In this document: piece by piece, positions 1 through 64,000 of the stretch | How the letters are laid out: every line of letters begins with the position of its first letter | Numbering within the stretch: the first letter of the stretch is position 1 | Assembly (NCBI RefSeq): GCF_900109785.1 | Contig: NZ_FOBH01000005.1 | Coordinates: 1 to 64,000 of the forward strand | DNA length: 64,000 bases | DNA from: Nitrosovibrio tenuis | GTDB lineage: Bacteria; Pseudomonadota; Gammaproteobacteria; Burkholderiales; Nitrosomonadaceae | Direction: 5' to 3' | Position numbers and translations under genes: made by a program | Notes under the pieces: generated by a model | What the model was told of the DNA's origin: nothing | Databases searched by the model: none | The model's input: the letters and a program-made list of their open reading frames with translations, nothing else

Positions 1-2
1 TG

Positions 3-56
3 CAGTTCCTTGATGACTGGCTGGCTGCTCAGCGGAAGAAACAACTGTCAGCGTAA
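3..56 (+). CDS. C-terminal end of a gene entering from the left
   Basis: An open frame enters from the window edge and stops with TAA at 54-56; the visible tail reads QFLDDWLAAQRKKQLSA, a polar helical C-terminus. A second frame is also open from base 1 to a TAA at 127-129, but its composition is less protein-like. Seventeen residues are too few to name a family. Because it lies just upstream of the restriction-modification gene it may belong to the same accessory block; that is only inference. Confidence 0.3.
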   Translation, partial: QFLDDWLAAQRKKQLSA

Positions 57-572
57 ATCACACCTGTTGGAAGACGAAAAACCAAGGGAACCTCAATTCA
101 CTCAGTATCGCGAACTGCCGCTAAGTTAAAAAACAATCCCGTTTGTATCCGCATTTTGAAAGAAATGATTATTCAGCATACCTACATGTTTCCTGTTGAC
201 TACAAAGAAAAACAGCAGCTGGCAGAATTATTGGAAATACCAATTCAAGGCCAAAGGCTAATGGATAGGAAAAAAATTGGTAAAGCTTAGTTAGGTGCAA
301 CGTGAATGTCTGCTTCGATCTTGGGACGCATTTTCACGTTTACCGCAGTCGCTGATTTCATTTGTCACGACGGCAAATATGGCTGGCAGGGTCCTCCGGG
401 CATTTTTTTCGACGCGGGGGTTCGCATTGAAGATCGTGTCTTCCTACCCATTACCGCGATTCCTATAAATTTCAATTCGGGACCGTCTCTTCGGTCTGCT
501 GCCTTCACCGCTCTGTTCTGTTACTCAGCGTAATTTGACACGTTCGAATTCATCCCATCATTCGGAGTACCT
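57..572. other. Gene-poor spacer before the R-M gene
   Basis: No supported gene. The frame of the truncated first gene stays open again from 57 to a TAG at 288-290 (77 codons, ATG possible at 165), and a 75-codon frame runs 306-533, but neither has a convincing ribosome binding site or recognisable sequence. The DNA is AT-rich compared with the rest of the window, like the R-M gene that follows. Near its end GGAG at 564-567 serves the TTG start at 573. Confidence 0.4.
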
Positions 573-3140
573 TTGGAATCAAGCGTAAGCCTTATTTGTC
601 CTATCCGAGGTCAACTAGGAGTCTCATATTTTGCAAAAGATTGTATGACCGTCTCAGAAGAAGCGAGGCGAATCGATTGCATCAAGTACCTTCTAGGTAA
701 GAATTATCCAACAACCAATTTCGAATGCGAAACCGTCGTTATTAAATGGGTTGGGAATGAGAGGCGTAATTCTTTACGCGCCGACATTGTTATATATGAC
801 ATCCCCATTGCGGACGCTAATGATCTTCCCCCCTCTGAAAGAAACAAACACATAATTCTCATCGCTGAAATTAAGCGCGAAAGCAAATCCAAGAAGAGTG
901 CAGTTAATTTTCAACTTGAACCCGCCCTTCGTCAGATTGATAGACCATCCGTCTTTGGTGTGTATTGGGATGACATCAACCGACATCTTTACGTTAAGAA
1001 AACCGTAAATAACGAAGTATCAATTACCAAGGATGAGCTAGGAAATATTCCAGACTTTGGAAATCAATACCAATATAAAAAACTAAAGTACTTAGACCTC
1101 ATTCAGCCGGAGGATATATCCGCGACCTTGATGGATATCGCAAATACACTGCGCTCAAACCACATCAACGACGATTCCGTCCGATATCGGGAAACTGTGA
1201 AGTTGCTGCTCGCGAAGTACATAGATGAACGAGAAGCAAAGGAAACCGGTAATGACCTCATTCTTCAAGTTGTACCAGGAACGGATGTTACATTCGCTAG
1301 CCGCATAGAAGCTCTGTACAAGCGAACAGCCAGAATCTATTCCAAAGCAAAATCCGTCTTCGCTAAAGACACTACTGGCCTCGACGAAAAGGTGCTGCGA
1401 GAAATCATAGAGAAAGTCCAAGGCCTAAATCTGCTTGACTCGTCGAGTGACTCAATGCAACAGGTGTTCATGACATTCGTGCCGGTTGTTTTCAAGAAGG
1501 ACTTGGACCAGTACTTTACACCGCTGACTCTTGTGAACTGTATGGTCGAAATACTGCGCCCAGGACCTAATGATAAAGTCGTCGATCCAGCTATGGGCAC
1601 TGCAGATTTTCTTACCGCAGCACTGCAATATCGTCTCAAGAGAAACGACGGTCAAATTGTCAATCGGGTCTATGGCGCGGACAAGGATAAACAAGCGTAT
1701 GAACTCGCCGTCATCAATATGATATTGAATAAGGATGGCCAAACCAATCTCCACAACGTCGATTCCATTGAAAACTTCTCTCTATGGGAAGGCCAAATGG
1801 ATGTTGCGTTATGCAATCCGCCTTTTGGTTCTCGGACAATCGAAACGCGGCAAGCAATTCTTAAAAACTATGATCTTGGCCACGAGTGGAAAAGGAAGGA
1901 AGGTAGGTGGCAAAGAACAGGTACGGTACTTGATTCGCAACAACTCGGCATCTTATTCATCGAGAGATGTTTCAAGTTATTAGCGGAAGGAGGGAGGATG
2001 GGAATTATCCTGCCGGAAGGGTATCTGTGCACTGCAAGCTACGGATACGTTCGTCAATGGGTCATCGACAACTTCAAGATTATAGGGCTGGTTGAGTTGC
2101 CCCGAAGAATATTTCTTAAATCAGAAGCGGACCTGCGATCAAATATTTTGTTTGCCGAAAAGTTAGTGCCGGAGAATAACGACTACGCAGTTCATTCTGA
2201 ACTAGTGAGAAAGGTGGGGTATAAGCTTGGAAAGGGATTCTTCTCGATACCTCTTCGCGACGGCGAGACTGGACTTGAAATGCGCGATGAGATGAATAGG
2301 GTCATGATCGATACAGATTTTAGAAGGGTCAAGAATAACTTTCTCATGTTCCTTTCGCAACGCGACAGCTCCGCTGCGTCCTCGTGGACTGGAGCGAGGT
2401 TACGAGATATCAGCACACATCCCCTGCTCGATATGAAACCGAGGCGAATAAACTTTAAGGCACTTTCAAATATTCGAACTATAAAGAATGGTTCCTACGT
2501 CCGACTTGAAGATGCTGCAGAGGTGGTAGAAGAGACAGTGGAGTTCAAGAGCGTTCATAAAGAGAACGAGCTCTTACACTTGATCGAGGGACAGGATATC
2601 AGAGCCGTCGAAGGTGTAGTCATCCTTAAGGACAGAGAGAAGCGATGGCAGATTGAGGTTAGGAAGACCAGCAAAGGGTATCTTGTAATGCAACGAGATA
2701 TAGTGATCGGCTTAGTACGACCCGAACGGCGGAATATAGGCTTTTACATACACGCGGACAAGCATGTGTATGCGAGTACAGACGGCGTCGCAATTGTTCG
2801 CGAACGGCCGGAAAATAAGAATCGTTTTCCCATTGAATGGGTCTTCCACGCACTCAGAACCGAAATGTGCAGAATTCAGTTCTGGACTGAGTCGGGCGGC
2901 ACAAGTTACGGGAAATTAACGCTGGATCAGATAAAGAATGTTCTGATTCCGGTACCTGCGCGAGCGGAAATACAAACCATTAAAAGTGCGGTTGTCGAAT
3001 GGTCGAGGTCAATCTCAGATTCTTCCATTAAGTTTCACCATTTATGGAGCCCGCACGACAAAGTAGCAATACTAAACTCCCCACTCATTGGTTTGGAATC
3101 AGATCAAATTTGCCTAAATAGCGAGGCAGACGAAGACTGA
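573..3140 (+). CDS. Fused restriction endonuclease / N6-adenine methyltransferase with C-terminal specificity region (Type IIG-like)
   Basis: 855 residues combining nuclease, methylase and target recognition in one chain. Residues about 25-130 look like an HsdR-N type PD-(D/E)xK nuclease: Asp71, then AEIK with Glu99 and Lys101. Residues about 300-560 form a gamma-class adenine methyltransferase: QYFTP (motif X, about 313), DPAMGTADF (motif I, 338-346) and NPPF (motif IV, 415-418). The C-terminal third resembles an HsdS target-recognition half (region about 650-840, ending in a KLTLDQIKNVLIPVP-like helix entry). No DEAD/translocase motor is present, so it is closer to Type IIG than Type I. Start chosen: TTG at 573 with GGAG five bases upstream; ATG at 645 is the alternative. 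Motif I is slightly atypical (GTAD in place of GTGG/GTGS). The gene is AT-rich and alone, suggesting horizontal acquisition. Confidence 0.8.
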   Translation: MESSVSLICPIRGQLGVSYFAKDCMTVSEEARRIDCIKYLLGKNYPTTNFECETVVIKWVGNERRNSLRADIVIYDIPIADANDLPPSERNKHIILIAEIKRESKSKKSAVNFQLEPALRQIDRPSVFGVYWDDINRHLYVKKTVNNEVSITKDELGNIPDFGNQYQYKKLKYLDLIQPEDISATLMDIANTLRSNHINDDSVRYRETVKLLLAKYIDEREAKETGNDLILQVVPGTDVTFASRIEALYKRTARIYSKAKSVFAKDTTGLDEKVLREIIEKVQGLNLLDSSSDSMQQVFMTFVPVVFKKDLDQYFTPLTLVNCMVEILRPGPNDKVVDPAMGTADFLTAALQYRLKRNDGQIVNRVYGADKDKQAYELAVINMILNKDGQTNLHNVDSIENFSLWEGQMDVALCNPPFGSRTIETRQAILKNYDLGHEWKRKEGRWQRTGTVLDSQQLGILFIERCFKLLAEGGRMGIILPEGYLCTASYGYVRQWVIDNFKIIGLVELPRRIFLKSEADLRSNILFAEKLVPENNDYAVHSELVRKVGYKLGKGFFSIPLRDGETGLEMRDEMNRVMIDTDFRRVKNNFLMFLSQRDSSAASSWTGARLRDISTHPLLDMKPRRINFKALSNIRTIKNGSYVRLEDAAEVVEETVEFKSVHKENELLHLIEGQDIRAVEGVVILKDREKRWQIEVRKTSKGYLVMQRDIVIGLVRPERRNIGFYIHADKHVYASTDGVAIVRERPENKNRFPIEWVFHALRTEMCRIQFWTESGGTSYGKLTLDQIKNVLIPVPARAEIQTIKSAVVEWSRSISDSSIKFHHLWSPHDKVAILNSPLIGLESDQICLNSEADED

Positions 3141-3397
3141 GCCGCGTTACCACTCGTCACTATTTGAGCGATCCCCGTTTTGAAACCTCCACCGTCTTTC
3201 TGTGTAGGTTCGCCGCCATACGTTGAGCGGTCTAGTGAGTCTTTTTATTCACAAATTTGTATTAGAGTCGAATGGCACCCTTCCGATTACAAATTATGCT
3301 CAAGCCAACGTTTCGGGGGCGATAATCGCAGTGTTTCAAGCACGCTCTACCGCTCGCGCGTTTATATTTTAACCTACTATGAGGCTACTAAGAGGGA

Positions 3398-3433
3398 ACA
3401 AAGACGCCGTAATTGGCGTAAGTCTTTGTTTTT
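3398..3433 (+). terminator. Stem-loop with T-run between the R-M gene and tRNA-Asn
   Basis: ACAAAGAC (3398-3405) pairs with GTCTTTGT (3422-3429), with GCC/GGC extending the stem inside, and the + strand continues with a T-run. It is oriented to end + strand transcription from the R-M side and abuts the 3' end of the tRNA gene by one base, so it may also define the tRNA precursor 3' end, although the minus strand lacks a good T-run. Confidence 0.6.
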
Positions 3434-3434
3434 A

Positions 3435-3510
3435 TGGCTCCCCGACCAGGGCTCGAACCTGGGACCTGCGGATTAACAGTCCGTCGCTCTACCGACTGAG
3501 CTATCGGGGA
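3435..3510 (-). tRNA. tRNA-Asn (anticodon GTT)
   Basis: Read on the minus strand the gene starts TCCCCGA (3510-3504), has the D-arm TAGCTCAGTCGGTAGAGC, the anticodon GTT at 3477-3475 (tRNA positions 34-36), the T-loop GGTTCGAGCC and a closing TCGGGGA, discriminator G and encoded CCA (3437-3435). Total 76 nt with CCA. The acceptor stem is fully paired. Its 3' end faces the AT-rich restriction-modification region, the usual side for island integration. Confidence 0.97.
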
Positions 3511-3525
3511 ATTGGAGAGGTGCAT

Positions 3526-3554
3526 ATACTAATAGTTTGAGTTTCCCCGGTCAA
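3526..3554 (-). promoter_or_regulatory. Promoter of tRNA-Asn
   Basis: On the minus strand a -35 TTGACC (3554-3549) is followed after exactly 17 bp by a -10 TAGTAT (3531-3526). Transcription would begin near 3518, some eight bases before the mature 5' end at 3510, a normal arrangement for a monocistronic tRNA gene. Confidence 0.6.
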
Positions 3555-3680
3555 TCGAAACGGTCCGAACTACCTTGAATTTCGGGAGATTTCGCCTCTC
3601 CGAACCCTATCCATTTGAAAAGCTCGGTTGCTCAACTGAGCGGGCAAACGTTTAGTTTGTGCCTCCATTTTTTTTTGGTC

Positions 3681-3686
3681 TATACT
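3681..3686 (+). promoter_or_regulatory. -10 element immediately before the hicB-like gene
   Basis: TATACT lies only seven bases before the ATG at 3694, and no Shine-Dalgarno sequence is seen between them. If this is the working -10 box, transcription would start on or next to the ATG and the mRNA would be leaderless. The matching -35 (TTGTGC near 3657) is weak. Confidence 0.35.
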
Positions 3687-3693
3687 CTATCTC

Positions 3694-4032
3694 ATGAGAC
3701 CGGGCGAATTACTTCTACGCTGTTATGCCGAAGAGAGAATGGGGCAGTGGCAGGCTTTCTGCCTCGACCTGGGCCTTGCGGCCCAAGGCGAGAGTGATGC
3801 GGAAGCTTGCGGCAAGCTCAACGCGATGATCCGCGAATATTTACACGACGCACTGGCAGGCGAAGATCGTGAATATGCCGAATATTTCCTGACCCGGAAG
3901 GCTCCGTTATACCAGTGGGTGAAATACTACCTTTATTTTGTCATGCAGGCCTTACATATAAAATACGGTACTGATCGGATTCTGTTCAGGAAACTTATTC
4001 CCCTTACTCCGAGTACCGATGGACATGTATGA
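3694..4032 (+). CDS. HicB-like antitoxin (atypical C-terminus)
   Basis: 112 residues. The first 60 or so fit the HicB partial-RNase-H fold: an opening beta strand (LLLRCYAEE), then QAFCLDLGLAAQGES, then a helix with EACGKLNAMIREYL. In HicB this domain binds and blocks the HicA toxin. The usual C-terminal DNA-binding helix-turn-helix or ribbon-helix-helix is not evident; instead residues about 70-92 are aromatic and hydrophobic (QWVKYYLYFVMQALHI). The stop overlaps the start of the downstream gene by ATGA, giving translational coupling in antitoxin-first order. The function is inferred from fold similarity and pairing; it could be a HicB derivative without autoregulatory DNA binding. Confidence 0.6.
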   Translation: MRPGELLLRCYAEERMGQWQAFCLDLGLAAQGESDAEACGKLNAMIREYLHDALAGEDREYAEYFLTRKAPLYQWVKYYLYFVMQALHIKYGTDRILFRKLIPLTPSTDGHV

Positions 4033-4283
4033 GCGAGAAACGCCCGCCTCTCACCTATAAACGCGTCAAACAGATCCTCACCACTTTGGGATTTTCTCCC
4101 AGGCCTCAGAAAGAAAATGCGCATGAGCAGTGGGTAAAGACGGTTTCCGGTTGTCGGCTTAAGGTGTTCCTGGATTGCCCGCAGTCTGCATTCAGCCCGG
4201 ACGTGATAGCGTCCCTGGCCAACCAGGCGGGTGTAAGGGAAAAAGAGTTTTACGCCGCACTTCGCCCGTACAAGACAATCTAA
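4029..4283 (+). CDS. HicA-like mRNA interferase toxin
   Basis: 84 residues, the normal size for HicA (dsRBD-like fold, ribosome-independent RNase). It opens with a helix (TYKRVKQILTTLGFSPRPQ), then AHEQWV where the His occupies the place of the catalytic HicA histidine (GSH in canonical members), a strand LKVFLDCP, and a C-terminal SPDVIASLANQAGV helix matching the lxxIlkqaGi signature. Start ATG 4029 overlaps the hicB-like stop by four bases. The toxin role is inference from family resemblance and operon layout. Confidence 0.65.
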   Translation: MSEKRPPLTYKRVKQILTTLGFSPRPQKENAHEQWVKTVSGCRLKVFLDCPQSAFSPDVIASLANQAGVREKEFYAALRPYKTI

Positions 4284-4437
4284 CTCCGCTATAAAATAAA
4301 ATTGCGAGTGTCACTGCACCCTCGCTGGGATTGATCGACCTGTGGCTGAACCTGTGGCCGGAGACGAGCATCAGGCTGCACTATCCGGGCCTGATGCCCT
4401 GCTACCAATTCAAGTAGCGAAATATTTCCGTTTGATA

Positions 4438-4602
4438 TCAATACTGTTTTTCAGGAACAACGATAATTTTCTCGCTGCTGGTTCCAGGTTCTCCTTTAGG
4501 TCCTGGCGGGCCTTGAGGACCGGGTTCTCTTGAACCAAGCGAAATGCAGCCGGCTAGACTGGCGAGCGCCATGATGGTCGCGAACAGCTTGAGAGTTTTC
4601 AT
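4438..4602 (-). CDS. Small collagen-like lipoprotein (54 residues)
   Basis: Found by reading the minus strand; it is shorter than ordinary ORF cut-offs. ATG at 4602 is preceded by AAGAGGA with an eight-base spacer. The protein begins MKTLKLFATIMALASLAGC, a signal peptide ending in the lipobox LAGC, so Cys19 should be lipidated. After a short linker there is a run of Gly-X-Y triplets, GPQGPPGPKGEPG (residues 28-40), rich in proline as in collagen, and then a charged tail ending KQY. Four or so triplets are too few for a stable independent triple helix, but the pattern is clear. Function unknown; probably anchored in the outer or inner membrane as a surface or periplasmic linker. It stands alone between the hicA-like gene and the repeat region. 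Confidence 0.8.
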   Translation of the reverse strand: MKTLKLFATIMALASLAGCISLGSREPGPQGPPGPKGEPGTSSEKIIVVPEKQY

Positions 4603-5112
4603 ATAATTATTCCTCTTATTAATAGTTAATTGAAATCAATCGACTACATCTCATTTATACCTCAAAACTGTAGCTGAGACCGTCTGTTACCGCACATTCA
4701 CATTATTATGTTCGCCTGTGACGGCGACCCGCAGCTCTCTACTCTTCGGATATCGGATCCTCAGCCCTGGCTGGCACTCTGCCGATCCCACGGTCGCTCT
4801 GTCACGTTTACATATATAACCACGCAAGGCTCAACTTATCGAAAACAGTTCATCATGTCTCGCCGCCCGAATCTGAAAGGTATTCATTGCCAAAACAATC
4901 CTCAATTTCAATCACAAATTTGGTTAAGTTTCATCCAGACCCCCCCTTTTGTTGCTGTTAGGGTTGAAACTACAATTGGCATACTTCGACCGCTCGGAGG
5001 AAAAAGCCTCTTTCATTGAGCTACTTCTGTTGGAGAGGTCGGATGAGTATAATTATCGACCCACGGGCGCCACTATTGCTTTGTGCAAAGTAGGGCAAAC
5101 CAGAATAAAGGC
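4603..5112. other. Intergenic DNA without a supported gene
   Basis: The first 30 bases hold the ribosome binding site of the collagen-like lipoprotein and probably its promoter. A 103-codon frame (4708-5019) and shorter ones exist, but lack ribosome binding sites and protein-like composition. I see no RNA gene. Confidence 0.4.
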
Positions 5113-5210
5113 GCGGAACCCGAATGCGGAACCCGAATGCGGAACCCGAATACGGAACCCGAATACGGAACCCGAATGCGGAACCCGAATGCGGAACCCA
5201 GGCGCGGAAC
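5113..5210 (+). repeat. 13-bp tandem repeat (minisatellite)
   Basis: Six complete units of GCGGAACCCGAAT (two begin with A instead of G) occupy 5113-5190, followed by a degenerate seventh unit to 5203 and a partial GCGGAAC to 5210. The unit is not a multiple of three, so all frames read through as different Pro/Asn/Glu/Arg-rich nonsense. It lies about 140 bp upstream of the lipoprotein hydrolase and is a likely site of copy-number variation. Confidence 0.95.
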
Positions 5211-5353
5211 AGGCAGGTTTAGACAGTCCGCTGCGGGGGTTTCCTGCGTGTTGAAGCAGTCCCAGACTAAAGAAGCTGTCCAGACCCAAGGCTATCACAA
5301 TCATCGTCTCCCTGTTGATCGTCCCTTCTAAATTGAAAACCGGTTCATTCATT

Positions 5354-6226
5354 GTGAAGAGCGCTTTTTGGATGCTTGTCGCCATGTGTTTTGGCGGATG
5401 CACATCTGTGGATGAGTGGCAGCGCGGGCTTGCCTATGCTCCCTCACGGGAAATGATGGGACTTCCCGAATTGGAGTCCCTCGCTTTTACCGATCAGTGG
5501 ATCGAAAGTCCGGCTGTGGATGGGGTTGCCGCAGGTTTGTTACACGGTTGGTGGATTCCTAATTCATCAAGTGACGCTCCGGCAGTTCTGTACTTGCATG
5601 GCAATGCGGGAAACATTTCCTCAAACCGAAATATAAGTTTAATTCACAGCCTCCACAGGGCTGGGTTCGCCGTATTGGCAATCGATTACCGGGGGTATGG
5701 TCGCAGTAGCCCGGCCCTCCCCAATGAATCCGCGCTCTATGCGGACGCGCAAGCGGCTTGGGAGCGAATGCTGAACCTTGCACCGCATTCAAAGAAACGC
5801 TTGATCTATGGCCACTCGTTAGGTGGAGCGGTAGCCATCAATCTGGCATTAACGGCAACTCACCTCGATGCATTGGTTGTCGAGGGAACGTACACGTCAT
5901 TCTCTGAAGTGGTGGAAACCACCTCATACGGATGGCTTCCCTTATCGCTGATTCTTACCCAGAAATATACATCCGACGAGAAGATCAGGAATATTCGGAT
6001 TCCAAAACTTTTCATTCATGGCTCATCGGATGAGGTAATCCCGGTAGAGATGGGGAAACGGCTTTTTGCCTTATCTCTTGAACCGAAATCATTGCTTATC
6101 GTTCCGGATGGCCGTCATCGCGATGCTGCTGTCAAAGCGGGCGATGAATGGATCAAAGCGATGCGCCGCTTGGCCGGGCTGGAAAAACCCAAACAAGCCC
6201 CTCATCCCAGCCCCTCAATTCAATAA
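5354..6226 (+). CDS. Alpha/beta-hydrolase, predicted lipoprotein
   Basis: Serine hydrolase of the BEM46/YfhR-like group, predicted to act on an ester or similar substrate at the membrane. Starting at GTG 5354 it is 290 residues, beginning MKSAFWMLVAMCFGGC, a short signal peptide with a plausible lipobox (FGGC). The oxyanion segment HGNAG is at residues 82-86, the nucleophile elbow GHSLGG puts Ser at about 155, the acid Asp is in HGSSDEVIP (about 226) and the His in DGRHRD (about 255), so the triad is complete. The frame is also open upstream to a TTG at 5315, giving 303 residues, but the GTG start places the signal peptide at the N-terminus. Neither start has a strong Shine-Dalgarno. Substrate unknown. 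Confidence 0.8.
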   Translation: MKSAFWMLVAMCFGGCTSVDEWQRGLAYAPSREMMGLPELESLAFTDQWIESPAVDGVAAGLLHGWWIPNSSSDAPAVLYLHGNAGNISSNRNISLIHSLHRAGFAVLAIDYRGYGRSSPALPNESALYADAQAAWERMLNLAPHSKKRLIYGHSLGGAVAINLALTATHLDALVVEGTYTSFSEVVETTSYGWLPLSLILTQKYTSDEKIRNIRIPKLFIHGSSDEVIPVEMGKRLFALSLEPKSLLIVPDGRHRDAAVKAGDEWIKAMRRLAGLEKPKQAPHPSPSIQ

Positions 6227-6562
6227 AGCGCGGCGGTAATCCTACCTCAAGCATGAAGAGGTCGGTGCAACGTAGCGCCACTCTCGATAATCAAATCTTC
6301 TGTCTCTCCTTCTGCCTCTCCTGTACCAGGGATCCGGGCAGAGCCAGACCGTGAACATCAGCGCACAGGATGATGGCTCGGCCAGCTCAAAGACAACCTC
6401 GTGAAGTGGATTTCGCTTTGAGTGGGGGTTCACTCTTGAGCTTGATATCGATATTGAAATCGATCTTGAAATCGATAAGCGATATGGGAAACCGTTTCCA
6501 CGCTACCATCCCAAACAGATCTCGACAATTGAGCTACATTCGAGAGCGTGAATCCGGAAACG
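6227..6562. other. Intergenic region after the hydrolase
   Basis: No gene supported. It contains the 12-bp ATCGAT-rich tandem repeat listed separately. The short open frames here show no ribosome binding sites. Confidence 0.4.
6444..6479 (+). repeat. 12-bp degenerate tandem repeat, ATCGAT core
   Basis: Three successive 12-bp units, GATATCGATATT, GAAATCGATCTT and GAAATCGATAAG, each carry the palindrome ATCGAT at the same place. It may be a slippage product or a spaced array of palindromic sites. Confidence 0.7.
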
Positions 6563-6763
6563 TTAAATGGAATGTATCGGTTCCGGGTCCGAACGTCCTG
6601 CTGAGGTCGCGCCAAACCGTTTTGCGATAAACTTTCCAAAGGCTTGTTTATCAATTTCCTCAACGGCTTGAGGGTCATTCCTGAGGTGGTGAATGAGCTC
6701 CTCGGGAAAATTTCTCTGAAACTCAGCGGGAATTTTTGCTTGACATTTCACAGTAATCCACAT
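6563..6763 (-). CDS. Possible small protein, start shared with the duplicated block
   Basis: 66 residues beginning MWITVKCQAKIPAEF and continuing with an acidic helix-like stretch (PEELIHHLRNDPQAVEE). Composition is protein-like but no family is recognised and the ribosome binding site is weak. The region around its start is repeated about 700 bp downstream, where the frame opens MWITSKCQAK at 7465 but stops after 26 codons; the second copy would therefore be a truncated paralogue. It could equally be a non-coding part of the repeat. Confidence 0.3.
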   Translation of the reverse strand: MWITVKCQAKIPAEFQRNFPEELIHHLRNDPQAVEEIDKQAFGKFIAKRFGATSAGRSDPEPIHSI

Positions 6764-6974
6764 CCGTCACAAAAATGGCACGATTGCCCAAAGCAGCCCG
6801 CCGCAAACCCGCATGAATCCTAGCTTTAAGCATATGTATCTGATAATAAATGGATATTTACACAGGTCAAAAAATAGCCAAAAGAGAAAATATTGTTATG
6901 AAAAGGCGACTTACCCGCTGTGTTCATAGGTTATCAACAAACTTATCCACAGCAATTGTGGACAACAAAAACCC
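6735..6974. repeat. Diverged direct repeat, copy A (DnaA-box block)
   Basis: Copy A of a block repeated at 7435-7685. Shared landmarks in the same order are TTTGCTTGACATTT, AGTAATCCACAT, GATAATAAA/GATAAATAAA, AAAAAATAG, then GTTCATAG followed by about 40 nearly identical bases ending in GTGGACAA. The landmarks sit 703-709 bp apart between copies. The middle is diverged, so the duplication is old and only the ends are conserved, suggesting selection on them. Confidence 0.75.
6931..6965. promoter_or_regulatory. DnaA-box cluster A
   Basis: Within 35 bp: TTATCAACA (6931-6939, near-consensus), TTATCCACA (6943-6951, perfect DnaA box) and TGTGGACAA (6957-6965, a box on the other strand, TTGTCCACA). 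TAATCCACA at 6754-6762 is a further one-mismatch box. No dnaA, dnaN, gyrB or rep gene is in the window, so this could be an ectopic DnaA-binding or titration site, an accessory replication origin remnant, or the regulator of a lost gene. Confidence 0.65.
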
Positions 6975-7434
6975 GGCCAAACGGGGCAATACAAACGTGA
7001 AATGGCTCCGCGATAATCCCTACTGGCTATCCGCCAGATCGGTCGCAGCATAACTTGCCAAACGGTCACGGACCATGCGCTCCCGAACGCTATTGGCGCC
7101 CGCTTGCTTGCTTATTCCCGGCCTTAGCTTCAGCTTATATAATGCTACTGTCTGAAGGTTTCGCTGCGGGTAAGACCGACCCCAAGTGGCACTGGCTCCA
7201 TGAACAAGCTGGAAAAAAGTTGATAACTTTATCAGTCGATGACTTCACGCAGGAGCATGGGCCAGTGTATGCATGATAACGACGTGCCTACCGTAGGCAC
7301 CGCGGCGGAAGTGGCACTGCTATGGCAACCGGATTGGCGAGCCGGGGTAATAATGCCGGGGGCTATTAATTCGTTTTGCATGAACTCAAGAACAAGCCAT
7401 GCGTTTCTTCAGGTAAGCCTGCCGGTACGCCAAA
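6975..7434. other. Spacer between the two DnaA-box blocks
   Basis: No gene supported; the 67, 73 and 104 codon + frames here overlap, lack ribosome binding sites and have no recognisable content. AAAGTTGATAACTTT near 7217-7231 is a near-perfect palindrome containing TTATCAAC on the minus strand, another weak DnaA-like match. Confidence 0.35.
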
Positions 7435-7685
7435 AATTTTGCTTGACATTTACTAGTAATCCACATTCGATGCGGAATTGCGCGATGGATCAAAATGAGG
7501 CCGGGCAATTGCGCACGGATACTGGATTTACGAATTATCTATTTGCTATTTGATAAATAAAAGCTATTTTAAATGTTTAAAAAATAGACAAAGCGAAAAT
7601 GTCCTCAAGGAGAGACAAGTTATCCGCCACGTTCATAGCTTATCAACAAACTTATCCACAGTAATTGTGGACAATAAAATACGAC
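7435..7685. repeat. Diverged direct repeat, copy B (DnaA-box block)
   Basis: Second copy of the block described at 6735-6974, with the same landmark order and spacing. The open frame that starts at 6763 in copy A is cut short here after 26 codons (7465 leftwards), while the DnaA-box end is almost unchanged. Confidence 0.75.
7640..7674. promoter_or_regulatory. DnaA-box cluster B
   Basis: TTATCAACA (7640-7648), TTATCCACA (7652-7660) and TGTGGACAA (7666-7674) with exactly the spacing seen in cluster A. TAATCCACA also recurs at 7457-7465. Only about three of some 45 bases differ between the two clusters, much less than in the flanking DNA. Confidence 0.65.
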
Positions 7686-7882
7686 AGCAGTCGAACAAAC
7701 GCGATGAAGTGCCGACTATAAACGTCCAAGTGGCATACTCGATTCGCATGCGCGATTCGCTAATCTGCCAAGCCCAGCCTCAGCCTGACTGAACTAGCTC
7801 AGCCGTCAATTTACGCAGTCCATCCTCGTAATGGACCATCCCGTTACTATCAAACGTTCGGCTGGGCCCTGCCCGGGGATGT

Positions 7883-8119
7883 TCACTTGACCAGCTTTTT
7901 TACCGCAGAGGGATCTTCGTACTCCTCTAAACGAAGCGCGGCTTCCACGACTTTTTTTGCTTCTTCAATGGTTTTCGCATTGGAGAGATCCACCCCCGGG
8001 TTGGGATAGCTGTGCCAGAAGGAAATACCGGCACTAGTGATCCACAGGAGACCTCTGACATGCTTTTCCACAAATACCTCCTGATGACTTTCGTCGACGA
8101 TTTTCCATTCGATATCCAT
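7883..8119 (-). CDS. Small conserved-looking protein of unknown function
   Basis: 78 residues starting MDIEWKIVDESHQEVFVEKH. ATG at 8119 has GAGGAG eight bases upstream, a strong site, so it is likely translated. It contains two tryptophans in a strand-rich N-terminal half (GLLWITSAGISFWHSY) and a C-terminal amphipathic helix (TIEEAKKVVEAALRLEEY). There is no signal peptide or membrane segment. I do not recognise the family; the pattern resembles small cytosolic alpha/beta proteins. Confidence 0.65.
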   Translation of the reverse strand: MDIEWKIVDESHQEVFVEKHVRGLLWITSAGISFWHSYPNPGVDLSNAKTIEEAKKVVEAALRLEEYEDPSAVKKLVK

Positions 8120-8501
8120 TATTCAAACTCCTCGATATAGGCAATAAAATATATTGCAGTAAAACGGCTTCAACTTTTCTATTCAGTTGTGTTCCAGTAT
8201 AGGCGAGGTCCCCCACATTATCCCGCATTGCGAAGCTGGGTCACAACGACTTGGCGCATTTTTTTCTTTCTTTTGGAAAAATTCGGATCGAGGAGCTTTT
8301 GCTCGAAAATTCAAAGCCTTCTTGAGAGGAGGTCGTCGTGCCAGCATCAGTAAAATGCGGAGGTATTTACTAAGTTCGGTATCGCACAGTATTTCATTCT
8401 GAATCGACTATCTTATCGAGCAAAGCTCGATACACAGGTTGCGAGTTTCGTTCTGGCTCTTTCCATTATTAAATTCTTTTCAGATTCAGAAGGAGATAAA
8501 A
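8120..8501. other. Intergenic region with a hairpin
   Basis: No gene of ordinary size. A strong GAGAGGAGG at about 8320-8328 is followed by GTG and an 11-codon frame ending TAA, which might be a leader peptide but could be chance. The hairpin at 8414-8432 lies between it and the next gene. Confidence 0.35.
8414..8432 (+). promoter_or_regulatory. Perfect 8-bp hairpin upstream of the small KMF-family gene
   Basis: TATCGAGC (8414-8421) and GCTCGATA (8425-8432) pair across an AAA loop, 70 bp before the GTG at 8502. There is no T-run, so it is more likely an operator or mRNA structure than a terminator. Confidence 0.4.
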
Positions 8502-8702
8502 GTGAGTAATTATTTTTACGATGACGAAGTAGAACCATATTCGGGTCTGTTTGACCAGGGGGCCGAGGTTTTTACGAAGAAAATGTTCAGGCACTCTCAA
8601 GCAAAAGCTCAGGAAAACTGGGGTGAAATGAAAAAAGAGCGGCAAGAAAAAAAAATGTTTGCCATCAGGTCACGGTCGAGAAGGGTGGGCTCCCAGGTCT
8701 AG
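8502..8702 (+). CDS. Small protein of unknown function, paralogue of the gene at 16263
   Basis: 66 residues. The frame is open from 8439, but GTG 8502 is chosen because AAGGAG lies six bases before it. The protein starts MSNYFYDDEVEPYSGLF and contains FTKKMFRHSQAKAQENW followed by a very basic tail with many Lys and Arg. The core aligns with FRQKMFKHFQSTGRRLW in the 62-residue protein at 16263: same spacing of an acidic N-terminus, a KMF(R/K)H helix and a Trp six to seven residues later. No family is recognised; size and charge would suit a nucleic-acid- or protein-binding accessory factor, but this is speculation. Confidence 0.7.
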   Translation: MSNYFYDDEVEPYSGLFDQGAEVFTKKMFRHSQAKAQENWGEMKKERQEKKMFAIRSRSRRVGSQV

Positions 8703-8881
8703 CCGAACTGAAGGGCGGGCGGCAGGTGCGGAATATCCCTGAATAAGCAATATAACAGCGGTTTTACTGGCGGGGTGCTTTTGATCATCTGATTGACTTC
8801 GGGGCGCGTAACTTGGGGATATGCGCAACTTTGGGAAGTACTGCACAAGCGATAAGCCGGAAAACCATAGCGACCACAGAG

Positions 8882-8929
8882 GTTGAGCCAAGGGTTGAGT
8901 TAGGGATTGAGCCAGCGGTTAAGCCACTG
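8882..8929 (+). repeat. Four degenerate 12-bp units
   Basis: GTTGAGCCAAGG, GTTGAGTTAGGG, ATTGAGCCAGCG and GTTAAGCCACTG follow each other without gaps. Confidence 0.7.
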
Positions 8930-9026
8930 CCAAGGTGGATCACGCGGAGGGATTGGTTCCACCTGAAATGATGGAACAACTTTGGGCTTTGGAGAACGGG
9001 ACTGACGCGGTCTGAGGAACCGATAA

Positions 9027-9075
9027 GGCGGCCTGAGAGCGGCCTAGAGCGGCCTAGAGCGGGCTGCGAGCGGCC
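9027..9075 (+). repeat. 10-bp repeats, GAGCGGCCTA
   Basis: GAGCGGCCTA occurs twice exactly, flanked by degenerate copies (GCGGCCTGA before, GAGCGGGCT and GAGCGGCCAA after). Confidence 0.7.
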
Positions 9076-9377
9076 AAGGGCAGCTCAGGTCTGGTTCTGG
9101 AAATATTTTCTCGATGTCACCCGGCGGCGTCCGTATGTCCGTAGTATGTCCGTATCTTTAGCTACCACGGAGTGCGTGCCCGTAAAATCCAGGGTGATCA
9201 CAGCGCACGACAGGTCGTGGCCAAGTAGGTCGTAGCCAGGCTTACAATGCCAATGAGCACACAGCAGTGAGCGCCACTTCAGGTTGGCTTCGAGGTTGCG
9301 CCGTCGCGTTGAGCCTCTCGCGTGTCCCTTCCCTCACGGCCGCTATCGCGCTCGCGTGGGATTTATTCGGTGGTTCC

Positions 9378-10802
9378 CTAGGTTACACGTATGTTCTTGA
9401 ACTGCCAGGGGTCTTCGCTATCCACATCCTCGCTGAACAGCCATCCTCTGTCGCGTAATGGGGTCCAGTCGCTATAAATCCCTGTAATTTCCCCCAGATA
9501 AGGCCGGGCAATTTCGAGAGCGGTCTCATAATCTATGTCATCGGGTTCTATTACGCCTTCATAGGGGTGCTGAAGCGCCCACGCCATTCCGGCCAGAACC
9601 CCTGCCGCGACTTGCAGGCTGGTCGCATTATTATACGGTGCGAGCTGACGCACTTCGCGGATCGACAAGCGCGACCCATACCAATAGGCACCCTTTGCGT
9701 GCCCCATCAGCAGTACACCCAGCTCGTCCATACCATCAGTTATATCGTCCCGTAGAATTCTCTTGTTCGCCTGCAAATGCCAGTTCCTTCCCGCCAATTC
9801 ATGCAACGAGAGCACGGCGTCATCGCAGGGATGGTAGGCATAATGCACCGTTGGACGGTAAACGACCTTCTCATTTCGCCGCAGAGTCAGATGATCGGCT
9901 ATTGAAATCGACTCGCCGTGCGTGATCAGGAAACCATGATAAGGACCGGTGAGAGGTGTCCAACTGCGTATGCGCGTAGCGGCGCCAGGACGGTTGAGGT
10001 ATATGGCCGCGTCACAGCCAAATTTATGACGCGCTCCTCCCTCCGGCCAATGCCGCTCGTGGGTCCCCCACCCCAGTTCGGAGGGCTGAAGAGCCTCGCC
10101 AACAAAGCCATCGACTGACCAGGTATTGATAAATTCATCGCGGCGCTTGCGGTGTTCAGCAACCTGGGTGTCGCGCTCGGCAATATGGATAGCCTTTATA
10201 TTAAGACGGAAAGCCAGCTCGGCCCATTCGGTGTGACTTGCCGGTTTTTCTACCGGAAGGCCGATATCGGCGGCAATATCGAGCAGCGCCCTCTTGACGA
10301 AAGTGGAAGCAAGGCCCGGATTCGCGCCTTGAGCGATAATGGCGGTGGCTCCCTTTGGCTTTTCGCGCCCAAAGGCGAGCGCCTTTTCGCGGAGCGCATA
10401 ATTGGAGCGAAGCGACGCCGGGATCGATCTGTCGGTATAACCTCCGAGCCAAGGTTCGATACACGTATCCAGATAAAGTGCGCCGCGGTGCCAGCATAGC
10501 TCCATCAGCGCTATACTGGAGACATCAACCGACAGGTTGAGCAGGAAATCCCCCTTGTTCAGGTACGGTTCCAGCACCGCTGCGTAATTTTCCTCGGTAA
10601 GTGGGTGAAGTATGAAAGTGACGCCGAATTCCTGCGCGATAAGCTTCCCGTTCTCATCAGCAGAAATAACGGTGATTTGTCCCGGTCGTATTTCAAGGTG
10701 ACGCAATATCAGCGGGAGAGCGGCCTGCGCTATGCTGCCAAAACCAACTATTATTAGAGAACCCGCCAGCTGCGCGTGCTTGGTATATGCTTTAGTTTCC
10801 AT
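9378..10802 (-). CDS. hss: Homospermidine synthase
   Basis: Makes homospermidine from putrescine (or putrescine and spermidine) in an NAD-dependent reaction; cytosolic polyamine metabolism. From ATG 10802 it is 474 residues, matching the roughly 475-residue bacterial enzymes. An N-terminal Rossmann motif is visible (LIIVGFGSIAQAALPL), followed by the saccharopine-dehydrogenase-like body with NLSVDVSSIALMELC, LYLDTCIEPWLGGY, GANPGLAS and the C-terminal half containing HPCDDAVLSLHEL. The frame extends upstream to an ATG at 10853 (491 residues); neither start has a convincing Shine-Dalgarno and the shorter one fits the family better. It stands alone, divergent from the histidine-rich gene. Confidence 0.93.
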   Translation of the reverse strand: METKAYTKHAQLAGSLIIVGFGSIAQAALPLILRHLEIRPGQITVISADENGKLIAQEFGVTFILHPLTEENYAAVLEPYLNKGDFLLNLSVDVSSIALMELCWHRGALYLDTCIEPWLGGYTDRSIPASLRSNYALREKALAFGREKPKGATAIIAQGANPGLASTFVKRALLDIAADIGLPVEKPASHTEWAELAFRLNIKAIHIAERDTQVAEHRKRRDEFINTWSVDGFVGEALQPSELGWGTHERHWPEGGARHKFGCDAAIYLNRPGAATRIRSWTPLTGPYHGFLITHGESISIADHLTLRRNEKVVYRPTVHYAYHPCDDAVLSLHELAGRNWHLQANKRILRDDITDGMDELGVLLMGHAKGAYWYGSRLSIREVRQLAPYNNATSLQVAAGVLAGMAWALQHPYEGVIEPDDIDYETALEIARPYLGEITGIYSDWTPLRDRGWLFSEDVDSEDPWQFKNIRVT

Positions 10803-11142
10803 GCTTCGATTTTCCCGGCTTGCAAAATATACTGGCTTTATTGGTCTTCTCATGTTCTTTTCGCTTGCTCAACAAACTTACCGTTCCCTTAAACCGCAAC
10901 GAATCCTGTCACCTGTGCTCGCCTTTGCACACACGCAACCGAGGGGCGCGCGCCGGCGGAACTGTGTGCCCCCGGTTGGGTCAAATACTCTGAATTGCGG
11001 ATACCGCTGCCGTGTCGTTTTTCTTTCGCTGTTGGGGCAAGGGGCAAGGCGGGTTGGCGCGCTTATCTGCTTATCTAAGTGGTGTTATTTATACATGCGC
11101 AGCGCGCGCAGTTTACCCATTTCTTTTTAAGAGGAAACGAGA

Positions 11143-11496
11143 ATGACCAATTGTAACCTGCCACAGCATGAAGATCATACTCATCCACATGGACCGGAGT
11201 GCGGCCACACGGGTATCATTCATGACGATCACATCGACTATTTGCACGATGGCCACCTGCACTACCCGCACGGCAGCCATGTTGATGAGCACGTCGTAGC
11301 CGTGACGGAAGCAAATCCGGAAAACTGCACGCCTGGGCACGAATGCGCCATGCATAAGCAGGAACATGTGCACGGCCCCGGATGCGGCCACGAGGCCGTA
11401 CCGCACGGAGATCATATTGACTACCTGGTCGGCGGTCATTTGCATTATCCCCATGACGGTCATTGCGATGATCATGGCCCCGTAAAAGTAGCCTGA
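11143..11496 (+). CDS. Histidine-rich metal-binding protein with internal duplication
   Basis: 117 residues, about a quarter of them histidine, with four cysteines in CGH or CTPGHEC settings. The chain is two tandem repeats: each has HGP(E/G)CGH, then DHIDYL, then GHLHYPH, then an Asp/His cluster, the first at about residues 16-50 and the second about 75-110. No signal peptide, so it is probably a cytosolic buffer or chaperone for Zn, Ni, Co or Cu; which metal cannot be told from sequence. The start is supported by AAGAGGA before ATG 11143. It is monocistronic. Confidence 0.8.
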   Translation: MTNCNLPQHEDHTHPHGPECGHTGIIHDDHIDYLHDGHLHYPHGSHVDEHVVAVTEANPENCTPGHECAMHKQEHVHGPGCGHEAVPHGDHIDYLVGGHLHYPHDGHCDDHGPVKVA

Positions 11497-11738
11497 CAAA
11501 AAGCGTTGGTCGAAGCGGCTTGGGCCAAGCGATCGCTTGATCCGGATAGTTTGAGCGGAATTTTCCCATAGGCCCTTCCCGCAGGCCGCTTCCCATAGCC
11601 CTTCCCATTGGCCCCCGTTTCACCGCGAGGGGCCAATCATGGCTGTGTGCGCCCGCGCGATGCCGCCTTTTCGTATCCACCTTTTCTTTTCCCATTTTTT
11701 TTATCCCAAAGTGTGTGGATCCAATTTCAGGAGCGCCA

Positions 11739-12404
11739 GTGTCCGGTACGCCAGCGGCTAAGGAGACGGTGGTGCTGGTGCATGGTCTTTGGATGCATGG
11801 CTGGGTCATGAAGTTAATGGGCTTGCGGCTGGGGCGCTGCGGTTTCGATACGGTTTTCTTCTCCTACCCTTCCATGCGCGACTCGTTATCGCAGAATGCG
11901 TTAGTATTGTCGCGTTTTGTAGCGGATATCGATGCGCCCCGCATACATTTTATCGGCCATAGCCTGGGTGGCCTTTTAATACTACAGATGCTTAATGAAT
12001 TTCCCCAGAGCCGGATTGGCCGCATCATCCTGGCGGGGAGCCCCTACAATGCGAGTTGCGTGGCAACAAAACTTTCCCGCCGCGATCCAGGACGCTATAT
12101 TCTAGGGCGCAGCATGCTGCAGTGGTTGGGCCAGAAGCCCCCGCTGTGCGACGACCAACACGAACTCGGCGTGATTGCCGGTTGCAGGAGCATAGGCGGT
12201 GGCAAACTGATCTCTCGTTTGGCAGTGCCAAATGATGGTGTGGTCACGGTTGAGGAAACACGGATTTCGAACGTAAACGACCGGATAGTGCTCGACGTAA
12301 CCCATTCCGGGATGCTTGTATCTGCCGAGCTGGCTCGCCAGGCATGTTCATTCTTGCGATATGGTCATTTTTTACATAACCGGGAGGACGGGGAGCCAGC
12401 ATGA
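11739..12404 (+). CDS. Alpha/beta-hydrolase (lipase/PGAP1-like)
   Basis: 221 residues from GTG 11739, chosen because AGGAG at 11729-11733 sits five bases upstream; GTG 11715 would add eight residues. It opens directly with the first strand and oxyanion loop VVLVHGLWMHGWVM, and the nucleophile elbow is GHSLGG (FIGHSLGGLLILQM). The Asp may be in VPNDGVV and the His in DVTHSGML, giving a complete triad. No signal peptide. It resembles small cytosolic esterases/lipases of the class with early HG-W motif. The stop overlaps the start of the aminopeptidase gene by ATGA, so the two are translated as one operon. Confidence 0.8.
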   Translation: MSGTPAAKETVVLVHGLWMHGWVMKLMGLRLGRCGFDTVFFSYPSMRDSLSQNALVLSRFVADIDAPRIHFIGHSLGGLLILQMLNEFPQSRIGRIILAGSPYNASCVATKLSRRDPGRYILGRSMLQWLGQKPPLCDDQHELGVIAGCRSIGGGKLISRLAVPNDGVVTVEETRISNVNDRIVLDVTHSGMLVSAELARQACSFLRYGHFLHNREDGEPA

Positions 12405-13495
12405 TAACCAGAATTTTGCACGCGCCACGGCTCGCCGCTGTTGGTTTTATCGTTTGGCTGGGCGGTTGCGCTAATCTCGGCTATTACGCCCAAGCCGTGG
12501 ACGGCCACATGAACATCCAGAACAGGGTCCGTCCGATCCATTCGATCATTGCCGATCCTGAAGCCGATCCAGGATTGAAACGCACCCTGACGCTTGTGGC
12601 GAGACTGCGCGAATTCGCGAGTCGCGAACTCAAACTCCCGGACAACCAGAGTTTTACCACCTATGCCGACCTGGGTCGGCGCTATGCGATCTGGAATGTG
12701 TCCGCCGCGCCCGAGCTATCCATAGAACCGGAAAAATGGTGTTTCGTAGCGGCCGGCTGTGTCAGTTATCGTGGCTTTTTTTCAGAGGCTGAAGCCCAGC
12801 GCTTTGCTGAAGAACTCAGGGCTAAAGGTTATGATGTAAGCGTAGGCGGCGTTCGCACCTACTCCACGCTCGGGTGGTTTAAGGACCCCATACTCAATAC
12901 CTTCCTTGGCTATTCTGACGCGGAGCTTGCGCAATTGATATTTCACGAGCTTGCCCACCAGATGGTCTATGTGCAGGATGACAGCACTTTCAACGAATCG
13001 TTTGCCACTGCGGTTGAACTGGAAGGCATAGCCCGCTGGCTGGGCCAGCATGGTGCGGAGGATCAACGTGCCGCGTTTGACGCTTCTCAAAAAAGGAAAG
13101 CTGCTTCCACCGCAATAATGCTGGATTATCGCAAGCGCCTGGAAGAGCTGTATGCCTCGAGTCAGAGCCTGGCCGAAAAGCGGGTGGGCAAGGCGCGTAT
13201 CCTCGGCGAGTTGCGCGAAAAACTATCGAGCCTGGAAACCGATAAGGCCCGGTCCGCCAGTTATGATAAATGGCTGACGCTGCATCTCAATAATGCCTTT
13301 CTGGCTTCCGTCTCGACCTATACGCATTGGGTGCCTGCATTTCATGCGCTTCTTGCCCGGCACGAGGGAGATATCGGCCAATTTTACGAAACCGTGAGAG
13401 AACTAAGCCGGCTTCCAAAAGCGGAGCGGACTACCCTCCTCCACAGCACGGATGGACGCACCCTTTCCGCCAGCAATACGGACCCACAGGAATAG
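12401..13495 (+). CDS. Predicted zinc aminopeptidase lipoprotein (COG4324 type)
   Basis: 364 residues. The signal peptide ends in the lipobox LGGC (Cys about 24), so it is a lipoprotein. The body matches the Aminopep family (PF10023): a metallopeptidase HELAH (in IFHELAHQMVYV, about residue 187) with the third zinc ligand in NESFATAVE some 17 residues on. The C-terminal half is helical and charged. It is the second gene of a two-gene operon with the hydrolase upstream, suggesting joint processing of an envelope or exported substrate; the substrate is unknown. Confidence 0.85.
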   Translation: MITRILHAPRLAAVGFIVWLGGCANLGYYAQAVDGHMNIQNRVRPIHSIIADPEADPGLKRTLTLVARLREFASRELKLPDNQSFTTYADLGRRYAIWNVSAAPELSIEPEKWCFVAAGCVSYRGFFSEAEAQRFAEELRAKGYDVSVGGVRTYSTLGWFKDPILNTFLGYSDAELAQLIFHELAHQMVYVQDDSTFNESFATAVELEGIARWLGQHGAEDQRAAFDASQKRKAASTAIMLDYRKRLEELYASSQSLAEKRVGKARILGELREKLSSLETDKARSASYDKWLTLHLNNAFLASVSTYTHWVPAFHALLARHEGDIGQFYETVRELSRLPKAERTTLLHSTDGRTLSASNTDPQE

Positions 13496-13773
13496 CAAGC
13501 GGGGATAGCGGGCGGGAAAGCGGGCTGGAACAGCAGACAGGATTAGCAGGCGAGGAGTGCAAACGTAGCTCGCGTGATTCGATACCTCATTAATAATCGC
13601 GCTTGATAATACCAATGTCATACCGGCGGCGCTGTCCAGTAGCATGCAAAACCACTTCATTGTTTATTGCACCGGATTCCGGGTCAACCGGAACGGCGAA
13701 TTCTCAATATTTTATGCGCCGGTTATGACCTGCTTTGGCGCGGAAAGGTAGTATTTTTGTTAAGCTGATGCTT

Positions 13774-15774
13774 CTATTTGATGATCGGCGCCGCGCTCAG
13801 CGCAGGATGAAGCAGCTCTATCTCGTAAAGATACCGGCCTTGCTGTGGCGGTGAATAAGTCCGGTAACTGGAAACGACGTCGGGCTCCAGGTGTCCTGCG
13901 ACGTGTTCCAGGTCCGATAATCTCAGGCCCTGCCGGACAAGATACGCAATGTAGCTATGCCGGATTGCTTCCGCAGTAATTCCTTCCGCATCGGGCAGGC
14001 CTGAGTCCACCGCCGCGCAGACCAAAGCCGCGGAAAGATCGACGCGCGAACGTGGATCATCCGGGTCCCATAAAGGCTGGCCCTCGGACTGCTTGAACAG
14101 TGACTGGAGAAAACCACTGATGGGAACGGTTCTCGCCGTTTTGCCCGCAAGAGTGATTGTTCCTGTCTCCAGATCGATTTGATCCGGTTCCAAAGACACG
14201 GCTTCATCTATATCCAAACCACTAAGCAATAAGCCGATCAGTTGCTTCCCTTTGAGGTTGGCGGCATTGAGAAGAATCCTGAGCTGATGACTGGACAGTT
14301 CGCGGTGTAAAGGGCCGGGCAGTAAGCTATTGGCTTTTTGTTCTGGCAGTTTCTGATCCGAGGAACCGAGCGCGCTTCGCGGATAATCAGGCAAACTCCC
14401 GACCGCCGGTGAAGCCGCCGCGGGGTATCCCTGCATTCCAAAAACAGCGATGGAAGGCTGCTGCTCCTTTTTTTGAGTCAGATACTCTGAAATCCACACA
14501 CCGAAGAGGCCCAAGAGTAGGGAACCCGCAATCACTATCAGAGCATCGCGACTATATTCCGGTCTCACCGGCTCGCGCGTTTCATAGGCCCTGCTAATTA
14601 CTGTAACTTGCGGATACTTCTCCCGATGGCTGGTCTTGACCTGCACCAACCGTTCTTGCGCGTCACGGTAGAGCTTTTCCAGACCTTCCAGATCGGTTTT
14701 CAATGCATCATGTTGGGTAAATTTCGACGTAAATGCCGAGGCCTGCTTTTTGTGCTCATCCAACTGTACGCGAAGTTCACGAATGGTTTGTTGCGCCGCA
14801 GCGTAATTCATTTCGGCATCGGTTAACACGACATTTTTCCCGTACTGACGCTTATTGTTAACCGCGGACTCCAGCTCCTTGATTTGCTGTGGGATGGATT
14901 TTAAATCCGGCTGCAGATTCAGGTACTCGCGTGTAAATTTTTTATCGAGGTCTGCCAGTTTCTCGCGCAAATCATGTAACCGTTTCTCCAGGTCGAGCAA
15001 ACTCCCCTTCTCATCCTCTGGAACCACTGCCTGCCCGCGGGATATGGCGGTCCTGATCGCATTCAGAGTGGACTTCGCCTTGACTTCCTCCTCGCTGGCC
15101 TTGTTGAGGGAATCAGTCAAGCCTTTGAGGCGGGCCAGTGCTTCATTCTCATTGCGCTCGGTCGAGGAAATATCGTGGCTTTTTCGGAAAGACTCCAGCT
15201 CCGCCCGGGCAGAATCGATTTTCACGCTCAATCCTTTCAGTTCGTCTTCCAGAATACGAGTCGTGTCGTTTGTCTGCTTTCTGACTTCCTCAGCACGCGC
15301 ATCGAGGTATACGTCTATCCAGGTATTGATGAGTAGTGGCAAAAACTTCGGGTCGCCGCCCTCAGCCTTTATTTCGACGAGATTGGTGTCTGCGACCGGT
15401 TCCACATTCAGCAGATTCTGAATATCGGATGTGGTCAACCGAGCCAAAAATTGATGCGCGTCTGATGCCTTGAGCCGTGACAAAGTCTCGGCAATCAACT
15501 CATGTCCCAGCAAAATTTGCCGTTGAATGGCTACATGCTGAATATCGGCATCGTTGCTTCCACGGTCAACCGGCGTCATTGCCGAAGTCAACAATGTGGC
15601 ACTACTGCGATAAATGGCCGGACGGCTGTAATTGTAGGCCAGACCTATGGTAACGCTGACCAAAAACACAACAAGAAAAATGCTCAGCCTGCGCGACCGG
15701 TACCATGGCTGGTCACTGGTGCCGGCAGAGGAGTAGAAATTGCTCGCGAAACGCTGATTGATCTTATTTTTCAT
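13774..15774 (-). CDS. Wzz/GumC-type polysaccharide co-polymerase fused to a tyrosine-recombinase-like domain
   Basis: 666 residues from ATG 15774 (the frame is open to 15846; ATG 15798 is also possible; no clear ribosome binding site decides). N-terminal part: TM1 at about 30-47 (LSIFLVVFLVSVTIGLAY), a Wzz periplasmic domain beginning YRSSATLLT, a long coiled coil (about 150-390, many LxxLxxK/E heptads), the GNVR-like stretch and TM2 at about 412-432 just after a proline-rich PxxP (REPVRPEYSRD). This is the architecture of chain-length regulators for exopolysaccharide export. Where related proteins carry a BY-kinase, this one has a cytosolic linker and then, at about 490-660, a fold matching phage integrases: SGLDIDEAVSL, TITLAGKTARTVPIS, EAIRHSYIAYL, EHVAGH and SSYRTY. 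The first catalytic Arg (GLR) is Asp and the His of HxxR is Glu, so catalysis is unlikely. No other polysaccharide gene is adjacent. Confidence 0.85.
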   Translation of the reverse strand: MKNKINQRFASNFYSSAGTSDQPWYRSRRLSIFLVVFLVSVTIGLAYNYSRPAIYRSSATLLTSAMTPVDRGSNDADIQHVAIQRQILLGHELIAETLSRLKASDAHQFLARLTTSDIQNLLNVEPVADTNLVEIKAEGGDPKFLPLLINTWIDVYLDARAEEVRKQTNDTTRILEDELKGLSVKIDSARAELESFRKSHDISSTERNENEALARLKGLTDSLNKASEEEVKAKSTLNAIRTAISRGQAVVPEDEKGSLLDLEKRLHDLREKLADLDKKFTREYLNLQPDLKSIPQQIKELESAVNNKRQYGKNVVLTDAEMNYAAAQQTIRELRVQLDEHKKQASAFTSKFTQHDALKTDLEGLEKLYRDAQERLVQVKTSHREKYPQVTVISRAYETREPVRPEYSRDALIVIAGSLLLGLFGVWISEYLTQKKEQQPSIAVFGMQGYPAAASPAVGSLPDYPRSALGSSDQKLPEQKANSLLPGPLHRELSSHQLRILLNAANLKGKQLIGLLLSGLDIDEAVSLEPDQIDLETGTITLAGKTARTVPISGFLQSLFKQSEGQPLWDPDDPRSRVDLSAALVCAAVDSGLPDAEGITAEAIRHSYIAYLVRQGLRLSDLEHVAGHLEPDVVSSYRTYSPPQQGRYLYEIELLHPALSAAPIIK

Positions 15775-16262
15775 AAACCGGCCAACCGTTGAATACATGA
15801 CGCCGCATGACGCCGTAAGCATTTTGCTTGCCTGAAAACCGGGCAAACGTCAGCGGCGCTTACCGAACCGGCGATCACCCACAACCGTTCCCTGCCACTT
15901 CCGGGTATATGCCATGCTAAAAACGGAGCTTCTGTTCGGTTGCGTACAAACAATGATGCCCCGCCTCATGACAATATACGTATAACTCAAAGATAAGTTG
16001 CTTTTCATATTCCTGTAAAGGTTTTGTTCTAAGGTGAGGGCTGCAGTAAACATGTTAAGACAACTGAATTTGAACGGTATATCGCCGCTTTTCGAAGATT
16101 AGGGCTCCGAATAAGTCGCATGCGGACAGAAGGCTATTCAGAGGCTTCCGCTTTCTGCCGCGTTTGTCCACGTTTGTTTGTGAATCAGATGGGATTGCGT
16201 GACGATTATTCAGCGTTTTAAATTCTCAGCCCCTTTTCAGCCCTTTTACAGGAATTCAGAAA
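15775..16262. other. Divergent intergenic region
   Basis: Separates the minus-strand Wzz fusion from the plus-strand small gene. ATGACGCCG is directly repeated at about 15797-15815. I see no convincing gene, RNA or promoter. Confidence 0.4.
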
Positions 16263-16451
16263 ATGAAAAAGTATGATCATGACCTGTTCGACTTCGCTTT
16301 TGCGTTGCTCGATCACAGATCGGAAGCGTTTCGGCAAAAAATGTTCAAACATTTCCAGTCAACCGGCCGCAGGCTATGGACCGATGTGGAGAAGATCCCG
16401 GGAAGGAAAAGGAACGAGCCGATTAGCCATCTAGAGGGGATGAATGAGTAA
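16263..16451 (+). CDS. Small protein of unknown function, paralogue of the gene at 8502
   Basis: 62 residues, ATG 16263 with CAGGA about ten bases upstream. It starts MKKYDHDLFDFAFALLDHR and has FRQKMFKHFQSTGRRLW, which aligns with the core of the 66-residue protein at 8502. The tail is basic (PGRKRN). The leader sequences before both genes also share an ATTCAGAA element. No known family is recognised. Two copies 7.8 kb apart suggest a lineage-specific small-protein family. Confidence 0.65.
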   Translation: MKKYDHDLFDFAFALLDHRSEAFRQKMFKHFQSTGRRLWTDVEKIPGRKRNEPISHLEGMNE

Positions 16452-16625
16452 GTCCGGCGGTCGGCTAAACTCTTCATAATCTTCCTGAATCCCGGAGTCT
16501 TCCAAAAATCCCATGGGTAGGGCAGGTCGATTTCTCCCAGGGGCCAAATATATATGGACCGCACACGGAACGTCGCTGCAACGGTAAATGAATAAATGAG
16601 AAATAGGTAGCATAGATAATATTTA

Positions 16626-17426
16626 ATGAGCGCTGCTCCTTCCTCAACTTCCCCCGTTCTCATGCCGGCGGTATTTGTAGGACACGGCAATCCGATGAAT
16701 GCGCTGTCCCATAACGCCTATACGGCTGCGTGGTCCGCCATCGGCACAGCGCTTCCCAGGCCCAAAGCCATCCTTTGCATCTCCGCACACTGGTATATTC
16801 CGAAAACCGCGGTCATGTCTGCCGCGAAACCACGAACCATTCATGATTTTGGTGGTTTTCCCCAGGAACTCTATGAAGTGCAGTATCCAGCGCCGGGTTC
16901 GCCTGAACTGGCTGCGGAAACCGCAGACCTGCTTTCCCCGTTCGCAGTGTGGGATACCGAGTGGGGCCTGGACCACGGGACCTGGTCCGTTCTCAAGCAC
17001 ATCTTTCCGGATGCCGATATCCCTGTCGTTCAGTTAAGTATCGACGAAACCCGGGAGGCAACCTGGCATTACCAAATAGCCAGGCGCTTGGCGCCGCTGC
17101 GCGAAAAGGGCATACTTATCCTGGGCAGCGGAAACATCGTGCACAACCTCCACACCTACGCATGGGGGAAGCATAACGCGGAACCCTACGATTGGGCTAT
17201 CAGATTCGAAAATCGGGTAAGGGAAGCATTAAGCTCGGGGAATATTGAGCCACTCATCGATTATGAGAAACTTGGGCGGGACGCATTATTGTCGATACCG
17301 ACCCCCGACCACTATCTGCCTTTTCTCTATATTCTTGCCCAGCGCCGGAGCAAGGAGAAAATCAGCTTTCCGGTGGAAGGATTCGACGATGGTTCAATTT
17401 CCATGCTCGGAATCACGATAGGCTGA
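16626..17426 (+). CDS. ygiD: 4,5-DOPA-extradiol-dioxygenase-like enzyme (YgiD/LigB family)
   Basis: 266 residues, the usual size. Class III extradiol dioxygenase fold with the metal ligands in place: VGHGNPMN (His20), SAHWY (His about 55), GLDHGTW, and GSGNIVHNLHTY near 167-178. Such enzymes cleave catecholic rings using Fe(II) or Zn(II); plant and bacterial homologues open L-DOPA, but the physiological substrate in bacteria is uncertain. It is the first of three oxygenase-type genes in 16.6-19.5 kb, though the next gene is convergent, so they are not one operon. Confidence 0.88.
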   Translation: MSAAPSSTSPVLMPAVFVGHGNPMNALSHNAYTAAWSAIGTALPRPKAILCISAHWYIPKTAVMSAAKPRTIHDFGGFPQELYEVQYPAPGSPELAAETADLLSPFAVWDTEWGLDHGTWSVLKHIFPDADIPVVQLSIDETREATWHYQIARRLAPLREKGILILGSGNIVHNLHTYAWGKHNAEPYDWAIRFENRVREALSSGNIEPLIDYEKLGRDALLSIPTPDHYLPFLYILAQRRSKEKISFPVEGFDDGSISMLGITIG

Positions 17427-17488
17427 TGGACTGGCTGCAAAAAGCCCAGGTTTTTTGCTATCGTCCATCTGACTGGTCCGCGAGCAAT

Positions 17489-18535
17489 TCAGAGACGGCC
17501 GTAATGATAAGCCGCAGTCTGACCGGAACGACTGGCACCCTTCCGAATTTCGTCCTCATACTCCGCAAATTTGACGGATGCGCTGCGCCCTTCCATAACC
17601 TCCAGCACTGCATCGGCCCCAAGCCGGGCGGATTGTATCGCTAATTCGATGCCCATACCGCTGAGGGGATCAGGTGCGCAGGCTGCATCGCCGACGGCAA
17701 TCCAGCCGTCTCCGGCCGCTCCCCCGAACCCGCGGGCGCCAGCCGTTCGGCCGGAGATGCGCGAGTTGCCGGCAGCGCTCGACAATAGGGGACCGAGCAA
17801 ATGCGTGCGGCGCATCTCCTGGATAAGGAATTCTCTCAGGGTTGTCCGCCGTTTCTTCACCTCATCCCGATCTGTGCAAAAAACGGTAAAGTAACCCCCA
17901 TCCGGAGTGGGTAAAGCATACCACCAGCCGTTGTCCACGGCTTCTAAGTATAGCGTATGCCCCTGAGGGGAATTGATATCGCTTTCGGCGGATAGCTGCG
18001 TCATCAGAGCAATTTGCGGCGATTCAGCTACAGGCGGGCAGCCGGCAATACTCGCCGCCACGCGCCCGGTCGCAACGATCAGAAATCGCGCACTCAAAAG
18101 ATGGGTTCCGGCGTTCCCTTCGCGAACCAGAAGCTGCCAGTTGCCATCTTTGCGCTCGGCGCTCACGACTTTGGTATCGAGGGCGATTGATACGCCCGCG
18201 GCGCGTGCCAGATCGCGTAGTCCATGGTCGAGAATTGAGCGTTCCAGCGCGACGCCCGCACCCCACGGGTTGAACATCGCGTTGAAGGTGACAGGCTCCG
18301 GTGTCCCCCACAACGATATCGTCTCATGGATTTCCACTCCGGAAACGCGCTGAAAGAAGTCTGGACAAAATTGTTCGATCATCCTCCGAGCATGGCCAGA
18401 TACAAGCTCAACACCGTCGGGCGCGTATCCGTCCCAATGCACGAGGCCGACGGGCACGCCGCCCCGAGCAAGTGTAAGGGCGCATATGGCACCGGCCGGC
18501 CCTCCGCCAACCACCGCGATATCCATCCGCCGCAT
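17489..18535 (-). CDS. FAD-dependent monooxygenase / oxidoreductase
   Basis: 348 residues from ATG 18535, chosen because AGGAG lies four bases upstream; ATG 18556 would add seven. The N-terminus has the dinucleotide-binding motif DIAVVGGGPAGAICALTLA, the middle an ATG-type motif (LIVATGR), and the C-terminal FAD motif GDAACAPDPLSGMGIELA. The order matches the PHBH/geranylgeranyl-reductase/halogenase superfamily. The GMGIELA segment is reminiscent of flavoproteins that modify peptide tryptophans (LodB-like), but this is not strong enough to assign. It is convergent with the DODA-like gene and divergent from the intradiol dioxygenase. Confidence 0.8.
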   Translation of the reverse strand: MRRMDIAVVGGGPAGAICALTLARGGVPVGLVHWDGYAPDGVELVSGHARRMIEQFCPDFFQRVSGVEIHETISLWGTPEPVTFNAMFNPWGAGVALERSILDHGLRDLARAAGVSIALDTKVVSAERKDGNWQLLVREGNAGTHLLSARFLIVATGRVAASIAGCPPVAESPQIALMTQLSAESDINSPQGHTLYLEAVDNGWWYALPTPDGGYFTVFCTDRDEVKKRRTTLREFLIQEMRRTHLLGPLLSSAAGNSRISGRTAGARGFGGAAGDGWIAVGDAACAPDPLSGMGIELAIQSARLGADAVLEVMEGRSASVKFAEYEDEIRKGASRSGQTAAYHYGRL

Positions 18536-18807
18536 GCCACTCCTAAGTTGAGTCATTATGCTCGCCCTGTCGAACTCATCGATGATTTAGACGACTTGAA
18601 CAATGCTGGTATCCGGTCAGTCATCCCGATCATTTCCCTCTTGGGCAATGGTAACGCACCAGCATGCGCTGGCAACTATCCATATTCTGTACTAATGTGG
18701 TTAGGGAGCCTGAGATGCCTTCTGCAGCGGACAAGGCATATCAGAACAAAGTCGAGCACAGTCCGATCTTTGGAAAAGCAATAATCCATGAGCCACGACA
18801 GGAAAAG

Positions 18808-19461
18808 ATGAACCGGGCACCAAGCCGCCGTGGCGTTTTAAAGGCATCCGCCGCAGCGCTTGCAACAAGCCTGTTGCCGACGGGCGCAATTTTTGCGCTG
18901 GCAGCCCTGAATCGGACCCAAGACCAGATTCTGGGGCCTTTTTATCCCGTCATGAGCAAGCCCGATCGCAGCGGCGATCTGACTCGTGTGCACGGAGGAT
19001 CGGGCCGCGCGAAGGGACAGCCGCTGATTGTGACAGGCCGCGTACGGTCTCCAGCGGGCAAGCCGGTTGCGGGTGCGGACATAGAAATTTGGCAAGCCAA
19101 TGCTGCAGGACGGTATGCGCATCCCGACGACACCAATCCTGCGCCCCTCGATCCGGACTTCCAGGGCTTCGGTGCAATAACCACCGGAGCCGATGGATAT
19201 TATCGATTTAAAACCATAAAACCGTCAGCCTACCCTATTATGCCGACCAGAATGCGCCCGGCACATATCCATTTTAATGTCAGAGGCAGCCATGATGAAC
19301 TCATCACTCAGATGTATTTTGAAGGCGACCCATATAATGAAAATGATCCGTTTCTTCAGAGCGCGTTCGATCCAGGCGCACTGATAGTCAAACTGGATCG
19401 GCCTGTTGCGGAAGAACCTGATTTTATGGTCGCGGTTTTCGATATCGTATTCAGGGGCTGA
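18808..19461 (+). CDS. Tat-exported intradiol ring-cleavage dioxygenase
   Basis: 217 residues. ATG 18808 is chosen because AGGAAAAG precedes it and it places the twin-arginine signal SRRGVLKASAAALATSLLP at the N-terminus; the frame is open further upstream. Fe(III) ligands of the protocatechuate/catechol intradiol family are visible: Tyr in AGRYAHP, Tyr in SAYPIM, and HIH in RPAHIHFNV. LGPFYPV and GADGYYRFKT also match the family. It should cleave an aromatic vicinal diol in the periplasm. Being secreted and single-subunit, it resembles the many uncharacterised Tat-dependent intradiol dioxygenases rather than the PcaGH pair. Confidence 0.88.
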   Translation: MNRAPSRRGVLKASAAALATSLLPTGAIFALAALNRTQDQILGPFYPVMSKPDRSGDLTRVHGGSGRAKGQPLIVTGRVRSPAGKPVAGADIEIWQANAAGRYAHPDDTNPAPLDPDFQGFGAITTGADGYYRFKTIKPSAYPIMPTRMRPAHIHFNVRGSHDELITQMYFEGDPYNENDPFLQSAFDPGALIVKLDRPVAEEPDFMVAVFDIVFRG

Positions 19462-19580
19462 CTGGATATTCCGAATAAATGCCGTATGCGCTTTATGAGC
19501 ATTGCTGACAACAGATTGGCTTGATGTTCTGGATGTGTTGACTGTCCGGGCGCCCTGCCTGCCGCCACTTCTGATAGGTC

Positions 19581-20585
19581 ATGAACTACAAATACCTAGG
19601 CCATCTTTCGCAGGACGACCCCTTCTATGGATATCTGCAGCACGATATTATCCCGGTGCTTGGAGTCAACCTGAACTCGCCTGACTTTCGCGTATACCGA
19701 CTTCCCTCCTCCAATCATGTCTACCTCTACGAAGACAGTCATAGTCAACTCCGGATTATCGGGAAGTTTTTTGGCGGCGTTCCCCTTTTTGGTCCAGAAG
19801 CGGCACTTCATCACATGGAGCGCGAATACAACAATCTCAATTATCTGCGCAGCATTGGCTTTGCCGGTTACCCGCATTACGTCGTTCGTCCCCTTGGCCG
19901 AAACGCGCACCTCAATAAGGTACTGGTCGAGGAATACTGTTACGGCACATCGCTTGCTGAATTCATTGTCAGGGCTATCTCAGAAGGAGAGCGGGACGCG
20001 CTTTTTCAGAAACTCGGGTCGCTCGCCTATTTTCTCGCCACGTTGCACAACCGCACGGCGCGCGATAGCACAGTGGACTTCAATAAGGACTGTGAATATT
20101 TCGACAGACTTCTGGAACATCTGGCCGGTACCGGACGCCTGGGTCAGGACGAGGTTCGCGAGTTTCACGGATTCAGGGATCGTTGGCGAGAGAAGCCCTG
20201 CATGTGGGAAGACCGCGAGGTCCTGGCCCATAGTGATGTTACTCCTGCTAATGTTCTCTTCGGCGACGGCCTCTGGGTCATCGTTATTGATCTGGAACGG
20301 ATGAAATTGGCGGACAGGGTCCTGGACGTTGGGAGGGTGGTGGGCGAATTGCAGCATTACTTTCTGAAGCATGCCCACGACAGATGGCTGGCGGAGCCTT
20401 TCATCGGGCACTTCCTTTGGGAGTATGCCTGCCATTTTCCTAACCGCGACGCCGCTTTTGCATCCATTACCCGGCGGATTCCATTCTACGCGGGACTCAC
20501 GCTCCTGCGTATCGCGCGTAATTCGTGGATAAATGATCATTACAGCCGTCTGCTACTGGATGATGCAAAAAAAATGTTGAGGTAA
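19581..20585 (+). CDS. APH-type kinase (phosphotransferase family)
   Basis: 334 residues with an aminoglycoside-phosphotransferase/choline-kinase fold. An N-terminal lobe contains LRIIGKFFGG (likely Lys) and VLVEEYCYG hinge; the catalytic loop is HSDVTPANVLF and the metal site VIDLERMKLADRVLDVGRV. The substrate is not known. The HAD-phosphatase gene follows after two bases, so both are one operon; kinase and phosphatase may act in succession on the same small molecule or sugar. Resistance is an unsafe inference, since many APH-fold proteins are metabolic kinases. Confidence 0.8.
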   Translation: MNYKYLGHLSQDDPFYGYLQHDIIPVLGVNLNSPDFRVYRLPSSNHVYLYEDSHSQLRIIGKFFGGVPLFGPEAALHHMEREYNNLNYLRSIGFAGYPHYVVRPLGRNAHLNKVLVEEYCYGTSLAEFIVRAISEGERDALFQKLGSLAYFLATLHNRTARDSTVDFNKDCEYFDRLLEHLAGTGRLGQDEVREFHGFRDRWREKPCMWEDREVLAHSDVTPANVLFGDGLWVIVIDLERMKLADRVLDVGRVVGELQHYFLKHAHDRWLAEPFIGHFLWEYACHFPNRDAAFASITRRIPFYAGLTLLRIARNSWINDHYSRLLLDDAKKMLR

Positions 20586-20587
20586 CG

Positions 20588-21310
20588 ATGATGATAAAAG
20601 GTATTTTGTTCGATCTCTATGGCACGCTGATCGATATTGAAACCAATGAAGCTATGGATGAAATTTACCGCGCCATTGCTCACTATTTGACCTACCACTA
20701 TGTAAATTTACACCGATGGGAAGTCCGCGAACGCTATTACGAAATCATGAAACAGCAGAAAGATGCGCGGGGCGAGGAATATCCGGAAATTGACGTGGAA
20801 GCCATATGGAATGAGTTCCTCATGCAGGAAGGGATAAAATCGGATCCTATTCGAGGACAGTTATCCAAGGTTATTGCCCATATTTACCGTGGGGTATCCC
20901 GCAATCGCTTGCAGCTATATCCCAACGTCAAAAGGGTACTCAACGAGCTGCAAATCCGTTACCGGCTGGCGCTCATTTCGGACGCTCAGTCCTGCTACGC
21001 AATGCCCGAAATCCGGGCCGTCGGGCTGGACAACTACTTCGACCCGATCATTATTTCGAGTCATTTCGGTTTCAGGAAGCCCGATTCACGGCTTTTTAAA
21101 AAAGCGCTCGAAAGAATGGAGCTGGAACCACACGAGGTGATCGGAATAGGAAACGACATGTTCCGGGACATTTATGCGGCGAAGCGGCTTGGCATCAGAA
21201 GCCTCTTCATCGATTCCAACCAGGGCACTAAAACGTACAAGGACGTGGTTCCGGACTATCGGGTCACGCAATTTGATGACGTGCTTAAGGGCATCGCGGC
21301 GTTGAGCTAA
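20588..21310 (+). CDS. HAD-superfamily hydrolase (phosphatase-like)
   Basis: 240 residues. HAD motif I is FDLYGTLID (nucleophile Asp about 9, acid Tyr-Gly-Thr variant in which Tyr replaces the usual Asp at +2), motif II LISDAQS, motif III Lys in FGFRKPDSR, motif IV GIGNDMFRDIYAAKRLG. The motif I change DxY in place of DxD resembles dehalogenase-like and some phosphonatase subgroups and could alter the reaction. Start ATG ATG at 20588; the gene is two bases behind the kinase and presumably translationally coupled. Confidence 0.82.
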   Translation: MMIKGILFDLYGTLIDIETNEAMDEIYRAIAHYLTYHYVNLHRWEVRERYYEIMKQQKDARGEEYPEIDVEAIWNEFLMQEGIKSDPIRGQLSKVIAHIYRGVSRNRLQLYPNVKRVLNELQIRYRLALISDAQSCYAMPEIRAVGLDNYFDPIIISSHFGFRKPDSRLFKKALERMELEPHEVIGIGNDMFRDIYAAKRLGIRSLFIDSNQGTKTYKDVVPDYRVTQFDDVLKGIAALS

Positions 21311-21709
21311 ATAGCGCCGGAGTCAAGCTGGCCCAGAATAAAAAGAAAATGGAGTCTGATTGTCTCCCCTTGAAGTTGCAGGACTGGGTAATCATCACGC
21401 AGGCGCGCAAGCGCGCGTTAAGCTCACGGGGGTAGGAAAGCAGCCAGCCCATGGCGTACAAGTTGCAGGGTGAGAGATATGACGGACAGCATAGGACGTG
21501 AACGACGGATGTTGCATTGAAATTGAAGGCTTGTTTGGCGGCCTTTGCCCGCTTCGCCGAACGAACAAGCGGTAGCTGTGGCATGAGGAATCAGTTGGTT
21601 TTTTAGGTCAGAGGATCAGGATTCCTATTTTTTGTATCTCACATGTTCTATATTTCACCACATGGGGGTCTTCCGTCCAACCGCTATTGTGCAAAGGGAG
21701 AAAGCAGCT
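21311..21709. other. Intergenic region
   Basis: No gene supported. It contains GGCGCGCAAGCGCGC near 21401, a small GC hairpin, but no T-run. Promoter and leader of the GH114 gene must lie near its right end. Confidence 0.35.
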
Positions 21710-22585
21710 ATGAACACATATTCGTCGGTTGCAAAGGCTTACAGAATTGGAACAACATTGCTTGCTTCCCTGGCATTCTCATCCTTTCCAGCGATGGGGA
21801 GCGAATGGCCGCCGACCCTCGACCCGAATCCGGCAGTTCAACCGCCCAAATGGGACTGGCAACTCGCCGTGCCGGTCAAGGAAAATCCCGATCCGACCAT
21901 CAAGATCTACGACATTGATATGTTCGAGAACGAAAACAGCGGAGCGATTCAGATGCTGCATAGCAAGGGATACAAGGTTATCTGCTACCTCGATGTCGGC
22001 TCCTGGGAGAATTGGCGGGATGACGCAACCGATTTCCCGCAGAGCATCCTCGGCGCAAAGTACTCGGGTTTCCCCGACGAGCGGTGGCTGGATATTCGCG
22101 ATGTGAACCCGCAAAAGTCGAAGACCGGCATCAAGCTTGCGGAAATCCTTGGGAGACGCTTTGATCGCGCACAACGGATGGGCTGCGACGCTATCGAGCC
22201 AGACAACATTGACGGATACGACAAGGCCGCTCATGGATCGAGCGGCTTCCCGCTCACCTACGAGGACCAGATCTACTTCAATCTGTGGGTTGCAAATAGA
22301 GCCCATGCCCGGGGGATGCTAGTCGGACTCAAGAATGACATCAACCAGGCGCATGATGAGAGGATTTATAATACCTTCGACTTCGTGGTGAGCGAGCAAT
22401 GCTTCCAATACAACGAATGCAACTTCTTCTCGGACTTCCTAAGACTCAATAAACCGGTTTTTGAGGCGGAGTATAAACTCGCGCTAAGCAAATTCTGCCC
22501 CGCGGCCAAGGTAAACCGTATCAGCGCCATCAAGAAGCGACCGGCGCTGAACGCCGCCCGAGAAGACTGTAGCGCATACTATTGA
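21710..22585 (+). CDS. GH114 endo-alpha-1,4-polygalactosaminidase-like glycosidase
   Basis: 291 residues from ATG 21710, with GGGAGAAAG upstream; the longer frame from 21632 has no such signal. A signal peptide ends near AMG-SEWPP, so the protein is exported. The TIM-barrel family GH114 signature is plain: YDIDMFEN, VICYLDVGSWENWRDD, WLDIRDV, CDAIEPDNIDGY and GLKNDIN. Characterised relatives cut galactosaminogalactan/polygalactosamine, so it may remodel a biofilm polysaccharide. The C-terminus carries several Cys probably forming disulfides. Confidence 0.9.
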   Translation: MNTYSSVAKAYRIGTTLLASLAFSSFPAMGSEWPPTLDPNPAVQPPKWDWQLAVPVKENPDPTIKIYDIDMFENENSGAIQMLHSKGYKVICYLDVGSWENWRDDATDFPQSILGAKYSGFPDERWLDIRDVNPQKSKTGIKLAEILGRRFDRAQRMGCDAIEPDNIDGYDKAAHGSSGFPLTYEDQIYFNLWVANRAHARGMLVGLKNDINQAHDERIYNTFDFVVSEQCFQYNECNFFSDFLRLNKPVFEAEYKLALSKFCPAAKVNRISAIKKRPALNAAREDCSAYY

Positions 22586-22627
22586 TATGCCGTGCCATTA
22601 CGCAACCCGTCAGAAATTACTCAATTG

Positions 22628-23488
22628 CTATCCGGGATATCTCAACTTCATCCGATTAACGAAAGGTTCGGATAGGGTGAAGTCTCGGTCGCCCGGCATA
22701 AACACTTTGCAGCTGTGTTCCGTTCCACTGTAATTCACCTTGAGATTGGCAAGTACCGTCGTATCCGCTGGCCGTGTGATGGGAATCTGCATGCTGCCCG
22801 CTTTTAACTTGTAGCCATCCGGTAGTATCCGCTTGGCTGGGGCACCATCAAATTTCGAGACAGCACCCCGGGTCAAAAAAGAGTACTGGACTTCAGGCTG
22901 CGCCTGAGATTGCGATGCGACGGGCCCTGTCCAATTGATGTTCAGCATAGCGTCTTCACCGCTTTTCACATGAGGCGACGCGCCACACGCTAGCCCTTCG
23001 CGCTTCCTCGCGCATGCCGCCCAACTTTCCACAATCTTCCCGGAGTCCGTATTTTCCATCGCCGCCTTCTGCATAAAAAATTCGGCCGCTTGCGAGGAAT
23101 CTGGTTCCGAAACTTTCGAGCAATAACCGGCCTTCCACTGCCTGAATCGATCTTCTGTGATCGGAAGGTTAGATGTGCCCTTGCCCCCATTCGCGCTACT
23201 GCCCGGTCCGAGGTCGTCGAGATTAAACAATCCATAGGAGAGGCCCAGCGATCCGTCGTCGCCCGATTGCCGTGCGCGCTTTATTGCATTGCGGGCTTGT
23301 TCAAATTCTAATGAGCACAGCTCCGCATACATAGCCCGGTCTCTAACCCGGGGGTTGATTTTGGAATATTTATTGTAAAACCCATCCACGAGAATATTGC
23401 GGCAGGCCTCTTCGGCCGCAACCGTGGGAGATGACAGCGGGACGAGCAAACAAGGCAGGACAGAAGCAAAAATTACCAATGGTTTCAT
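22628..23488 (-). CDS. Secreted protein of unknown function
   Basis: 286 residues with a clear signal peptide cleaved near TVAA-EEAC. ATG 23488 has GGAGGA six bases upstream. The mature protein has about seven cysteines, a helical N-terminal part (RAMYAELCSLEFEQARNAIKRAR) and a beta-rich C-terminal domain (about 190-286) with VLANLKVNYSGTEHSCKVF, which could be an Ig-like or binding module. No family is recognised. It is convergent with the GH114 gene. Confidence 0.7.
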   Translation of the reverse strand: MKPLVIFASVLPCLLVPLSSPTVAAEEACRNILVDGFYNKYSKINPRVRDRAMYAELCSLEFEQARNAIKRARQSGDDGSLGLSYGLFNLDDLGPGSSANGGKGTSNLPITEDRFRQWKAGYCSKVSEPDSSQAAEFFMQKAAMENTDSGKIVESWAACARKREGLACGASPHVKSGEDAMLNINWTGPVASQSQAQPEVQYSFLTRGAVSKFDGAPAKRILPDGYKLKAGSMQIPITRPADTTVLANLKVNYSGTEHSCKVFMPGDRDFTLSEPFVNRMKLRYPG

Positions 23489-23742
23489 CGATATTCCTCC
23501 GCGGTATGCAATATAAGATAGCGGTAACCGGCACTGCCTTATTGTTCGCGATCATACAGACAGAAGATGGAAACAGCTATATTTTCCATTCAAGCGGGGC
23601 TGGAAGATGAAAGCCCGAGGCCCAGGCTTGACAAAAGGGTCCCGCGAACGGCAAGCATCCGAACAATCCCCAGGATCTATCACTTGTGAATAGGCTTTTT
23701 AAAAATCCGATTAATAAGGTTTTACGTCAGTTCAACCGTTAA

Positions 23743-26700
23743 TTGATGAGCCGTCCTCCCACCTGGCTCATCGTTTTGATGTATGCCGCCTTTTCCGTAC
23801 TGTGGATAATAGCTGCAGGCTATCTGATTTCGCTTACCTTGGATGACCCGGTTTTGCGGAGCCGTGCCTACCTGGCGAAAGAACTGATTCTTGTCGCGGT
23901 CAGCAGCGGACTGTTTTATATCCTGCTTAAGTTCGGCCGGGAAGCGGTAATTCCACCCGTGGTTGATGCGGTTCCTGGCCAGTCTCGACTGAGTCGGTTG
24001 TTGCTTATGTTCCTGTCGCTGGCAATGGTCGCGCCCCTGGTGAGCCTTGGCATAATCAAGGTGTATGGTCCTGAGATGGAACGCGCAGCCTATGCCGACC
24101 TGCAAACCATCGTTGACCTTAAAGCGGAACAGATCGAGCTTTGGCTGACCGAACGTCATGGTGACGCGGAAGCCATAGCGGTGAGCCAGGCATTCATCGA
24201 ACGGGTTGCGAATATGCAGCATAAAAAAGACGGACATCACCGCCAACTTATCCGCAACCGGCTGGATGCCGTGCGAAATGCTTATAGCTACGAGTCTGTG
24301 CTGCTGCTGGACACCCAAGGCCAACCTCTGCTTACGTTGGGCGAGCAGCATAAACTCCCAGCCGTTACCGAAGCATTGCTGCCCGTTGCTTTGCAAACCA
24401 ACCGGATACAGAGCAGTGATCTGTTCGTGGATGAAAGTGGAAAAGCGCGACTGGATATTCTGGTCCCTCTGGTCCCGGAAACGATAAACGAACAAGCTGT
24501 TGCGGCGGTAATTTTACGAGCGAATCTCGAGGAATTCTTGATCCCTCTGATCGAGAAATGGCCGGGCAACAGTCCCAGTGCCGAAACCCTGTTGGTACGT
24601 CGAAAAAATAATACTATCAGTTCCCTAAACAAATTGCGCCGCTCGAAAGCCAAAACTTTCCAAGGTACGGCACAGACCACCGGCGAAAATCTGGTGGCCG
24701 CCATTGCAACCAGCGAAGAAGGCCATGGCATCGCCCAGGGACGCGACTATCGCGACCAGGCGGTCTTCGCCGCCTACCGCCCAATAACAGGCAGCGAATG
24801 GCGCCTGATCGCCAAAATCGACCGTAACGAAGTGCTGGCGCAGCTGTGGACCTTGGTATTCTGGGTCAGTATAGTGATTTTGCTTGCTGTCGCGGCGGTC
24901 AGCATGGTGTTGGTCATGCTATGGCGCCAGCAGCGACGAGCTCATCATCTGGCGTTGATAGTCCGCACTGCGGAACAGGATCGACTTCTTAAATATTTTT
25001 ATGAATTACCATTCATCGGCATGGCCATCATTTCTCCCGATACCATGCGCTGGCTGCGATTCAACGATCAGCTATGCCAGATCCTCGGTTATTCTCGTGA
25101 AGAGCTCGCCGAGAAGACCTGGACGGAGATGACACATCCGGAAGATATCGCAAAGGATATAGCCGAGTTCGAGCGTGCCCGGAGTGGAGAGTCTGAAGGC
25201 TATGCCATGGACAAGCGCTTCATCCGGAAGGACGGTTCCGTTGTCATCGCTAATATCGATGTCAAATGCGTGCGCAGAAATGATGGAAAAGTGGACTATC
25301 TTATCGCCATGATCCGGGACGTCACTGAGCAGGAAAGTCAAAAAGCTGAAATCCTCGCGGCGCGGCGTCAATTGGAGGCAACGCTGGACGCCATACCTGA
25401 CTTGCTGTTCGAGCTTGATCTGGATGGATGCTGTCATGCCTATCATTCCGCGCATACCGATTTGCCGGCTTTGCCCGTCAAAGATTTGCTTGGCAGGAAA
25501 ATTACAGACATCCTTCCTCCTGGCGCGGCCGATGTTATAGCGTCGGCATTGCAAGAGGCTCAGGAAAAAGGCTTGTCGACGGGTAAACAGCTGGAGCTGG
25601 AGCTTTCATATGGAACATTCTGGTACGAACTCTCCGTTTCCCGCAAACATGTTGATCCTGGATCCGAACCTCGTTTCATTGTCATCGCCCGCGACGTGAC
25701 TGAGCGTAAGGCGGCGGAACAACGCATCACCAATCTTGCACACTATGATGCCCTGACCGGGCTTCCCAACCGAGCGTTGCTGGCGGACCGCATGAAGGTA
25801 GCCATTAAACGCGCGGCCCGGCAATCCAAACGGCTAGCCGTATTGTTTGTAGACCTCGACCGCTTCAAGCCGATCAATGATTCACTTGGCCATGAGGTTG
25901 GAGACAAATTGCTGAAAGTCGTCGCTGCGCGTATGCAGGATTCGGTGCGGAGCGTCGATACGGTAAGCCGGGTTGGGGGCGATGAGTTCGTTGTTCTCCT
26001 CAGTGAAATCGAGAGCTCGGAGGATGCCGCGCGTGTTGCGGAAAAGCTCATTACAGAGCTATCACAGCCGTACAACATTGACGAACATGAGTTGACGTTG
26101 ACCGCAAGCGTGGGCATCTGTATTTATCCCGATAACGGTACCGAGCCCAGTGTTCTGTTAAGAAACGCGGACGCTTCGATGTACATCGCCAAGGAAGCCG
26201 GCCGGAACCGATATCAGTTTTATTCGGACGACATGACAGCGCGAGCCATTGAACGGCTCAGCCTCGAACGCGATCTGCGCGGCGCGGCTGAGCGTAACGA
26301 GTTGTTCCTGGTGTATCAGCCGCAAATCGAGCTTACAAATGGATACATCATTGGAGCGGAAGTCCTGTTGCGCTGGAAGCACCCGGTGCGGGGGTTTATT
26401 TCCCCGTTGCGTTTTATTCCTGTGGCAGAAGACAGTGGGCTGATCCTTGGGATTGGCGAACGGGCTCTGCGCGAATCATGCCGGCAGGCCCAGGTGTGGC
26501 GTGAGCAGGGTCTGCTGGACATGCGCATTTCGGTGAATATTTCGGCGGTGCAATTCCGCCAAACCGACTTCGTGGAGGTCATCGAGCGGGCGCTTGCGGA
26601 AGCGGGCCTGCCGCCCGATAAACTGGAACTGGAACTTACGGAAAGTGTGGTAATGCAGGATGTTGAACCTGCCCTGGAGAAATTGCGCCGCCTGGATACG

Positions 26701-27069
26701 CTTGGGGTCAAGGTGGCAATCGACGATTTCGGAACCGGTTATTCACGCCTTTCCTCTTTGCGGCAATTTACGGTCGACCGGTTAAAAATCGATCAATCAT
26801 TTGTCCACGACTTGCCCGGAAATGCCGATGCGGAAGCCATTGCGACCGCTATTGTAGCAATGGGGAGCAGCCTGGGCTTGCGCGTCATTGCCGAAGGTGT
26901 GGAGACGGAAGCACAGGAGGAATTTCTGCAACGCATATCGTGCAAGGAAGGCCAGGGCTATCTCTACGCGTGGCCCATGACTACCAGCGAATTTGAAGCA
27001 TGGGTCACAGCATGGCAGTTGCACGCGCGGGCGAGCAGACCGGGTGCGAGTCAGACAAACGAAAAATGA
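23743..27069 (+). CDS. Membrane-bound PAS-PAS-GGDEF-EAL cyclic-di-GMP enzyme
   Basis: 1108 residues. Three N-terminal membrane segments and a Cache-like sensory domain (about 100-360) ending in a further TM segment near 370-395; PAS domains at about 415-535 and 545-665; GGDEF domain with RVGGDEF at about 745 and the inhibitory I-site RSVD five residues before it; EAL domain with the active ExLxR motif as EVLLR (about 871), NIS, ELTES, DDFGTGYS (about 992), KID and the QGY end. All residues for both cyclase and phosphodiesterase activity appear present, so the direction is not predictable. Start ATG 23743 has no strong Shine-Dalgarno. Confidence 0.92.
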   Translation: MMSRPPTWLIVLMYAAFSVLWIIAAGYLISLTLDDPVLRSRAYLAKELILVAVSSGLFYILLKFGREAVIPPVVDAVPGQSRLSRLLLMFLSLAMVAPLVSLGIIKVYGPEMERAAYADLQTIVDLKAEQIELWLTERHGDAEAIAVSQAFIERVANMQHKKDGHHRQLIRNRLDAVRNAYSYESVLLLDTQGQPLLTLGEQHKLPAVTEALLPVALQTNRIQSSDLFVDESGKARLDILVPLVPETINEQAVAAVILRANLEEFLIPLIEKWPGNSPSAETLLVRRKNNTISSLNKLRRSKAKTFQGTAQTTGENLVAAIATSEEGHGIAQGRDYRDQAVFAAYRPITGSEWRLIAKIDRNEVLAQLWTLVFWVSIVILLAVAAVSMVLVMLWRQQRRAHHLALIVRTAEQDRLLKYFYELPFIGMAIISPDTMRWLRFNDQLCQILGYSREELAEKTWTEMTHPEDIAKDIAEFERARSGESEGYAMDKRFIRKDGSVVIANIDVKCVRRNDGKVDYLIAMIRDVTEQESQKAEILAARRQLEATLDAIPDLLFELDLDGCCHAYHSAHTDLPALPVKDLLGRKITDILPPGAADVIASALQEAQEKGLSTGKQLELELSYGTFWYELSVSRKHVDPGSEPRFIVIARDVTERKAAEQRITNLAHYDALTGLPNRALLADRMKVAIKRAARQSKRLAVLFVDLDRFKPINDSLGHEVGDKLLKVVAARMQDSVRSVDTVSRVGGDEFVVLLSEIESSEDAARVAEKLITELSQPYNIDEHELTLTASVGICIYPDNGTEPSVLLRNADASMYIAKEAGRNRYQFYSDDMTARAIERLSLERDLRGAAERNELFLVYQPQIELTNGYIIGAEVLLRWKHPVRGFISPLRFIPVAEDSGLILGIGERALRESCRQAQVWREQGLLDMRISVNISAVQFRQTDFVEVIERALAEAGLPPDKLELELTESVVMQDVEPALEKLRRLDTLGVKVAIDDFGTGYSRLSSLRQFTVDRLKIDQSFVHDLPGNADAEAIATAIVAMGSSLGLRVIAEGVETEAQEEFLQRISCKEGQGYLYAWPMTTSEFEAWVTAWQLHARASRPGASQTNEK

Positions 27070-27099
27070 GCCCGGACGATTGCTCAGTCTCCCTGAAGG

Positions 27100-27285
27100 T
27101 TATTCCTTGCGTTCCTGATTCTCGGGCTTTTCCTTTGCAACCGGATTTCGCAGCGTATACCCCTCTTCTTTGGCTTTATAGCCGCCATACGCACCTGCTC
27201 CGCCCACCGCGAGCAGCCAGCAGCCCGACAGAAGCGGGCTCACGAGCAAGAGCATTCCCACATAAAGCAGCAACCGTTTTTTCAT
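27100..27285 (-). CDS. Small lipoprotein
   Basis: 61 residues, ATG 27285 preceded by GAGGGG. The signal peptide MKKRLLLYVGMLLLVSPLLSGC ends in lipobox LSGC (Cys22). A short glycine-rich stretch (AVGGAGAYGGY) follows and then a charged tail with repeated Lys/Glu. It is similar in form to small outer-membrane lipoproteins that pair with envelope stress systems, but no specific family is assigned. Convergent with the c-di-GMP gene, 30 bp away. Confidence 0.75.
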   Translation of the reverse strand: MKKRLLLYVGMLLLVSPLLSGCWLLAVGGAGAYGGYKAKEEGYTLRNPVAKEKPENQERKE

Positions 27286-27488
27286 GAACCCCTCTTCAAG
27301 TTGTTTAATTTATTAAAAACGGGAAGAAGTCGATAAAGGCTTTTTACCTTGGACTGAAGAAATCACTATATTGCGCTCAATTGTACAGCTCTGTACGGTT
27401 CCAAACATTTGCGGTGAATCATTTGGAGTATATTAAGAAAATTTCTGAACAAATCCCCGTGGGGAGTCCATAGAAAGAAGCAGCCACC

Positions 27489-27803
27489 ATGAAAGTATCG
27501 GAACTTAAAGACGAACTGCTCGATTACTGGGTTGCGAAAGCGAGCGATATAGCAGAGGTGCATGTCGTGGATTCGAATTGTCTTGTCAATGGTAGCCGAT
27601 GGAAACCATCGGTCGACTGGGCTCAAGGTGGGCCGATTATAGAACGGGAGGGAATAAATCTGAGTCATAGCCTGGAACCCGGATCAGAGCATTGCACAGC
27701 ATATATGCGATCAGGCAGGCACCGGCAAAAGGGGCTCACCCCGCTGATTGCCGCCATGCGCTGTTATGTCGACTTCAAGTTCGGTGATGCTGTCACGGAC
27801 TAA
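27489..27803 (+). CDS. NinX-like (DUF2591) protein of phage type
   Basis: 104 residues. It starts MKVSELKDELLDYWVAKA, includes DWAQGGPIIEREGI and ends with TPLIAAMRCYVDFKFGD, which is the characteristic layout of DUF2591, known from lambda NinX. The function is unknown in any host. No other phage gene is nearby, so it is an orphan, probably carried in by a lost prophage and retained. The ribosome binding site is weak. Confidence 0.85.
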   Translation: MKVSELKDELLDYWVAKASDIAEVHVVDSNCLVNGSRWKPSVDWAQGGPIIEREGINLSHSLEPGSEHCTAYMRSGRHRQKGLTPLIAAMRCYVDFKFGDAVTD

Positions 27804-27863
27804 AGAATTTCCGAACCAATCCGCTACAGCCTTGCGATGCGATGAGTCGCACCGCGATAACCT

Positions 27864-29483
27864 ATGGCCAAACTGAAAGGGCATCCCCCCGAAGCGACAC
27901 ACGCTACGCGTATTATGGCTGCGCAAGCGTTCTCCAGGGCGGCGGGAGCCCCTCTCGTGCACGGTAACAGCATTCGACTTCTCAAGGATGCGGACGAAAA
28001 CTATCCGGCATGGTTTACAGCTATCCATTCAGCGGAAAAAAATATTTATTTCGAAAACTATATTATCCGCGACGATAACATAGGCCGGCAGTTCTCCGAC
28101 TCACTTATCGCAAAAGCAAAAGAAGGCGTCCGGGTAAGATTGCTGTACGACTGGATGGGCGCACTGACCGAAACATCGTCCGGTTTCTGGCGGCGCCTGC
28201 GTGAGGGCGGCGTCGAGGTCCGTTGCTTTAATCCACCGCGATTCGATAGTCCCTTGGGCTGGTTGAGCCGACTCCACCGAAAATCGCTCTGTGTGGACAC
28301 CCGCGTGGCGTTTGTCAGCGGATTGTGCGTCGGCCAAATGTGGGTCGGCTATCCCGAACGAGGCATTCCCCCCTGGCGCGACACGGGCGTCGAGGTGAGC
28401 GGACCTATCGTTGCCGACGTGATACAGTCTTTTTCTCGCGCCTGGGCTGAGGTCGGCCCTAAAATGGCTTCGGACGAGCTGCCGTCGCGGGGTTCGATTC
28501 CCCTGGCCGGGGCGATCGATATGCGCGTCCTGGGCGACAGCGCCGCGACCGCCGGACTTTATCGCCTGGAGCAACTGATAGCGGTGCTGGCGCAAAAAAC
28601 ACTTTGGCTCACCGATGCGTACTTCGTCGGTACCACAAGCTACGTACAGGCTTTGAGGGGCGCGGCAAGGGATGGCGTCGATGTCCGGTTGCTGGTTCCC
28701 GGATCGAGCGGCGATCTCAAGTTTCTTCGACCCGTTTCGCGAGCCGGCTATCGCCCTTTGCTGGAAGCAGGGGTGCGTGTATTCGAATGGAACGGATCAA
28801 TGTTACATGCCAAGACAGCCGTCGCGGATGGCCGCTGGGCACGTGTCGGCTCAAGTAATCTCAATTTGTCCAGCTGGCTCGGCAATTGGGAATTGGATGT
28901 GGCAGTGGAAAATTTGGAATTTGCACATCAAATGGAGCAGATGTATCTGAAGGATCTGGATAACGCTACGGAAATTGTGCTCAGTGAAAAGAACCGCGTT
29001 CGTCCAGTGGCACAACCAAAGCCTGGGCGCTCATCATACAAAAGTTTGGGCCATCGCAAGGGTGGCAGCGCTGGCAGGCTGACCGCTGGCGCCATCCGCG
29101 TCGGCAATACCGTCGGGGCTGCCATTACCAGCAGGCTTGTCCTTGGCGCTGCGGAGGCCAAAATCATGTTGTTTGGGGGCGCTGTATTGTTAAGTCTGGC
29201 CGTGCTCTCGTTGGTTCAGCCCTTGCTTACGGTGATCCCTTTTTCTCTGATTGCCGGCTGGATTGGAGTTTCGCTGCTGATCAAAGCCTATCATTTACAC
29301 CGTGACGGCTTAAACGGGACGGTATCCGGCAGGGCTGAAGATAAGGTAACGGATAAGGTGGTGGAGATTCCGGTTTTGCTGCGCGAGCAGACAGGGGAGC
29401 GCGAACCTGATAGCAAGTCAATGAACGAACCGCTCCGTGCATCGACCGCTGCGAAACCTCGGGATGCTGCGGGCGAATCCTAG
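27864..29483 (+). CDS. clsB: Cardiolipin synthase-like phospholipase D family protein
   Basis: 539 residues with two HKD motifs: HRKSLCVD at about 138 and HAKTAVAD at about 315, each followed by the usual GLC/GSSNLN segments. The layout (no N-terminal membrane anchor) is that of ClsB-type cardiolipin synthases, which condense phosphatidylglycerol or similar. It differs by a C-terminal extension of about 130 residues with two membrane segments ([17 protein letters not shown] and [16 protein letters not shown] at about 430-480) and a charged tail, which may anchor the enzyme. The symbol is tentative. Confidence 0.82.
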
Positions 29484-29663
29484 GAATCTGGAAAACTCTG
29501 CGAAGAAATCCTCGCCCCTTGCGGAATGCAAAAAAACAAAAAAATTCTTGAAAAATTGCGTCCGGGTAGTCCGCTCGTGAATCGTTTTGTTTAAAGGCCG
29601 GCCGCAGCTCTTACCCGACTGAGCGGACGAGATCAGACTACTGCGGACCTCGCTTGCGCCAAA

Positions 29664-30296
29664 TCATGGCTCATGTCCAGCAATGTTCATCTGTCGCCGC
29701 CTGATCTCGTCGATTAATTGCTGAAATTGCTCTCGCGCTTCGTGCTTTATGAACACATTCCCCACCATGGGGGGTACCCACATGCCAGGAATAAAAATTG
29801 CATGATAAGTAATGCGCGTTTGGTTTTCTTCTGGTGATAGCTCGGTCGCCTCCTCCATTTTCTTCATGCTGCCGCTAATCATGCGTTCCTGAATTTTTTT
29901 AAAGGGAATTAGATTAATCTCTCGCACCGATTCATATGAAAAGCTCATGAAACCATACTTGGAAATGCCTTTTTGCCAGACTTGCAGCCTGTTGCCTGTC
30001 CGGCCGGTAACCTTACTCGACAGGACACCTGAATTAAAGCGAGGGATGTTTTCGAAATCGGTCAGCACAGCCCAGGCCTGCTTGGGCACAACCGGAACAA
30101 TGAAGTTTGCATCCACAATAATTTGTTCACCGTCATTGCGAACTTTGATATGAATATTTTGATCGCGAGGCTCGACAGACTGTTTGGCTGTATTCACGGA
30201 TGTTTTCTTCGGCAGCGTTTCCTCTTCGGCCAAAGGTGAATCGAAAAGAAGCAGATTTAACAGAATGGTGGCGAACGTGATCTGAATTTTTTTCAT
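29664..30296 (-). CDS. Exported SRPBCC (START-like) lipid-binding-fold protein
   Basis: 210 residues from ATG 30296 (a TTG one codon earlier is less likely). The signal peptide ends near PLA-EEET. The SRPBCC fold follows: VDANFIVPVVPKQAWAVLTDFENIPRF, a typical first helix signature, then SSKVTGRTGNRLQVWQ, ITYHAIFIPG, and the long C-terminal helix IKHEAREQFQQLIDEI. It binds a hydrophobic ligand, unknown; the periplasmic location is unusual for this fold. Confidence 0.82.
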   Translation of the reverse strand: MKKIQITFATILLNLLLFDSPLAEEETLPKKTSVNTAKQSVEPRDQNIHIKVRNDGEQIIVDANFIVPVVPKQAWAVLTDFENIPRFNSGVLSSKVTGRTGNRLQVWQKGISKYGFMSFSYESVREINLIPFKKIQERMISGSMKKMEEATELSPEENQTRITYHAIFIPGMWVPPMVGNVFIKHEAREQFQQLIDEIRRRQMNIAGHEP

Positions 30297-30790
30297 CAAG
30301 ATTCCGTTTCCGAGACTGAGGCTAATGAAGCTTTAATAATTCCCCCGTGGGGCGAGAATGTTTTTCGGAAGGGATGTCCAAAAAACGAATGAGGCGCGGA
30401 TACGAATTGCACGCTCCTTTCGCCAGGAGTCTGGCAAAGAAATAGCGCTTTCACAACCTCCAATCCCGGTGGGCAAGTGGCATACAGTCAGCCGGTTTCC
30501 GATACCCTCAATCAATAGCACAATTTACCACGTCCTACGCGTGCCACTGCGGGTTCTGGCGAAGGTGCTTGTAGGGCCATGAATTTGCGAGAGGACTTTA
30601 AATCAAGAAGAATTGTCGGGTTACGCTACGTTGCCCGAACTACATCCTGATGCATTTGCAGCCTCATTTTATGGCCTCATTGTATGGCTTTAACATTTCG
30701 GTCAGCATATATCTTTATATAAATAAAATGATAATATGGAACCGTTCCAGGCTGAACAATTGAACACGCATATTATTTTCGGGAGGAATT
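30297..30790. other. Intergenic region between divergent genes
   Basis: No gene supported; a 74-codon frame (30358-30582) has poor composition. TCGGGTTACGCTACGTTGCC near 30615-30634 followed by CGAAC forms an imperfect hairpin of the REP-like type. GGGAGGAATT at the right end is the ribosome binding site of the next gene. Confidence 0.4.
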
Positions 30791-31288
30791 ATGGGACTAT
30801 TCCATCGTGTCGCAGATATCCCCAGCCGGGCCGACACGCCCACTCCCGGACGAAAAACAGTCCAGAGTCCGCTTACCTTGGTCATGACCATCCGATCACC
30901 CGAAGACTTCGACGCACTCAATGCCAAGATACAAAAAATTCAATCGGCACCGCTAGAACAAAACCTCATCTGGGCTGCCCTCGATAAGCTCAAGATCGTA
31001 CACTTCGCACGCTTTGTATTCCTCGAAAATAATACCAAGCTCGCCATAATCACTACGTATGACGGGTCATTCGACGACTACCTCAACGAGTTTATTGATG
31101 AGATTGGCGATGTTTTCAACGCGCTTCTCCAACACATGGATGGCGCTCCACCTTTACCCATTCAGCAGAACCGCAGCGCCTTCCGTGACTACATCAAGGC
31201 CAACGATCTGGGCAGCATTGAGCCATTTTACAGCGCCTATCCGCAGGCAACGGTGTTGGACGTTCAAGCGGCACTCAGCCAGATGTGA
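30791..31288 (+). CDS. Small partner protein upstream of the DyP peroxidase
   Basis: 165 residues with an excellent ribosome binding site (GGGAGGAATT before ATG 30791). A ferredoxin-like fold is suggested by VHFARFVFLENNTKLAIITTYDG, which resembles the N-terminal alpha/beta sandwich of DyP-type peroxidases and related haem-protein folds, with a helix DDYLNEFIDEIGDVFNALLQHM. It has no haem-binding motif of its own. Being immediately upstream of a DyP peroxidase suggests a stabilising or partner role; this is inference. Confidence 0.72.
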   Translation: MGLFHRVADIPSRADTPTPGRKTVQSPLTLVMTIRSPEDFDALNAKIQKIQSAPLEQNLIWAALDKLKIVHFARFVFLENNTKLAIITTYDGSFDDYLNEFIDEIGDVFNALLQHMDGAPPLPIQQNRSAFRDYIKANDLGSIEPFYSAYPQATVLDVQAALSQM

Positions 31289-31430
31289 AGATGCCGATCA
31301 TCTGACAATACCGATCAGCAGGGCTTCGATGAGATCCAATAATTCGAAGGTCCAAGTGAGCTCATCGGTACCAGGGCGTTGATAGGATCAAGGGAGCAAT
31401 TCACCTGGATAGTTGCGATTGAATTTACCT

Positions 31431-32849
31431 ATGCCTGACTTGCAGTACGCAGACATTCAGGGCCTCATTCTTCGTACATACGCGATGCCGGTCCTGCGCG
31501 TATTTGCCTTGAGCGTCACGCAACCCGGGATGGCCAGACAATTTCTGGGGCGGCTTGTCAATGGCGTCGAGGATGGCAACTGCGACCCGGATGGCCACGG
31601 CGACGATGCACCCCAGCTCGCTACCGCTACCGATTGGACGATAAAGCCGCAGTATTGCCTGAACGTCGGGCTTACCTATGCAGGACTTGCCGCGCTCGGG
31701 CTTCCGGCTTCCTCGCTGGCGACTTTCCCTGAGGAATTTGCATCAGGCGCAGCTACCCGTGCCGAGTGGATAGGAGATACCGGCGAAAGCAGTCCCGAGA
31801 AATGGAAAGACCATTTCGCCAGCTCCGATCTTCATGTTCTGCTTTTTCTCTTCGCGCAGGCCGACGACATTCTCGAGCGGGTAAGCAGCCGGGTCAGAGC
31901 CATGTATATCCCAAATGGCGCAATGTCCGAGCTCTCGGCCCATGATGCGCGCAGCCTGCCGGAGAATAAAGCGCACTTCGGTTACCGGGATGGCTTCGCG
32001 CAGCCAACAATTGATGGCGGGCTTCCGCCGGTGATGCCGGACATGCTGCCCAAGGCGCCCGCAGGGGAATTTCTATTCGGCTATGCAAGCCAATACTCCG
32101 GCTTCAGCTATCCGGTCCCCGCCCCTGTCGCGCTAGGCCGGAACGGAAGCTTCGTTGCATTTCGCATTCTGGCACAGGACTGTCATGGTTTCGAGCAATT
32201 CCTGACGCAGGCAGCCCGCCAGACAGGACTGGACCGCGAACTGATTGCCGCCAAGCTTTGCGGCCGCTGGCGCAATGGCGTTCCCCTTTCTCTTTCGCCG
32301 TCTTCGCCGGGCGAAGAAATTCCTCTGGAAAAACGCAACAGCTTCGATTATGTGCCGAGCACCAGTGTACCCGATGCCTTCGATGATGCCCGCGGATACC
32401 GGTGCCCTTTGGGATCGCACATCCGGCGAATGAATCCGCGTAACTCCATTGTGGCGGGCAACGGCGGCCTGAAACACCGCATTATTCGCCGCGGCCTTCC
32501 CTACGGCCCTCCCTATGACCCGGCCAATCCCCATGACGGCATCGAGCGAGGTTTGCTCGGCCTGTTCATCGGGATCAGCCTCAAGGATCAGTTCGAATTC
32601 CTGATGGCGGACTGGGCCAATAAAGGAAGCTTCGCACCCGGCCTGCGCAATACCAAAGATCCCATTCTCGGGAATAATTCGAATAACTTGGACCCGGGCG
32701 GCACATTTCTTATCCCCGTGGAAGGTCAGAAGCGCCCCATCGAACTTACCGGACTGTCGCGTTTCGTGACCTGCCGCGGCGCAGCATACTGCTTCCTCCC
32801 AAGCGCCACCGCAATCCGTTATATTGCTGATTTACCCTCGCAGTCCTGA
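31431..32849 (+). CDS. DyP-type haem peroxidase
   Basis: 472 residues from ATG 31431 (TTG 31413 would add six). Oxidises organic substrates with hydrogen peroxide. The GXXDG motif is YRDGF in HFGYRDGFAQPTIDG, the proximal haem histidine is in GSHIRRMNPR with the conserved Arg, and LFIGISLKDQFEF and the C-terminal region complete the fold. No Tat or Sec signal is seen, so it is cytosolic. No convincing ribosome binding site; it may be coupled to the upstream small gene, 140 bp away. Confidence 0.9.
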   Translation: MPDLQYADIQGLILRTYAMPVLRVFALSVTQPGMARQFLGRLVNGVEDGNCDPDGHGDDAPQLATATDWTIKPQYCLNVGLTYAGLAALGLPASSLATFPEEFASGAATRAEWIGDTGESSPEKWKDHFASSDLHVLLFLFAQADDILERVSSRVRAMYIPNGAMSELSAHDARSLPENKAHFGYRDGFAQPTIDGGLPPVMPDMLPKAPAGEFLFGYASQYSGFSYPVPAPVALGRNGSFVAFRILAQDCHGFEQFLTQAARQTGLDRELIAAKLCGRWRNGVPLSLSPSSPGEEIPLEKRNSFDYVPSTSVPDAFDDARGYRCPLGSHIRRMNPRNSIVAGNGGLKHRIIRRGLPYGPPYDPANPHDGIERGLLGLFIGISLKDQFEFLMADWANKGSFAPGLRNTKDPILGNNSNNLDPGGTFLIPVEGQKRPIELTGLSRFVTCRGAAYCFLPSATAIRYIADLPSQS

Positions 32850-32951
32850 CGCCCTGGGTTCCGGCCCATGCGCCAATCAACAAGTATTCTGTAGCGCCGC
32901 GGGGGATCTACGATTCACTTAAATTTTCATTGCTAGACAAGGAGGCTGCTG

Positions 32952-33443
32952 ATGACACGAATCAGAATTACGGATGGATGGGTGGTTCTGGCATTTATTT
33001 GCACGGTGTCCCCTGCTGCGGTAAAAGCCGAACTCATCGGTGAGGTGGATACCGCTTTCCGGGTGCTGGGTAAGGATGACCGGGTAGTGGTGGAAGCCTA
33101 TGACGATCCCAAGGTGCACGGGGTTACCTGCTATGTGTCCCGCGCCAGGACAGGCGGTATAAAAGGTACGGTAGGCTTGGCGGAAGATAAAGCGGAAGCT
33201 TCCATTGCTTGTCGCCAGGTATCGGAAGTCATCCATTTTTCCGAAAAAATCCCTCGTCAGGAAGATGTGTTTACCGAGCGCATGTCCATTTTGTTCAAGC
33301 GTCTGCATGTGGTACGCGTAGTTGATTCCAAGCGCAATGCGCTTATATACCTGACTTATTCCGATAGATTAATAGAAGGAAGCCCGAAGAACAGCATCAC
33401 CGCCGTTCCCCTGTCACAGGCGAACCCTATCCCCATCAAATAG
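32952..33443 (+). CDS. creA: CreA family exported protein
   Basis: 163 residues, ATG 32952 with AAGGAGG upstream. Signal peptide ends near VKA-ELIG. CreA is recognised from [37 protein letters not shown] and ASIACRQV, in the family order. The function of CreA is unresolved; it is periplasmic and widespread in proteobacteria. Confidence 0.93.
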
Positions 33444-33933
33444 CAACCCATTTATTGAAATCGCTCGATTGTGGAGGCCATATCTCATGGCGCCTGCGAC
33501 GCTGGTAGGCGTAAGGATGAGTTTCGATCGAGGTGGAGCGAGGCGTATCATGTTTGGGCGAAGGAATCGGATGTAGTGATGAAATAGCATCAGGCCAAAG
33601 GAATGGGATCAGGAGAACATGGGGTCTGACTCCATCCGGGATCCGACTCCAACTCTTCAAAGTGATTATTACAGCGCAACCTGGGATTCTATCGCCGGGA
33701 AACACTGGCGGGCAAATGGAATACGGAATGAGAATCGTTAACTTGCGTACGCTACCGTACGGACTGATTACAAGGCACTCAATACACTGCTTCGTTGACG
33801 CCGTAACCATGCTACGCAGTAAGTAAGTTGTGCAATCGTATCGGAGAAGCGGTGCAATTGCATAGTGCGTCGCGGCGCCAGCCGAAAGTAATCAAAATCC
33901 AAATCAAATCAGGTCCCCGAAGGAGGCAAATAA
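33444..33933. other. Intergenic region
   Basis: I see no supported gene; a 97-codon frame (33533-33826) lacks a ribosome binding site and normal codon use. AAGGAGG at 33921-33927 belongs to the CHRD gene. Confidence 0.35.
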
Positions 33934-34371
33934 ATGGAAACAATTTTTCGCAATTCGCGATTCAAACTGGCCATTGTTGCGCTAGTGGCCAGCATGCTGG
34001 CTGGCGGCGTCGGAATAGCGGCCGCTAGTGACGTCAAGGTTAACCTGAGCGGCGATCAGGAGGTGCCCCCCGTCAAAACTTCCGCGTCGGGCAGCGGCAC
34101 GATAACGGTCAACGACGATAAATCCATCAAAGGCAAGATAACCACTTCCAATATCAAGGCGACGGGCGCCCATATTCATGAGGGCGCGCCAGGTAAAAAT
34201 GGGCCTGATATTATTACGCTCAAAAAGACCTCCGATAATGAGTGGTCCGTTCCAGACGATGCAAAGTTGACCGATGCGCAATACGATGCTTTCAAGGCGG
34301 GGAATCTTTACGTCAATGTTCATAGCGATGCGCACAAAAGTGGGGAGATTCGCGGTCAACTGAAACGCTGA
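33934..34371 (+). CDS. CHRD-domain secreted protein
   Basis: 145 residues with a signal peptide ending near AAA-SDVKV and a single CHRD (chordin) domain: LSGDQEVPPVKTSASGSGT, IHEGAPGKNG with the conserved His, LYVNVHSDAHKSGEIRGQL. CHRD proteins are extracytoplasmic and often copper- or matrix-associated; the precise role here is unknown. ATG 33934 is supported by AAGGAGG. Confidence 0.92.
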   Translation: METIFRNSRFKLAIVALVASMLAGGVGIAAASDVKVNLSGDQEVPPVKTSASGSGTITVNDDKSIKGKITTSNIKATGAHIHEGAPGKNGPDIITLKKTSDNEWSVPDDAKLTDAQYDAFKAGNLYVNVHSDAHKSGEIRGQLKR

Positions 34372-34755
34372 CCGAACGGTCTGGAGGCATCGCCCGGCCC
34401 GCCAGGTCCGGGTGACCCTCGCCTTAAATCCAAAGACCCTCCTCTATCCTTGTAGAGGCGTCAGCAGACGGCGAAAGCCGTCCTTATTGTGACGAATACT
34501 TTCTAGGCAGACCTGCCGACCCGGGCTTAAGCCCAGTCAAACCCGGTCCGGCCCATTCTCCAATAAACCTGTATAAATCCTACCTCGTTCCATCAACCTC
34601 CGTAAACCACTGAGAAGGTCTTCAATCATTCGATCCGTGCAAATCGGAAAATCCCTGGACCGCTCGATCCCGGTCTATGTCGGCAAGATTCATTACAGCC
34701 GCGAGAATGTTGCCCAAAGCCTGACACAATCACTGATCAATTAGAAGACGTTATT
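34372..34755. other. Intergenic region with a 12-bp palindrome
   Basis: GGGCTTAAGCCC at 34523-34534 is a perfect palindrome flanked by C-rich DNA. An in-frame tail reading IGKSLDRSIPVYVGKIHYSR to a TAG at about 34744 has no start or ribosome binding site; no gene is called. Confidence 0.4.
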
Positions 34756-36081
34756 TCAGTGCATGCCTTCGCGGCTTCTGTCAACTTGTGCCGTCGTGAC
34801 AAGGCTGGCACGATTACCCCATGCGTTGCGAACATACGATAGGACGAGCGCCACCTCACCGTCGTGTAGAACTTGTGCAAATGGCGGCATCCCGTATGGG
34901 CGCTGATTGCCTGCCGTGGAGGGAGGGTACCCCCCGTTGAGTACACTTCGGATTACATTAACGGGTGGAGTCATGGTAACGCTTCGATTACCCGCCAATG
35001 GCGGATAAATACCGGGCACGCCCTGACCCAGGTCTCCGTGGCAATCCTGGCAATGCTGCTTGTAAATATCTGCCCCTTGCTGAAGCCAACCGCGTACCTG
35101 CTCTGTAAGGGCAGGAGCGTTCGCTTTAGGACGAGGCTTGCTCTCGGGCAACGATTTCAGATAGACCGCCATTGCCCGCGCGTCTTCCTTAGTCAAATGC
35201 TGGAGGCTATGTCTGACGACTTCAGCCATGGGCCCGGATGTAGTCGCCCGAGGGGAAACGCCGGTGGTGAGCAATTGAACGATTTCCTCGACCGGCCACT
35301 CGGTCAAACCGGCTTCGAGGCTCGAGGTTAAAGCGGGCGCGTACCAGTTTGAGCCCATTATCTGCCCTCCCTCCAGAGTCTCGCCGCCCTCGATGCTCCA
35401 GGTACCGGTAAGCGGATTTCTTTCCTCGTGGCAGGCGCTGCAATGCCCCAACCCCTGCACCAGATAGGCACCGCGATTCCACTCGGCGCTTTTCGCCGGC
35501 TCCGCCTGATAAACGCCCGGCTTGAAATACACGGTACGCCATAAGCTTAACAGCGGCTGTAAATTGTAGGGAGCCTTGATTCGGCTCGGCGGATTGTTTT
35601 GTGTGACAGGCGGGAGAGCTTGAAGATGGCTAAAAATCGCGTCGGAATCCTGGCGCGTAACTTTGGTATATTCGGTGTAAGGAAAAGCGGGGTATAAGGG
35701 GCGGCCATCGCGCGACTTGCCTTCGTGCATCGCTTTCCAGAAATCGTCCGCGCTCCAGCGGCCGATACCGGTTGTCTTATCGGGCGTTATATTAGGGGTA
35801 ACAAACGTGCCGAACGGTGTGGAAAGACTCCGGCCGCCGGCATAAGGCCGACCACCCTGAGCCGTATGGCATCCCATGCAATTGCCCGCGCGCGCAAGAT
35901 ATGCCCCGCGAGCCTCGAGCAGGCCCGCACCCGCGGCTTTGGCAACAGGTTTTGCACCTGTTTGAGGAGCTGGTGCCGCGCTCACCGCCTTTTCCTGCAC
36001 GGCGGGAGCGCTGGAGAGATCGGGAGGAACGCCCAGGCCCGTCAGCAGAAAGGAAACCACGATGAAAAGGCTTGGCTTCAC
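34756..36081 (-). CDS. Tri-haem cytochrome c (alcohol-dehydrogenase cytochrome-subunit type)
   Basis: 441 residues from GTG 36081, which overlaps the stop of the upstream di-haem gene as GTGA and has GGAAGAAG upstream. A signal peptide (PSLFIVVSFLLTGLG) exports it. Three CxxCH sites: CMGCH, CSACH and CQDCH, in three cytochrome c domains. The layout resembles the tri-haem subunit of membrane alcohol/aldehyde dehydrogenases and similar electron shuttles, although no dehydrogenase gene is beside it. Periplasmic electron transfer in partnership with the upstream cytochrome is likely. Confidence 0.9.
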   Translation of the reverse strand: MKPSLFIVVSFLLTGLGVPPDLSSAPAVQEKAVSAAPAPQTGAKPVAKAAGAGLLEARGAYLARAGNCMGCHTAQGGRPYAGGRSLSTPFGTFVTPNITPDKTTGIGRWSADDFWKAMHEGKSRDGRPLYPAFPYTEYTKVTRQDSDAIFSHLQALPPVTQNNPPSRIKAPYNLQPLLSLWRTVYFKPGVYQAEPAKSAEWNRGAYLVQGLGHCSACHEERNPLTGTWSIEGGETLEGGQIMGSNWYAPALTSSLEAGLTEWPVEEIVQLLTTGVSPRATTSGPMAEVVRHSLQHLTKEDARAMAVYLKSLPESKPRPKANAPALTEQVRGWLQQGADIYKQHCQDCHGDLGQGVPGIYPPLAGNRSVTMTPPVNVIRSVLNGGYPPSTAGNQRPYGMPPFAQVLHDGEVALVLSYVRNAWGNRASLVTTAQVDRSREGMH

Positions 36082-36806
36082 GGCAACGCTTCTTCCAACT
36101 GAGCGATGTTGCAGCGCCTGGACATCTCGGCGGAAAGTCCTACGCCGGATCCGGTATGCGCCGGGACCGGCTGGGCAGCGAGCCATGCCGCAACCGCGTT
36201 GGCTTCTTTGACGGTAAGCTCTTTTGCGATTTCAGACATGCAGTCCATCGACTGGCGCCGCATCAATCCGCCGCTGCGCCAGGCACCAAACTGCGCAATC
36301 ATATAAGCGCGCGGCAATCCCAACAAACCCGGAATAAAAGGCTGCGTCCCCATGAGTTCTCTGCCATGGCATTCTCGGCATGGCGGAATTTTACGCGCGG
36401 CATCTCCCACGTCGATCAGTTTGCGCGCCAGTTTGATTTCTTCAGGTGTGGAAGCCATCGGCTCGGGCGGCGGATAAGGCTGCTTAAGGGTGGAAAAGTA
36501 ATGCGCCATGTCCCTCAGATATTGGTCCGACAGATTCTCAAGCAATAAAGCCATGGGTCGATAGTAGCGCCGGCCATCGCGAAAATTTCGCAACTGATTG
36601 AAAAGATAGCCCTCCGGCTTCCCCGCGATGCGGGGATAATAGGCATCTCTGCCAGTCTTTTCGTCCCGGCCGTGGCAAATGGTACAAGGTTTCATTCGCT
36701 CTGCCATGGTATCGGGGGCGTCAACCGAATTGGCGGCAATAGCAACACCTGGGGCACTGGCCAATCCAGCAACGTAAATTAATGCAGCAACAAAAAGTCG
36801 TGTCAT
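36078..36806 (-). CDS. Di-haem cytochrome c (c4-like)
   Basis: 242 residues with a signal peptide (ALIYVAGLASAPGVAIA) and two haem sites, CTICH and CRECH, each in a c4-like domain. The axial methionines may be those in RPMALLLENL and SMDCMSEIAKEL. It is the first gene of a cytochrome pair with the tri-haem protein, whose GTG start overlaps this stop. The two probably form one electron-transfer unit. Confidence 0.88.
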   Translation of the reverse strand: MTRLFVAALIYVAGLASAPGVAIAANSVDAPDTMAERMKPCTICHGRDEKTGRDAYYPRIAGKPEGYLFNQLRNFRDGRRYYRPMALLLENLSDQYLRDMAHYFSTLKQPYPPPEPMASTPEEIKLARKLIDVGDAARKIPPCRECHGRELMGTQPFIPGLLGLPRAYMIAQFGAWRSGGLMRRQSMDCMSEIAKELTVKEANAVAAWLAAQPVPAHTGSGVGLSAEMSRRCNIAQLEEALP

Positions 36807-37118
36807 GGTTCGGGTTGATTCTCTACATGGGAAACATCCGAATCAGTCTCGCGTGAGCTCCGCGCAGGTTTTATTTACGGATGTGGTAGCGCTAATGAGA
36901 CTGCGCATCACTGTTCAAAGTTGCACCGAAGTTGTGCATGAGATATCGCAATTTTGGAATTAAATTGCGAGCCCATGCGCAGCTCATGTTGTCCACGGCA
37001 ACGGTCCATGTCGCCTGGCTCGCACGCTCTCTGTCCGGAATACCCACTTGCCACAAATAACCATATTGACTAGACTGGGTTATGCATTGTATGCATTATC
37101 TCTTTTGGCGGAGGTCTA
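36807..37118. other. Divergent intergenic region with an inverted repeat
   Basis: Separates the cytochrome operon (minus) from the coiled-coil membrane gene (plus). It holds the inverted repeat at 36946-36970 and, near the right end, GGCGGAGG, the ribosome binding site for 37119. Confidence 0.4.
36946..36970. promoter_or_regulatory. 9-bp inverted repeat, possible operator
   Basis: TCGCAATTT and AAATTGCGA are perfect inverted repeats separated by seven bases, a dyad of typical transcription-factor size, placed between two divergent genes. No regulator is known; it could also be a hairpin. Confidence 0.45.
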
Positions 37119-38540
37119 ATGTTCGGTTCCAGTATATTGGAAGTAGCCATTGGCGTCATTTTCGTCTACCTGCTCCTCAGCCTTATTTGCACGGCTATTA
37201 ATGAGGCCATCGCGTCGCTGCTGCAAAAAAGGGGAAAGAACCTCTTCGAAGGAATCAAAAACCTTCTCAATGATCCAACGTTCACCGGGCTGGCACAGCA
37301 GCTCTACAATCACGGACTGATAAGCAGTATTTCGCAGCACGCGGTCGACCCCAATAAGCCGACCCGCAAGCCCTCTTATATGTCGCCGGAAAATTTTTCG
37401 CTGGCCCTGCTCGACATTCTGGGAATACGGGGGGTTATCGCCGCGCGATATGGGGATCTTCTGGCCCAGGCTGAAAAGGCGGATGACGCCTACGAGACAG
37501 CCCGGCAGGCAGCCGCTGCCATGCCCGGCAATTCGCAGCTTGCCCAAGCGGCCGAGCTCGCAAGGCAAGCTCAGGCGCAGGCCCGAGCCGCCCTGGAAAC
37601 CATTGCGGACAAGGCGAAGGCCGCGTACGAAGCGGCATTGCAAGCCGCAAACCAGGCCGACGGCAATACCGAACTTGCAGCCGCCGCAACAGATGCGAAA
37701 ATGAAAGCGGATCAAATCAATGCGACGCTAAAAATGCTGGACGCACGGCGCGCAGCTATCGCATCAGCCAAAAATCCCAGAGAAGCAGCTCTTCTCCTGA
37801 ATGCGGGCGCTACCTTGAGGGAGGCGCTTGAGTTCGGCCGCACCATCGCGGCCCAGTATCCCGATCCGCTGGGCAATATCCAGGAGGGACTCAAGCGGTT
37901 GCCCGAAGGTAATACCAAAGAATCGCTTCTCGTCCTCGTGGATAAGACGCGGCGCGAGGTCAAGGCTATAGAACATCAGGCAGAAGCCTTCCGAAAAAAC
38001 CTGGAGGGCTGGTTCAACGATGCCATGAACAGGGTCGGCGGCTGGTATAAGCGATGGACTCAGCAGGTACTGTTTGGCCTGGCGATTATTGTTGTCGTAG
38101 CCTCGAATGCCGATACAGTGATGCTCATTCAACGTCTTTCGCAAGATAATGCCCTGCGCGCCTCGCTCGTCGCTGCCGCACAGGATGCGGTCAAGTCACA
38201 GCCGAGCCCGAAAAGCGCCGAATCCGCCTCCCCCGGAGCTATACCCGCAGGTGAAAGTGAAGATACCCGCATACAGTTTGTCCTCGAAAAAGCCCGCAAC
38301 CTCCAATTGCCGGTCGGATGGTCAGGTAACCCAACTGATCCGGGTTATTTTCAGCCACCCCGGCTATCACTGGAATTTGCGAGCTGGGCACTTTATAAAC
38401 TGTTCGGATTGGCTATTTCTATATTTGCAGTTTCGCTAGGAGCTCCCTTCTGGTTCGATACACTAAGCAAATTCGTTAATGTGCGCAGCGCCGGCACGCC
38501 TCCGGGCGAAACTAAAAAAAGTGCTCCTCAGCCTACCTGA
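37119..38540 (+). CDS. Membrane protein with long coiled coil, unknown function
   Basis: 473 residues, ATG 37119 with GGAGG upstream. An N-terminal membrane segment (EVAIGVIFVYLLLSLICTAI) is followed by a segment with KRGKNLFEGIKNLL, then an Ala/Gln/Glu-rich coiled coil about residues 110-215, and two further membrane segments at about 310-330 (QQVLFGLAIIVVVASNA) and 425-450 (LYKLFGLAISIFAVSLGAPF) around a periplasmic or cytosolic stretch rich in Pro and Ser. The first and last parts match a widespread family of uncharacterised membrane proteins in which the N-terminal helix motif FVYLLLSLICTAINE is conserved. No function is known. Confidence 0.75.
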   Translation: MFGSSILEVAIGVIFVYLLLSLICTAINEAIASLLQKRGKNLFEGIKNLLNDPTFTGLAQQLYNHGLISSISQHAVDPNKPTRKPSYMSPENFSLALLDILGIRGVIAARYGDLLAQAEKADDAYETARQAAAAMPGNSQLAQAAELARQAQAQARAALETIADKAKAAYEAALQAANQADGNTELAAAATDAKMKADQINATLKMLDARRAAIASAKNPREAALLLNAGATLREALEFGRTIAAQYPDPLGNIQEGLKRLPEGNTKESLLVLVDKTRREVKAIEHQAEAFRKNLEGWFNDAMNRVGGWYKRWTQQVLFGLAIIVVVASNADTVMLIQRLSQDNALRASLVAAAQDAVKSQPSPKSAESASPGAIPAGESEDTRIQFVLEKARNLQLPVGWSGNPTDPGYFQPPRLSLEFASWALYKLFGLAISIFAVSLGAPFWFDTLSKFVNVRSAGTPPGETKKSAPQPT

Positions 38541-38636
38541 TAAGTTAGCGCGTGTTGCGTGGCATAAGCCGACCGCTATCCGGTGACGGCCGTGGAGGAT
38601 AGATTGCTCAGCGGAAACCGGCAGCAGACTATCCTG

Positions 38637-40145
38637 ATGAATATACTCATCATTGTCGATGAGCCCGCAGAATGGCCTCTGGATATTCCTGGTGTAAGCG
38701 TCGTTGCGGCCCGGACCTACCTGATCGATCCATTTTATGCCAATGGTATCAGCCGTCTCCCCGATCAAACCACAAGCCGCTCTGTCAAGGTATTCAACCT
38801 TTGCAAATCGTATCGGTACCAGAGCTCCGGTTATTATGTATCGCTGCTTGCCGAAGCGCGCGGTCACAAGCCGTTGCCGAAAGTGGGAACCATAGAAGAT
38901 TTGCAATCGCAAAATCTGGTGCGTTATCTCACCGAAGACCTGAACGCAATGATCCAGCGCCTGCTGGCGCCGCTCGCGGCGGACGATTTTGTACTGGGCA
39001 TCTACTTCGGCCGAAGTATAAGCAGCCACTACGATTCGCTCAGCCATCAGCTCTTCAACCTGTTACAAGCGCCGCTGCTGTCCGCCCGCTTCGAGCGTCA
39101 TCGCGATCAATGGAGCGTACGCAACGTGCGGGCGATTGCCGCGAGCGACATTCCCACCGAACATCACGAATTCGCGGTACGTGCGGCGATGGACTATTTT
39201 ACCGGGCGAAGTCAGGCACCGAGGAAGCATCCGTTCCGCTTCGATCTGGCCATTCTCCACGATCCCAGTAATCCTGAGCCCCCTTCTAACGCGAAAGCGC
39301 TGGAGAAATTTAAAAGGGCTGCTGAAGAACTGAGCATGCGGGTGGAATTCATCACGCGCAACGACATCGGGCGCATTCCCCAATTCGATGCGCTATTCAT
39401 TCGCGACACGACTTTTGTTAATCACTACACTTATCGTTTCTCGCGCCGGGCGCTCGCGGAGAGGCTGGTGGTCATCGATGACCCCGATTCCATCCTCAAG
39501 TGCAACAATAAGGTATATCTGGCTGAGCTTCTCTCGCTGCGCAATATACCGATCCCGAAAACGCTATTGGTACACCGGGACAATATTGCTCGAATTATCC
39601 CCGAGCTCGCCCTTCCCTGCGTCCTGAAACAACCGGACAGCTCATTCTCGCGCGGAGTGGTAAAGGTCGAAGCAGAAGCCGAGTTGCCTGCCAAGGTAAC
39701 CGAACTCATGTCGAAATCGGTGCTGATCATCGCGCAGGAATGGTTGTTTACCGACTTTGACTGGCGGGTTGGCATACTGGATCGGCGAATCTTGTTTGTC
39801 GCGAGATATCGCTTTCCCGCTGGGCATTGGCAAGTCATCAAGCGCGACGATCAGCAGCGCAAGCTGAGCGAAGGTCCCACCGAAGCAATCGCGGTAGGTG
39901 ACGCCCCGCAAGAAATGGTGGAGATTGCACTCAAATCAGCCAATCTCATTGGGGATGGATTCTATGGCGTTGACATCAAGCAGGTGGGTAACCGGTTTTA
40001 TGTTATAGAGATCAATGACAACCCCAATGTTGATGCGGGCAACGAAGACGGCGTCCTCAAGGATGCGCTTTACCGTGAAGTCATGGGTGTCTTTCTGAAG
40101 CGCATCGAGGCACGAAAACAGGGCCATCCCCAGCCAAACAGATAA
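38637..40145 (+). CDS. RimK-like ATP-grasp ligase with N-terminal RLAN domain
   Basis: 502 residues from ATG 38637, which begins with the family start MNILIIVDEPAEWP; an in-frame GTG lies at 38583. An N-terminal RimK-like-ATPgrasp-N region (about 1-170) is followed by an ATP-grasp domain (about 280-480) with LPCVLKQPDSSFSRGVVKV (ATP-binding Lys) and the metal site FYVIEINDNPNVDAG. Such enzymes join an amino acid to a carboxylate. Related proteins are usually found with a GCS2 or peptidase partner; none is adjacent here, so the substrate is unknown. Confidence 0.85.
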   Translation: MNILIIVDEPAEWPLDIPGVSVVAARTYLIDPFYANGISRLPDQTTSRSVKVFNLCKSYRYQSSGYYVSLLAEARGHKPLPKVGTIEDLQSQNLVRYLTEDLNAMIQRLLAPLAADDFVLGIYFGRSISSHYDSLSHQLFNLLQAPLLSARFERHRDQWSVRNVRAIAASDIPTEHHEFAVRAAMDYFTGRSQAPRKHPFRFDLAILHDPSNPEPPSNAKALEKFKRAAEELSMRVEFITRNDIGRIPQFDALFIRDTTFVNHYTYRFSRRALAERLVVIDDPDSILKCNNKVYLAELLSLRNIPIPKTLLVHRDNIARIIPELALPCVLKQPDSSFSRGVVKVEAEAELPAKVTELMSKSVLIIAQEWLFTDFDWRVGILDRRILFVARYRFPAGHWQVIKRDDQQRKLSEGPTEAIAVGDAPQEMVEIALKSANLIGDGFYGVDIKQVGNRFYVIEINDNPNVDAGNEDGVLKDALYREVMGVFLKRIEARKQGHPQPNR

Positions 40146-40695
40146 AATTTTCAGAAATATCGATAAACCTCTGCGACGGAAATCTTTACAGTTGTAACGA
40201 TGACGGTAAGCACCGGAAAATAAAAAAGTATATAACGCTCTGCAATATAATGACATTGGGTTGCAGTCACAACCCTGGCACGAGTTCTGCCTGTTGATTA
40301 ATGAGGAGCCTTCTAAAAAAGGGGGACAGCTCGGTGTCGGTATCCGCGCGGGCTTTTTCTTAGCAAGATGTTCCCGCACGATCGATAAATATGTTGATCC
40401 TCCCAGCCATCTTCCTGAGACTCTTCTTCTTAACGAAAGCATTTATTCAGAATTAATAGCCCTAATAACCCAGGCCCTTCATTTTCCCGTTCTGCTTTAG
40501 CTATAATTTGCGCGAAAATCCCGTCAATGCGTCATATAATGAAGTTCAACCCTTTTTCTCTGGAGATGATTTTCGACCATGCATCGCCGTTTCAAATTGA
40601 AAAAACTGAATTTGTTAGATGCCATACATATAAATCTCGACAGTATGCTAGTATTACAATGGATTTATTTGTTAATCTACTTTAGGGAGGTATCC
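40146..40695. other. Intergenic region / long leader of the TIGR04073 gene
   Basis: A TTG-initiated frame of 79 codons (40261-40500) lacks a ribosome binding site and is not called. Two -10-like TATAAT sequences are at 40502-40507 and 40535-40540, with poor -35 elements. Confidence 0.35.
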
Positions 40696-41067
40696 ATGAA
40701 AAACATGTTGAAACCGTTGCTGTTAGTATCCGCATTGCTATTCTTCTCGCCTCACGCGGCAATGGCAGCAAATGAAAGTTACCCGGAGAAAGTTGGTAAC
40801 AAACTTGCCCACGGCGTTGCCAATACCGTCACCGGTATAGTGGAAGTTCCCAAGAACATGATTCTAGAAAGCAACAAAAAAGGTCCCGCTTACGGTATTC
40901 CGGTGGGATTCTTTACTGGAATTGTACAAGGGATCGGGCGTACGTTAACCGGAGTCGTGGATCTGGTGACGTTTCCTATTCCAACCAAACCGATCATCTA
41001 TCCAGACTTTATCTGGAAGGATTTCGACAAGGAAACACACTATCATCCGGACTGGAAGCTGCAGTAG
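40696..41067 (+). CDS. Exosortase-system-associated protein, TIGR04073 family
   Basis: 123 residues from ATG 40696, preceded by GGGAGG at 40685-40690; the longer frame from 40579 is rejected. A signal peptide ends near AMA-ANES. The TIGR04073 signature is seen as KLAHGVANTVTGIVEVPKN, GIVQGIGRTLTGVVDLVTFP and the aromatic IIYPDFIW tail. The family accompanies exosortase/PEP-CTERM loci, but no exosortase or PEP-CTERM protein is in this window. Confidence 0.85.
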   Translation: MKNMLKPLLLVSALLFFSPHAAMAANESYPEKVGNKLAHGVANTVTGIVEVPKNMILESNKKGPAYGIPVGFFTGIVQGIGRTLTGVVDLVTFPIPTKPIIYPDFIWKDFDKETHYHPDWKLQ

Positions 41068-41101
41068 CGCTGAGTACAGGCTTTCCGTTTGCCGGTCCCG
41101 A

Positions 41102-41124
41102 GGGGAGCCCTATGGCTCCCCTTT
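41102..41124 (+). terminator. Rho-independent terminator
   Basis: GGGGAGCC and GGCTCCCC pair perfectly across CTAT and are followed by TTT. It ends the TIGR04073 transcript. Confidence 0.85.
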
Positions 41125-41169
41125 CCATGTCCCAACCATTACTTGTACCAAATAAACGCTATTTTATAA

Positions 41170-42300
41170 GTGCAGTTGCCACATAGACGGCATTCTGTGA
41201 ATACAGAAGTGATTAAGAATAATAAGCATGATAAGCATAATATTGTTGCACAACGGCCCAGCGATTTGACTGTAGGCTGGGCTCAACGAGTCGTTGATAA
41301 TCGCCTCGACGGTGTTATCGTATCGAATGTAAGCATTACCTCGCTCGATATCGGCACCACAACAAGAGTTCGCCTGACAGTCGGGCATGACGGCCCATCA
41401 AACCTGCCTCGGCGGTGGTTCGTGAAACTTCCCTCCCTGGCCTGGCGTGCCAGACTGATTACAGCTTTGCCAAGATTGTTGCATACAGAGGTGCGCTTCT
41501 ATAATGAAGCGGCTCGGGCCGTGCCGGCTTCCATCCCCGATTTCCTTGCAGCGCAGAGCGATTCCGGCAGAGGCGCAACCCTGGTTTTACAAGACGTAAC
41601 TGAATCCGGGGCGACTGCCGGCAGCCCCGGCGATATCCTCGAGCCGGAGCAAGCCACGCTTGTTATTGAACAACTTGCCCGCTTTCACGCCCATTTTTGG
41701 GACAAACCGGATCTCGTGCAAACCTATCGCTGGCTTGCGCGCCCCGTACGTCGCCTCGAAGACTGCTTGGGCACAGCCTTGGCGGTTCCATTGATGAAGC
41801 GAGGGTTACGCAGGGCGGGACAGACCGTGCCGTCCGCTATTCATGCGCTGGCGGTCCACTATGCACGGCATCGCTCCCGCATCATGCGCTTCCTGTCGGA
41901 CGCCCCACTGACGCTTATCCACCATGACTGTCATCCCGGTAATTTATTCTGGAACCAGTCTCAACCCGGCCTTCTGGACTGGCAATTGGTACGTTTTGGC
42001 GAGGGAATCGGAGATATCGCCTATTTCCTGGCTACCGCTCTTAACCCTGAGGTCCGGCGAGCTCATGAAGCACGGCTGGTTGCTGATTATGCGCAGAAAC
42101 TCAGAGATTACGGGGTCACCCAAATCGATAATGAAAGCCTCATGCAAAGATATCGCGCCCACCTTACCTACCCGTTTGAAGCAATGGTCATATCCCTCGC
42201 CGTAGGCGGCATGATGAAACCGGAGAGCAATTACGAACTCATCCGTCGTGCGGCAGCCGCTGTCGAAGAACACGATGCTTTCGCCGCAATCCGGATATAA
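41170..42300 (+). CDS. APH/CHK-like small-molecule kinase
   Basis: Up to 376 residues; the start is uncertain, GTG 41170 being the longest option, GTG 41197 another; neither has a Shine-Dalgarno. The kinase fold is clear: RWFVKLPS (likely ATP Lys), TLVLQDV hinge, IHHDCHPGNLFW catalytic loop and LLDWQLVRFGEGIGDIAY metal site. This arrangement fits the ecdysteroid/choline-kinase-like group rather than aminoglycoside resistance. Substrate unknown. Confidence 0.8.
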   Translation: MQLPHRRHSVNTEVIKNNKHDKHNIVAQRPSDLTVGWAQRVVDNRLDGVIVSNVSITSLDIGTTTRVRLTVGHDGPSNLPRRWFVKLPSLAWRARLITALPRLLHTEVRFYNEAARAVPASIPDFLAAQSDSGRGATLVLQDVTESGATAGSPGDILEPEQATLVIEQLARFHAHFWDKPDLVQTYRWLARPVRRLEDCLGTALAVPLMKRGLRRAGQTVPSAIHALAVHYARHRSRIMRFLSDAPLTLIHHDCHPGNLFWNQSQPGLLDWQLVRFGEGIGDIAYFLATALNPEVRRAHEARLVADYAQKLRDYGVTQIDNESLMQRYRAHLTYPFEAMVISLAVGGMMKPESNYELIRRAAAAVEEHDAFAAIRI

Positions 42301-42449
42301 GCTGTTATAGGATTCCCTTGTCTGGAAGCATTTCTAAGGGAACTTCACATAGATGCGTCCTACGAGATTATCACTCATATCAGCATGAACGCCTTTGCGA
42401 ATTACGCTACACTGTATCAATTAAGGTTTCGAGGCGCTTCAGAACAACG

Positions 42450-43130
42450 ATGAGCATTTTCAATGTAAGGCTTAAGGCAGTAGACGACGAGTGTGAAAGG
42501 GCGGCGAAGATTGAACTTGATAAGCTTTTTGAGGATGCACGCAATGGCGGAACAAATTTCCGGCCTCCCTCTCCTCAAGCCGCCGAGGCAATTTGGCTCA
42601 AGCTCATCGCAAGAAAGGAACATGAGTTTATACAAGAGATAGAAAGACTACTCAAGCCAAAATCAGCTGGAAAAAGTGCTGTCAAACCTCCAGTTCCGGG
42701 CAAGGAAGATATCTCCACTATCGAAGAAGCGGTTGATGAGTTATTCGCGGATGACCGGTATCTGGAACGGATGCAGGACTTCTACAGAGAAGCAGCCAGA
42801 AAGGCAGCCTTGTATGCGTCTTCCTTCGATGTCCAAGCCAAGAGGCTCGATCTTATCGATGCCACGTACCGGACGGGTATCGTGAGCGCGCTGCGCAGAG
42901 CCCGGCATAATATCGTTGCCGAATTGGAGCGATACAATCGGCCCGACACACTGGAGGATACGAGCTTCCTCTCGCAATGGCGGCGTTATTCCACCTTGAG
43001 CCCATGGAGATCCATTGGCACAATCGTCTTGTTAAGCTTAACTTCTTATCTCATCGCATTTATTATCGCAAGCGATACATTCCGGGGATTATTGGAGCGT
43101 CTGGGCTGGTCAAGCGGAACTGGCCTTTGA
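42450..43130 (+). CDS. Protein of unknown function with C-terminal membrane anchor
   Basis: 226 residues from ATG 42450; the frame continues upstream to 42318 but with a poor N-terminus. The body is charged and helical (DECERAAKIELDKLFEDA, and a middle region AVDELFADDRYLERMQDF), and one membrane segment lies near the end (IGTIVLLSLTSYLIAFIIA, about residues 191-209), so the protein is tail-anchored. No family is recognised. Confidence 0.65.
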   Translation: MSIFNVRLKAVDDECERAAKIELDKLFEDARNGGTNFRPPSPQAAEAIWLKLIARKEHEFIQEIERLLKPKSAGKSAVKPPVPGKEDISTIEEAVDELFADDRYLERMQDFYREAARKAALYASSFDVQAKRLDLIDATYRTGIVSALRRARHNIVAELERYNRPDTLEDTSFLSQWRRYSTLSPWRSIGTIVLLSLTSYLIAFIIASDTFRGLLERLGWSSGTGL

Positions 43131-43392
43131 GCCTTCGAATAAACCCCGCAGTGAGTCACCCACGGGTCATTCAGTTCTTGAAGCAAGGCGCTGAATCCAA
43201 CATAGCAAAAATCTACTGACATTTGGTTGTCGCCTTACCATGAAACCGGGAACACCGAGTCCCGCCATTAATATGGATAGGTTTCCGCTCACAGGGCTCG
43301 CGCTCAGTATCCGCGCCTTAGCCTGGATTCAGACTGTTAAATCATTGCTGACCTTCCCTATGCCTTCCAGGCCGTATTCAAGGCGTAGTGGT

Positions 43393-43953
43393 TCACATTG
43401 AGTTTAGATCTTCGATTGCGGCGATAACCATTCCGGTACCGGCTGCGATCAGAAGGATATCCGCGGCAACGCGTACGTAACGGTATCTTGGGCCCGGATA
43501 ACCCAATTGCCCGATCAGCGCGGGAGGCAAGGTATAAAAAGTCACACTCGGTGGCAACGGATATCCCATTCTCCATTGTTTGGCCTGCCCTGGGGGCAGG
43601 CAGCCGTTGTACTTTTTTGCCAGGCCCGGCGGACAGCGGCCACTTCGGAATCTGGGTCCGAAATAATCATAGATAATGCCTCGCTGACGATCGTCAAAAT
43701 TGCGCGTCGCGTAATGATTATTACCTCGATAATTCCGGTTTCCACCTTGGTAATTCCAATTTCCGTCCTGGTGATTCTGGTACCCGCGGTAATTCTTGTG
43801 ATTTTTACCCTTGCCTTCGTGTTTGTCGCCATCCTTGTCATATTCGCCTTCGCGATTGCCAGCCCACGCGGGCTTGTCAGCGAAAGCGGGCGCGGAGATA
43901 CAGAGAGAAAGTGCAACAACAAAAAGAGAAAAATTTAAAGAAGATTTGTGCAT
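43393..43953 (-). CDS. RcnB/CigR-like exported protein
   Basis: 186 residues with a signal peptide ending near AFA-DKPAW. The mature N-terminus is a low-complexity stretch rich in Lys, His, Asn, Gly, Tyr and Arg. The C-terminal part has the CigR/RcnB-like pattern CPPGLAKKYNGCLPPGQAKQW and a membrane-like hydrophobic end (DILLIAAGTGMVIAAIEDL). CigR is an anti-virulence inner-membrane protein in Salmonella; here its role is unknown. AAGG precedes ATG 43953. Confidence 0.78.
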   Translation of the reverse strand: MHKSSLNFSLFVVALSLCISAPAFADKPAWAGNREGEYDKDGDKHEGKGKNHKNYRGYQNHQDGNWNYQGGNRNYRGNNHYATRNFDDRQRGIIYDYFGPRFRSGRCPPGLAKKYNGCLPPGQAKQWRMGYPLPPSVTFYTLPPALIGQLGYPGPRYRYVRVAADILLIAAGTGMVIAAIEDLNSM

Positions 43954-44159
43954 GAGTTACCTTGTAATGACAATCGAGCCCCCTGAACAACATATAAATA
44001 AGCTTATTCAATAAGCCGGGTTTGAAAGAAGCGGAAGCTCTGATTTCTGCACACCCGGTACAGCGTTATTAACGCGGCCGCTGCCTGAGCGTTTACATTG
44101 TTTGCCATGAGCAAGTATTCCGCCAGCCATGAATTCCCGGTGACGCTATTCCAAGCCAG

Positions 44160-44783
44160 CTATGACTGAAGCCACTCATCGATTTCTGAACATAATTCCT
44201 GAGACGGTCGGTAACCTCGGGCAAGAAAGCGATAATTTGCGCCGTTGTCCAGGAGCAGGGTAGGGAAACCGCTTACACCTAACCAACGTGAGCGATTAAA
44301 ATTTTCCCGAGTCAGGTTCTTCGCCATATCGGATTCGAATATCAATGCGAAACGCTGACTATCCAATCCCATACCGCCGGCCAACTGTGCCAGAACGAGG
44401 GAACTGGTCACGTCTTGCTGTTCGGTATAAAAGGCGGACTGCACCGCCCTGAAAAAGGGGAACACGGCGCCGCGATCGATCAGGGATACCGCAACGACAC
44501 CACGGCTGGCGGGCTCGGTGTTATAAATAAATCCCTCGGGCAGCGCCCCTGCAAACCGGAATGGCTGTCCCGTCATCCGATGCACTGCTTCCCAATGATG
44601 GAGAATTTCTTGACGTTGCGCGCGGCCCATGGGGTCTTTTGTGCCGGGCCGCAAACCGCCCAGCAGCAATTCCAGCTTCAACCGGTCGCCATATTCGGCG
44701 TGGATTTTTTCGATCACTGGCATGAAGCCCCAGCACCACGAACACATGGGATCGGCGATGTACCACAGGATTTTTTCACTCAT
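44160..44783 (-). CDS. DsbA-family thioredoxin-fold protein
   Basis: 207 residues from ATG 44783, which has AGAGG upstream; the frame is open to 44846. It starts KILWYIADPMCSWCWGF with the active-site CSWC motif, and ends with GVSGFPTLLLDNGANYRFLARGY, carrying the cis-Pro loop (GFPT). No signal peptide is present, so it is cytosolic, as for FrnE-like oxidoreductases. The partner is unknown. Confidence 0.88.
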   Translation of the reverse strand: MSEKILWYIADPMCSWCWGFMPVIEKIHAEYGDRLKLELLLGGLRPGTKDPMGRAQRQEILHHWEAVHRMTGQPFRFAGALPEGFIYNTEPASRGVVAVSLIDRGAVFPFFRAVQSAFYTEQQDVTSSLVLAQLAGGMGLDSQRFALIFESDMAKNLTRENFNRSRWLGVSGFPTLLLDNGANYRFLARGYRPSQELCSEIDEWLQS

Positions 44784-44928
44784 GTGAAGCCTCTTCCGTT
44801 CCTTACATTCAGGCTGAAAAGCACAGCAGCTGCTATGATGCAGCATCCATGCAAGGAACGAAATAAGGAACTAGGGTTAGACTAGGCCGTGACTGCCGTA
44901 ATGCGCCGCGATTTCGAAAAGTCAGGTA

Positions 44929-46743
44929 TTATGCGGCGGCTCGCGAAGCTTTTCTGCGCTCGTGTTCCTGTAGAAAACGCTTGCGTATGCGAATAGTCTT
45001 TGGGGTGATCTCGACCAGCTCGTCATCAGCGATGAATTCGATGGCGGATTCCAGCGTAAGCTGAATCGGCGGAGTCAGGGTTACCGCCTCATCGGTTCCT
45101 GATGCACGGATATTCGTCAGCTGCTTGCCCTTGATGGGGTTGACCACCAGATCGTTATCGCGGCTGTGGATGCCGATCACCATTCCTTCGTACAAGCGGT
45201 CTCCGGGACTGACAAACATGCGCCCACGCTCTTGCAATTTCCAGAGCGCATACGCTACGGCTTCACCCTGCTCGGCGGAAATGAGCACCCCGTTTCGGCG
45301 CGCGGCAATTTCCGGTCGCATGGGCGCATATTCATCGAATACATGGCTCATGAGACCTGTCCCTCGCGTCATGGTCATAAATTCGGACTGGAAGCCAATC
45401 AACCCCCGCGCGGGAATGCGGTAATCCAGCCTTACCCGACCGCGCTCGTCCGAAACCATGTCTTGTAAATCGCCCCGGCGCGCACCCAGAGCCTCCATCA
45501 CGGCGCCTTGATGAACCTCCTCCACATCCACGGTAAGCATTTCGAACGGTTCGCATCTGACACTGTCAATTTCCCGGATCACCACGTGCGGACGCGATAC
45601 CGCAAGCTCATACCCTTCACGCCGCATGCTCTCAAGCAAAATGGTGAGATGTAATTCGCCCCGGCCGGAAACCAGGAATGAATCGGTGTCGCCGGTTTCC
45701 TCCAGCTTCATTGCAACATTGGTAAGCAGTTCTTTTTCCAGGCGCTCGCGCAGTTGCCGGCTGGTAACAAATTTGCCTTCCTTTCCTGCAAAAGGTGACG
45801 TGTTCACCTGAAAGTTCATGGTCAGCGTGGGCTCATCCACGGCCGGCATCGGTAAAGCCTCGGGCTGATTGATATCGGCCAGCGTCGCACCGATACAGAG
45901 TTCTTCAACGCCATTGATCAGCACGATGTCTCCCGCCAGTGCCTCATCGAGCTGCACACGCTCGATGCCGCGAAAGCCCAGCACCTGGTTGACCCTGGCC
46001 TTTTTGGGTACGTTCGCCCCAGCCATTACCATTACATCCTGGCCGGGCTTGAGTCGGCCGCGACTGATCCGTCCGATACCGATTCGTCCGACAAAACTGG
46101 AATAATCCAGGGCGCTGATCTGGAGTTGCAGCGGCTCGTCTGCATTTCCCGCCGGGGCATGGACGTGCTTAAGTATGATGTCGAATAACGGGCGCATGTC
46201 CGTACTCGTCTGTTTCAGGTCCAATGTGGCGTACCCGTTGAGCGCCGAGGCGTATACCACGGGAAAATCCAACTGTTCTTCATTCGCCCCCAACTTATCG
46301 AAGAGATCGAAGGTATGATTCACTACCCAGTCAGGGCGCGCACCGGGGCGATCAATTTTGTTGACCACCACAATCGGGCGCAACCCCAGCGCCAGCGCTT
46401 TTTTCGTGACAAAGCGCGTTTGTGGCATCGGACCTTCCACCGCATCAACAAGCAGCAGCACGCCGTCCACCATCGATAACACGCGTTCCACCTCACCGCC
46501 AAAATCGGCATGACCGGGTGTATCCACAATATTGATATGTATGCCTTCGTAGTCGACAGCGCAGTTCTTGGCGAGTATGGTGATGCCGCGCTCACGCTCG
46601 ATATCGTTGGAGTCCATTACACGCTCGGCAATATGCTGATGCGCAGCAAAAGAACCCGCCTGATGCAGCAGCTTATCAACCAGTGTCGTCTTGCCGTGAT
46701 CGACGTGGGCGATAATTGCAATATTGCGTATGGGACGTGACAT
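44929..46743 (-). CDS. typA: GTP-binding protein TypA/BipA
   Basis: 604 residues, the standard length. Translational GTPase with [15 protein letters not shown] (G1), RGITI (G2), [10 protein letters not shown] (G3) and NKIDRPGA (G4). Domains II, III and V and the BipA-specific C-terminal domain follow, ending with the lysine/arginine-rich tail. It acts on the ribosome at low temperature and in stress. GAGG before the ATG supports the start. Confidence 0.97.
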
Positions 46744-47030
46744 GGATAAAACCTCGGTCGGAACAACAAAAGGGCGGCATTATATCAGGTAGCCGGAAAG
46801 TCCGCCCGCACCATATACGGACGAACGATTTGTTGGTTGGTTCAATAAAAAAAAGCAAAAGCCAATCATGAGAACGGTTTTGCTGATCTCCCTCTCTTTA
46901 GCCGCCCCCCCTGCGCGCAGAAGACGGACGAGCACACAATGCTATCTGCCCGGGGTTTCAGTCGTGTGTCAAAACACGAAAATGGGCAAGGAATGGAAGG
47001 CGTAGAAATAGAAGTAAGCGCAGAAATAAT
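46744..47030. other. Intergenic region upstream of typA
   Basis: No gene supported. A TATAAT on the minus strand at 46784-46779, about 36 bp before the typA start, is a plausible -10 with no good -35. Confidence 0.4.
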
Positions 47031-47060
47031 AAAACCCCCGGATTAACGGGAGTTTTTATT
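47031..47060 (-). terminator. Terminator downstream of the ComEA-like gene
   Basis: AACTCCCG...CGGGGGTTTT on the minus strand forms a hairpin with A/T runs on both sides, so it may work in both directions. Confidence 0.75.
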
Positions 47061-47082
47061 GGACGACGACTTATTGCTTGTC

Positions 47083-47382
47083 TTACTTGGCTGCCGGCTT
47101 GGCTTCCTTCTTAAGAGTCGTTGGGCCTGTCAGCGAGATATCCTTCCGAAGTTCATGGAGGTCCACGGTGACGGGGCTGATGCCCTCAACATTTTCCAGT
47201 TCGTCGGTGGACCTGAACGCGCCCGCCTTTTTGCGATAGTCAATGATCGCCTTGGCCTTGGCCGCATTAATGCCTTTGAGAGTTTCAAGCTCGGCCTGGG
47301 TAGCAGTGTTAATGTTGACAGCTGCAAAAGCCGGGTTGGCGATCGCTAACGTTGTGGCAACGGCGATAAACAACTTCTTCAT
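47083..47382 (-). CDS. ComEA-like helix-hairpin-helix DNA-binding protein
   Basis: 99 residues. A signal peptide ends near AFA-AVNIN, and the rest is a ComEA HhH domain: NINTATQAELETLKGI followed by AKAKAIIDYRKKAGAF and the second hairpin ENVEGISPVTV. ComEA proteins bind incoming DNA in the periplasm during transformation; small stand-alone versions are common. No other competence genes are adjacent. Confidence 0.9.
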   Translation of the reverse strand: MKKLFIAVATTLAIANPAFAAVNINTATQAELETLKGINAAKAKAIIDYRKKAGAFRSTDELENVEGISPVTVDLHELRKDISLTGPTTLKKEAKPAAK

Positions 47383-47866
47383 GGATTTTCCTTTTAAGTG
47401 AGAGCACGAGCAACATAAAATTTCATAATATAAAACGTCTCATCAAATGAGCTGATGGGAGCAATAGAATTGCCACAGGAGAATAACAGCAATTCGCCAT
47501 TTTCCCACTCAAAATCTTCCTCATTGTTGCATTGGAGACCGACAGGAAGCGATTGATCGCTCAGGGTAGGCTTTTTCCTCAATTGTTGGCGCAACAGCGA
47601 TGAGACCGGTAGGGCTCGAAATTTGAAGCAGGAGGCGATCGGCAAGACGGAGGATGGAGGAAGACGGATAGCGACAGGATGACGCGAGCGACGACCGGCT
47701 CAACAAAAGGCCTGTCAAGCCCGATGGGGCCGATATCGCAGGTGACCGCCGCAGGATAAATTGCGCAAAGCGGATTCACGAGCTCTGGATTAGCCGCCGC
47801 GATGGAGGGGAGGAGATCTAGGAGATCTTATTGAGAATGCGTCAGGATGCTTTGGACGCTCGTTAC
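47383..47866. other. Intergenic region
   Basis: No supported gene. Overlapping minus-strand frames up to 83 codons are present but have no ribosome binding site or recognisable sequence. Confidence 0.35.
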
Positions 47867-48460
47867 CTATTCGTTCTGCAAGACTGCCGGGGTGAACCGA
47901 ACCATGCGGCCCAGTTTATCCGCCACCATCAGACATCCCTCAAGAAACCGGCTGGTTCTTGTTGATCCAGGAGAGTCATCATTCATCCAGTAGAAGAATG
48001 CCGCCAGATAGATCGCGGCAAGCCCTGAATCCTCCAGCATTCGGTGAATGTAAGTTGCCTCGCGTACGGCGGCGGCGCGCATCCACTCGACGGTGCGTCT
48101 AACGCGCATCAATCCGGCGGCTTGAGCCTGAATATGCCCCGGCTCCAGTTTGCCGTAAATCATCTGCCTGGTCGTTTTTCGATAAGGATTAAATGCGCCA
48201 AGCCACGTCATGATTAAACGGTGCAAACGCTGGCGGGGCGTCAGATAAGGAAAATCCGATGCTTGCGCCGCTTTGAGCATGATGCTATCCGCATGCTCAA
48301 ACCAGGCATCAACGATGTCGTCTTTTTTTTGAAAATGAGCGCGCACATCATCAGGGTTGATTCCCAGCGCAGCCGCTATGTCGTGCAAACGCACAGCCTC
48401 CCATGATGTCCGCTCGCCGAGTTCAACCGCGGTATCAACAATCTGATCGATCGTGGCCAT
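47867..48460 (-). CDS. TetR-family transcriptional regulator
   Basis: 197 residues from ATG 48460, with GGAGG before it; the frame reaches 48532. The N-terminal helix-turn-helix is ERTSWEAVRLHDIAAALG followed by VRAHFQKKDDIVDAWFEHAD, as in TetR proteins. The C-terminal half, with FYWMNDDSPG, also resembles the COQ9 fold (which is itself TetR-like), so COQ9-type lipid binding cannot be excluded. It is divergent from the transporter gene at 48772 and could regulate it. Confidence 0.78.
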   Translation of the reverse strand: MATIDQIVDTAVELGERTSWEAVRLHDIAAALGINPDDVRAHFQKKDDIVDAWFEHADSIMLKAAQASDFPYLTPRQRLHRLIMTWLGAFNPYRKTTRQMIYGKLEPGHIQAQAAGLMRVRRTVEWMRAAAVREATYIHRMLEDSGLAAIYLAAFFYWMNDDSPGSTRTSRFLEGCLMVADKLGRMVRFTPAVLQNE

Positions 48461-48771
48461 ATTTCCTCCGCTGAGTGAAGGATTAAAAAAAGGAGCAGTC
48501 GACTCAGTCGAAACAAAGAGTGTAAGGCACATCTAAAGAGTGATCAATACCAGCGGCCCGCAAGGTGTCATCCACCGACCCGCACGGTTATGACCATTAA
48601 AATGCCCGCGATCACTAAAAATGCCAAAGCGATGCACCCGGACCAATCAGTGCCAGCAGACATGATTCAGCAACAAAGAGCCATGAGCACATTGTTCCGT
48701 CATGCTGGGAAGCGTAAAGTCGGATATTCTATCCTGAATGGGTTTTCAATCGCATAACGAATGGCATCTGT
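48461..48771. other. Intergenic region between regulator and transporter
   Basis: Divergent promoters of the TetR and TDT genes must lie here; no clear inverted repeat was recognised. Confidence 0.3.
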
Positions 48772-49890
48772 ATGAAGCAGTGCGGCGCCGTTATCGCCAG
48801 TGGTATCAGGGATTTTCATCCAGTATATTTTGCAATGGTCATGGCTACGGGCATTGTGTCCATTGCCCTTGAGGCGATGGCTTTCCCGGGCATAGCAAAG
48901 GTTCTGTTTACGCTGAATGCGGTATTTTATGTGCTGTTCTGCATCATGCTGATTGCCAGGGCGTTGCTCTTTTCGGCAAACCTCCTGGCGGACCTTCGAA
49001 CCCTGCCCCGTAGCTGGCTTTTTCTGACATTCGTAGTTGGAACCAATACCGTAGGAATGCAGCTTGTCATATTCCTTCAGGCCGGCGCCTTAGCGGGCCT
49101 GTTATGGCTGATAGCGCTGATGGGCTGGCTCATATGCATGTGTTTTATTATTTTCAATCTCGTCGGCATGTCCGAAAAATCCATCCGGGACTCCTTGAAT
49201 GGCACTACCCTGCTCATCGTTGTAAGTACGGTATCCGTAGCCCTGCTGGGAGTCCGTCTGCTGGATCCAGCAGACGCACACGCCGATTATGGCTATTTTG
49301 CGATATGGTCTTTCTGGGCCGCCGGTTTTATCCTGTATCTGTTTATCGCAGCACGAATCATTTACCGATTGTTTTTCAGCCGTTTTAAACAGGATGACTG
49401 GGACGCCCCTTACTGGATCTGCATGGGCGCCCCGGCTATCCTTACCCTGACGGGTTCTGAATTAACTATGTATATGCCTGCCATACCGCTATGGGATAGC
49501 ATGCGGGCCATTACACTTTGGATGACCTTTTTTGCATGGGTCCTGGGTACGTTTTGGATACCCTACCTATTGGTCATGGATATCCTTAAATTTACCCATG
49601 TCCCCGGTCCAGCACCGTTGTGGATAAAAATTTTTCCATGGTCGAGATTGGCGTTCGGCAGGCAGTACCATTTTTTTAATCCTCCTTCATGGAGCAGAGT
49701 CTTTCCCATGGGGATGTATACGGCCTGTACGCTTTCCCTGGCCAAGGCGAGCGGTTATGGATTTCTTGAGGTTATCTCAGGTTACTGGGGCTGGTTTGCC
49801 CTGCTGATCTGGTCTCTTACCTTGATTGGCACGCTACGCTCTCTGATACCCGCACGACCTTGTCGCGTGGACGATGCACGGCAGGGTTGA
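48772..49890 (+). CDS. TDT family transporter (TehA/SLAC1-like)
   Basis: 372 residues with about ten membrane segments. It begins with the family pattern FHPVYFAMVMATGIVSIAL, and includes LIVVSTVSVALLGVRLLD and WMTFFAWVLGTFWIPYL. The family exports tellurite, C4-dicarboxylates or sulfite, or conducts anions (SLAC1). Which applies is not evident. ATG 48772 is the first start and has no strong Shine-Dalgarno. Confidence 0.88.
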   Translation: MKQCGAVIASGIRDFHPVYFAMVMATGIVSIALEAMAFPGIAKVLFTLNAVFYVLFCIMLIARALLFSANLLADLRTLPRSWLFLTFVVGTNTVGMQLVIFLQAGALAGLLWLIALMGWLICMCFIIFNLVGMSEKSIRDSLNGTTLLIVVSTVSVALLGVRLLDPADAHADYGYFAIWSFWAAGFILYLFIAARIIYRLFFSRFKQDDWDAPYWICMGAPAILTLTGSELTMYMPAIPLWDSMRAITLWMTFFAWVLGTFWIPYLLVMDILKFTHVPGPAPLWIKIFPWSRLAFGRQYHFFNPPSWSRVFPMGMYTACTLSLAKASGYGFLEVISGYWGWFALLIWSLTLIGTLRSLIPARPCRVDDARQG

Positions 49891-50025
49891 GAATTCTCCG
49901 AATGACTCCAAAATAATCCGCTACCGATGCGATGCAGATCGAGAAAATGCGAGGTTATGTTCAATACACGCACTAAACGGATGCACTGAGCGAAATTCTG
50001 CCGAGTATGGTGTGAGCTAACCGTA

Positions 50026-50670
50026 TCAATGATTCATGGGCCGTATACAGCTTGCAGCACGGCCCATATCCAGCTCAATCAAATTCTTCGATATGTCTGC
50101 GGTTACACTGGCGACTGCGCGTTGCGTACCTTTTACGACGCCCTCGATGCCTCCAGTAACCGGTTCTGTAATCCTTGCAGAACATATAGCACTGCGTCCA
50201 TCAGTGGAACGCGTAATCGTCCAGCCAAATCTCGCCTGTACCCGATCGCCGACTATTGCATCAAACTGGCTAAGCTCAATCGCAATCCGGTAGCCAGGCT
50301 GACCGGGTGTACGAAGTGAGCGTGCCTCGTTTACAGCTCCAGTTTGACGGGCAATGCCAGCGGCAAACGCATCCCGCAGTTCGTAGTTGAATGCAGATGA
50401 CCAGCGATCCTGTTCCAGGATAAAAAGCTGTGCTTCCGGCCGTGCACCTGTTGAACGTACAACCAGCTGTGGACGGGCAAGCCGTTCTGGAACACTGATG
50501 GGCAATATGTCAATAAAAATCGGCGTAGACGAATCCCGCGATATGACTTTTCTCTCCGGGGACTCGGATGGAACCGATAGCGTATAAAACCGTGTTTCCG
50601 GAACGGATGCACAGCCAGCCGCCAATAATGCTGTTATCATGCCCAGTATGCCGCGCGCCAGGGGCGTCAT
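50026..50670 (-). CDS. pqiC: PqiC family lipoprotein
   Basis: 214 residues, a lipoprotein with signal peptide and AAGC lipobox (Cys about 20). The PqiC pattern ETRFYTLSVP and a long C-terminal beta/alpha domain are present. It is the outer-membrane partner of the PqiAB lipid-transport bridge. Its ATG overlaps the stop of pqiB by one base (TAATG). Confidence 0.88.
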   Translation of the reverse strand: MTPLARGILGMITALLAAGCASVPETRFYTLSVPSESPERKVISRDSSTPIFIDILPISVPERLARPQLVVRSTGARPEAQLFILEQDRWSSAFNYELRDAFAAGIARQTGAVNEARSLRTPGQPGYRIAIELSQFDAIVGDRVQARFGWTITRSTDGRSAICSARITEPVTGGIEGVVKGTQRAVASVTADISKNLIELDMGRAASCIRPMNH

Positions 50671-52343
50671 TATTTATCTCCCCGCCTACCTCGAATGACC
50701 GATTCAGGATGACGCTCCAGATAATCGGTCAATACCCGGAGAGAAGCCGCCGCGCGCGTTAATTCCTGTAGTGTCTGACGTAAATCCTGCTGCAGCGGGG
50801 CATCGTCAGACAAGACTCTCCCTGCCGCATCTAGGGTCTTGCTCACATCTTTCATTGCCATGGTAATTTCGGGCGCCACATCATTATTCAATTTCTCTGC
50901 CAGCTGTCCGGCGCTGTTCAGCGTTCCCTGAAGCAATTTTAACGATTCCTGTAACTCGTCGCCGATTTGATCGAAGGGAACCTTACTCAACTTGAGCGCG
51001 ATCTCGGACACCTGCGTTTGAATTTCCTCAGCGCTACTGGGAATAGTGGGCAACTCCAACAATGCATGGGAAGCATCCACATCGGCTTTACTTCTTGAAA
51101 CATCTCTTTTCACCGCGACGATTTTAGGAAAGAAATCGAAAGCAACATAAAGTTGTCCGGTAAGCAGATTGGCGTGTCGTAACTGCGCACGCAAGCCACG
51201 ATTGATCATAAACTGCAAACGCTGTTGTGCTGTGTACTTGGATTCTTTTCGATATTCTGAAAATCTCCGCCCCAGACGCTCCGGATAAATTTGCACCAGG
51301 ACCGGCATACTGAATTCTTGCTGCTTGGGATCATATTCAATTCCTATCGATTTAACCTGTCCTAAAACCAGTCCGCGGAAACTGACTTCAGCACCGGGCC
51401 TCAAACCACGCAGGGATTGTTTGAAATTGAGCAATATTATTTCCGCTTCGCCATCCTGTTCCTTTAACGCTTCAGTCTCGTTTTCCGCCAGGATGAAAGC
51501 GGTGTCCTCTTTGGCGCGGGGGCCGGAATTACCATCAGGCGATTGAAACGACAAGCCACCAAGCACAACAGTAGCAAGTGATTGGGTCTTTAACTTAAGA
51601 CCATCGGCACTAAGGTGCATATCAAAGCCACTGGCGTGCCAGAAGCGTGTATTGATACCGACAAATCTATCGTAGGGCGAATTAATAAATATTCGCATGG
51701 TAATGCCTTCACCATTGTCATCCAGATCATACGCGGTGACCTGCCCCGCTTTGATCCGACGGAAATAGACAGGGGAACCGATATCCAGCGAGCCCATATC
51801 GGCCGCATGTAAAATATACTGCTTTCCGGAAGCATCGCGCGTGACTATTGGCGGCGTCTCCAGCCCTGTAAACTTGTCTGTTTGCTCCGTCGAAACACCA
51901 GCATCGGCCCCAATGTAGGCTCCAAACAACAACGTGCTAAACCCGGACACACCGGAACCTGCCACACGTGGACGCACGACCCAGAAACGGCTGTCGGCTG
52001 CGGTAAAACTTTTGGCTTCCTTCTTCAATTGCGCAGTTACCAGAACGAGAGAGCGGTCTTCGCTAAGCGTTATCGACTGTACCGTGCCAATCTCGACTTC
52101 TTTATACTTAACCTTGGTCTTGCCAGCCTCAAGTCCTTCGCCAGAGCGAAACGTAATGGTGATTTCGGGGCCACGCTGAATCCAGGTCTTAACCGCAAGC
52201 GAAATTCCGATAATCGCGGCAAGTATCGGAATCAGCCAGATTAATGAGGGGATCCAGTTTCGCTGGCGCGCCTTCTCGGGTTGAGGGATCGATTCCGGGA
52301 AATCACGTGTTTGATCTTCATTCATATAGGTCTTCGGACTCAT
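50670..52343 (-). CDS. pqiB: PqiB MCE-domain intermembrane lipid transport protein
   Basis: 557 residues: one N-terminal membrane helix (IPSLIWLIPILAAIIGISLAV) and three MCE domains with the recurring KVKYKEVEIGTV, SPVYFRRIKAGQV and VSFRGLVLGQV signatures, then a C-terminal coiled coil that forms the trans-periplasmic needle. Its N-terminal region overlaps pqiA by 26 bases (ATG 52343); ATG 52325 is an alternative start. Confidence 0.93.
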   Translation of the reverse strand: MSPKTYMNEDQTRDFPESIPQPEKARQRNWIPSLIWLIPILAAIIGISLAVKTWIQRGPEITITFRSGEGLEAGKTKVKYKEVEIGTVQSITLSEDRSLVLVTAQLKKEAKSFTAADSRFWVVRPRVAGSGVSGFSTLLFGAYIGADAGVSTEQTDKFTGLETPPIVTRDASGKQYILHAADMGSLDIGSPVYFRRIKAGQVTAYDLDDNGEGITMRIFINSPYDRFVGINTRFWHASGFDMHLSADGLKLKTQSLATVVLGGLSFQSPDGNSGPRAKEDTAFILAENETEALKEQDGEAEIILLNFKQSLRGLRPGAEVSFRGLVLGQVKSIGIEYDPKQQEFSMPVLVQIYPERLGRRFSEYRKESKYTAQQRLQFMINRGLRAQLRHANLLTGQLYVAFDFFPKIVAVKRDVSRSKADVDASHALLELPTIPSSAEEIQTQVSEIALKLSKVPFDQIGDELQESLKLLQGTLNSAGQLAEKLNNDVAPEITMAMKDVSKTLDAAGRVLSDDAPLQQDLRQTLQELTRAAASLRVLTDYLERHPESVIRGRRGDK

Positions 52344-53019
52344 GTTCAGTCACGTCCCACATCAAACGGGGATCAAAACTGATCGAAGCTGACATGGTCA
52401 ATACCACTACCGCGGCGAAGGCAGCTATGCCCGGCCCGGGATGCACCACTGCGAAACCTTCAATCTGTACAAGTCCGGTCAATAGCGTTACCACAAAAAC
52501 ATCCAGCATAGACCAACGGCCTATCACGTCGACAATGCGATAAAGTTTTGCTCGTTCAAGGAGGCGCCAGCTACTGCGCCGCTGTGTCGTTATCAATAGC
52601 AGGATGATGACCGCCAGCTTGAACAGAGGCACCAGAAAGCTGGCAATAAAAACAATAAGCGCCAATACCCATGAACCGGAATTCCAGAAATAAACGATGC
52701 CGCTCATGATGGTGTCTTGCTGTTCCGCCCGCGGGAAAGAGAGGGTAATCATTACGGGCAGGGTATTCGCCGGAATATACATTATGCAGGCGGCAATCAG
52801 TAAAGCCCAGGTTCGGTAGAGACTGCCAGGCTTGCGCATATACAGCTTTGCACCGCAGCAGCCACAGCGCCCATGCGCGTTCACGTCTTTCCACAAGATG
52901 GCGCAATGATGACATGACACCATACCTAGCCTCCCCGCAGTCCTTATAGGCGAGGCGTTGACGGTTGGCTCAGCCTCTACGGGTTGGTCTGCTGACAGAA
53001 CGGTTCTATCCGTTGTCAT
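52318..53019 (-). CDS. pqiA: PqiA membrane protein (second copy)
   Basis: 233 residues. A zinc-ribbon-like CHHCAILWKDVNAHGRCGCCGAKL near the N-terminus is followed by four membrane segments, with YIPANTLPVMITL and LFKLAVIILLL as in PqiA. It is separated from, and overlaps by four bases, the upstream pqiA-like gene. E. coli PqiA has both halves in one chain; here they are two genes. Confidence 0.87.
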   Translation of the reverse strand: MTTDRTVLSADQPVEAEPTVNASPIRTAGRLGMVSCHHCAILWKDVNAHGRCGCCGAKLYMRKPGSLYRTWALLIAACIMYIPANTLPVMITLSFPRAEQQDTIMSGIVYFWNSGSWVLALIVFIASFLVPLFKLAVIILLLITTQRRSSWRLLERAKLYRIVDVIGRWSMLDVFVVTLLTGLVQIEGFAVVHPGPGIAAFAAVVVLTMSASISFDPRLMWDVTEHESEDLYE

Positions 53020-53723
53020 GCTTTATTCCCCCTTTCCGGTAAAGATGTCCGCCAGATATGGCGAGGATTAAATGACAGCACCGATGTCAGGAGGAAAGTA
53101 AGAGCGCCAAATGCCCATAGCGCAACGCCAGGCAGTACTGTTGCTATACTCGTCATTTTGACAAATGCAACAATGGCGCCCAGTAGAAACACTTCCACCA
53201 TCACCCATGGCCGCAACGATTGAATCAGGCGCCCCAGCACATTGACAGCGATGGGATATCCGGATCTCTTTTCGGACACGCTCAGCGAGGTAAGCAAATA
53301 AATCAGAGCCAGAAGTTGAATCAATGGAAACAGAATTGTGGTCGCCAGTACCAGAAACGCTACCAAAGGCATTCCTTCGGTGTACAAGGAAAAGACCGAG
53401 CCTATGAGCGTAGTCCGGCTGACAAAACCCCGGAGCTCCATTTCAGCAATCGGAAAAGCATTGGCAATGATGTACATAATCAAACCAGCAATCGCCAGTG
53501 GCAGAACATGCCTGCCGAGACCACCCGTATCGCGGTCCAATTCAGCACCACAACAGCGGCAGCGCGCCACTTCCTTACGGCCCAGCGTCGGCCTGCGGTA
53601 GATCGCATCGCATTCTTCACAAGCAACGAGGTCAGGCACTTCTTGCATGGTTAATTGATTGGGTGTTGGTCTTTTTCGGATAATTCTGACGCCGGCCATG
53701 AAGTCAGGGTTCGCCGGATCCAC
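53016..53723 (-). CDS. pqiA: PqiA membrane protein (first copy)
   Basis: 235 residues from GTG 53723 (ATG 53699 and 53648 are alternatives). It also has the Cys cluster (ACEECDAIYRRP, CRCCGAEL) and four membrane segments (IMYIIANAFPIAEMEL). As the first gene of the pqi operon it precedes the second pqiA with a four-base overlap. Confidence 0.87.
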   Translation of the reverse strand: MDPANPDFMAGVRIIRKRPTPNQLTMQEVPDLVACEECDAIYRRPTLGRKEVARCRCCGAELDRDTGGLGRHVLPLAIAGLIMYIIANAFPIAEMELRGFVSRTTLIGSVFSLYTEGMPLVAFLVLATTILFPLIQLLALIYLLTSLSVSEKRSGYPIAVNVLGRLIQSLRPWVMVEVFLLGAIVAFVKMTSIATVLPGVALWAFGALTFLLTSVLSFNPRHIWRTSLPERGNKA

Positions 53724-53929
53724 TGTGGCCCCGTCCCTATAATATAGTTAATTCATGACTCGCCGGCGAGAAATGGGCTCTCTCGTCCCATGAGGCGAAT
53801 GGGAAGCAGCTAATAGTATGCATGGCGCCCGCAAGCTCCATGCTGCGCTTGCCATATGCTATGCTGAAACAGATCCCCCGCTGAACTGTCTTTTTAAATG
53901 CATGGGCACAATGCCAACGGGAAGGCACG

Positions 53930-55783
53930 ATGGATAAAAAATTTCAAATCAACCTCTGGTACATCATTATTGCGATCCTCGGCATTTTGATGGTGCAGAA
54001 CCTGTATAAAGAATACACGAAGGTTGAGCCCATTCCCTACAGCCGCTTTCACACGCTACTGGAGCAGGACAAGATTGGAGAGATCGCTATTACCGAGAAT
54101 CATATTTATGGCACTCTGAAGGAAAAGAGCCCGGATGGGTTAAAGGATTTTGTCACTACGCGCGTCGAACCCGAACTGGCTGACAAGCTGGACAAGCACA
54201 ATGTGACGTATACCGGCGTAGTGCAGAGCACCTGGGTACGCGATCTACTGTCCTGGGTGCTGCCGACCGCCCTCTTCTTCGGGATATGGTTATTTCTCAT
54301 TCGGCGCATGAATCCTGGCGGGATGACGGGAGGACTGATGTCGATCGGCAAGAGCCGCGCCAAGGTTTTCGTGGAGAAAGAGACTAAAGTAACTTTTGCC
54401 GATGTGGCCGGGGTTGATGAAGCGAAGGAAGAGCTGGTCGAAGTCATCAATTTTCTGAAGGATCCGCAGGGGTATAGCCGCCTGGGCGGACGTGCGCCCA
54501 AGGGTATTCTGCTGATCGGGCCTCCGGGGACTGGCAAGACATTACTGGCGCGTGCGGTTGCGGGAGAGGCGAGCGTCCCGTTTTTCTCAATCTCCGGATC
54601 GGAATTTGTCGAGATGTTTGTCGGGGTCGGTGCCGCAAGGGTACGCGATCTGTTCGAGCAGGCCCGTCAAATAGCCCCCGCCATCATTTTTATCGATGAA
54701 CTGGATTCGCTCGGTCGAGCCCGTGGTGCCTATGCGCTTGGTGGACATGATGAAAAGGAACAGACGCTGAACCAATTGCTGGCTGAATTGGATGGTTTCG
54801 ACCCAAAAACAGGTGTTGTGCTGCTGGGTGCGACCAACCGTCCGGAAATTCTCGATCCAGCTCTGCTGCGCGCGGGAAGGTTTGACCGCCAGGTGTTGGT
54901 AGACCGGCCGGACAAGCTGGGGCGAGAACAGATTCTGGCTGTGCACCTGAAAAAAGTGAAACTCAGCGCGGATGTCAAGTCGGAACAGATCGCGGCGCTA
55001 ACGCCGGGCTTCACCGGCGCGGATCTGGCAAATCTGGTCAACGAGGCGGCCCTTCTTGCGACCAGGCGACGTGGTGATTCAGTGACAATGGCGGATTTCA
55101 ATAACGCAATTGAGCGCGTCGTGGCCGGGCTTGAAAAACGCAACCGCCTGCTTAACCCCTTCGAACGCCGCGTTGTGGCCTTTCATGAGTTGGGACACGC
55201 CGTGGTGGCGCTGGCCCTGCCGGGCACTGATGAAGTACATAAGGTCTCGATCATTCCACGCGGCGTTGGCGCCTTGGGCTATACGATTCAGCGCCCGACC
55301 GAGGACCGTTTTCTCATGAAGCGGGAGGAGCTGGAAAATAAAATGGCTGTAATGATGGGCGGACGCGCGGCGGAGCAAGTGGTATTCAACGAGGTCTCGA
55401 CAGGCGCCACCGATGATCTCGTCCGCGCTACCGATTTGGCCCGGGCCATGGTGCTGCGCTACGGGATGAGTGAAGCGCTGGGCAACGTTGCCTACGACCG
55501 CGAGCGTGCTGCCTTTCTGCAACCCGGCATACCCATGATGCAGACCCGGGACTATAGCGAGAAAACCGCAAATGCGGTCGACAGCGCAGTGCGTGCCCTC
55601 GTAGATCACGCTTTGGAGCGCGCCACCGGCATCCTGAAAATTAACCGCGCACTGCTGGGTCGAACAGCGGAAGAGTTGCTCAAGACCGAAACGCTGAACC
55701 CGCCTCAGATCGAAGCGTTGAAGCGCGAGATCATCTCAGGGCCCGCGCTTCCGGCTGAGACGGCAACGGCGGCGACAGCTTGA
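53930..55783 (+). CDS. ftsH: ATP-dependent zinc metalloprotease FtsH (variant paralogue)
   Basis: 617 residues. Two N-terminal membrane segments ([17 protein letters not shown] and [16 protein letters not shown]) flank the periplasmic domain; the AAA+ module has GPPGTGKT (Walker A), [15 protein letters not shown] (Walker B), the pore loop FVGVGA and the [21 protein letters not shown]; the protease has HELGH. Relative to canonical FtsH the Walker B continuation [13 protein letters not shown] and short C-terminus are unusual, so this may be a second FtsH beside a house-keeping one. It is upstream of a 515-base leader and rhlE. Confidence 0.93.
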
Positions 55784-56298
55784 CGTCTGATAGTGTCTAA
55801 TAGCGGTGGACCATGAGATAGTGCGGACCGTACTGATGCCTTGACCGCAAGGGTGCCTTTCATTGCATAAATATTTTTAAAAGAACCTTAATTTCCTGTA
55901 TACTGCCCCCTTCGGTGAAAGTGCAAGTTTTGCCTGGTACAGGTCTTTTGCTTTTTGCCGATTCATCGTTCCTGACCGTTTCTGATCTCCCTTCGATTTC
56001 AAGTCTCCAGCGGAAATTGTGCGGCACCGTGGTTAGCGGCGATGTTTTACGAGCGCGCTAGCGGTATATCCGTCATATCCGTCAGTTCCAGCAGCCTTAT
56101 CAGGCTTGCGCGCATTTTAGGCGCTTCTAAGTTCAGCAATCTCAGGAAAGCAGCGCTCGACGCGGACTAGCAGCCGCGGGCAGCGAGAGGTGGTCGCTAA
56201 ATGGAATGTGGATGTTTTTTAGCATTCAGCAGCGAATCCCTTTGAGCCATCCTGCAACCCGGACTTATGTGTCGCCATGTTCTCATTAAAGGAAAAAC
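55784..56298 (+). promoter_or_regulatory. Long 5' leader region of rhlE
   Basis: 515 bases without a gene. TATACT at 55899-55904 is a good -10, although the -35 is poor; from there the leader would be about 390 nt, U-rich and long, as is typical of cold-shock-controlled DEAD-box helicase mRNAs. AAAGGAAAAAC just before ATG 56299 is the ribosome binding site. Confidence 0.4.
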
Positions 56299-57684
56299 AT
56301 GTCCTTCGAAAAACTGAACCTGCATCCCCTTATTCTTAAAGCTATTATCGACTCAGGCTATACCTCACCCACACCCGTCCAGGAACAAGCCATTCCCGAA
56401 TTGTTGGCCGGCCACGATATCATGGCATCGGCCCAGACAGGTACAGGTAAAACCGCCGCGTTCATGTTGCCCGCGCTGCATCGGCTCGCCTCTCCTTCCA
56501 AAGTGTCCGGCCGCGGGCCGCGTGTTCTGGTATTAACGCCGACACGGGAGCTCGCGCTCCAGGTATCCGAAGCAGCCGGAAAATATGGTAAACATCTGGC
56601 CCGAGTCAGAGTCGTGAGCATCCTTGGCGGGATGCCTTATCCGTTGCAAAACAAATTGCTTTCGCAACCGGTAGAAATTCTCGTCGCAACCCCTGGCCGT
56701 TTGATCGATCATATCCAGCGAGGACGCATCGATTTCTCGCGCCTGGAAATGCTGGTGCTGGACGAAGCCGACCGTATGCTCGACATGGGTTTCATCGACG
56801 ATGTGGAAAAAATCGCGGCAGCCACACCTGCGAATCGCCAGACCTTGCTGTTTTCAGCCACGCTGGATAGCGCAATCGCCAATGTAGCGGCGCGTCTGCT
56901 GAAATCACCCAAGCGCATCCAGATCGCAACAGCGCAAGCAAGGCTTGATAACATCGAGCAGCGGTTGCATTATGTAGATGATATGTCCCATAAAAGCCGG
57001 CTTCTGGATCATCTGCTGCGCGACATAGCATTGAAACAGGCGATCGTTTTTACTGCCACCAAGCGTGACGCGGATATGTTGGCCGATAGTCTTGCCGCCC
57101 AGGGGCACGAAGCTGCGGCATTGCATGGCGATATGAACCAGCGCGACCGTAACCGAACACTCACGAAGCTCCGCCATGGTGGGCTGCGGGTATTGGTGGC
57201 AACTGACGTCGCCGCACGTGGAATAGATGTGGCCGGTATCACACATGTCATCAATTTCGATTTACCCAAATTCGCCGAGGATTATGTGCATCGGATCGGA
57301 CGCACTGGCCGTGCGGGTGCATCGGGAATCGCGGTATCCTTTGCCTCAGGCAAGGATGGGGTTAACCTGAAAAAGATTGAACGCTTCACCGGCCAGCGCA
57401 TCGTTTCGCACGTGGTGCCGGGCCTTGAGCCTCGATTCAAGCCGCGGGCCGGCACGGGCGATGTATCCCGGAACACCCCGAGCGTCGCCCTTAAACGCAG
57501 CCGTAGCTGGACAAGCGATAGCGCGCGAACGACTGGCAGCGTTGCCGGGAACTGGGATAGCAGCCGTGGCCGCTCACTGGGAAGTACGGGAGAAAATCGC
57601 GCAAATCGCGGTAACACACAGCGAAACGCCCTTAGGAACAATAATGGTTTCGGTGTTGCCAACCCGTATTCAAGAACAAAGTGA
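56299..57684 (+). CDS. rhlE: DEAD-box RNA helicase RhlE
   Basis: 461 residues. Motifs in order: Q-motif, AQTGTGKT, PTRELALQ, GG, TPGR, DEADRMLDMGF, SATLD, and HRIGRTGRAG. The C-terminal extension (about 390-461) is basic, with many Arg, Ser, Asn and Gly, for RNA binding. It remodels ribosomal precursors and other RNAs in the cold. Confidence 0.92.
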   Translation: MSFEKLNLHPLILKAIIDSGYTSPTPVQEQAIPELLAGHDIMASAQTGTGKTAAFMLPALHRLASPSKVSGRGPRVLVLTPTRELALQVSEAAGKYGKHLARVRVVSILGGMPYPLQNKLLSQPVEILVATPGRLIDHIQRGRIDFSRLEMLVLDEADRMLDMGFIDDVEKIAAATPANRQTLLFSATLDSAIANVAARLLKSPKRIQIATAQARLDNIEQRLHYVDDMSHKSRLLDHLLRDIALKQAIVFTATKRDADMLADSLAAQGHEAAALHGDMNQRDRNRTLTKLRHGGLRVLVATDVAARGIDVAGITHVINFDLPKFAEDYVHRIGRTGRAGASGIAVSFASGKDGVNLKKIERFTGQRIVSHVVPGLEPRFKPRAGTGDVSRNTPSVALKRSRSWTSDSARTTGSVAGNWDSSRGRSLGSTGENRANRGNTQRNALRNNNGFGVANPYSRTK

Positions 57685-57847
57685 ACTGATTCTGCGTGAA
57701 TGAGGATGGCCAGGCTCGCCCGCATGCGGCCTGAGCACTTCTTTATCAGTCTTCCTTTACACTCTGTAACCGACATGTGTCTCGATTGAACTCGAGTCCG
57801 GCTCGAGTAGGGCGTTCCGAAGTGGGTTTTTGGAAGGTTTGATGACC
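57685..57847. other. Short spacer after rhlE
   Basis: No gene supported; ends in the terminator at 57848-57879. Confidence 0.35.
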
Positions 57848-57879
57848 AGACCGCTGCCGAAACCGGCAAGCGGTCTTTT
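57848..57879 (+). terminator. Rho-independent terminator after rhlE
   Basis: AGACCGCT (57848-57855) pairs with AGCGGTCT (57869-57876), GCCG with CGGC inside, then TTTT. A strong terminator. Confidence 0.85.
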
Positions 57880-58012
57880 CATTTCAGTCTGACCAAGTGG
57901 ACAGTAGGGTCATATTCAACTAAGACACGGACGGACCGACAGCTCGTGAAAAAACACCGGGCTGGCGCAACATGATCAAGTGCGAGTATTACAACCTAAC
58001 ATTACGGATGTT

Positions 58013-58402
58013 TTACTCTTCCGGCTGGTTACGCATGAAATCGGCTGTTTGATAAAACGCCATGGCAAGCTTCTTCGACAAGTGCTCATTCAGCCCGGTG
58101 TCTTCCATCGCGCGATTCATACAGGACAGCCACTGATCGCGCTCACAAACCCCTATTGCAAAGGGCAAGTGGCGCGTGCGCATGCGGGGTTCGCCATACT
58201 TATCGGTGTATAAGGAGGGGCCGCCCGTCAATCCGGACAGAAACATGAACAACTTCTGCCGCGAACTGGCCAGATTTTCCGGATGAAGTTTACGTATTCG
58301 ATAATAGTCCGGGTCCTCATCCATCAGATCGTAAAAACGATCCACCAGGCGGCGCAAAACTGTTTCACCGCCCATCAGTTCATAAGCTTCTGTAAGATGC
58401 AT
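58013..58402 (-). CDS. Group II truncated haemoglobin
   Basis: 129 residues from ATG 58402, selected for CAGGAG upstream. Group II (trHbO) features: Tyr in DRFYDLM (B10), the proximal region RTRHLPFAIG, and the G8 Trp in ERDQWLSCM. It binds O2, NO or H2O2; a detoxifying role is likely. It is preceded by, and overlaps by 23 bases, the ceramidase-like membrane gene, an operon. Confidence 0.92.
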   Translation of the reverse strand: MHLTEAYELMGGETVLRRLVDRFYDLMDEDPDYYRIRKLHPENLASSRQKLFMFLSGLTGGPSLYTDKYGEPRMRTRHLPFAIGVCERDQWLSCMNRAMEDTGLNEHLSKKLAMAFYQTADFMRNQPEE

Positions 58403-59186
58403 GTAATTCTCCTGCCAGGGACTTCCGTTTTTTGAGCATGCGCAAGATCCAATAAGCGCCAATTGCTGCGAGCACATGCTTTGCCGTATGGCCGCTTATC
58501 AAATGTCCTAAATCATAGATTTCCCGGTCGGCAACTTCCGCCAGCTTGGCGGCGCCGTACCACGCAAAAACGAGGTAGATATCGGCTCCCCGGGTGTATT
58601 GCGATGGGAAAAACATTGCAAGCAGAACAATAAGCAAAATCGAATAGAACTGCACAACGATATAAAAGTTCAGATTACCGGCTCCCTGCTGCTCGCTCCA
58701 GTACCAGTGCGTTACACTCACAGCGCCCATCGCAACCAACATGGGCAGCAGCCGCAAACCTACCCTCAGACCGACGCGCTCTGTTAAAGCCGCAGAAAGC
58801 AAAGCCATGATGGCCACCGCGATTGGCAGCCGATCCCATACCAAGCGACTGTTATCCGGCGCCAGGTGATAATAGGCCGAACCAATGCCTGTTACCGCCA
58901 CGCTCAGGAACAGAATCAGATAGGGCCAGCGTTCGCGCAGCTCAATGAAAGAGTTATACCTCGAGGATAAGCAGGACCACAGCAGAAAACTCAGGCCGGC
59001 TATTCCAACGAAGAGAAAAGCAAGATTGGACGTTACATTAAAAAAATTGGGGATGCCGAAATAACTGCGTCGGTCGGCAAACTGATGATATTCCGGAGGC
59101 TGGGGAATCGGGGGAACCATCGCTGCAATCAAAACCATGCCCAGCGAAAGAATACCCAATATCCACAACCTCCGCTTATTACTCAT
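58380..59186 (-). CDS. Ceramidase-like (CREST) integral membrane protein
   Basis: 268 residues with about seven membrane segments. FGIPNFFNVTSNLAF, GSAYYHLAPDNSRLVWDR and GHLISGHTAKHVLAAIG carry the Ser, Asp and His residues seen in alkaline ceramidases and the related CREST hydrolases (zinc amidases of membrane lipids). Its substrate in a bacterium is unknown. It overlaps the haemoglobin gene by 23 bases and is close behind radA. Confidence 0.8.
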   Translation of the reverse strand: MSNKRRLWILGILSLGMVLIAAMVPPIPQPPEYHQFADRRSYFGIPNFFNVTSNLAFLFVGIAGLSFLLWSCLSSRYNSFIELRERWPYLILFLSVAVTGIGSAYYHLAPDNSRLVWDRLPIAVAIMALLSAALTERVGLRVGLRLLPMLVAMGAVSVTHWYWSEQQGAGNLNFYIVVQFYSILLIVLLAMFFPSQYTRGADIYLVFAWYGAAKLAEVADREIYDLGHLISGHTAKHVLAAIGAYWILRMLKKRKSLAGELHASYRSL

Positions 59187-59216
59187 GAATAACTGCTGGA
59201 TGCCTGCAAATCGATT

Positions 59217-60584
59217 TTAACGCACCTTTGCCACGGCTTCGTCCACGCGTTCCACCGCAACAACCTCCATTCCAGAGATTAACTGTTTCGGCTTGTTGGC
59301 CTTGGGAACGATAGCCTGAACAAAACCCAGTTTAGCTGCTTCTTTCAACCGTTCCTGCCCCCGCTGGACCGGGCGTACTTCTCCGGCCAGGCCAACTTCT
59401 CCAAATACCACCGTTTTTTCGGGAAGCGGCTTATTCTTGAGCGATGAAACGATGGCTAGCAATACTGCAAGGTCCGCGCCCGGCTCCGTAATTTTCACGC
59501 CGCCCACAGCATTCACGAACACATCCTGATCAAAACAGACAATGCCCGCGTGGCGGTGCAACACCGCGAGCAACATTGCGAGCCGATTCTGTTCCAGGCC
59601 CACGCTTAATCGCCTGACGTTCGGGGCATGGGCCTCGTCCACCAGAGCCTGAATTTCCACCAGCAACGGTCGCGTGCCTTCCTGAGTCACCATCACGCAA
59701 GAGCCCGGCACCTGCCCGCCATGGTGAGACAGAAACAATGCCGATGGATTGCTCACTTCACGCAAGCCTTTTTCCCCCATGGCAAATACGCCGAGTTCGT
59801 TTACGGCGCCAAAGCGATTCTTGAAAGCGCGAATCAGCCGAAAACTCGAGTGCGTATCCCCCTCGAAGTAGAGCACCGTATCGACCATGTGCTCCAACAC
59901 ACGGGGACCGGCCAGCGCGCCTTCCTTGGTAACATGGCCAACCAGAATAATGCAGATGCCGCTGGCCTTCGCCAGCCGCGTCAATTGCGCGGCGCACTCG
60001 CGCACCTGCGCGACTGAACCTGGCGCTGACTGCAGCGCGTCCGAATAAACAGTCTGAATCGAGTCGATCACGGCTATATCGGGTTTGCGTTCCTCCAGCA
60101 CTGCCTGGATTTTCTCCAGGCGGATTTCCGCCAGCAAATGCACCGCTTTCGCATCCAACGCCATGCGCCTAGCCCGTAACGCCACCTGGCGCGCTGACTC
60201 CTCCCCGCTCACATACAGCACGTTGCGTCCAGGAGACGTATCGGACATACAGGACATGCGGCATAGCGCCTGCAACAATAATGTCGATTTCCCAATCCCT
60301 GGATCGCCTCCCAACAATATGACTCCGCCATGGACTAGACCACCACCGAGCACCCGGTCAAATTCCGCCACGCCGGTGGAGTAGCGCGGCTCCTCCCCCG
60401 CTTCCACCTCGCTCAGATTCTGGACCCGGCCGCTTTCGGATACGGGTATGAAGCGGGACGCCGTCTTTTCGGCAATGGCCTCGACCAGCGTATTCCAGGC
60501 CTGGCAATGCGGGCACTGACCCTGCCATTTCAAGGTCTGGCCGCCGCATTCAGTGCAGGAGTATGTGGATTTGGTTTTGGCCAT
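59217..60584 (-). CDS. radA: DNA repair protein RadA
   Basis: 455 residues. N-terminal C4 zinc finger (CTECGGQTLKWQGQCPHC), RecA-like core with GGDPGIGKS (Walker A), the KNRFG motif in FKNRFGAVNELG, and the C-terminal Lon-like domain. It promotes branch migration in homologous recombination. It heads a minus-strand cluster with the ceramidase-like and haemoglobin genes, 30 bp apart. Confidence 0.97.
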   Translation of the reverse strand: MAKTKSTYSCTECGGQTLKWQGQCPHCQAWNTLVEAIAEKTASRFIPVSESGRVQNLSEVEAGEEPRYSTGVAEFDRVLGGGLVHGGVILLGGDPGIGKSTLLLQALCRMSCMSDTSPGRNVLYVSGEESARQVALRARRMALDAKAVHLLAEIRLEKIQAVLEERKPDIAVIDSIQTVYSDALQSAPGSVAQVRECAAQLTRLAKASGICIILVGHVTKEGALAGPRVLEHMVDTVLYFEGDTHSSFRLIRAFKNRFGAVNELGVFAMGEKGLREVSNPSALFLSHHGGQVPGSCVMVTQEGTRPLLVEIQALVDEAHAPNVRRLSVGLEQNRLAMLLAVLHRHAGIVCFDQDVFVNAVGGVKITEPGADLAVLLAIVSSLKNKPLPEKTVVFGEVGLAGEVRPVQRGQERLKEAAKLGFVQAIVPKANKPKQLISGMEVVAVERVDEAVAKVR

Positions 60585-61009
60585 TTACGAAAAACTTGCC
60601 ATACGCTGCCTGGACCTTATGGGTGGACCATTTCTCGATTTTATCTTTCTGTGCTGCGAAAAATGCAATTTAAATAAAACAGACTTGCGGTTTGGAGCCT
60701 AGGGTCTATACATATAGTAACCGCACGGGTAGTAAATCTCTACGATTAAATGGCCCCTGGGGTAAAGGTTTTGAATGGATACCTTTGAAATCCGTCCGAT
60801 AGACTCAACAAGGTTGCAATCGTTGATGTTTAGCTCATCATTGGCTCAACATGAACTTGCGGCACGGCAATGTCTGACTGCCGCACCCTTAACGCCCATG
60901 GATGAGTGGGGCACGAATACTTCAGAAAGAAAATTTCCGATCTCTTAAAATACACCTCACCAGCGAGGTCCTCATGATTGACGATTTTCTTTCCGCCGAG
61001 GAGATAGTT
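60585..61009. other. Intergenic region between radA and the pirin gene
   Basis: No gene supported. GAGGAG at about 60997 is the ribosome binding site of the pirin. The longer frame (60902) upstream has no better signal. Confidence 0.4.
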
Positions 61010-61900
61010 ATGCAGACGATAAAACCTGAAAAACCATGCAAAAAGCTGCAACGCATTCAGCGCAGTACAGAACGTCACTGGGTCGGCGACGGCTTTCCTG
61101 TACGCACGCTCCTTGGCTATTCAACCCTGGGTGCAACGATCAGTCCGTTCCTGTTGCTCGATTATGCCGGTCCCATGGAATTCCCACCGACCGAAAAACG
61201 CCTCGGTGTGGGCGGCCATCCGCATCGCGGATTCGAGACAGTGACCATCGTCTATAGCGGCGAGGTCGAGCATCGGGACAGTTCCGGTGGTGGAGGCAGA
61301 ATTGGCCCCGGCGATGTGCAATGGATGACTGCGGCATCCGGCCTGGTTCACGAAGAATTTCATGGCCGCGATTTTGCGCGACGCGGCGGCATGTTTGAGA
61401 TGGTTCAGTTATGGGTCAATCTGCCTGCCAAGGATAAAATGTCACCGCCGCATTATCAGGCGATCGTGAATAGCCAGATTCCCGCTTTGAATCTACCTGA
61501 CAACCAGGGAAGCGTGCGCGTCATTGCCGGCCAATTCAATGGAGTGACCGGCCCGGCTCACACCTTCACCCCGATCAATATGTGTGATTTACGCCTGGAT
61601 AGCGAGCAACGGATCGACCTTCCGGTGCCGGAAGACTACACCACCATACTGGTTGTGCTCCAAGGTTCAGTACACATAGAGGGCGACGAAACCATCGGCC
61701 CGGCGGAAGTTGGTCTGTTTGACCGAGCGGGCGAACGTATCTGTATAAATAGCGCGCAGAATGCAACAGCGCTGCTGCTCTGCGGCGAACCGATAGACGA
61801 ACCGATTATGGGCAGCGGCCCATTTGTTATGAACAGCTCCGAGGAGATTCGCCAGGCGATGACGGATTATCAAAGCGGCCGAATGGGGCATATGTCATGA
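61010..61900 (+). CDS. Pirin family protein
   Basis: 296 residues from ATG 61010, which has GAGGAGATAGTT upstream. Bicupin with the pirin metal-site residues HPHRGFETVT, VEHRDSSG and VHEEFHG. Pirins are nuclear cofactors in eukaryotes and include quercetin 2,3-dioxygenases in bacteria. The region between the metal site and the second cupin matches the family. Metal is usually iron. Confidence 0.92.
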   Translation: MQTIKPEKPCKKLQRIQRSTERHWVGDGFPVRTLLGYSTLGATISPFLLLDYAGPMEFPPTEKRLGVGGHPHRGFETVTIVYSGEVEHRDSSGGGGRIGPGDVQWMTAASGLVHEEFHGRDFARRGGMFEMVQLWVNLPAKDKMSPPHYQAIVNSQIPALNLPDNQGSVRVIAGQFNGVTGPAHTFTPINMCDLRLDSEQRIDLPVPEDYTTILVVLQGSVHIEGDETIGPAEVGLFDRAGERICINSAQNATALLLCGEPIDEPIMGSGPFVMNSSEEIRQAMTDYQSGRMGHMS

Positions 61901-62226
61901 ACAAGTTTGTTTTTTCCCCGAACTAAACCGGGGTGATATGAAACAAATAGGCAAAATGCGAGGATCAACCTCGACGATATCTCCTTGCTGCTGATCGGGT
62001 ATCAAGGGGCTTCCTGCCAAATATCACTGGTTCGCAACCGGCCGCAACGATCAAGCCCGTCCCTGCGGATACTCCCCTTCCAGGCTGGAAATTCCATGAA
62101 GACATCACAAGAAGATGCGGTTTACACCCGCCCGCGCCTGGGTATGAACAACCAGGCAAGGCCGTGACACGCGCGAGTGGCAGAAGTGTATAGACTTCCT
62201 CATGTCAAGCTTTTTATTGATGAGCA
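61901..62226. other. Intergenic region
   Basis: No supported gene. Promoter and leader of the MFS gene likely lie at the right end. Confidence 0.3.
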
Positions 62227-63876
62227 GTGGTGAGTAAGCCTATCGACAATGGTATATCGAAGAGCCCGAACCCTGGAGCCTGGATGCCTCTTAAGGTATC
62301 CGCGTTCCGGACTTTCTGGCTGGCTTCACTTGGCTCCAACATCGGCACATGGATCAACGGCACAGCCTCCGGCTGGGTAATGACCGAACTGTCCCCCTCG
62401 CCCATCATGGTCTCCCTCGTGCAATCGGCCGCTTCGTTGCCCATGGTATTGTTCACGCTGATCGCCGGTGCGCTGACCGATATTGTAGATCGCCGCCGTT
62501 ATCTGCTCGCTACACAAATATGGCTGGTTCTTATGTCGGCCGCGCTGGCGGTTCTTGCCGCAACCGACCGGCTGGATGCCTGGAACCTGTTGATCCTGAC
62601 CTTTGCCTTGGGCCTCGGCGGGGCGATGGCCACACCGGCGCTGAACGTCACCGCACCTGAACTCGTGCCCAAAAATCTATTGCCGCAAGCCGTTGCATTG
62701 GGTTCGCTGTCGATGAATGTCTCGCGCTCGATCGGTCCCGCATTGGCCGGGCTGCTTCTGGCACAGTTCGGGGCATGGGCTGCGTATACCCTTAACGCGG
62801 TTTCCTTCGTTGGCATGATGCTGATGCTGTGGTATTGGAAGCGCGAGCCGCAGGAGCGATCTCTTCCTCCCGAACGTTTCCTTCAAGCGCTGTGGGCCGG
62901 GTTGCGCTATGCGCGCATGGCATCACCGTTCCACGCAGTCCTTATTCGTACAACCGCCTTTATTGTCTTCGCAACGTCCGCATGGGCACTCCTCCCGCTG
63001 ATCGCTCGAAACGAGCTTGGAGGCGGCCCGAACACTTACGGACTTCTTCTGACTTTCGTCGGCGTGGGGGCTGTTGCGGCCATTGTTATTCTGCCGCGGC
63101 TGCACCGGCACGTCTCACGTGACCGTCTGGTATTTATCGCAAGCGTGGTATACGCCCTGGCCACCGTAGCCCTCGCCACGATCCGCAGCGAAGCGGCCCT
63201 GTATGGCGTTATGGTAATGTACGGCGCGGCGTGGGTCAGTGTGTTCTCGTCCCTCCAGGTCGCTGCGCAGACGTCGGTTCCAGCCTGGGTTCGGGGCCGC
63301 GCATTATCGCTTTACATCATGGTTTTCTCTACTGGTATGACGCTTGGCAGCCTGCTGTGGGGTTGGATTGCCGCACAGGCCGGCATCCCCGCCGCGCTGC
63401 TGATTTCGGCCGCTGGCGCGATATTGGCCACGCTGGCTGTGCGCAAATTCAATCTTGGCTTCGGCGAGATGCTCGACCTGGCCCCATCCTACCATTGGCC
63501 CCATCCGCCAGCCGTAGGAGAACCGGATACGAATCGCGGCCCCGTGCTGATTACTGTCGAATACGAGATTGCGCTGGACCGGCGCGAAGCCTTCCTGGAC
63601 GCAATGCAGCAACTCGGCGCAATCCGGCGGCGGGATGGAGCGTTCGGCTGGGGAATTTTCGAGAACGTTGCCGCGCCCGGATGCTATATCGAGGTTTTTC
63701 AGGATGCTTCATGGCTCGATCATTTGCGTCAACACGAACGCGTGACCCGAGAAGACCAGCGAGTTCAGGAAATTATTCATCAATTCCATATCGGCAGTGC
63801 GCCACCCAGAGTCTCGCATTTTATTGGTGGCACCCCGTCGGCGCCCACGGACAGCCCTATGGCAACCAGTGCATAA
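62227..63876 (+). CDS. MFS exporter with C-terminal monooxygenase-like (ABM) domain
   Basis: 549 residues from GTG 62227 (GTG 62230 is almost equivalent). The first about 420 residues are a 12-helix MFS transporter of the MFS_3/EntS type (FRTFWLASLGSNIGTWINGTASGWVM; GALTDIVDRRRYL). After the last helix comes a soluble domain of about 110 residues (about 440-545), GPVLITVEYEIALDRREAFLDAM, with the ferredoxin-like fold of antibiotic-biosynthesis monooxygenase/NIPSNAP domains. The extra domain suggests substrate modification or sensing at the exporter. A standard MFS_3 protein lacks it. Confidence 0.85.
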   Translation: MVSKPIDNGISKSPNPGAWMPLKVSAFRTFWLASLGSNIGTWINGTASGWVMTELSPSPIMVSLVQSAASLPMVLFTLIAGALTDIVDRRRYLLATQIWLVLMSAALAVLAATDRLDAWNLLILTFALGLGGAMATPALNVTAPELVPKNLLPQAVALGSLSMNVSRSIGPALAGLLLAQFGAWAAYTLNAVSFVGMMLMLWYWKREPQERSLPPERFLQALWAGLRYARMASPFHAVLIRTTAFIVFATSAWALLPLIARNELGGGPNTYGLLLTFVGVGAVAAIVILPRLHRHVSRDRLVFIASVVYALATVALATIRSEAALYGVMVMYGAAWVSVFSSLQVAAQTSVPAWVRGRALSLYIMVFSTGMTLGSLLWGWIAAQAGIPAALLISAAGAILATLAVRKFNLGFGEMLDLAPSYHWPHPPAVGEPDTNRGPVLITVEYEIALDRREAFLDAMQQLGAIRRRDGAFGWGIFENVAAPGCYIEVFQDASWLDHLRQHERVTREDQRVQEIIHQFHIGSAPPRVSHFIGGTPSAPTDSPMATSA

Positions 63877-63918
63877 AAGAGGTATTGTCCATACTACCTA
63901 CTTCGAAAGGAGAGCATT

Positions 63919-64000
63919 ATGATGGAATTACGTCGCGCCCGGGAAAGGGGCCATGCTGATCACGGGTAGCTGAATTCCTGGCACAGCTTTTCCTTTGCGG
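63919..64000 (+). pseudogene. Second pirin-type gene, interrupted by an in-frame amber codon (partial)
   Basis: ATG 63919, preceded by AAAGGAG (63906-63912), starts MMELRRARERGHADHG, then TAG at 63967-63969, then LNSWHSFSFA to the edge. In pirins of the YhhW type this position is HGWL followed by an aromatic FSFADY segment, so TAG replaces the expected TGG (Trp). The rest of the gene is beyond the window. It may be a nonsense mutation, a recoding event or a sequencing error. Confidence 0.7.

Follow-up and report, generated by a model that had tools for sequence, protein, structure and literature searches.

The gene examined here lies on the reverse strand of a 64,000-nucleotide window (the whole stretch of DNA that was analyzed) from Nitrosovibrio tenuis contig NZ_FOBH01000005.1. 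It reads uninterrupted from an ATG at position 15774 to a stop codon at 13774-13776 and encodes 666 amino acids. Because it converges with an aminopeptidase-like gene (12401-13495, + strand) and diverges from a LigB-type gene (16626, + strand), it is probably transcribed alone. Elsewhere in the window, positions 11143-11496 (+ strand) encode a 117-amino-acid His-rich protein that has two similar stretches (around HDDHIDYLHDGHLHYPHG and HGDHIDYLVGGHLHYPHD) and no Pfam match, and a 13-bp unit is repeated in tandem, in about 6.7 copies, at 5113-5210.

Hydropathy averaged over 19 residues exceeds 1.6 only in windows starting at residues 27 to 32 and 408 to 414, indicating two transmembrane (TM) segments only, at the positions seen in polysaccharide co-polymerases (PCPs). 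The tail formed by residues 1 to 30 contains six K/R and one D/E, and P402, P405, and Y407, just ahead of TM2, are invariant in the 25 proteins of alignment A1 (see below). Between the two segments, in residues ~156 to 395, some Pfam coiled-coil models match weakly, below cut-off, and a simple heptad count finds one short coiled-coil-like stretch. Residues 434 to 490, which follow TM2, have a mean top-residue frequency of 0.317, the lowest among seven segments. The predicted order runs from a cytosolic N-tail through TM1 into a periplasmic domain that is long and helical; beyond TM2 come a flexible linker and a last domain that, judging from this topology, would be cytosolic (Table 1).

Table 1. 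Features of the fusion gene and its predicted product, in window coordinates
Feature	Extent in protein	Position	Strand	Basis
Whole gene, PCP-2-like membrane protein plus pseudo-tyrosine-recombinase domain	666 aa	13774..15774	-	One open frame; TIGR03007/TIGR03017 and PF00589/NF040815
TM1, preceded by basic N-tail	~29-50	15625..15690	-	Hydropathy windows starting at 27-32
Putative periplasmic domain, helix-rich part	~156-395	14590..15309	-	Spanned by PCP profile matches
TM2	~408-432	14479..14553	-	Hydropathy
Putative cytosolic linker, variable	433-490	14305..14478	-	Least conserved of seven segments
Pseudo-tyrosine-recombinase domain	491-660	13795..14304	-	PF00589, hhalign, PDB profile
Catalytic Arg I position	D521	14212..14214	-	Arg in 0/79
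Beta-hairpin Arg	R548	14131..14133	-	Arg in 78/79
HxxR His position	E602	13969..13971	-	His in 0/79, Glu/Asp in 56/79
Catalytic Arg II, retained	R605	13960..13962	-	Arg in 72/79
Nucleophile position, retained	Y637	13864..13866	-	Tyr in 71/79

A sequence-only reading of this DNA had described a chain-length-regulator architecture (TM1, coiled coil, TM2); the two TM segments bear this out, and the matches of the N-part point the same way. The best named matches are TIGR03007 (E = 3.8e-18, 65 bits, below the curated cut-off of 278.85) and TIGR03017 (E = 3.2e-15, likewise below its curated cut-off), which describe EpsF/XrtA-system chain length determinants, and a profile search also matched Wzc structures (7nhr and others) at 2.8e-7. 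At E <= 1e-3, TIGR03007 matches 52 and TIGR03017 matches 48 of 53 members. Two results count against reading the fusion as a co-polymerase: the Pfam Wzz model (PF02706) matches just 5 of the 53 members, the window protein not among them, and all PCP matches of the window protein fall below curated cut-offs.

The same reading had recognized a degenerate tyrosine recombinase in the C-terminal domain (CTD), and here too the profile searches agree. PF00589 matches the C-terminal 192 amino acids above noise (E = 1.6e-6, 28.4 bits versus a cut-off of 27.1), reaching 24.3 bits, below cut-off, on the whole protein, and when hhalign compares the domain alignment with ten recombinases from the source genome, the probability is 97.8 (E = 7.2e-13). 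The XerA structure 4a8e (PDB) is matched at 2e-7 with the single sequence and at 1.6e-11 by profile, and NF040815 (XerA) matches the window C-part at 1.3e-8, below its equivalog cut-off. Among the 53 aligned members taken singly, PF00589 matches 21 and NF040815 matches 40 at E <= 1e-3. Pfam and NCBIfam profiles gave no kinase match in the window C-part. The N-terminal core-binding domain of recombinases is absent; a PCP-like protein precedes the catalytic domain in one frame. The putative cytosolic domain would descend from a Xer-type tyrosine recombinase, of which it keeps the catalytic half.

That two neighboring genes had been joined by a frameshift or by assembly, an artifact considered in the sequence-only reading, is ruled out. 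Scanning the GTDB contig collection with domain alignment A2 returned 67 loci, and in 63 of them one open frame of at least 600 amino acids covers both parts; the domain pair, which the reading proposed to look for in other genomes, is a conserved fusion. The other four are three broken or cut copies (L077, L092, and L113) and a fragment at a contig end (L122), and a stand-alone recombinase-like domain is found at none of the 67 loci. The copies in L077 (Methylobacter) and L113 (Methylococcaceae) are split over two frames. An initial scan of the contig collection with a single sequence had returned 182 stretches, none of them a confirmed relative.

Within its own family, the fusion was found in two genera. 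A single-protein search of 61 genomes, the source genome included, matched 35, of which 25, all from the window's genus and from genus g3 (Nitrosomonas), match over both parts and the rest over the N-part only. Alignment A1, made of 25 proteins, was used to score family genomes at E <= 1e-20. Of 125 such genomes, 48 gave a match, which spans both parts in 47 and reaches no further than position 310 in G072. They include 22 of the 23 listed genomes of the window's genus (Nitrosospira with Nitrosovibrio), the exception (G002) being 80% complete and in 450 contigs, and 26 genomes of g3, among them G072 with its first half only; the family's two other genera had no match to A1 among the 125 genomes. 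Broader samples yielded 10 of 399 genomes for the order (four outside the family), 6 of 369 for the class (four outside the family), and 2 of 299 for the phylum (both from the family).

The fate of the catalytic residues was followed in a single MAFFT alignment of 79 distinct proteins, many of them close relatives, so that the counts are not independent. This set excludes L122 and loci whose best frame falls short of 550 amino acids, and it counts only once those proteins that are identical over their last 400 residues, which brings 119 down to 79. A different sequence selection skipped L077, L092, L113, and near-duplicates. The Asp that the sequence-only reading saw in place of the first catalytic Arg (SGLDIDEA) is D521, and the Arg I position is occupied by T (37), S (28), D (7), A (3), N (2), or G (2) but by Arg in none of the 79. 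Similarly, the Glu noted in place of the His of HxxR is E602, with R605 kept and the Tyr of SSYRTY corresponding to Y637; this position holds E (37), D (19), A (11), and others but never His. Retention elsewhere is uneven: K in 12, the third His in 16 (the GH motif of the window protein is G627-H628), Arg II in 72, Tyr in 71, and the hairpin Arg in 78 of the 79 proteins. As a control, all ten recombinases compared from the source genome have the complete R-K-H-R-H/W-Y set of six, without variation. Catalysis by the CTD should be gone, in line with the earlier suspicion that the domain is probably no recombinase any more. The widely kept Arg II and Tyr might suggest an enzyme that is still active, as a recombinase or in the manner of a topoisomerase, through an altered chemistry, but we find this hardly credible with Arg I and the HxxR His missing in 79 of 79 proteins and Tyr itself missing in 8.

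Charge bears on DNA binding, which the sequence-only reading had entertained as a coupling of export to DNA or to nucleoid position. In the 79 proteins, the domain has a median pI of 5.12 (4.33 to 7.15) and a median overall net charge of -6 (-11 to 0), positive in none, although an overall value might hide local basic patches. The equivalent regions of XerC and XerD of the same genome have pIs of 9.5 and 9.8 and charges of +5 and +6, and the 11 recombinase stretches measured (L123-L133, not all complete) among the 20 PF00589 places of this genome carry +1 to +7. DNA binding by the CTD is unlikely because of its zero or negative net charge, its lost catalytic residues, and the missing core-binding domain. 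A domain that still binds DNA without recombining, and so anchors some envelope machinery at the nucleoid or at a particular sequence site, would be consistent with the recombinase fold implied by homology and with the large retention of R605, R548, and Y637. Nevertheless, we regard such a tether as very improbable, given that charge never rises above zero, that the HxxR His position is acidic in 56 of 79 proteins and Arg I is lost in all, and that the core-binding domain is missing. The reading's alternative of a protein-binding module fares better than coupling to DNA, as an interpretation reached by exclusion and analogy.

The recombinase-like domain is under purifying selection, as judged from dN/dS in 17 close pairs, some of which share loci. 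The ratio for the CTD is 0.08 to 0.26 in 16 pairs and 0.50 in one, that for the N-part is 0.05 to 0.22, and that for the linker is 0.07 to 0.53, all of them rough for L064/L060 and L086/L088, where dS exceeds 1 in all three segments. The CTD ratio is higher than that of the N-part in 16 of the 17 pairs, which counts against the co-polymerase reading and would suit a CTD that is a passenger with little function left. So would its loss in one genus of the methanotroph order (g558), where the match ends at about position 460 to 509, before the CTD, in 11 of 17 matching genomes; the CTD is therefore dispensable, or can be lost, in g558, which again counts against co-polymerase function. In the six g558 proteins inspected, TM2 is followed only by a tail of ~60 residues, and querying these six genomes by tblastn with two CTDs brought up no trace of the domain (best E = 0.42). 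These orthologues without the recombinase domain (L141-L145 and L151), which end in a short charged tail, amount to a natural domain-loss experiment. We nonetheless consider a passenger improbable, since dN/dS stays at 0.08 to 0.50 across all 17 pairs, Q and G of the domain's RQG motif are invariant in 53 proteins, and the CTD persists at loci of both Beta- and Gammaproteobacteria. The sequences themselves show the architecture and the homology, that catalytic residues have been lost, that the charge is zero or negative, that selection is purifying, and that the two parts are conserved together, as well as a gene tree (below) suggestive of horizontal transfer.

The gene tree separates the ammonia oxidizers. 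It has 79 rows, nine of the 79 proteins (loci below L046) being replaced by nine methanotroph-order rows. In this quick tree, which is midpoint rooted only and in which long branches and odd letter makeup were flagged in several distant rows, 16 Nitrosospira/Nitrosovibrio rows and eight Methylobacter-like rows form a 24-row group (SH-aLRT 100), and 16 Nitrosomonas-group rows (two from g3 genomes and one labelled Burkholderiales) stand apart. A single clade of all 32 ammonia-oxidizer rows was rejected (p-AU 4e-5, with groups chosen after the first tree), and a domain-only tree (70 rows) gave the same groups supports of 98 (24 rows), 99 (16 rows), and 76 (Nitrosomonas group). Because the Nitrosospira copies group with Methylobacter-like copies, apart from the Nitrosomonas group, the simplest reading is that the fused gene was transferred horizontally as one unit between methanotrophs and ammonia oxidizers, and the direction would be from a methanotroph to Nitrosospira.

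The organisms of the 67 loci look almost wholly like methanotrophs and nitrifiers, as seen with a single search pattern whose alignment is rich in those groups. A strict link to AMO/pMMO is weakened, and the association is not strict. In the class sample of 369 genomes, AMO was found in 11 and the fusion in 6, with both in 3 (two from the window's family), and AMO was absent from the fusion carriers G565, G601, and G822. Among 21 chosen genomes, 6 have an AMO/pMMO match and 15, some of them incomplete metagenome assemblies, have none. A divergent form of the protein occurs at L117-L121, of which L117-L119 belong to Candidatus Nitrotoga and the other two to betaproteobacterial MAGs; the L117, L118, and L120 genomes yield no PF02461 (AMO) match.

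Genomic neighbors vary among lineages. In the Nitrosospira loci inspected (the window and L026), we saw no polysaccharide gene adjoining the fusion, which counts against the co-polymerase reading. In five methanotroph-order loci (L106, L111, L112, L155, and L156), an ABC exporter frame starts -1 to +15 bp downstream (L106 is from Methylocaldum); two of the five were checked against NCBIfam and are nearest to MsbA, below its cut-off. A glycosyltransferase-cluster gene follows the fusion in ten loci, nine of them distinct (L104 and L158 are one contig), overlapping it or within 45 bp in eight distinct loci and 256 bp away in one, and the one cluster member checked is TIGR04283, above cut-off. 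At several of these loci it is accompanied by a fatty-acid-hydroxylase-like gene and by one of TIGR04282 type. At L043, translations read by eye place the fusion among polysaccharide genes, namely a glycosyltransferase, a ligase-like gene, a mannose-phosphate guanylyltransferase, a nucleotide-sugar dehydrogenase, an epimerase, and an aminotransferase. Four related Nitrosomonas loci (L090, L091, L096, and L097) have a divergent upstream gene of a GGDEF cluster (two checked with Pfam), and neighbors differ in other distant loci, e.g., L052-L055. Upstream of the fusion and in the same orientation, L075, L079, L082-L085, L104, and L153 have a gene for an SNF2-type helicase (tested in one member); these eight distinct, methanotroph-type loci include seven that also have the downstream glycosyltransferase. 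Of them, L083 belongs to the cultivable methanotroph Methylotuvimicrobium buryatense 5G.

The N-part could instead be related to PCPs but have been recruited to a different role in the envelope of methane and ammonia oxidizers, such as organizing intracytoplasmic membranes, with no co-polymerase activity. Such membranes are present in methanotrophs and ammonia oxidizers. Of 151 genomes from the Methylotuvimicrobium order, 60 match the gene (48 of these over the CTD), and nearly all listed genomes of the window's genus carry it, there as an orphan. We consider this unlikely in view of Nitrotoga and the other hosts without detectable AMO/pMMO (15 of the 21 genomes above, incomplete MAGs among them) and of the exporter, glycosyltransferase, or polysaccharide neighbors in some lineages.

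Overall, we think it reasonably probable that the fusion is an inner-membrane PCP-2-like co-polymerase for polysaccharide or glycolipid, with the dead recombinase domain as a protein-binding or self-assembly module. We infer the co-polymerase function from family resemblance and neighbors and the scaffold role by exclusion and by analogy with EcpK. The sequence-only reading had pointed out that a tyrosine kinase occupies the equivalent place in relatives, which is so for Wzc-type proteins. In Wzc octamers, a tyrosine-rich tail sits in the kinase site of the neighboring copy and phosphorylation frees the copies (PMC8285477). The EcpK pseudokinase is proposed to guide its PCP through binding alone (PMC12004946). 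Because the fusion has no kinase and keeps a conserved dead enzyme in the same place, we suggest that the domain associates with a partner or with further copies of itself, and a protein-binding module in the kinase's place seems likelier than DNA binding. With its catalytic residues, and very probably also its DNA binding, gone, the domain would act at the cytosolic base of the complex to set the oligomer state and may aid oligomer assembly and release without phosphorylation, the task of the tyrosine kinase domain in Wzc.

A more specific scheme is offered tentatively, as a possibility that we would not expect to hold in full. Here the domain would be an exapted switch in which dead Xer-like domains form a ring under the membrane and drive phosphorylation-free PCP assembly, the whole unit having spread horizontally among methanotrophs and ammonia oxidizers. 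Xer proteins exchange a C-terminal segment with their neighbor, and the ring may perhaps pack in this style, with the C-terminal segment passed to the neighboring copy. The window protein has an HPAL-like end versus HPR at the XerC and XerD ends, a weak resemblance in a region unaligned in the 79-protein alignment.

If the co-polymerase reading is true, the kinase below a polysaccharide co-polymerase would be replaceable by an unrelated dead enzyme, which bears on how PCP oligomers cycle. The protein may also represent a bacterial domestication of a tyrosine recombinase in a membrane protein, and the fusion would mark a gene exchanged between methanotrophs and ammonia oxidizers. In the titles and abstract beginnings of the best-ranked literature matches, with subscription journals largely outside this scope, the fusion is unnamed, and no earlier membrane-protein domestication of a tyrosine recombinase appears among the best-ranked titles and abstract beginnings.

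Several known systems resemble the fusion in part. Like Wzc (a PCP-2a protein with a C-terminal tyrosine autokinase), it is a membrane protein whose periplasmic part is long and whose chain continues past TM2 into a C-terminal domain, and its profile matches the Wzc structures; however, its C-terminal domain is a pseudo-recombinase and not a kinase, and a tyrosine-phosphorylation cycle is not implied. The EpsF and XrtA-system determinants (TIGR03017 and TIGR03007) are nearest to the N-part by name, whereas the source genome's two ordinary PCPs, with frames 495 and 508 amino acids long, lack a recombinase domain and are each followed by a separate BY-kinase match, ~0.4 and 0.7 kb past the frame end, the first of which contains one TGA. 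TIGR01007, the BY-kinase model, matches five places in the genome, two above cut-off, and none on the window's contig. Xer-type recombinases (XerA, XerC, and XerD) share homology and the motif order of the catalytic half, but the fusion lacks their core-binding domain, Arg I, and HxxR His, has zero or negative charge, and is membrane anchored. DUF3504 of animals, derived from Cryptons, likewise comprises domesticated tyrosine recombinases without most catalytic residues, but it is eukaryotic, is found in many cases in transcriptional regulators (PMC3212892), and is assumed to be of separate origin. The closest functional parallel may be EcpK-EpsV of Myxococcus xanthus, a proposed phosphorylation-independent PCP-2 pair (PMC12004946), where a catalytically dead enzyme fold serves a PCP-2 from the cytosolic side, as we suppose here. 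EcpK is a separate pseudokinase, whereas the dead enzyme here is a recombinase and is fused to its PCP, so the analogy would be functional only.
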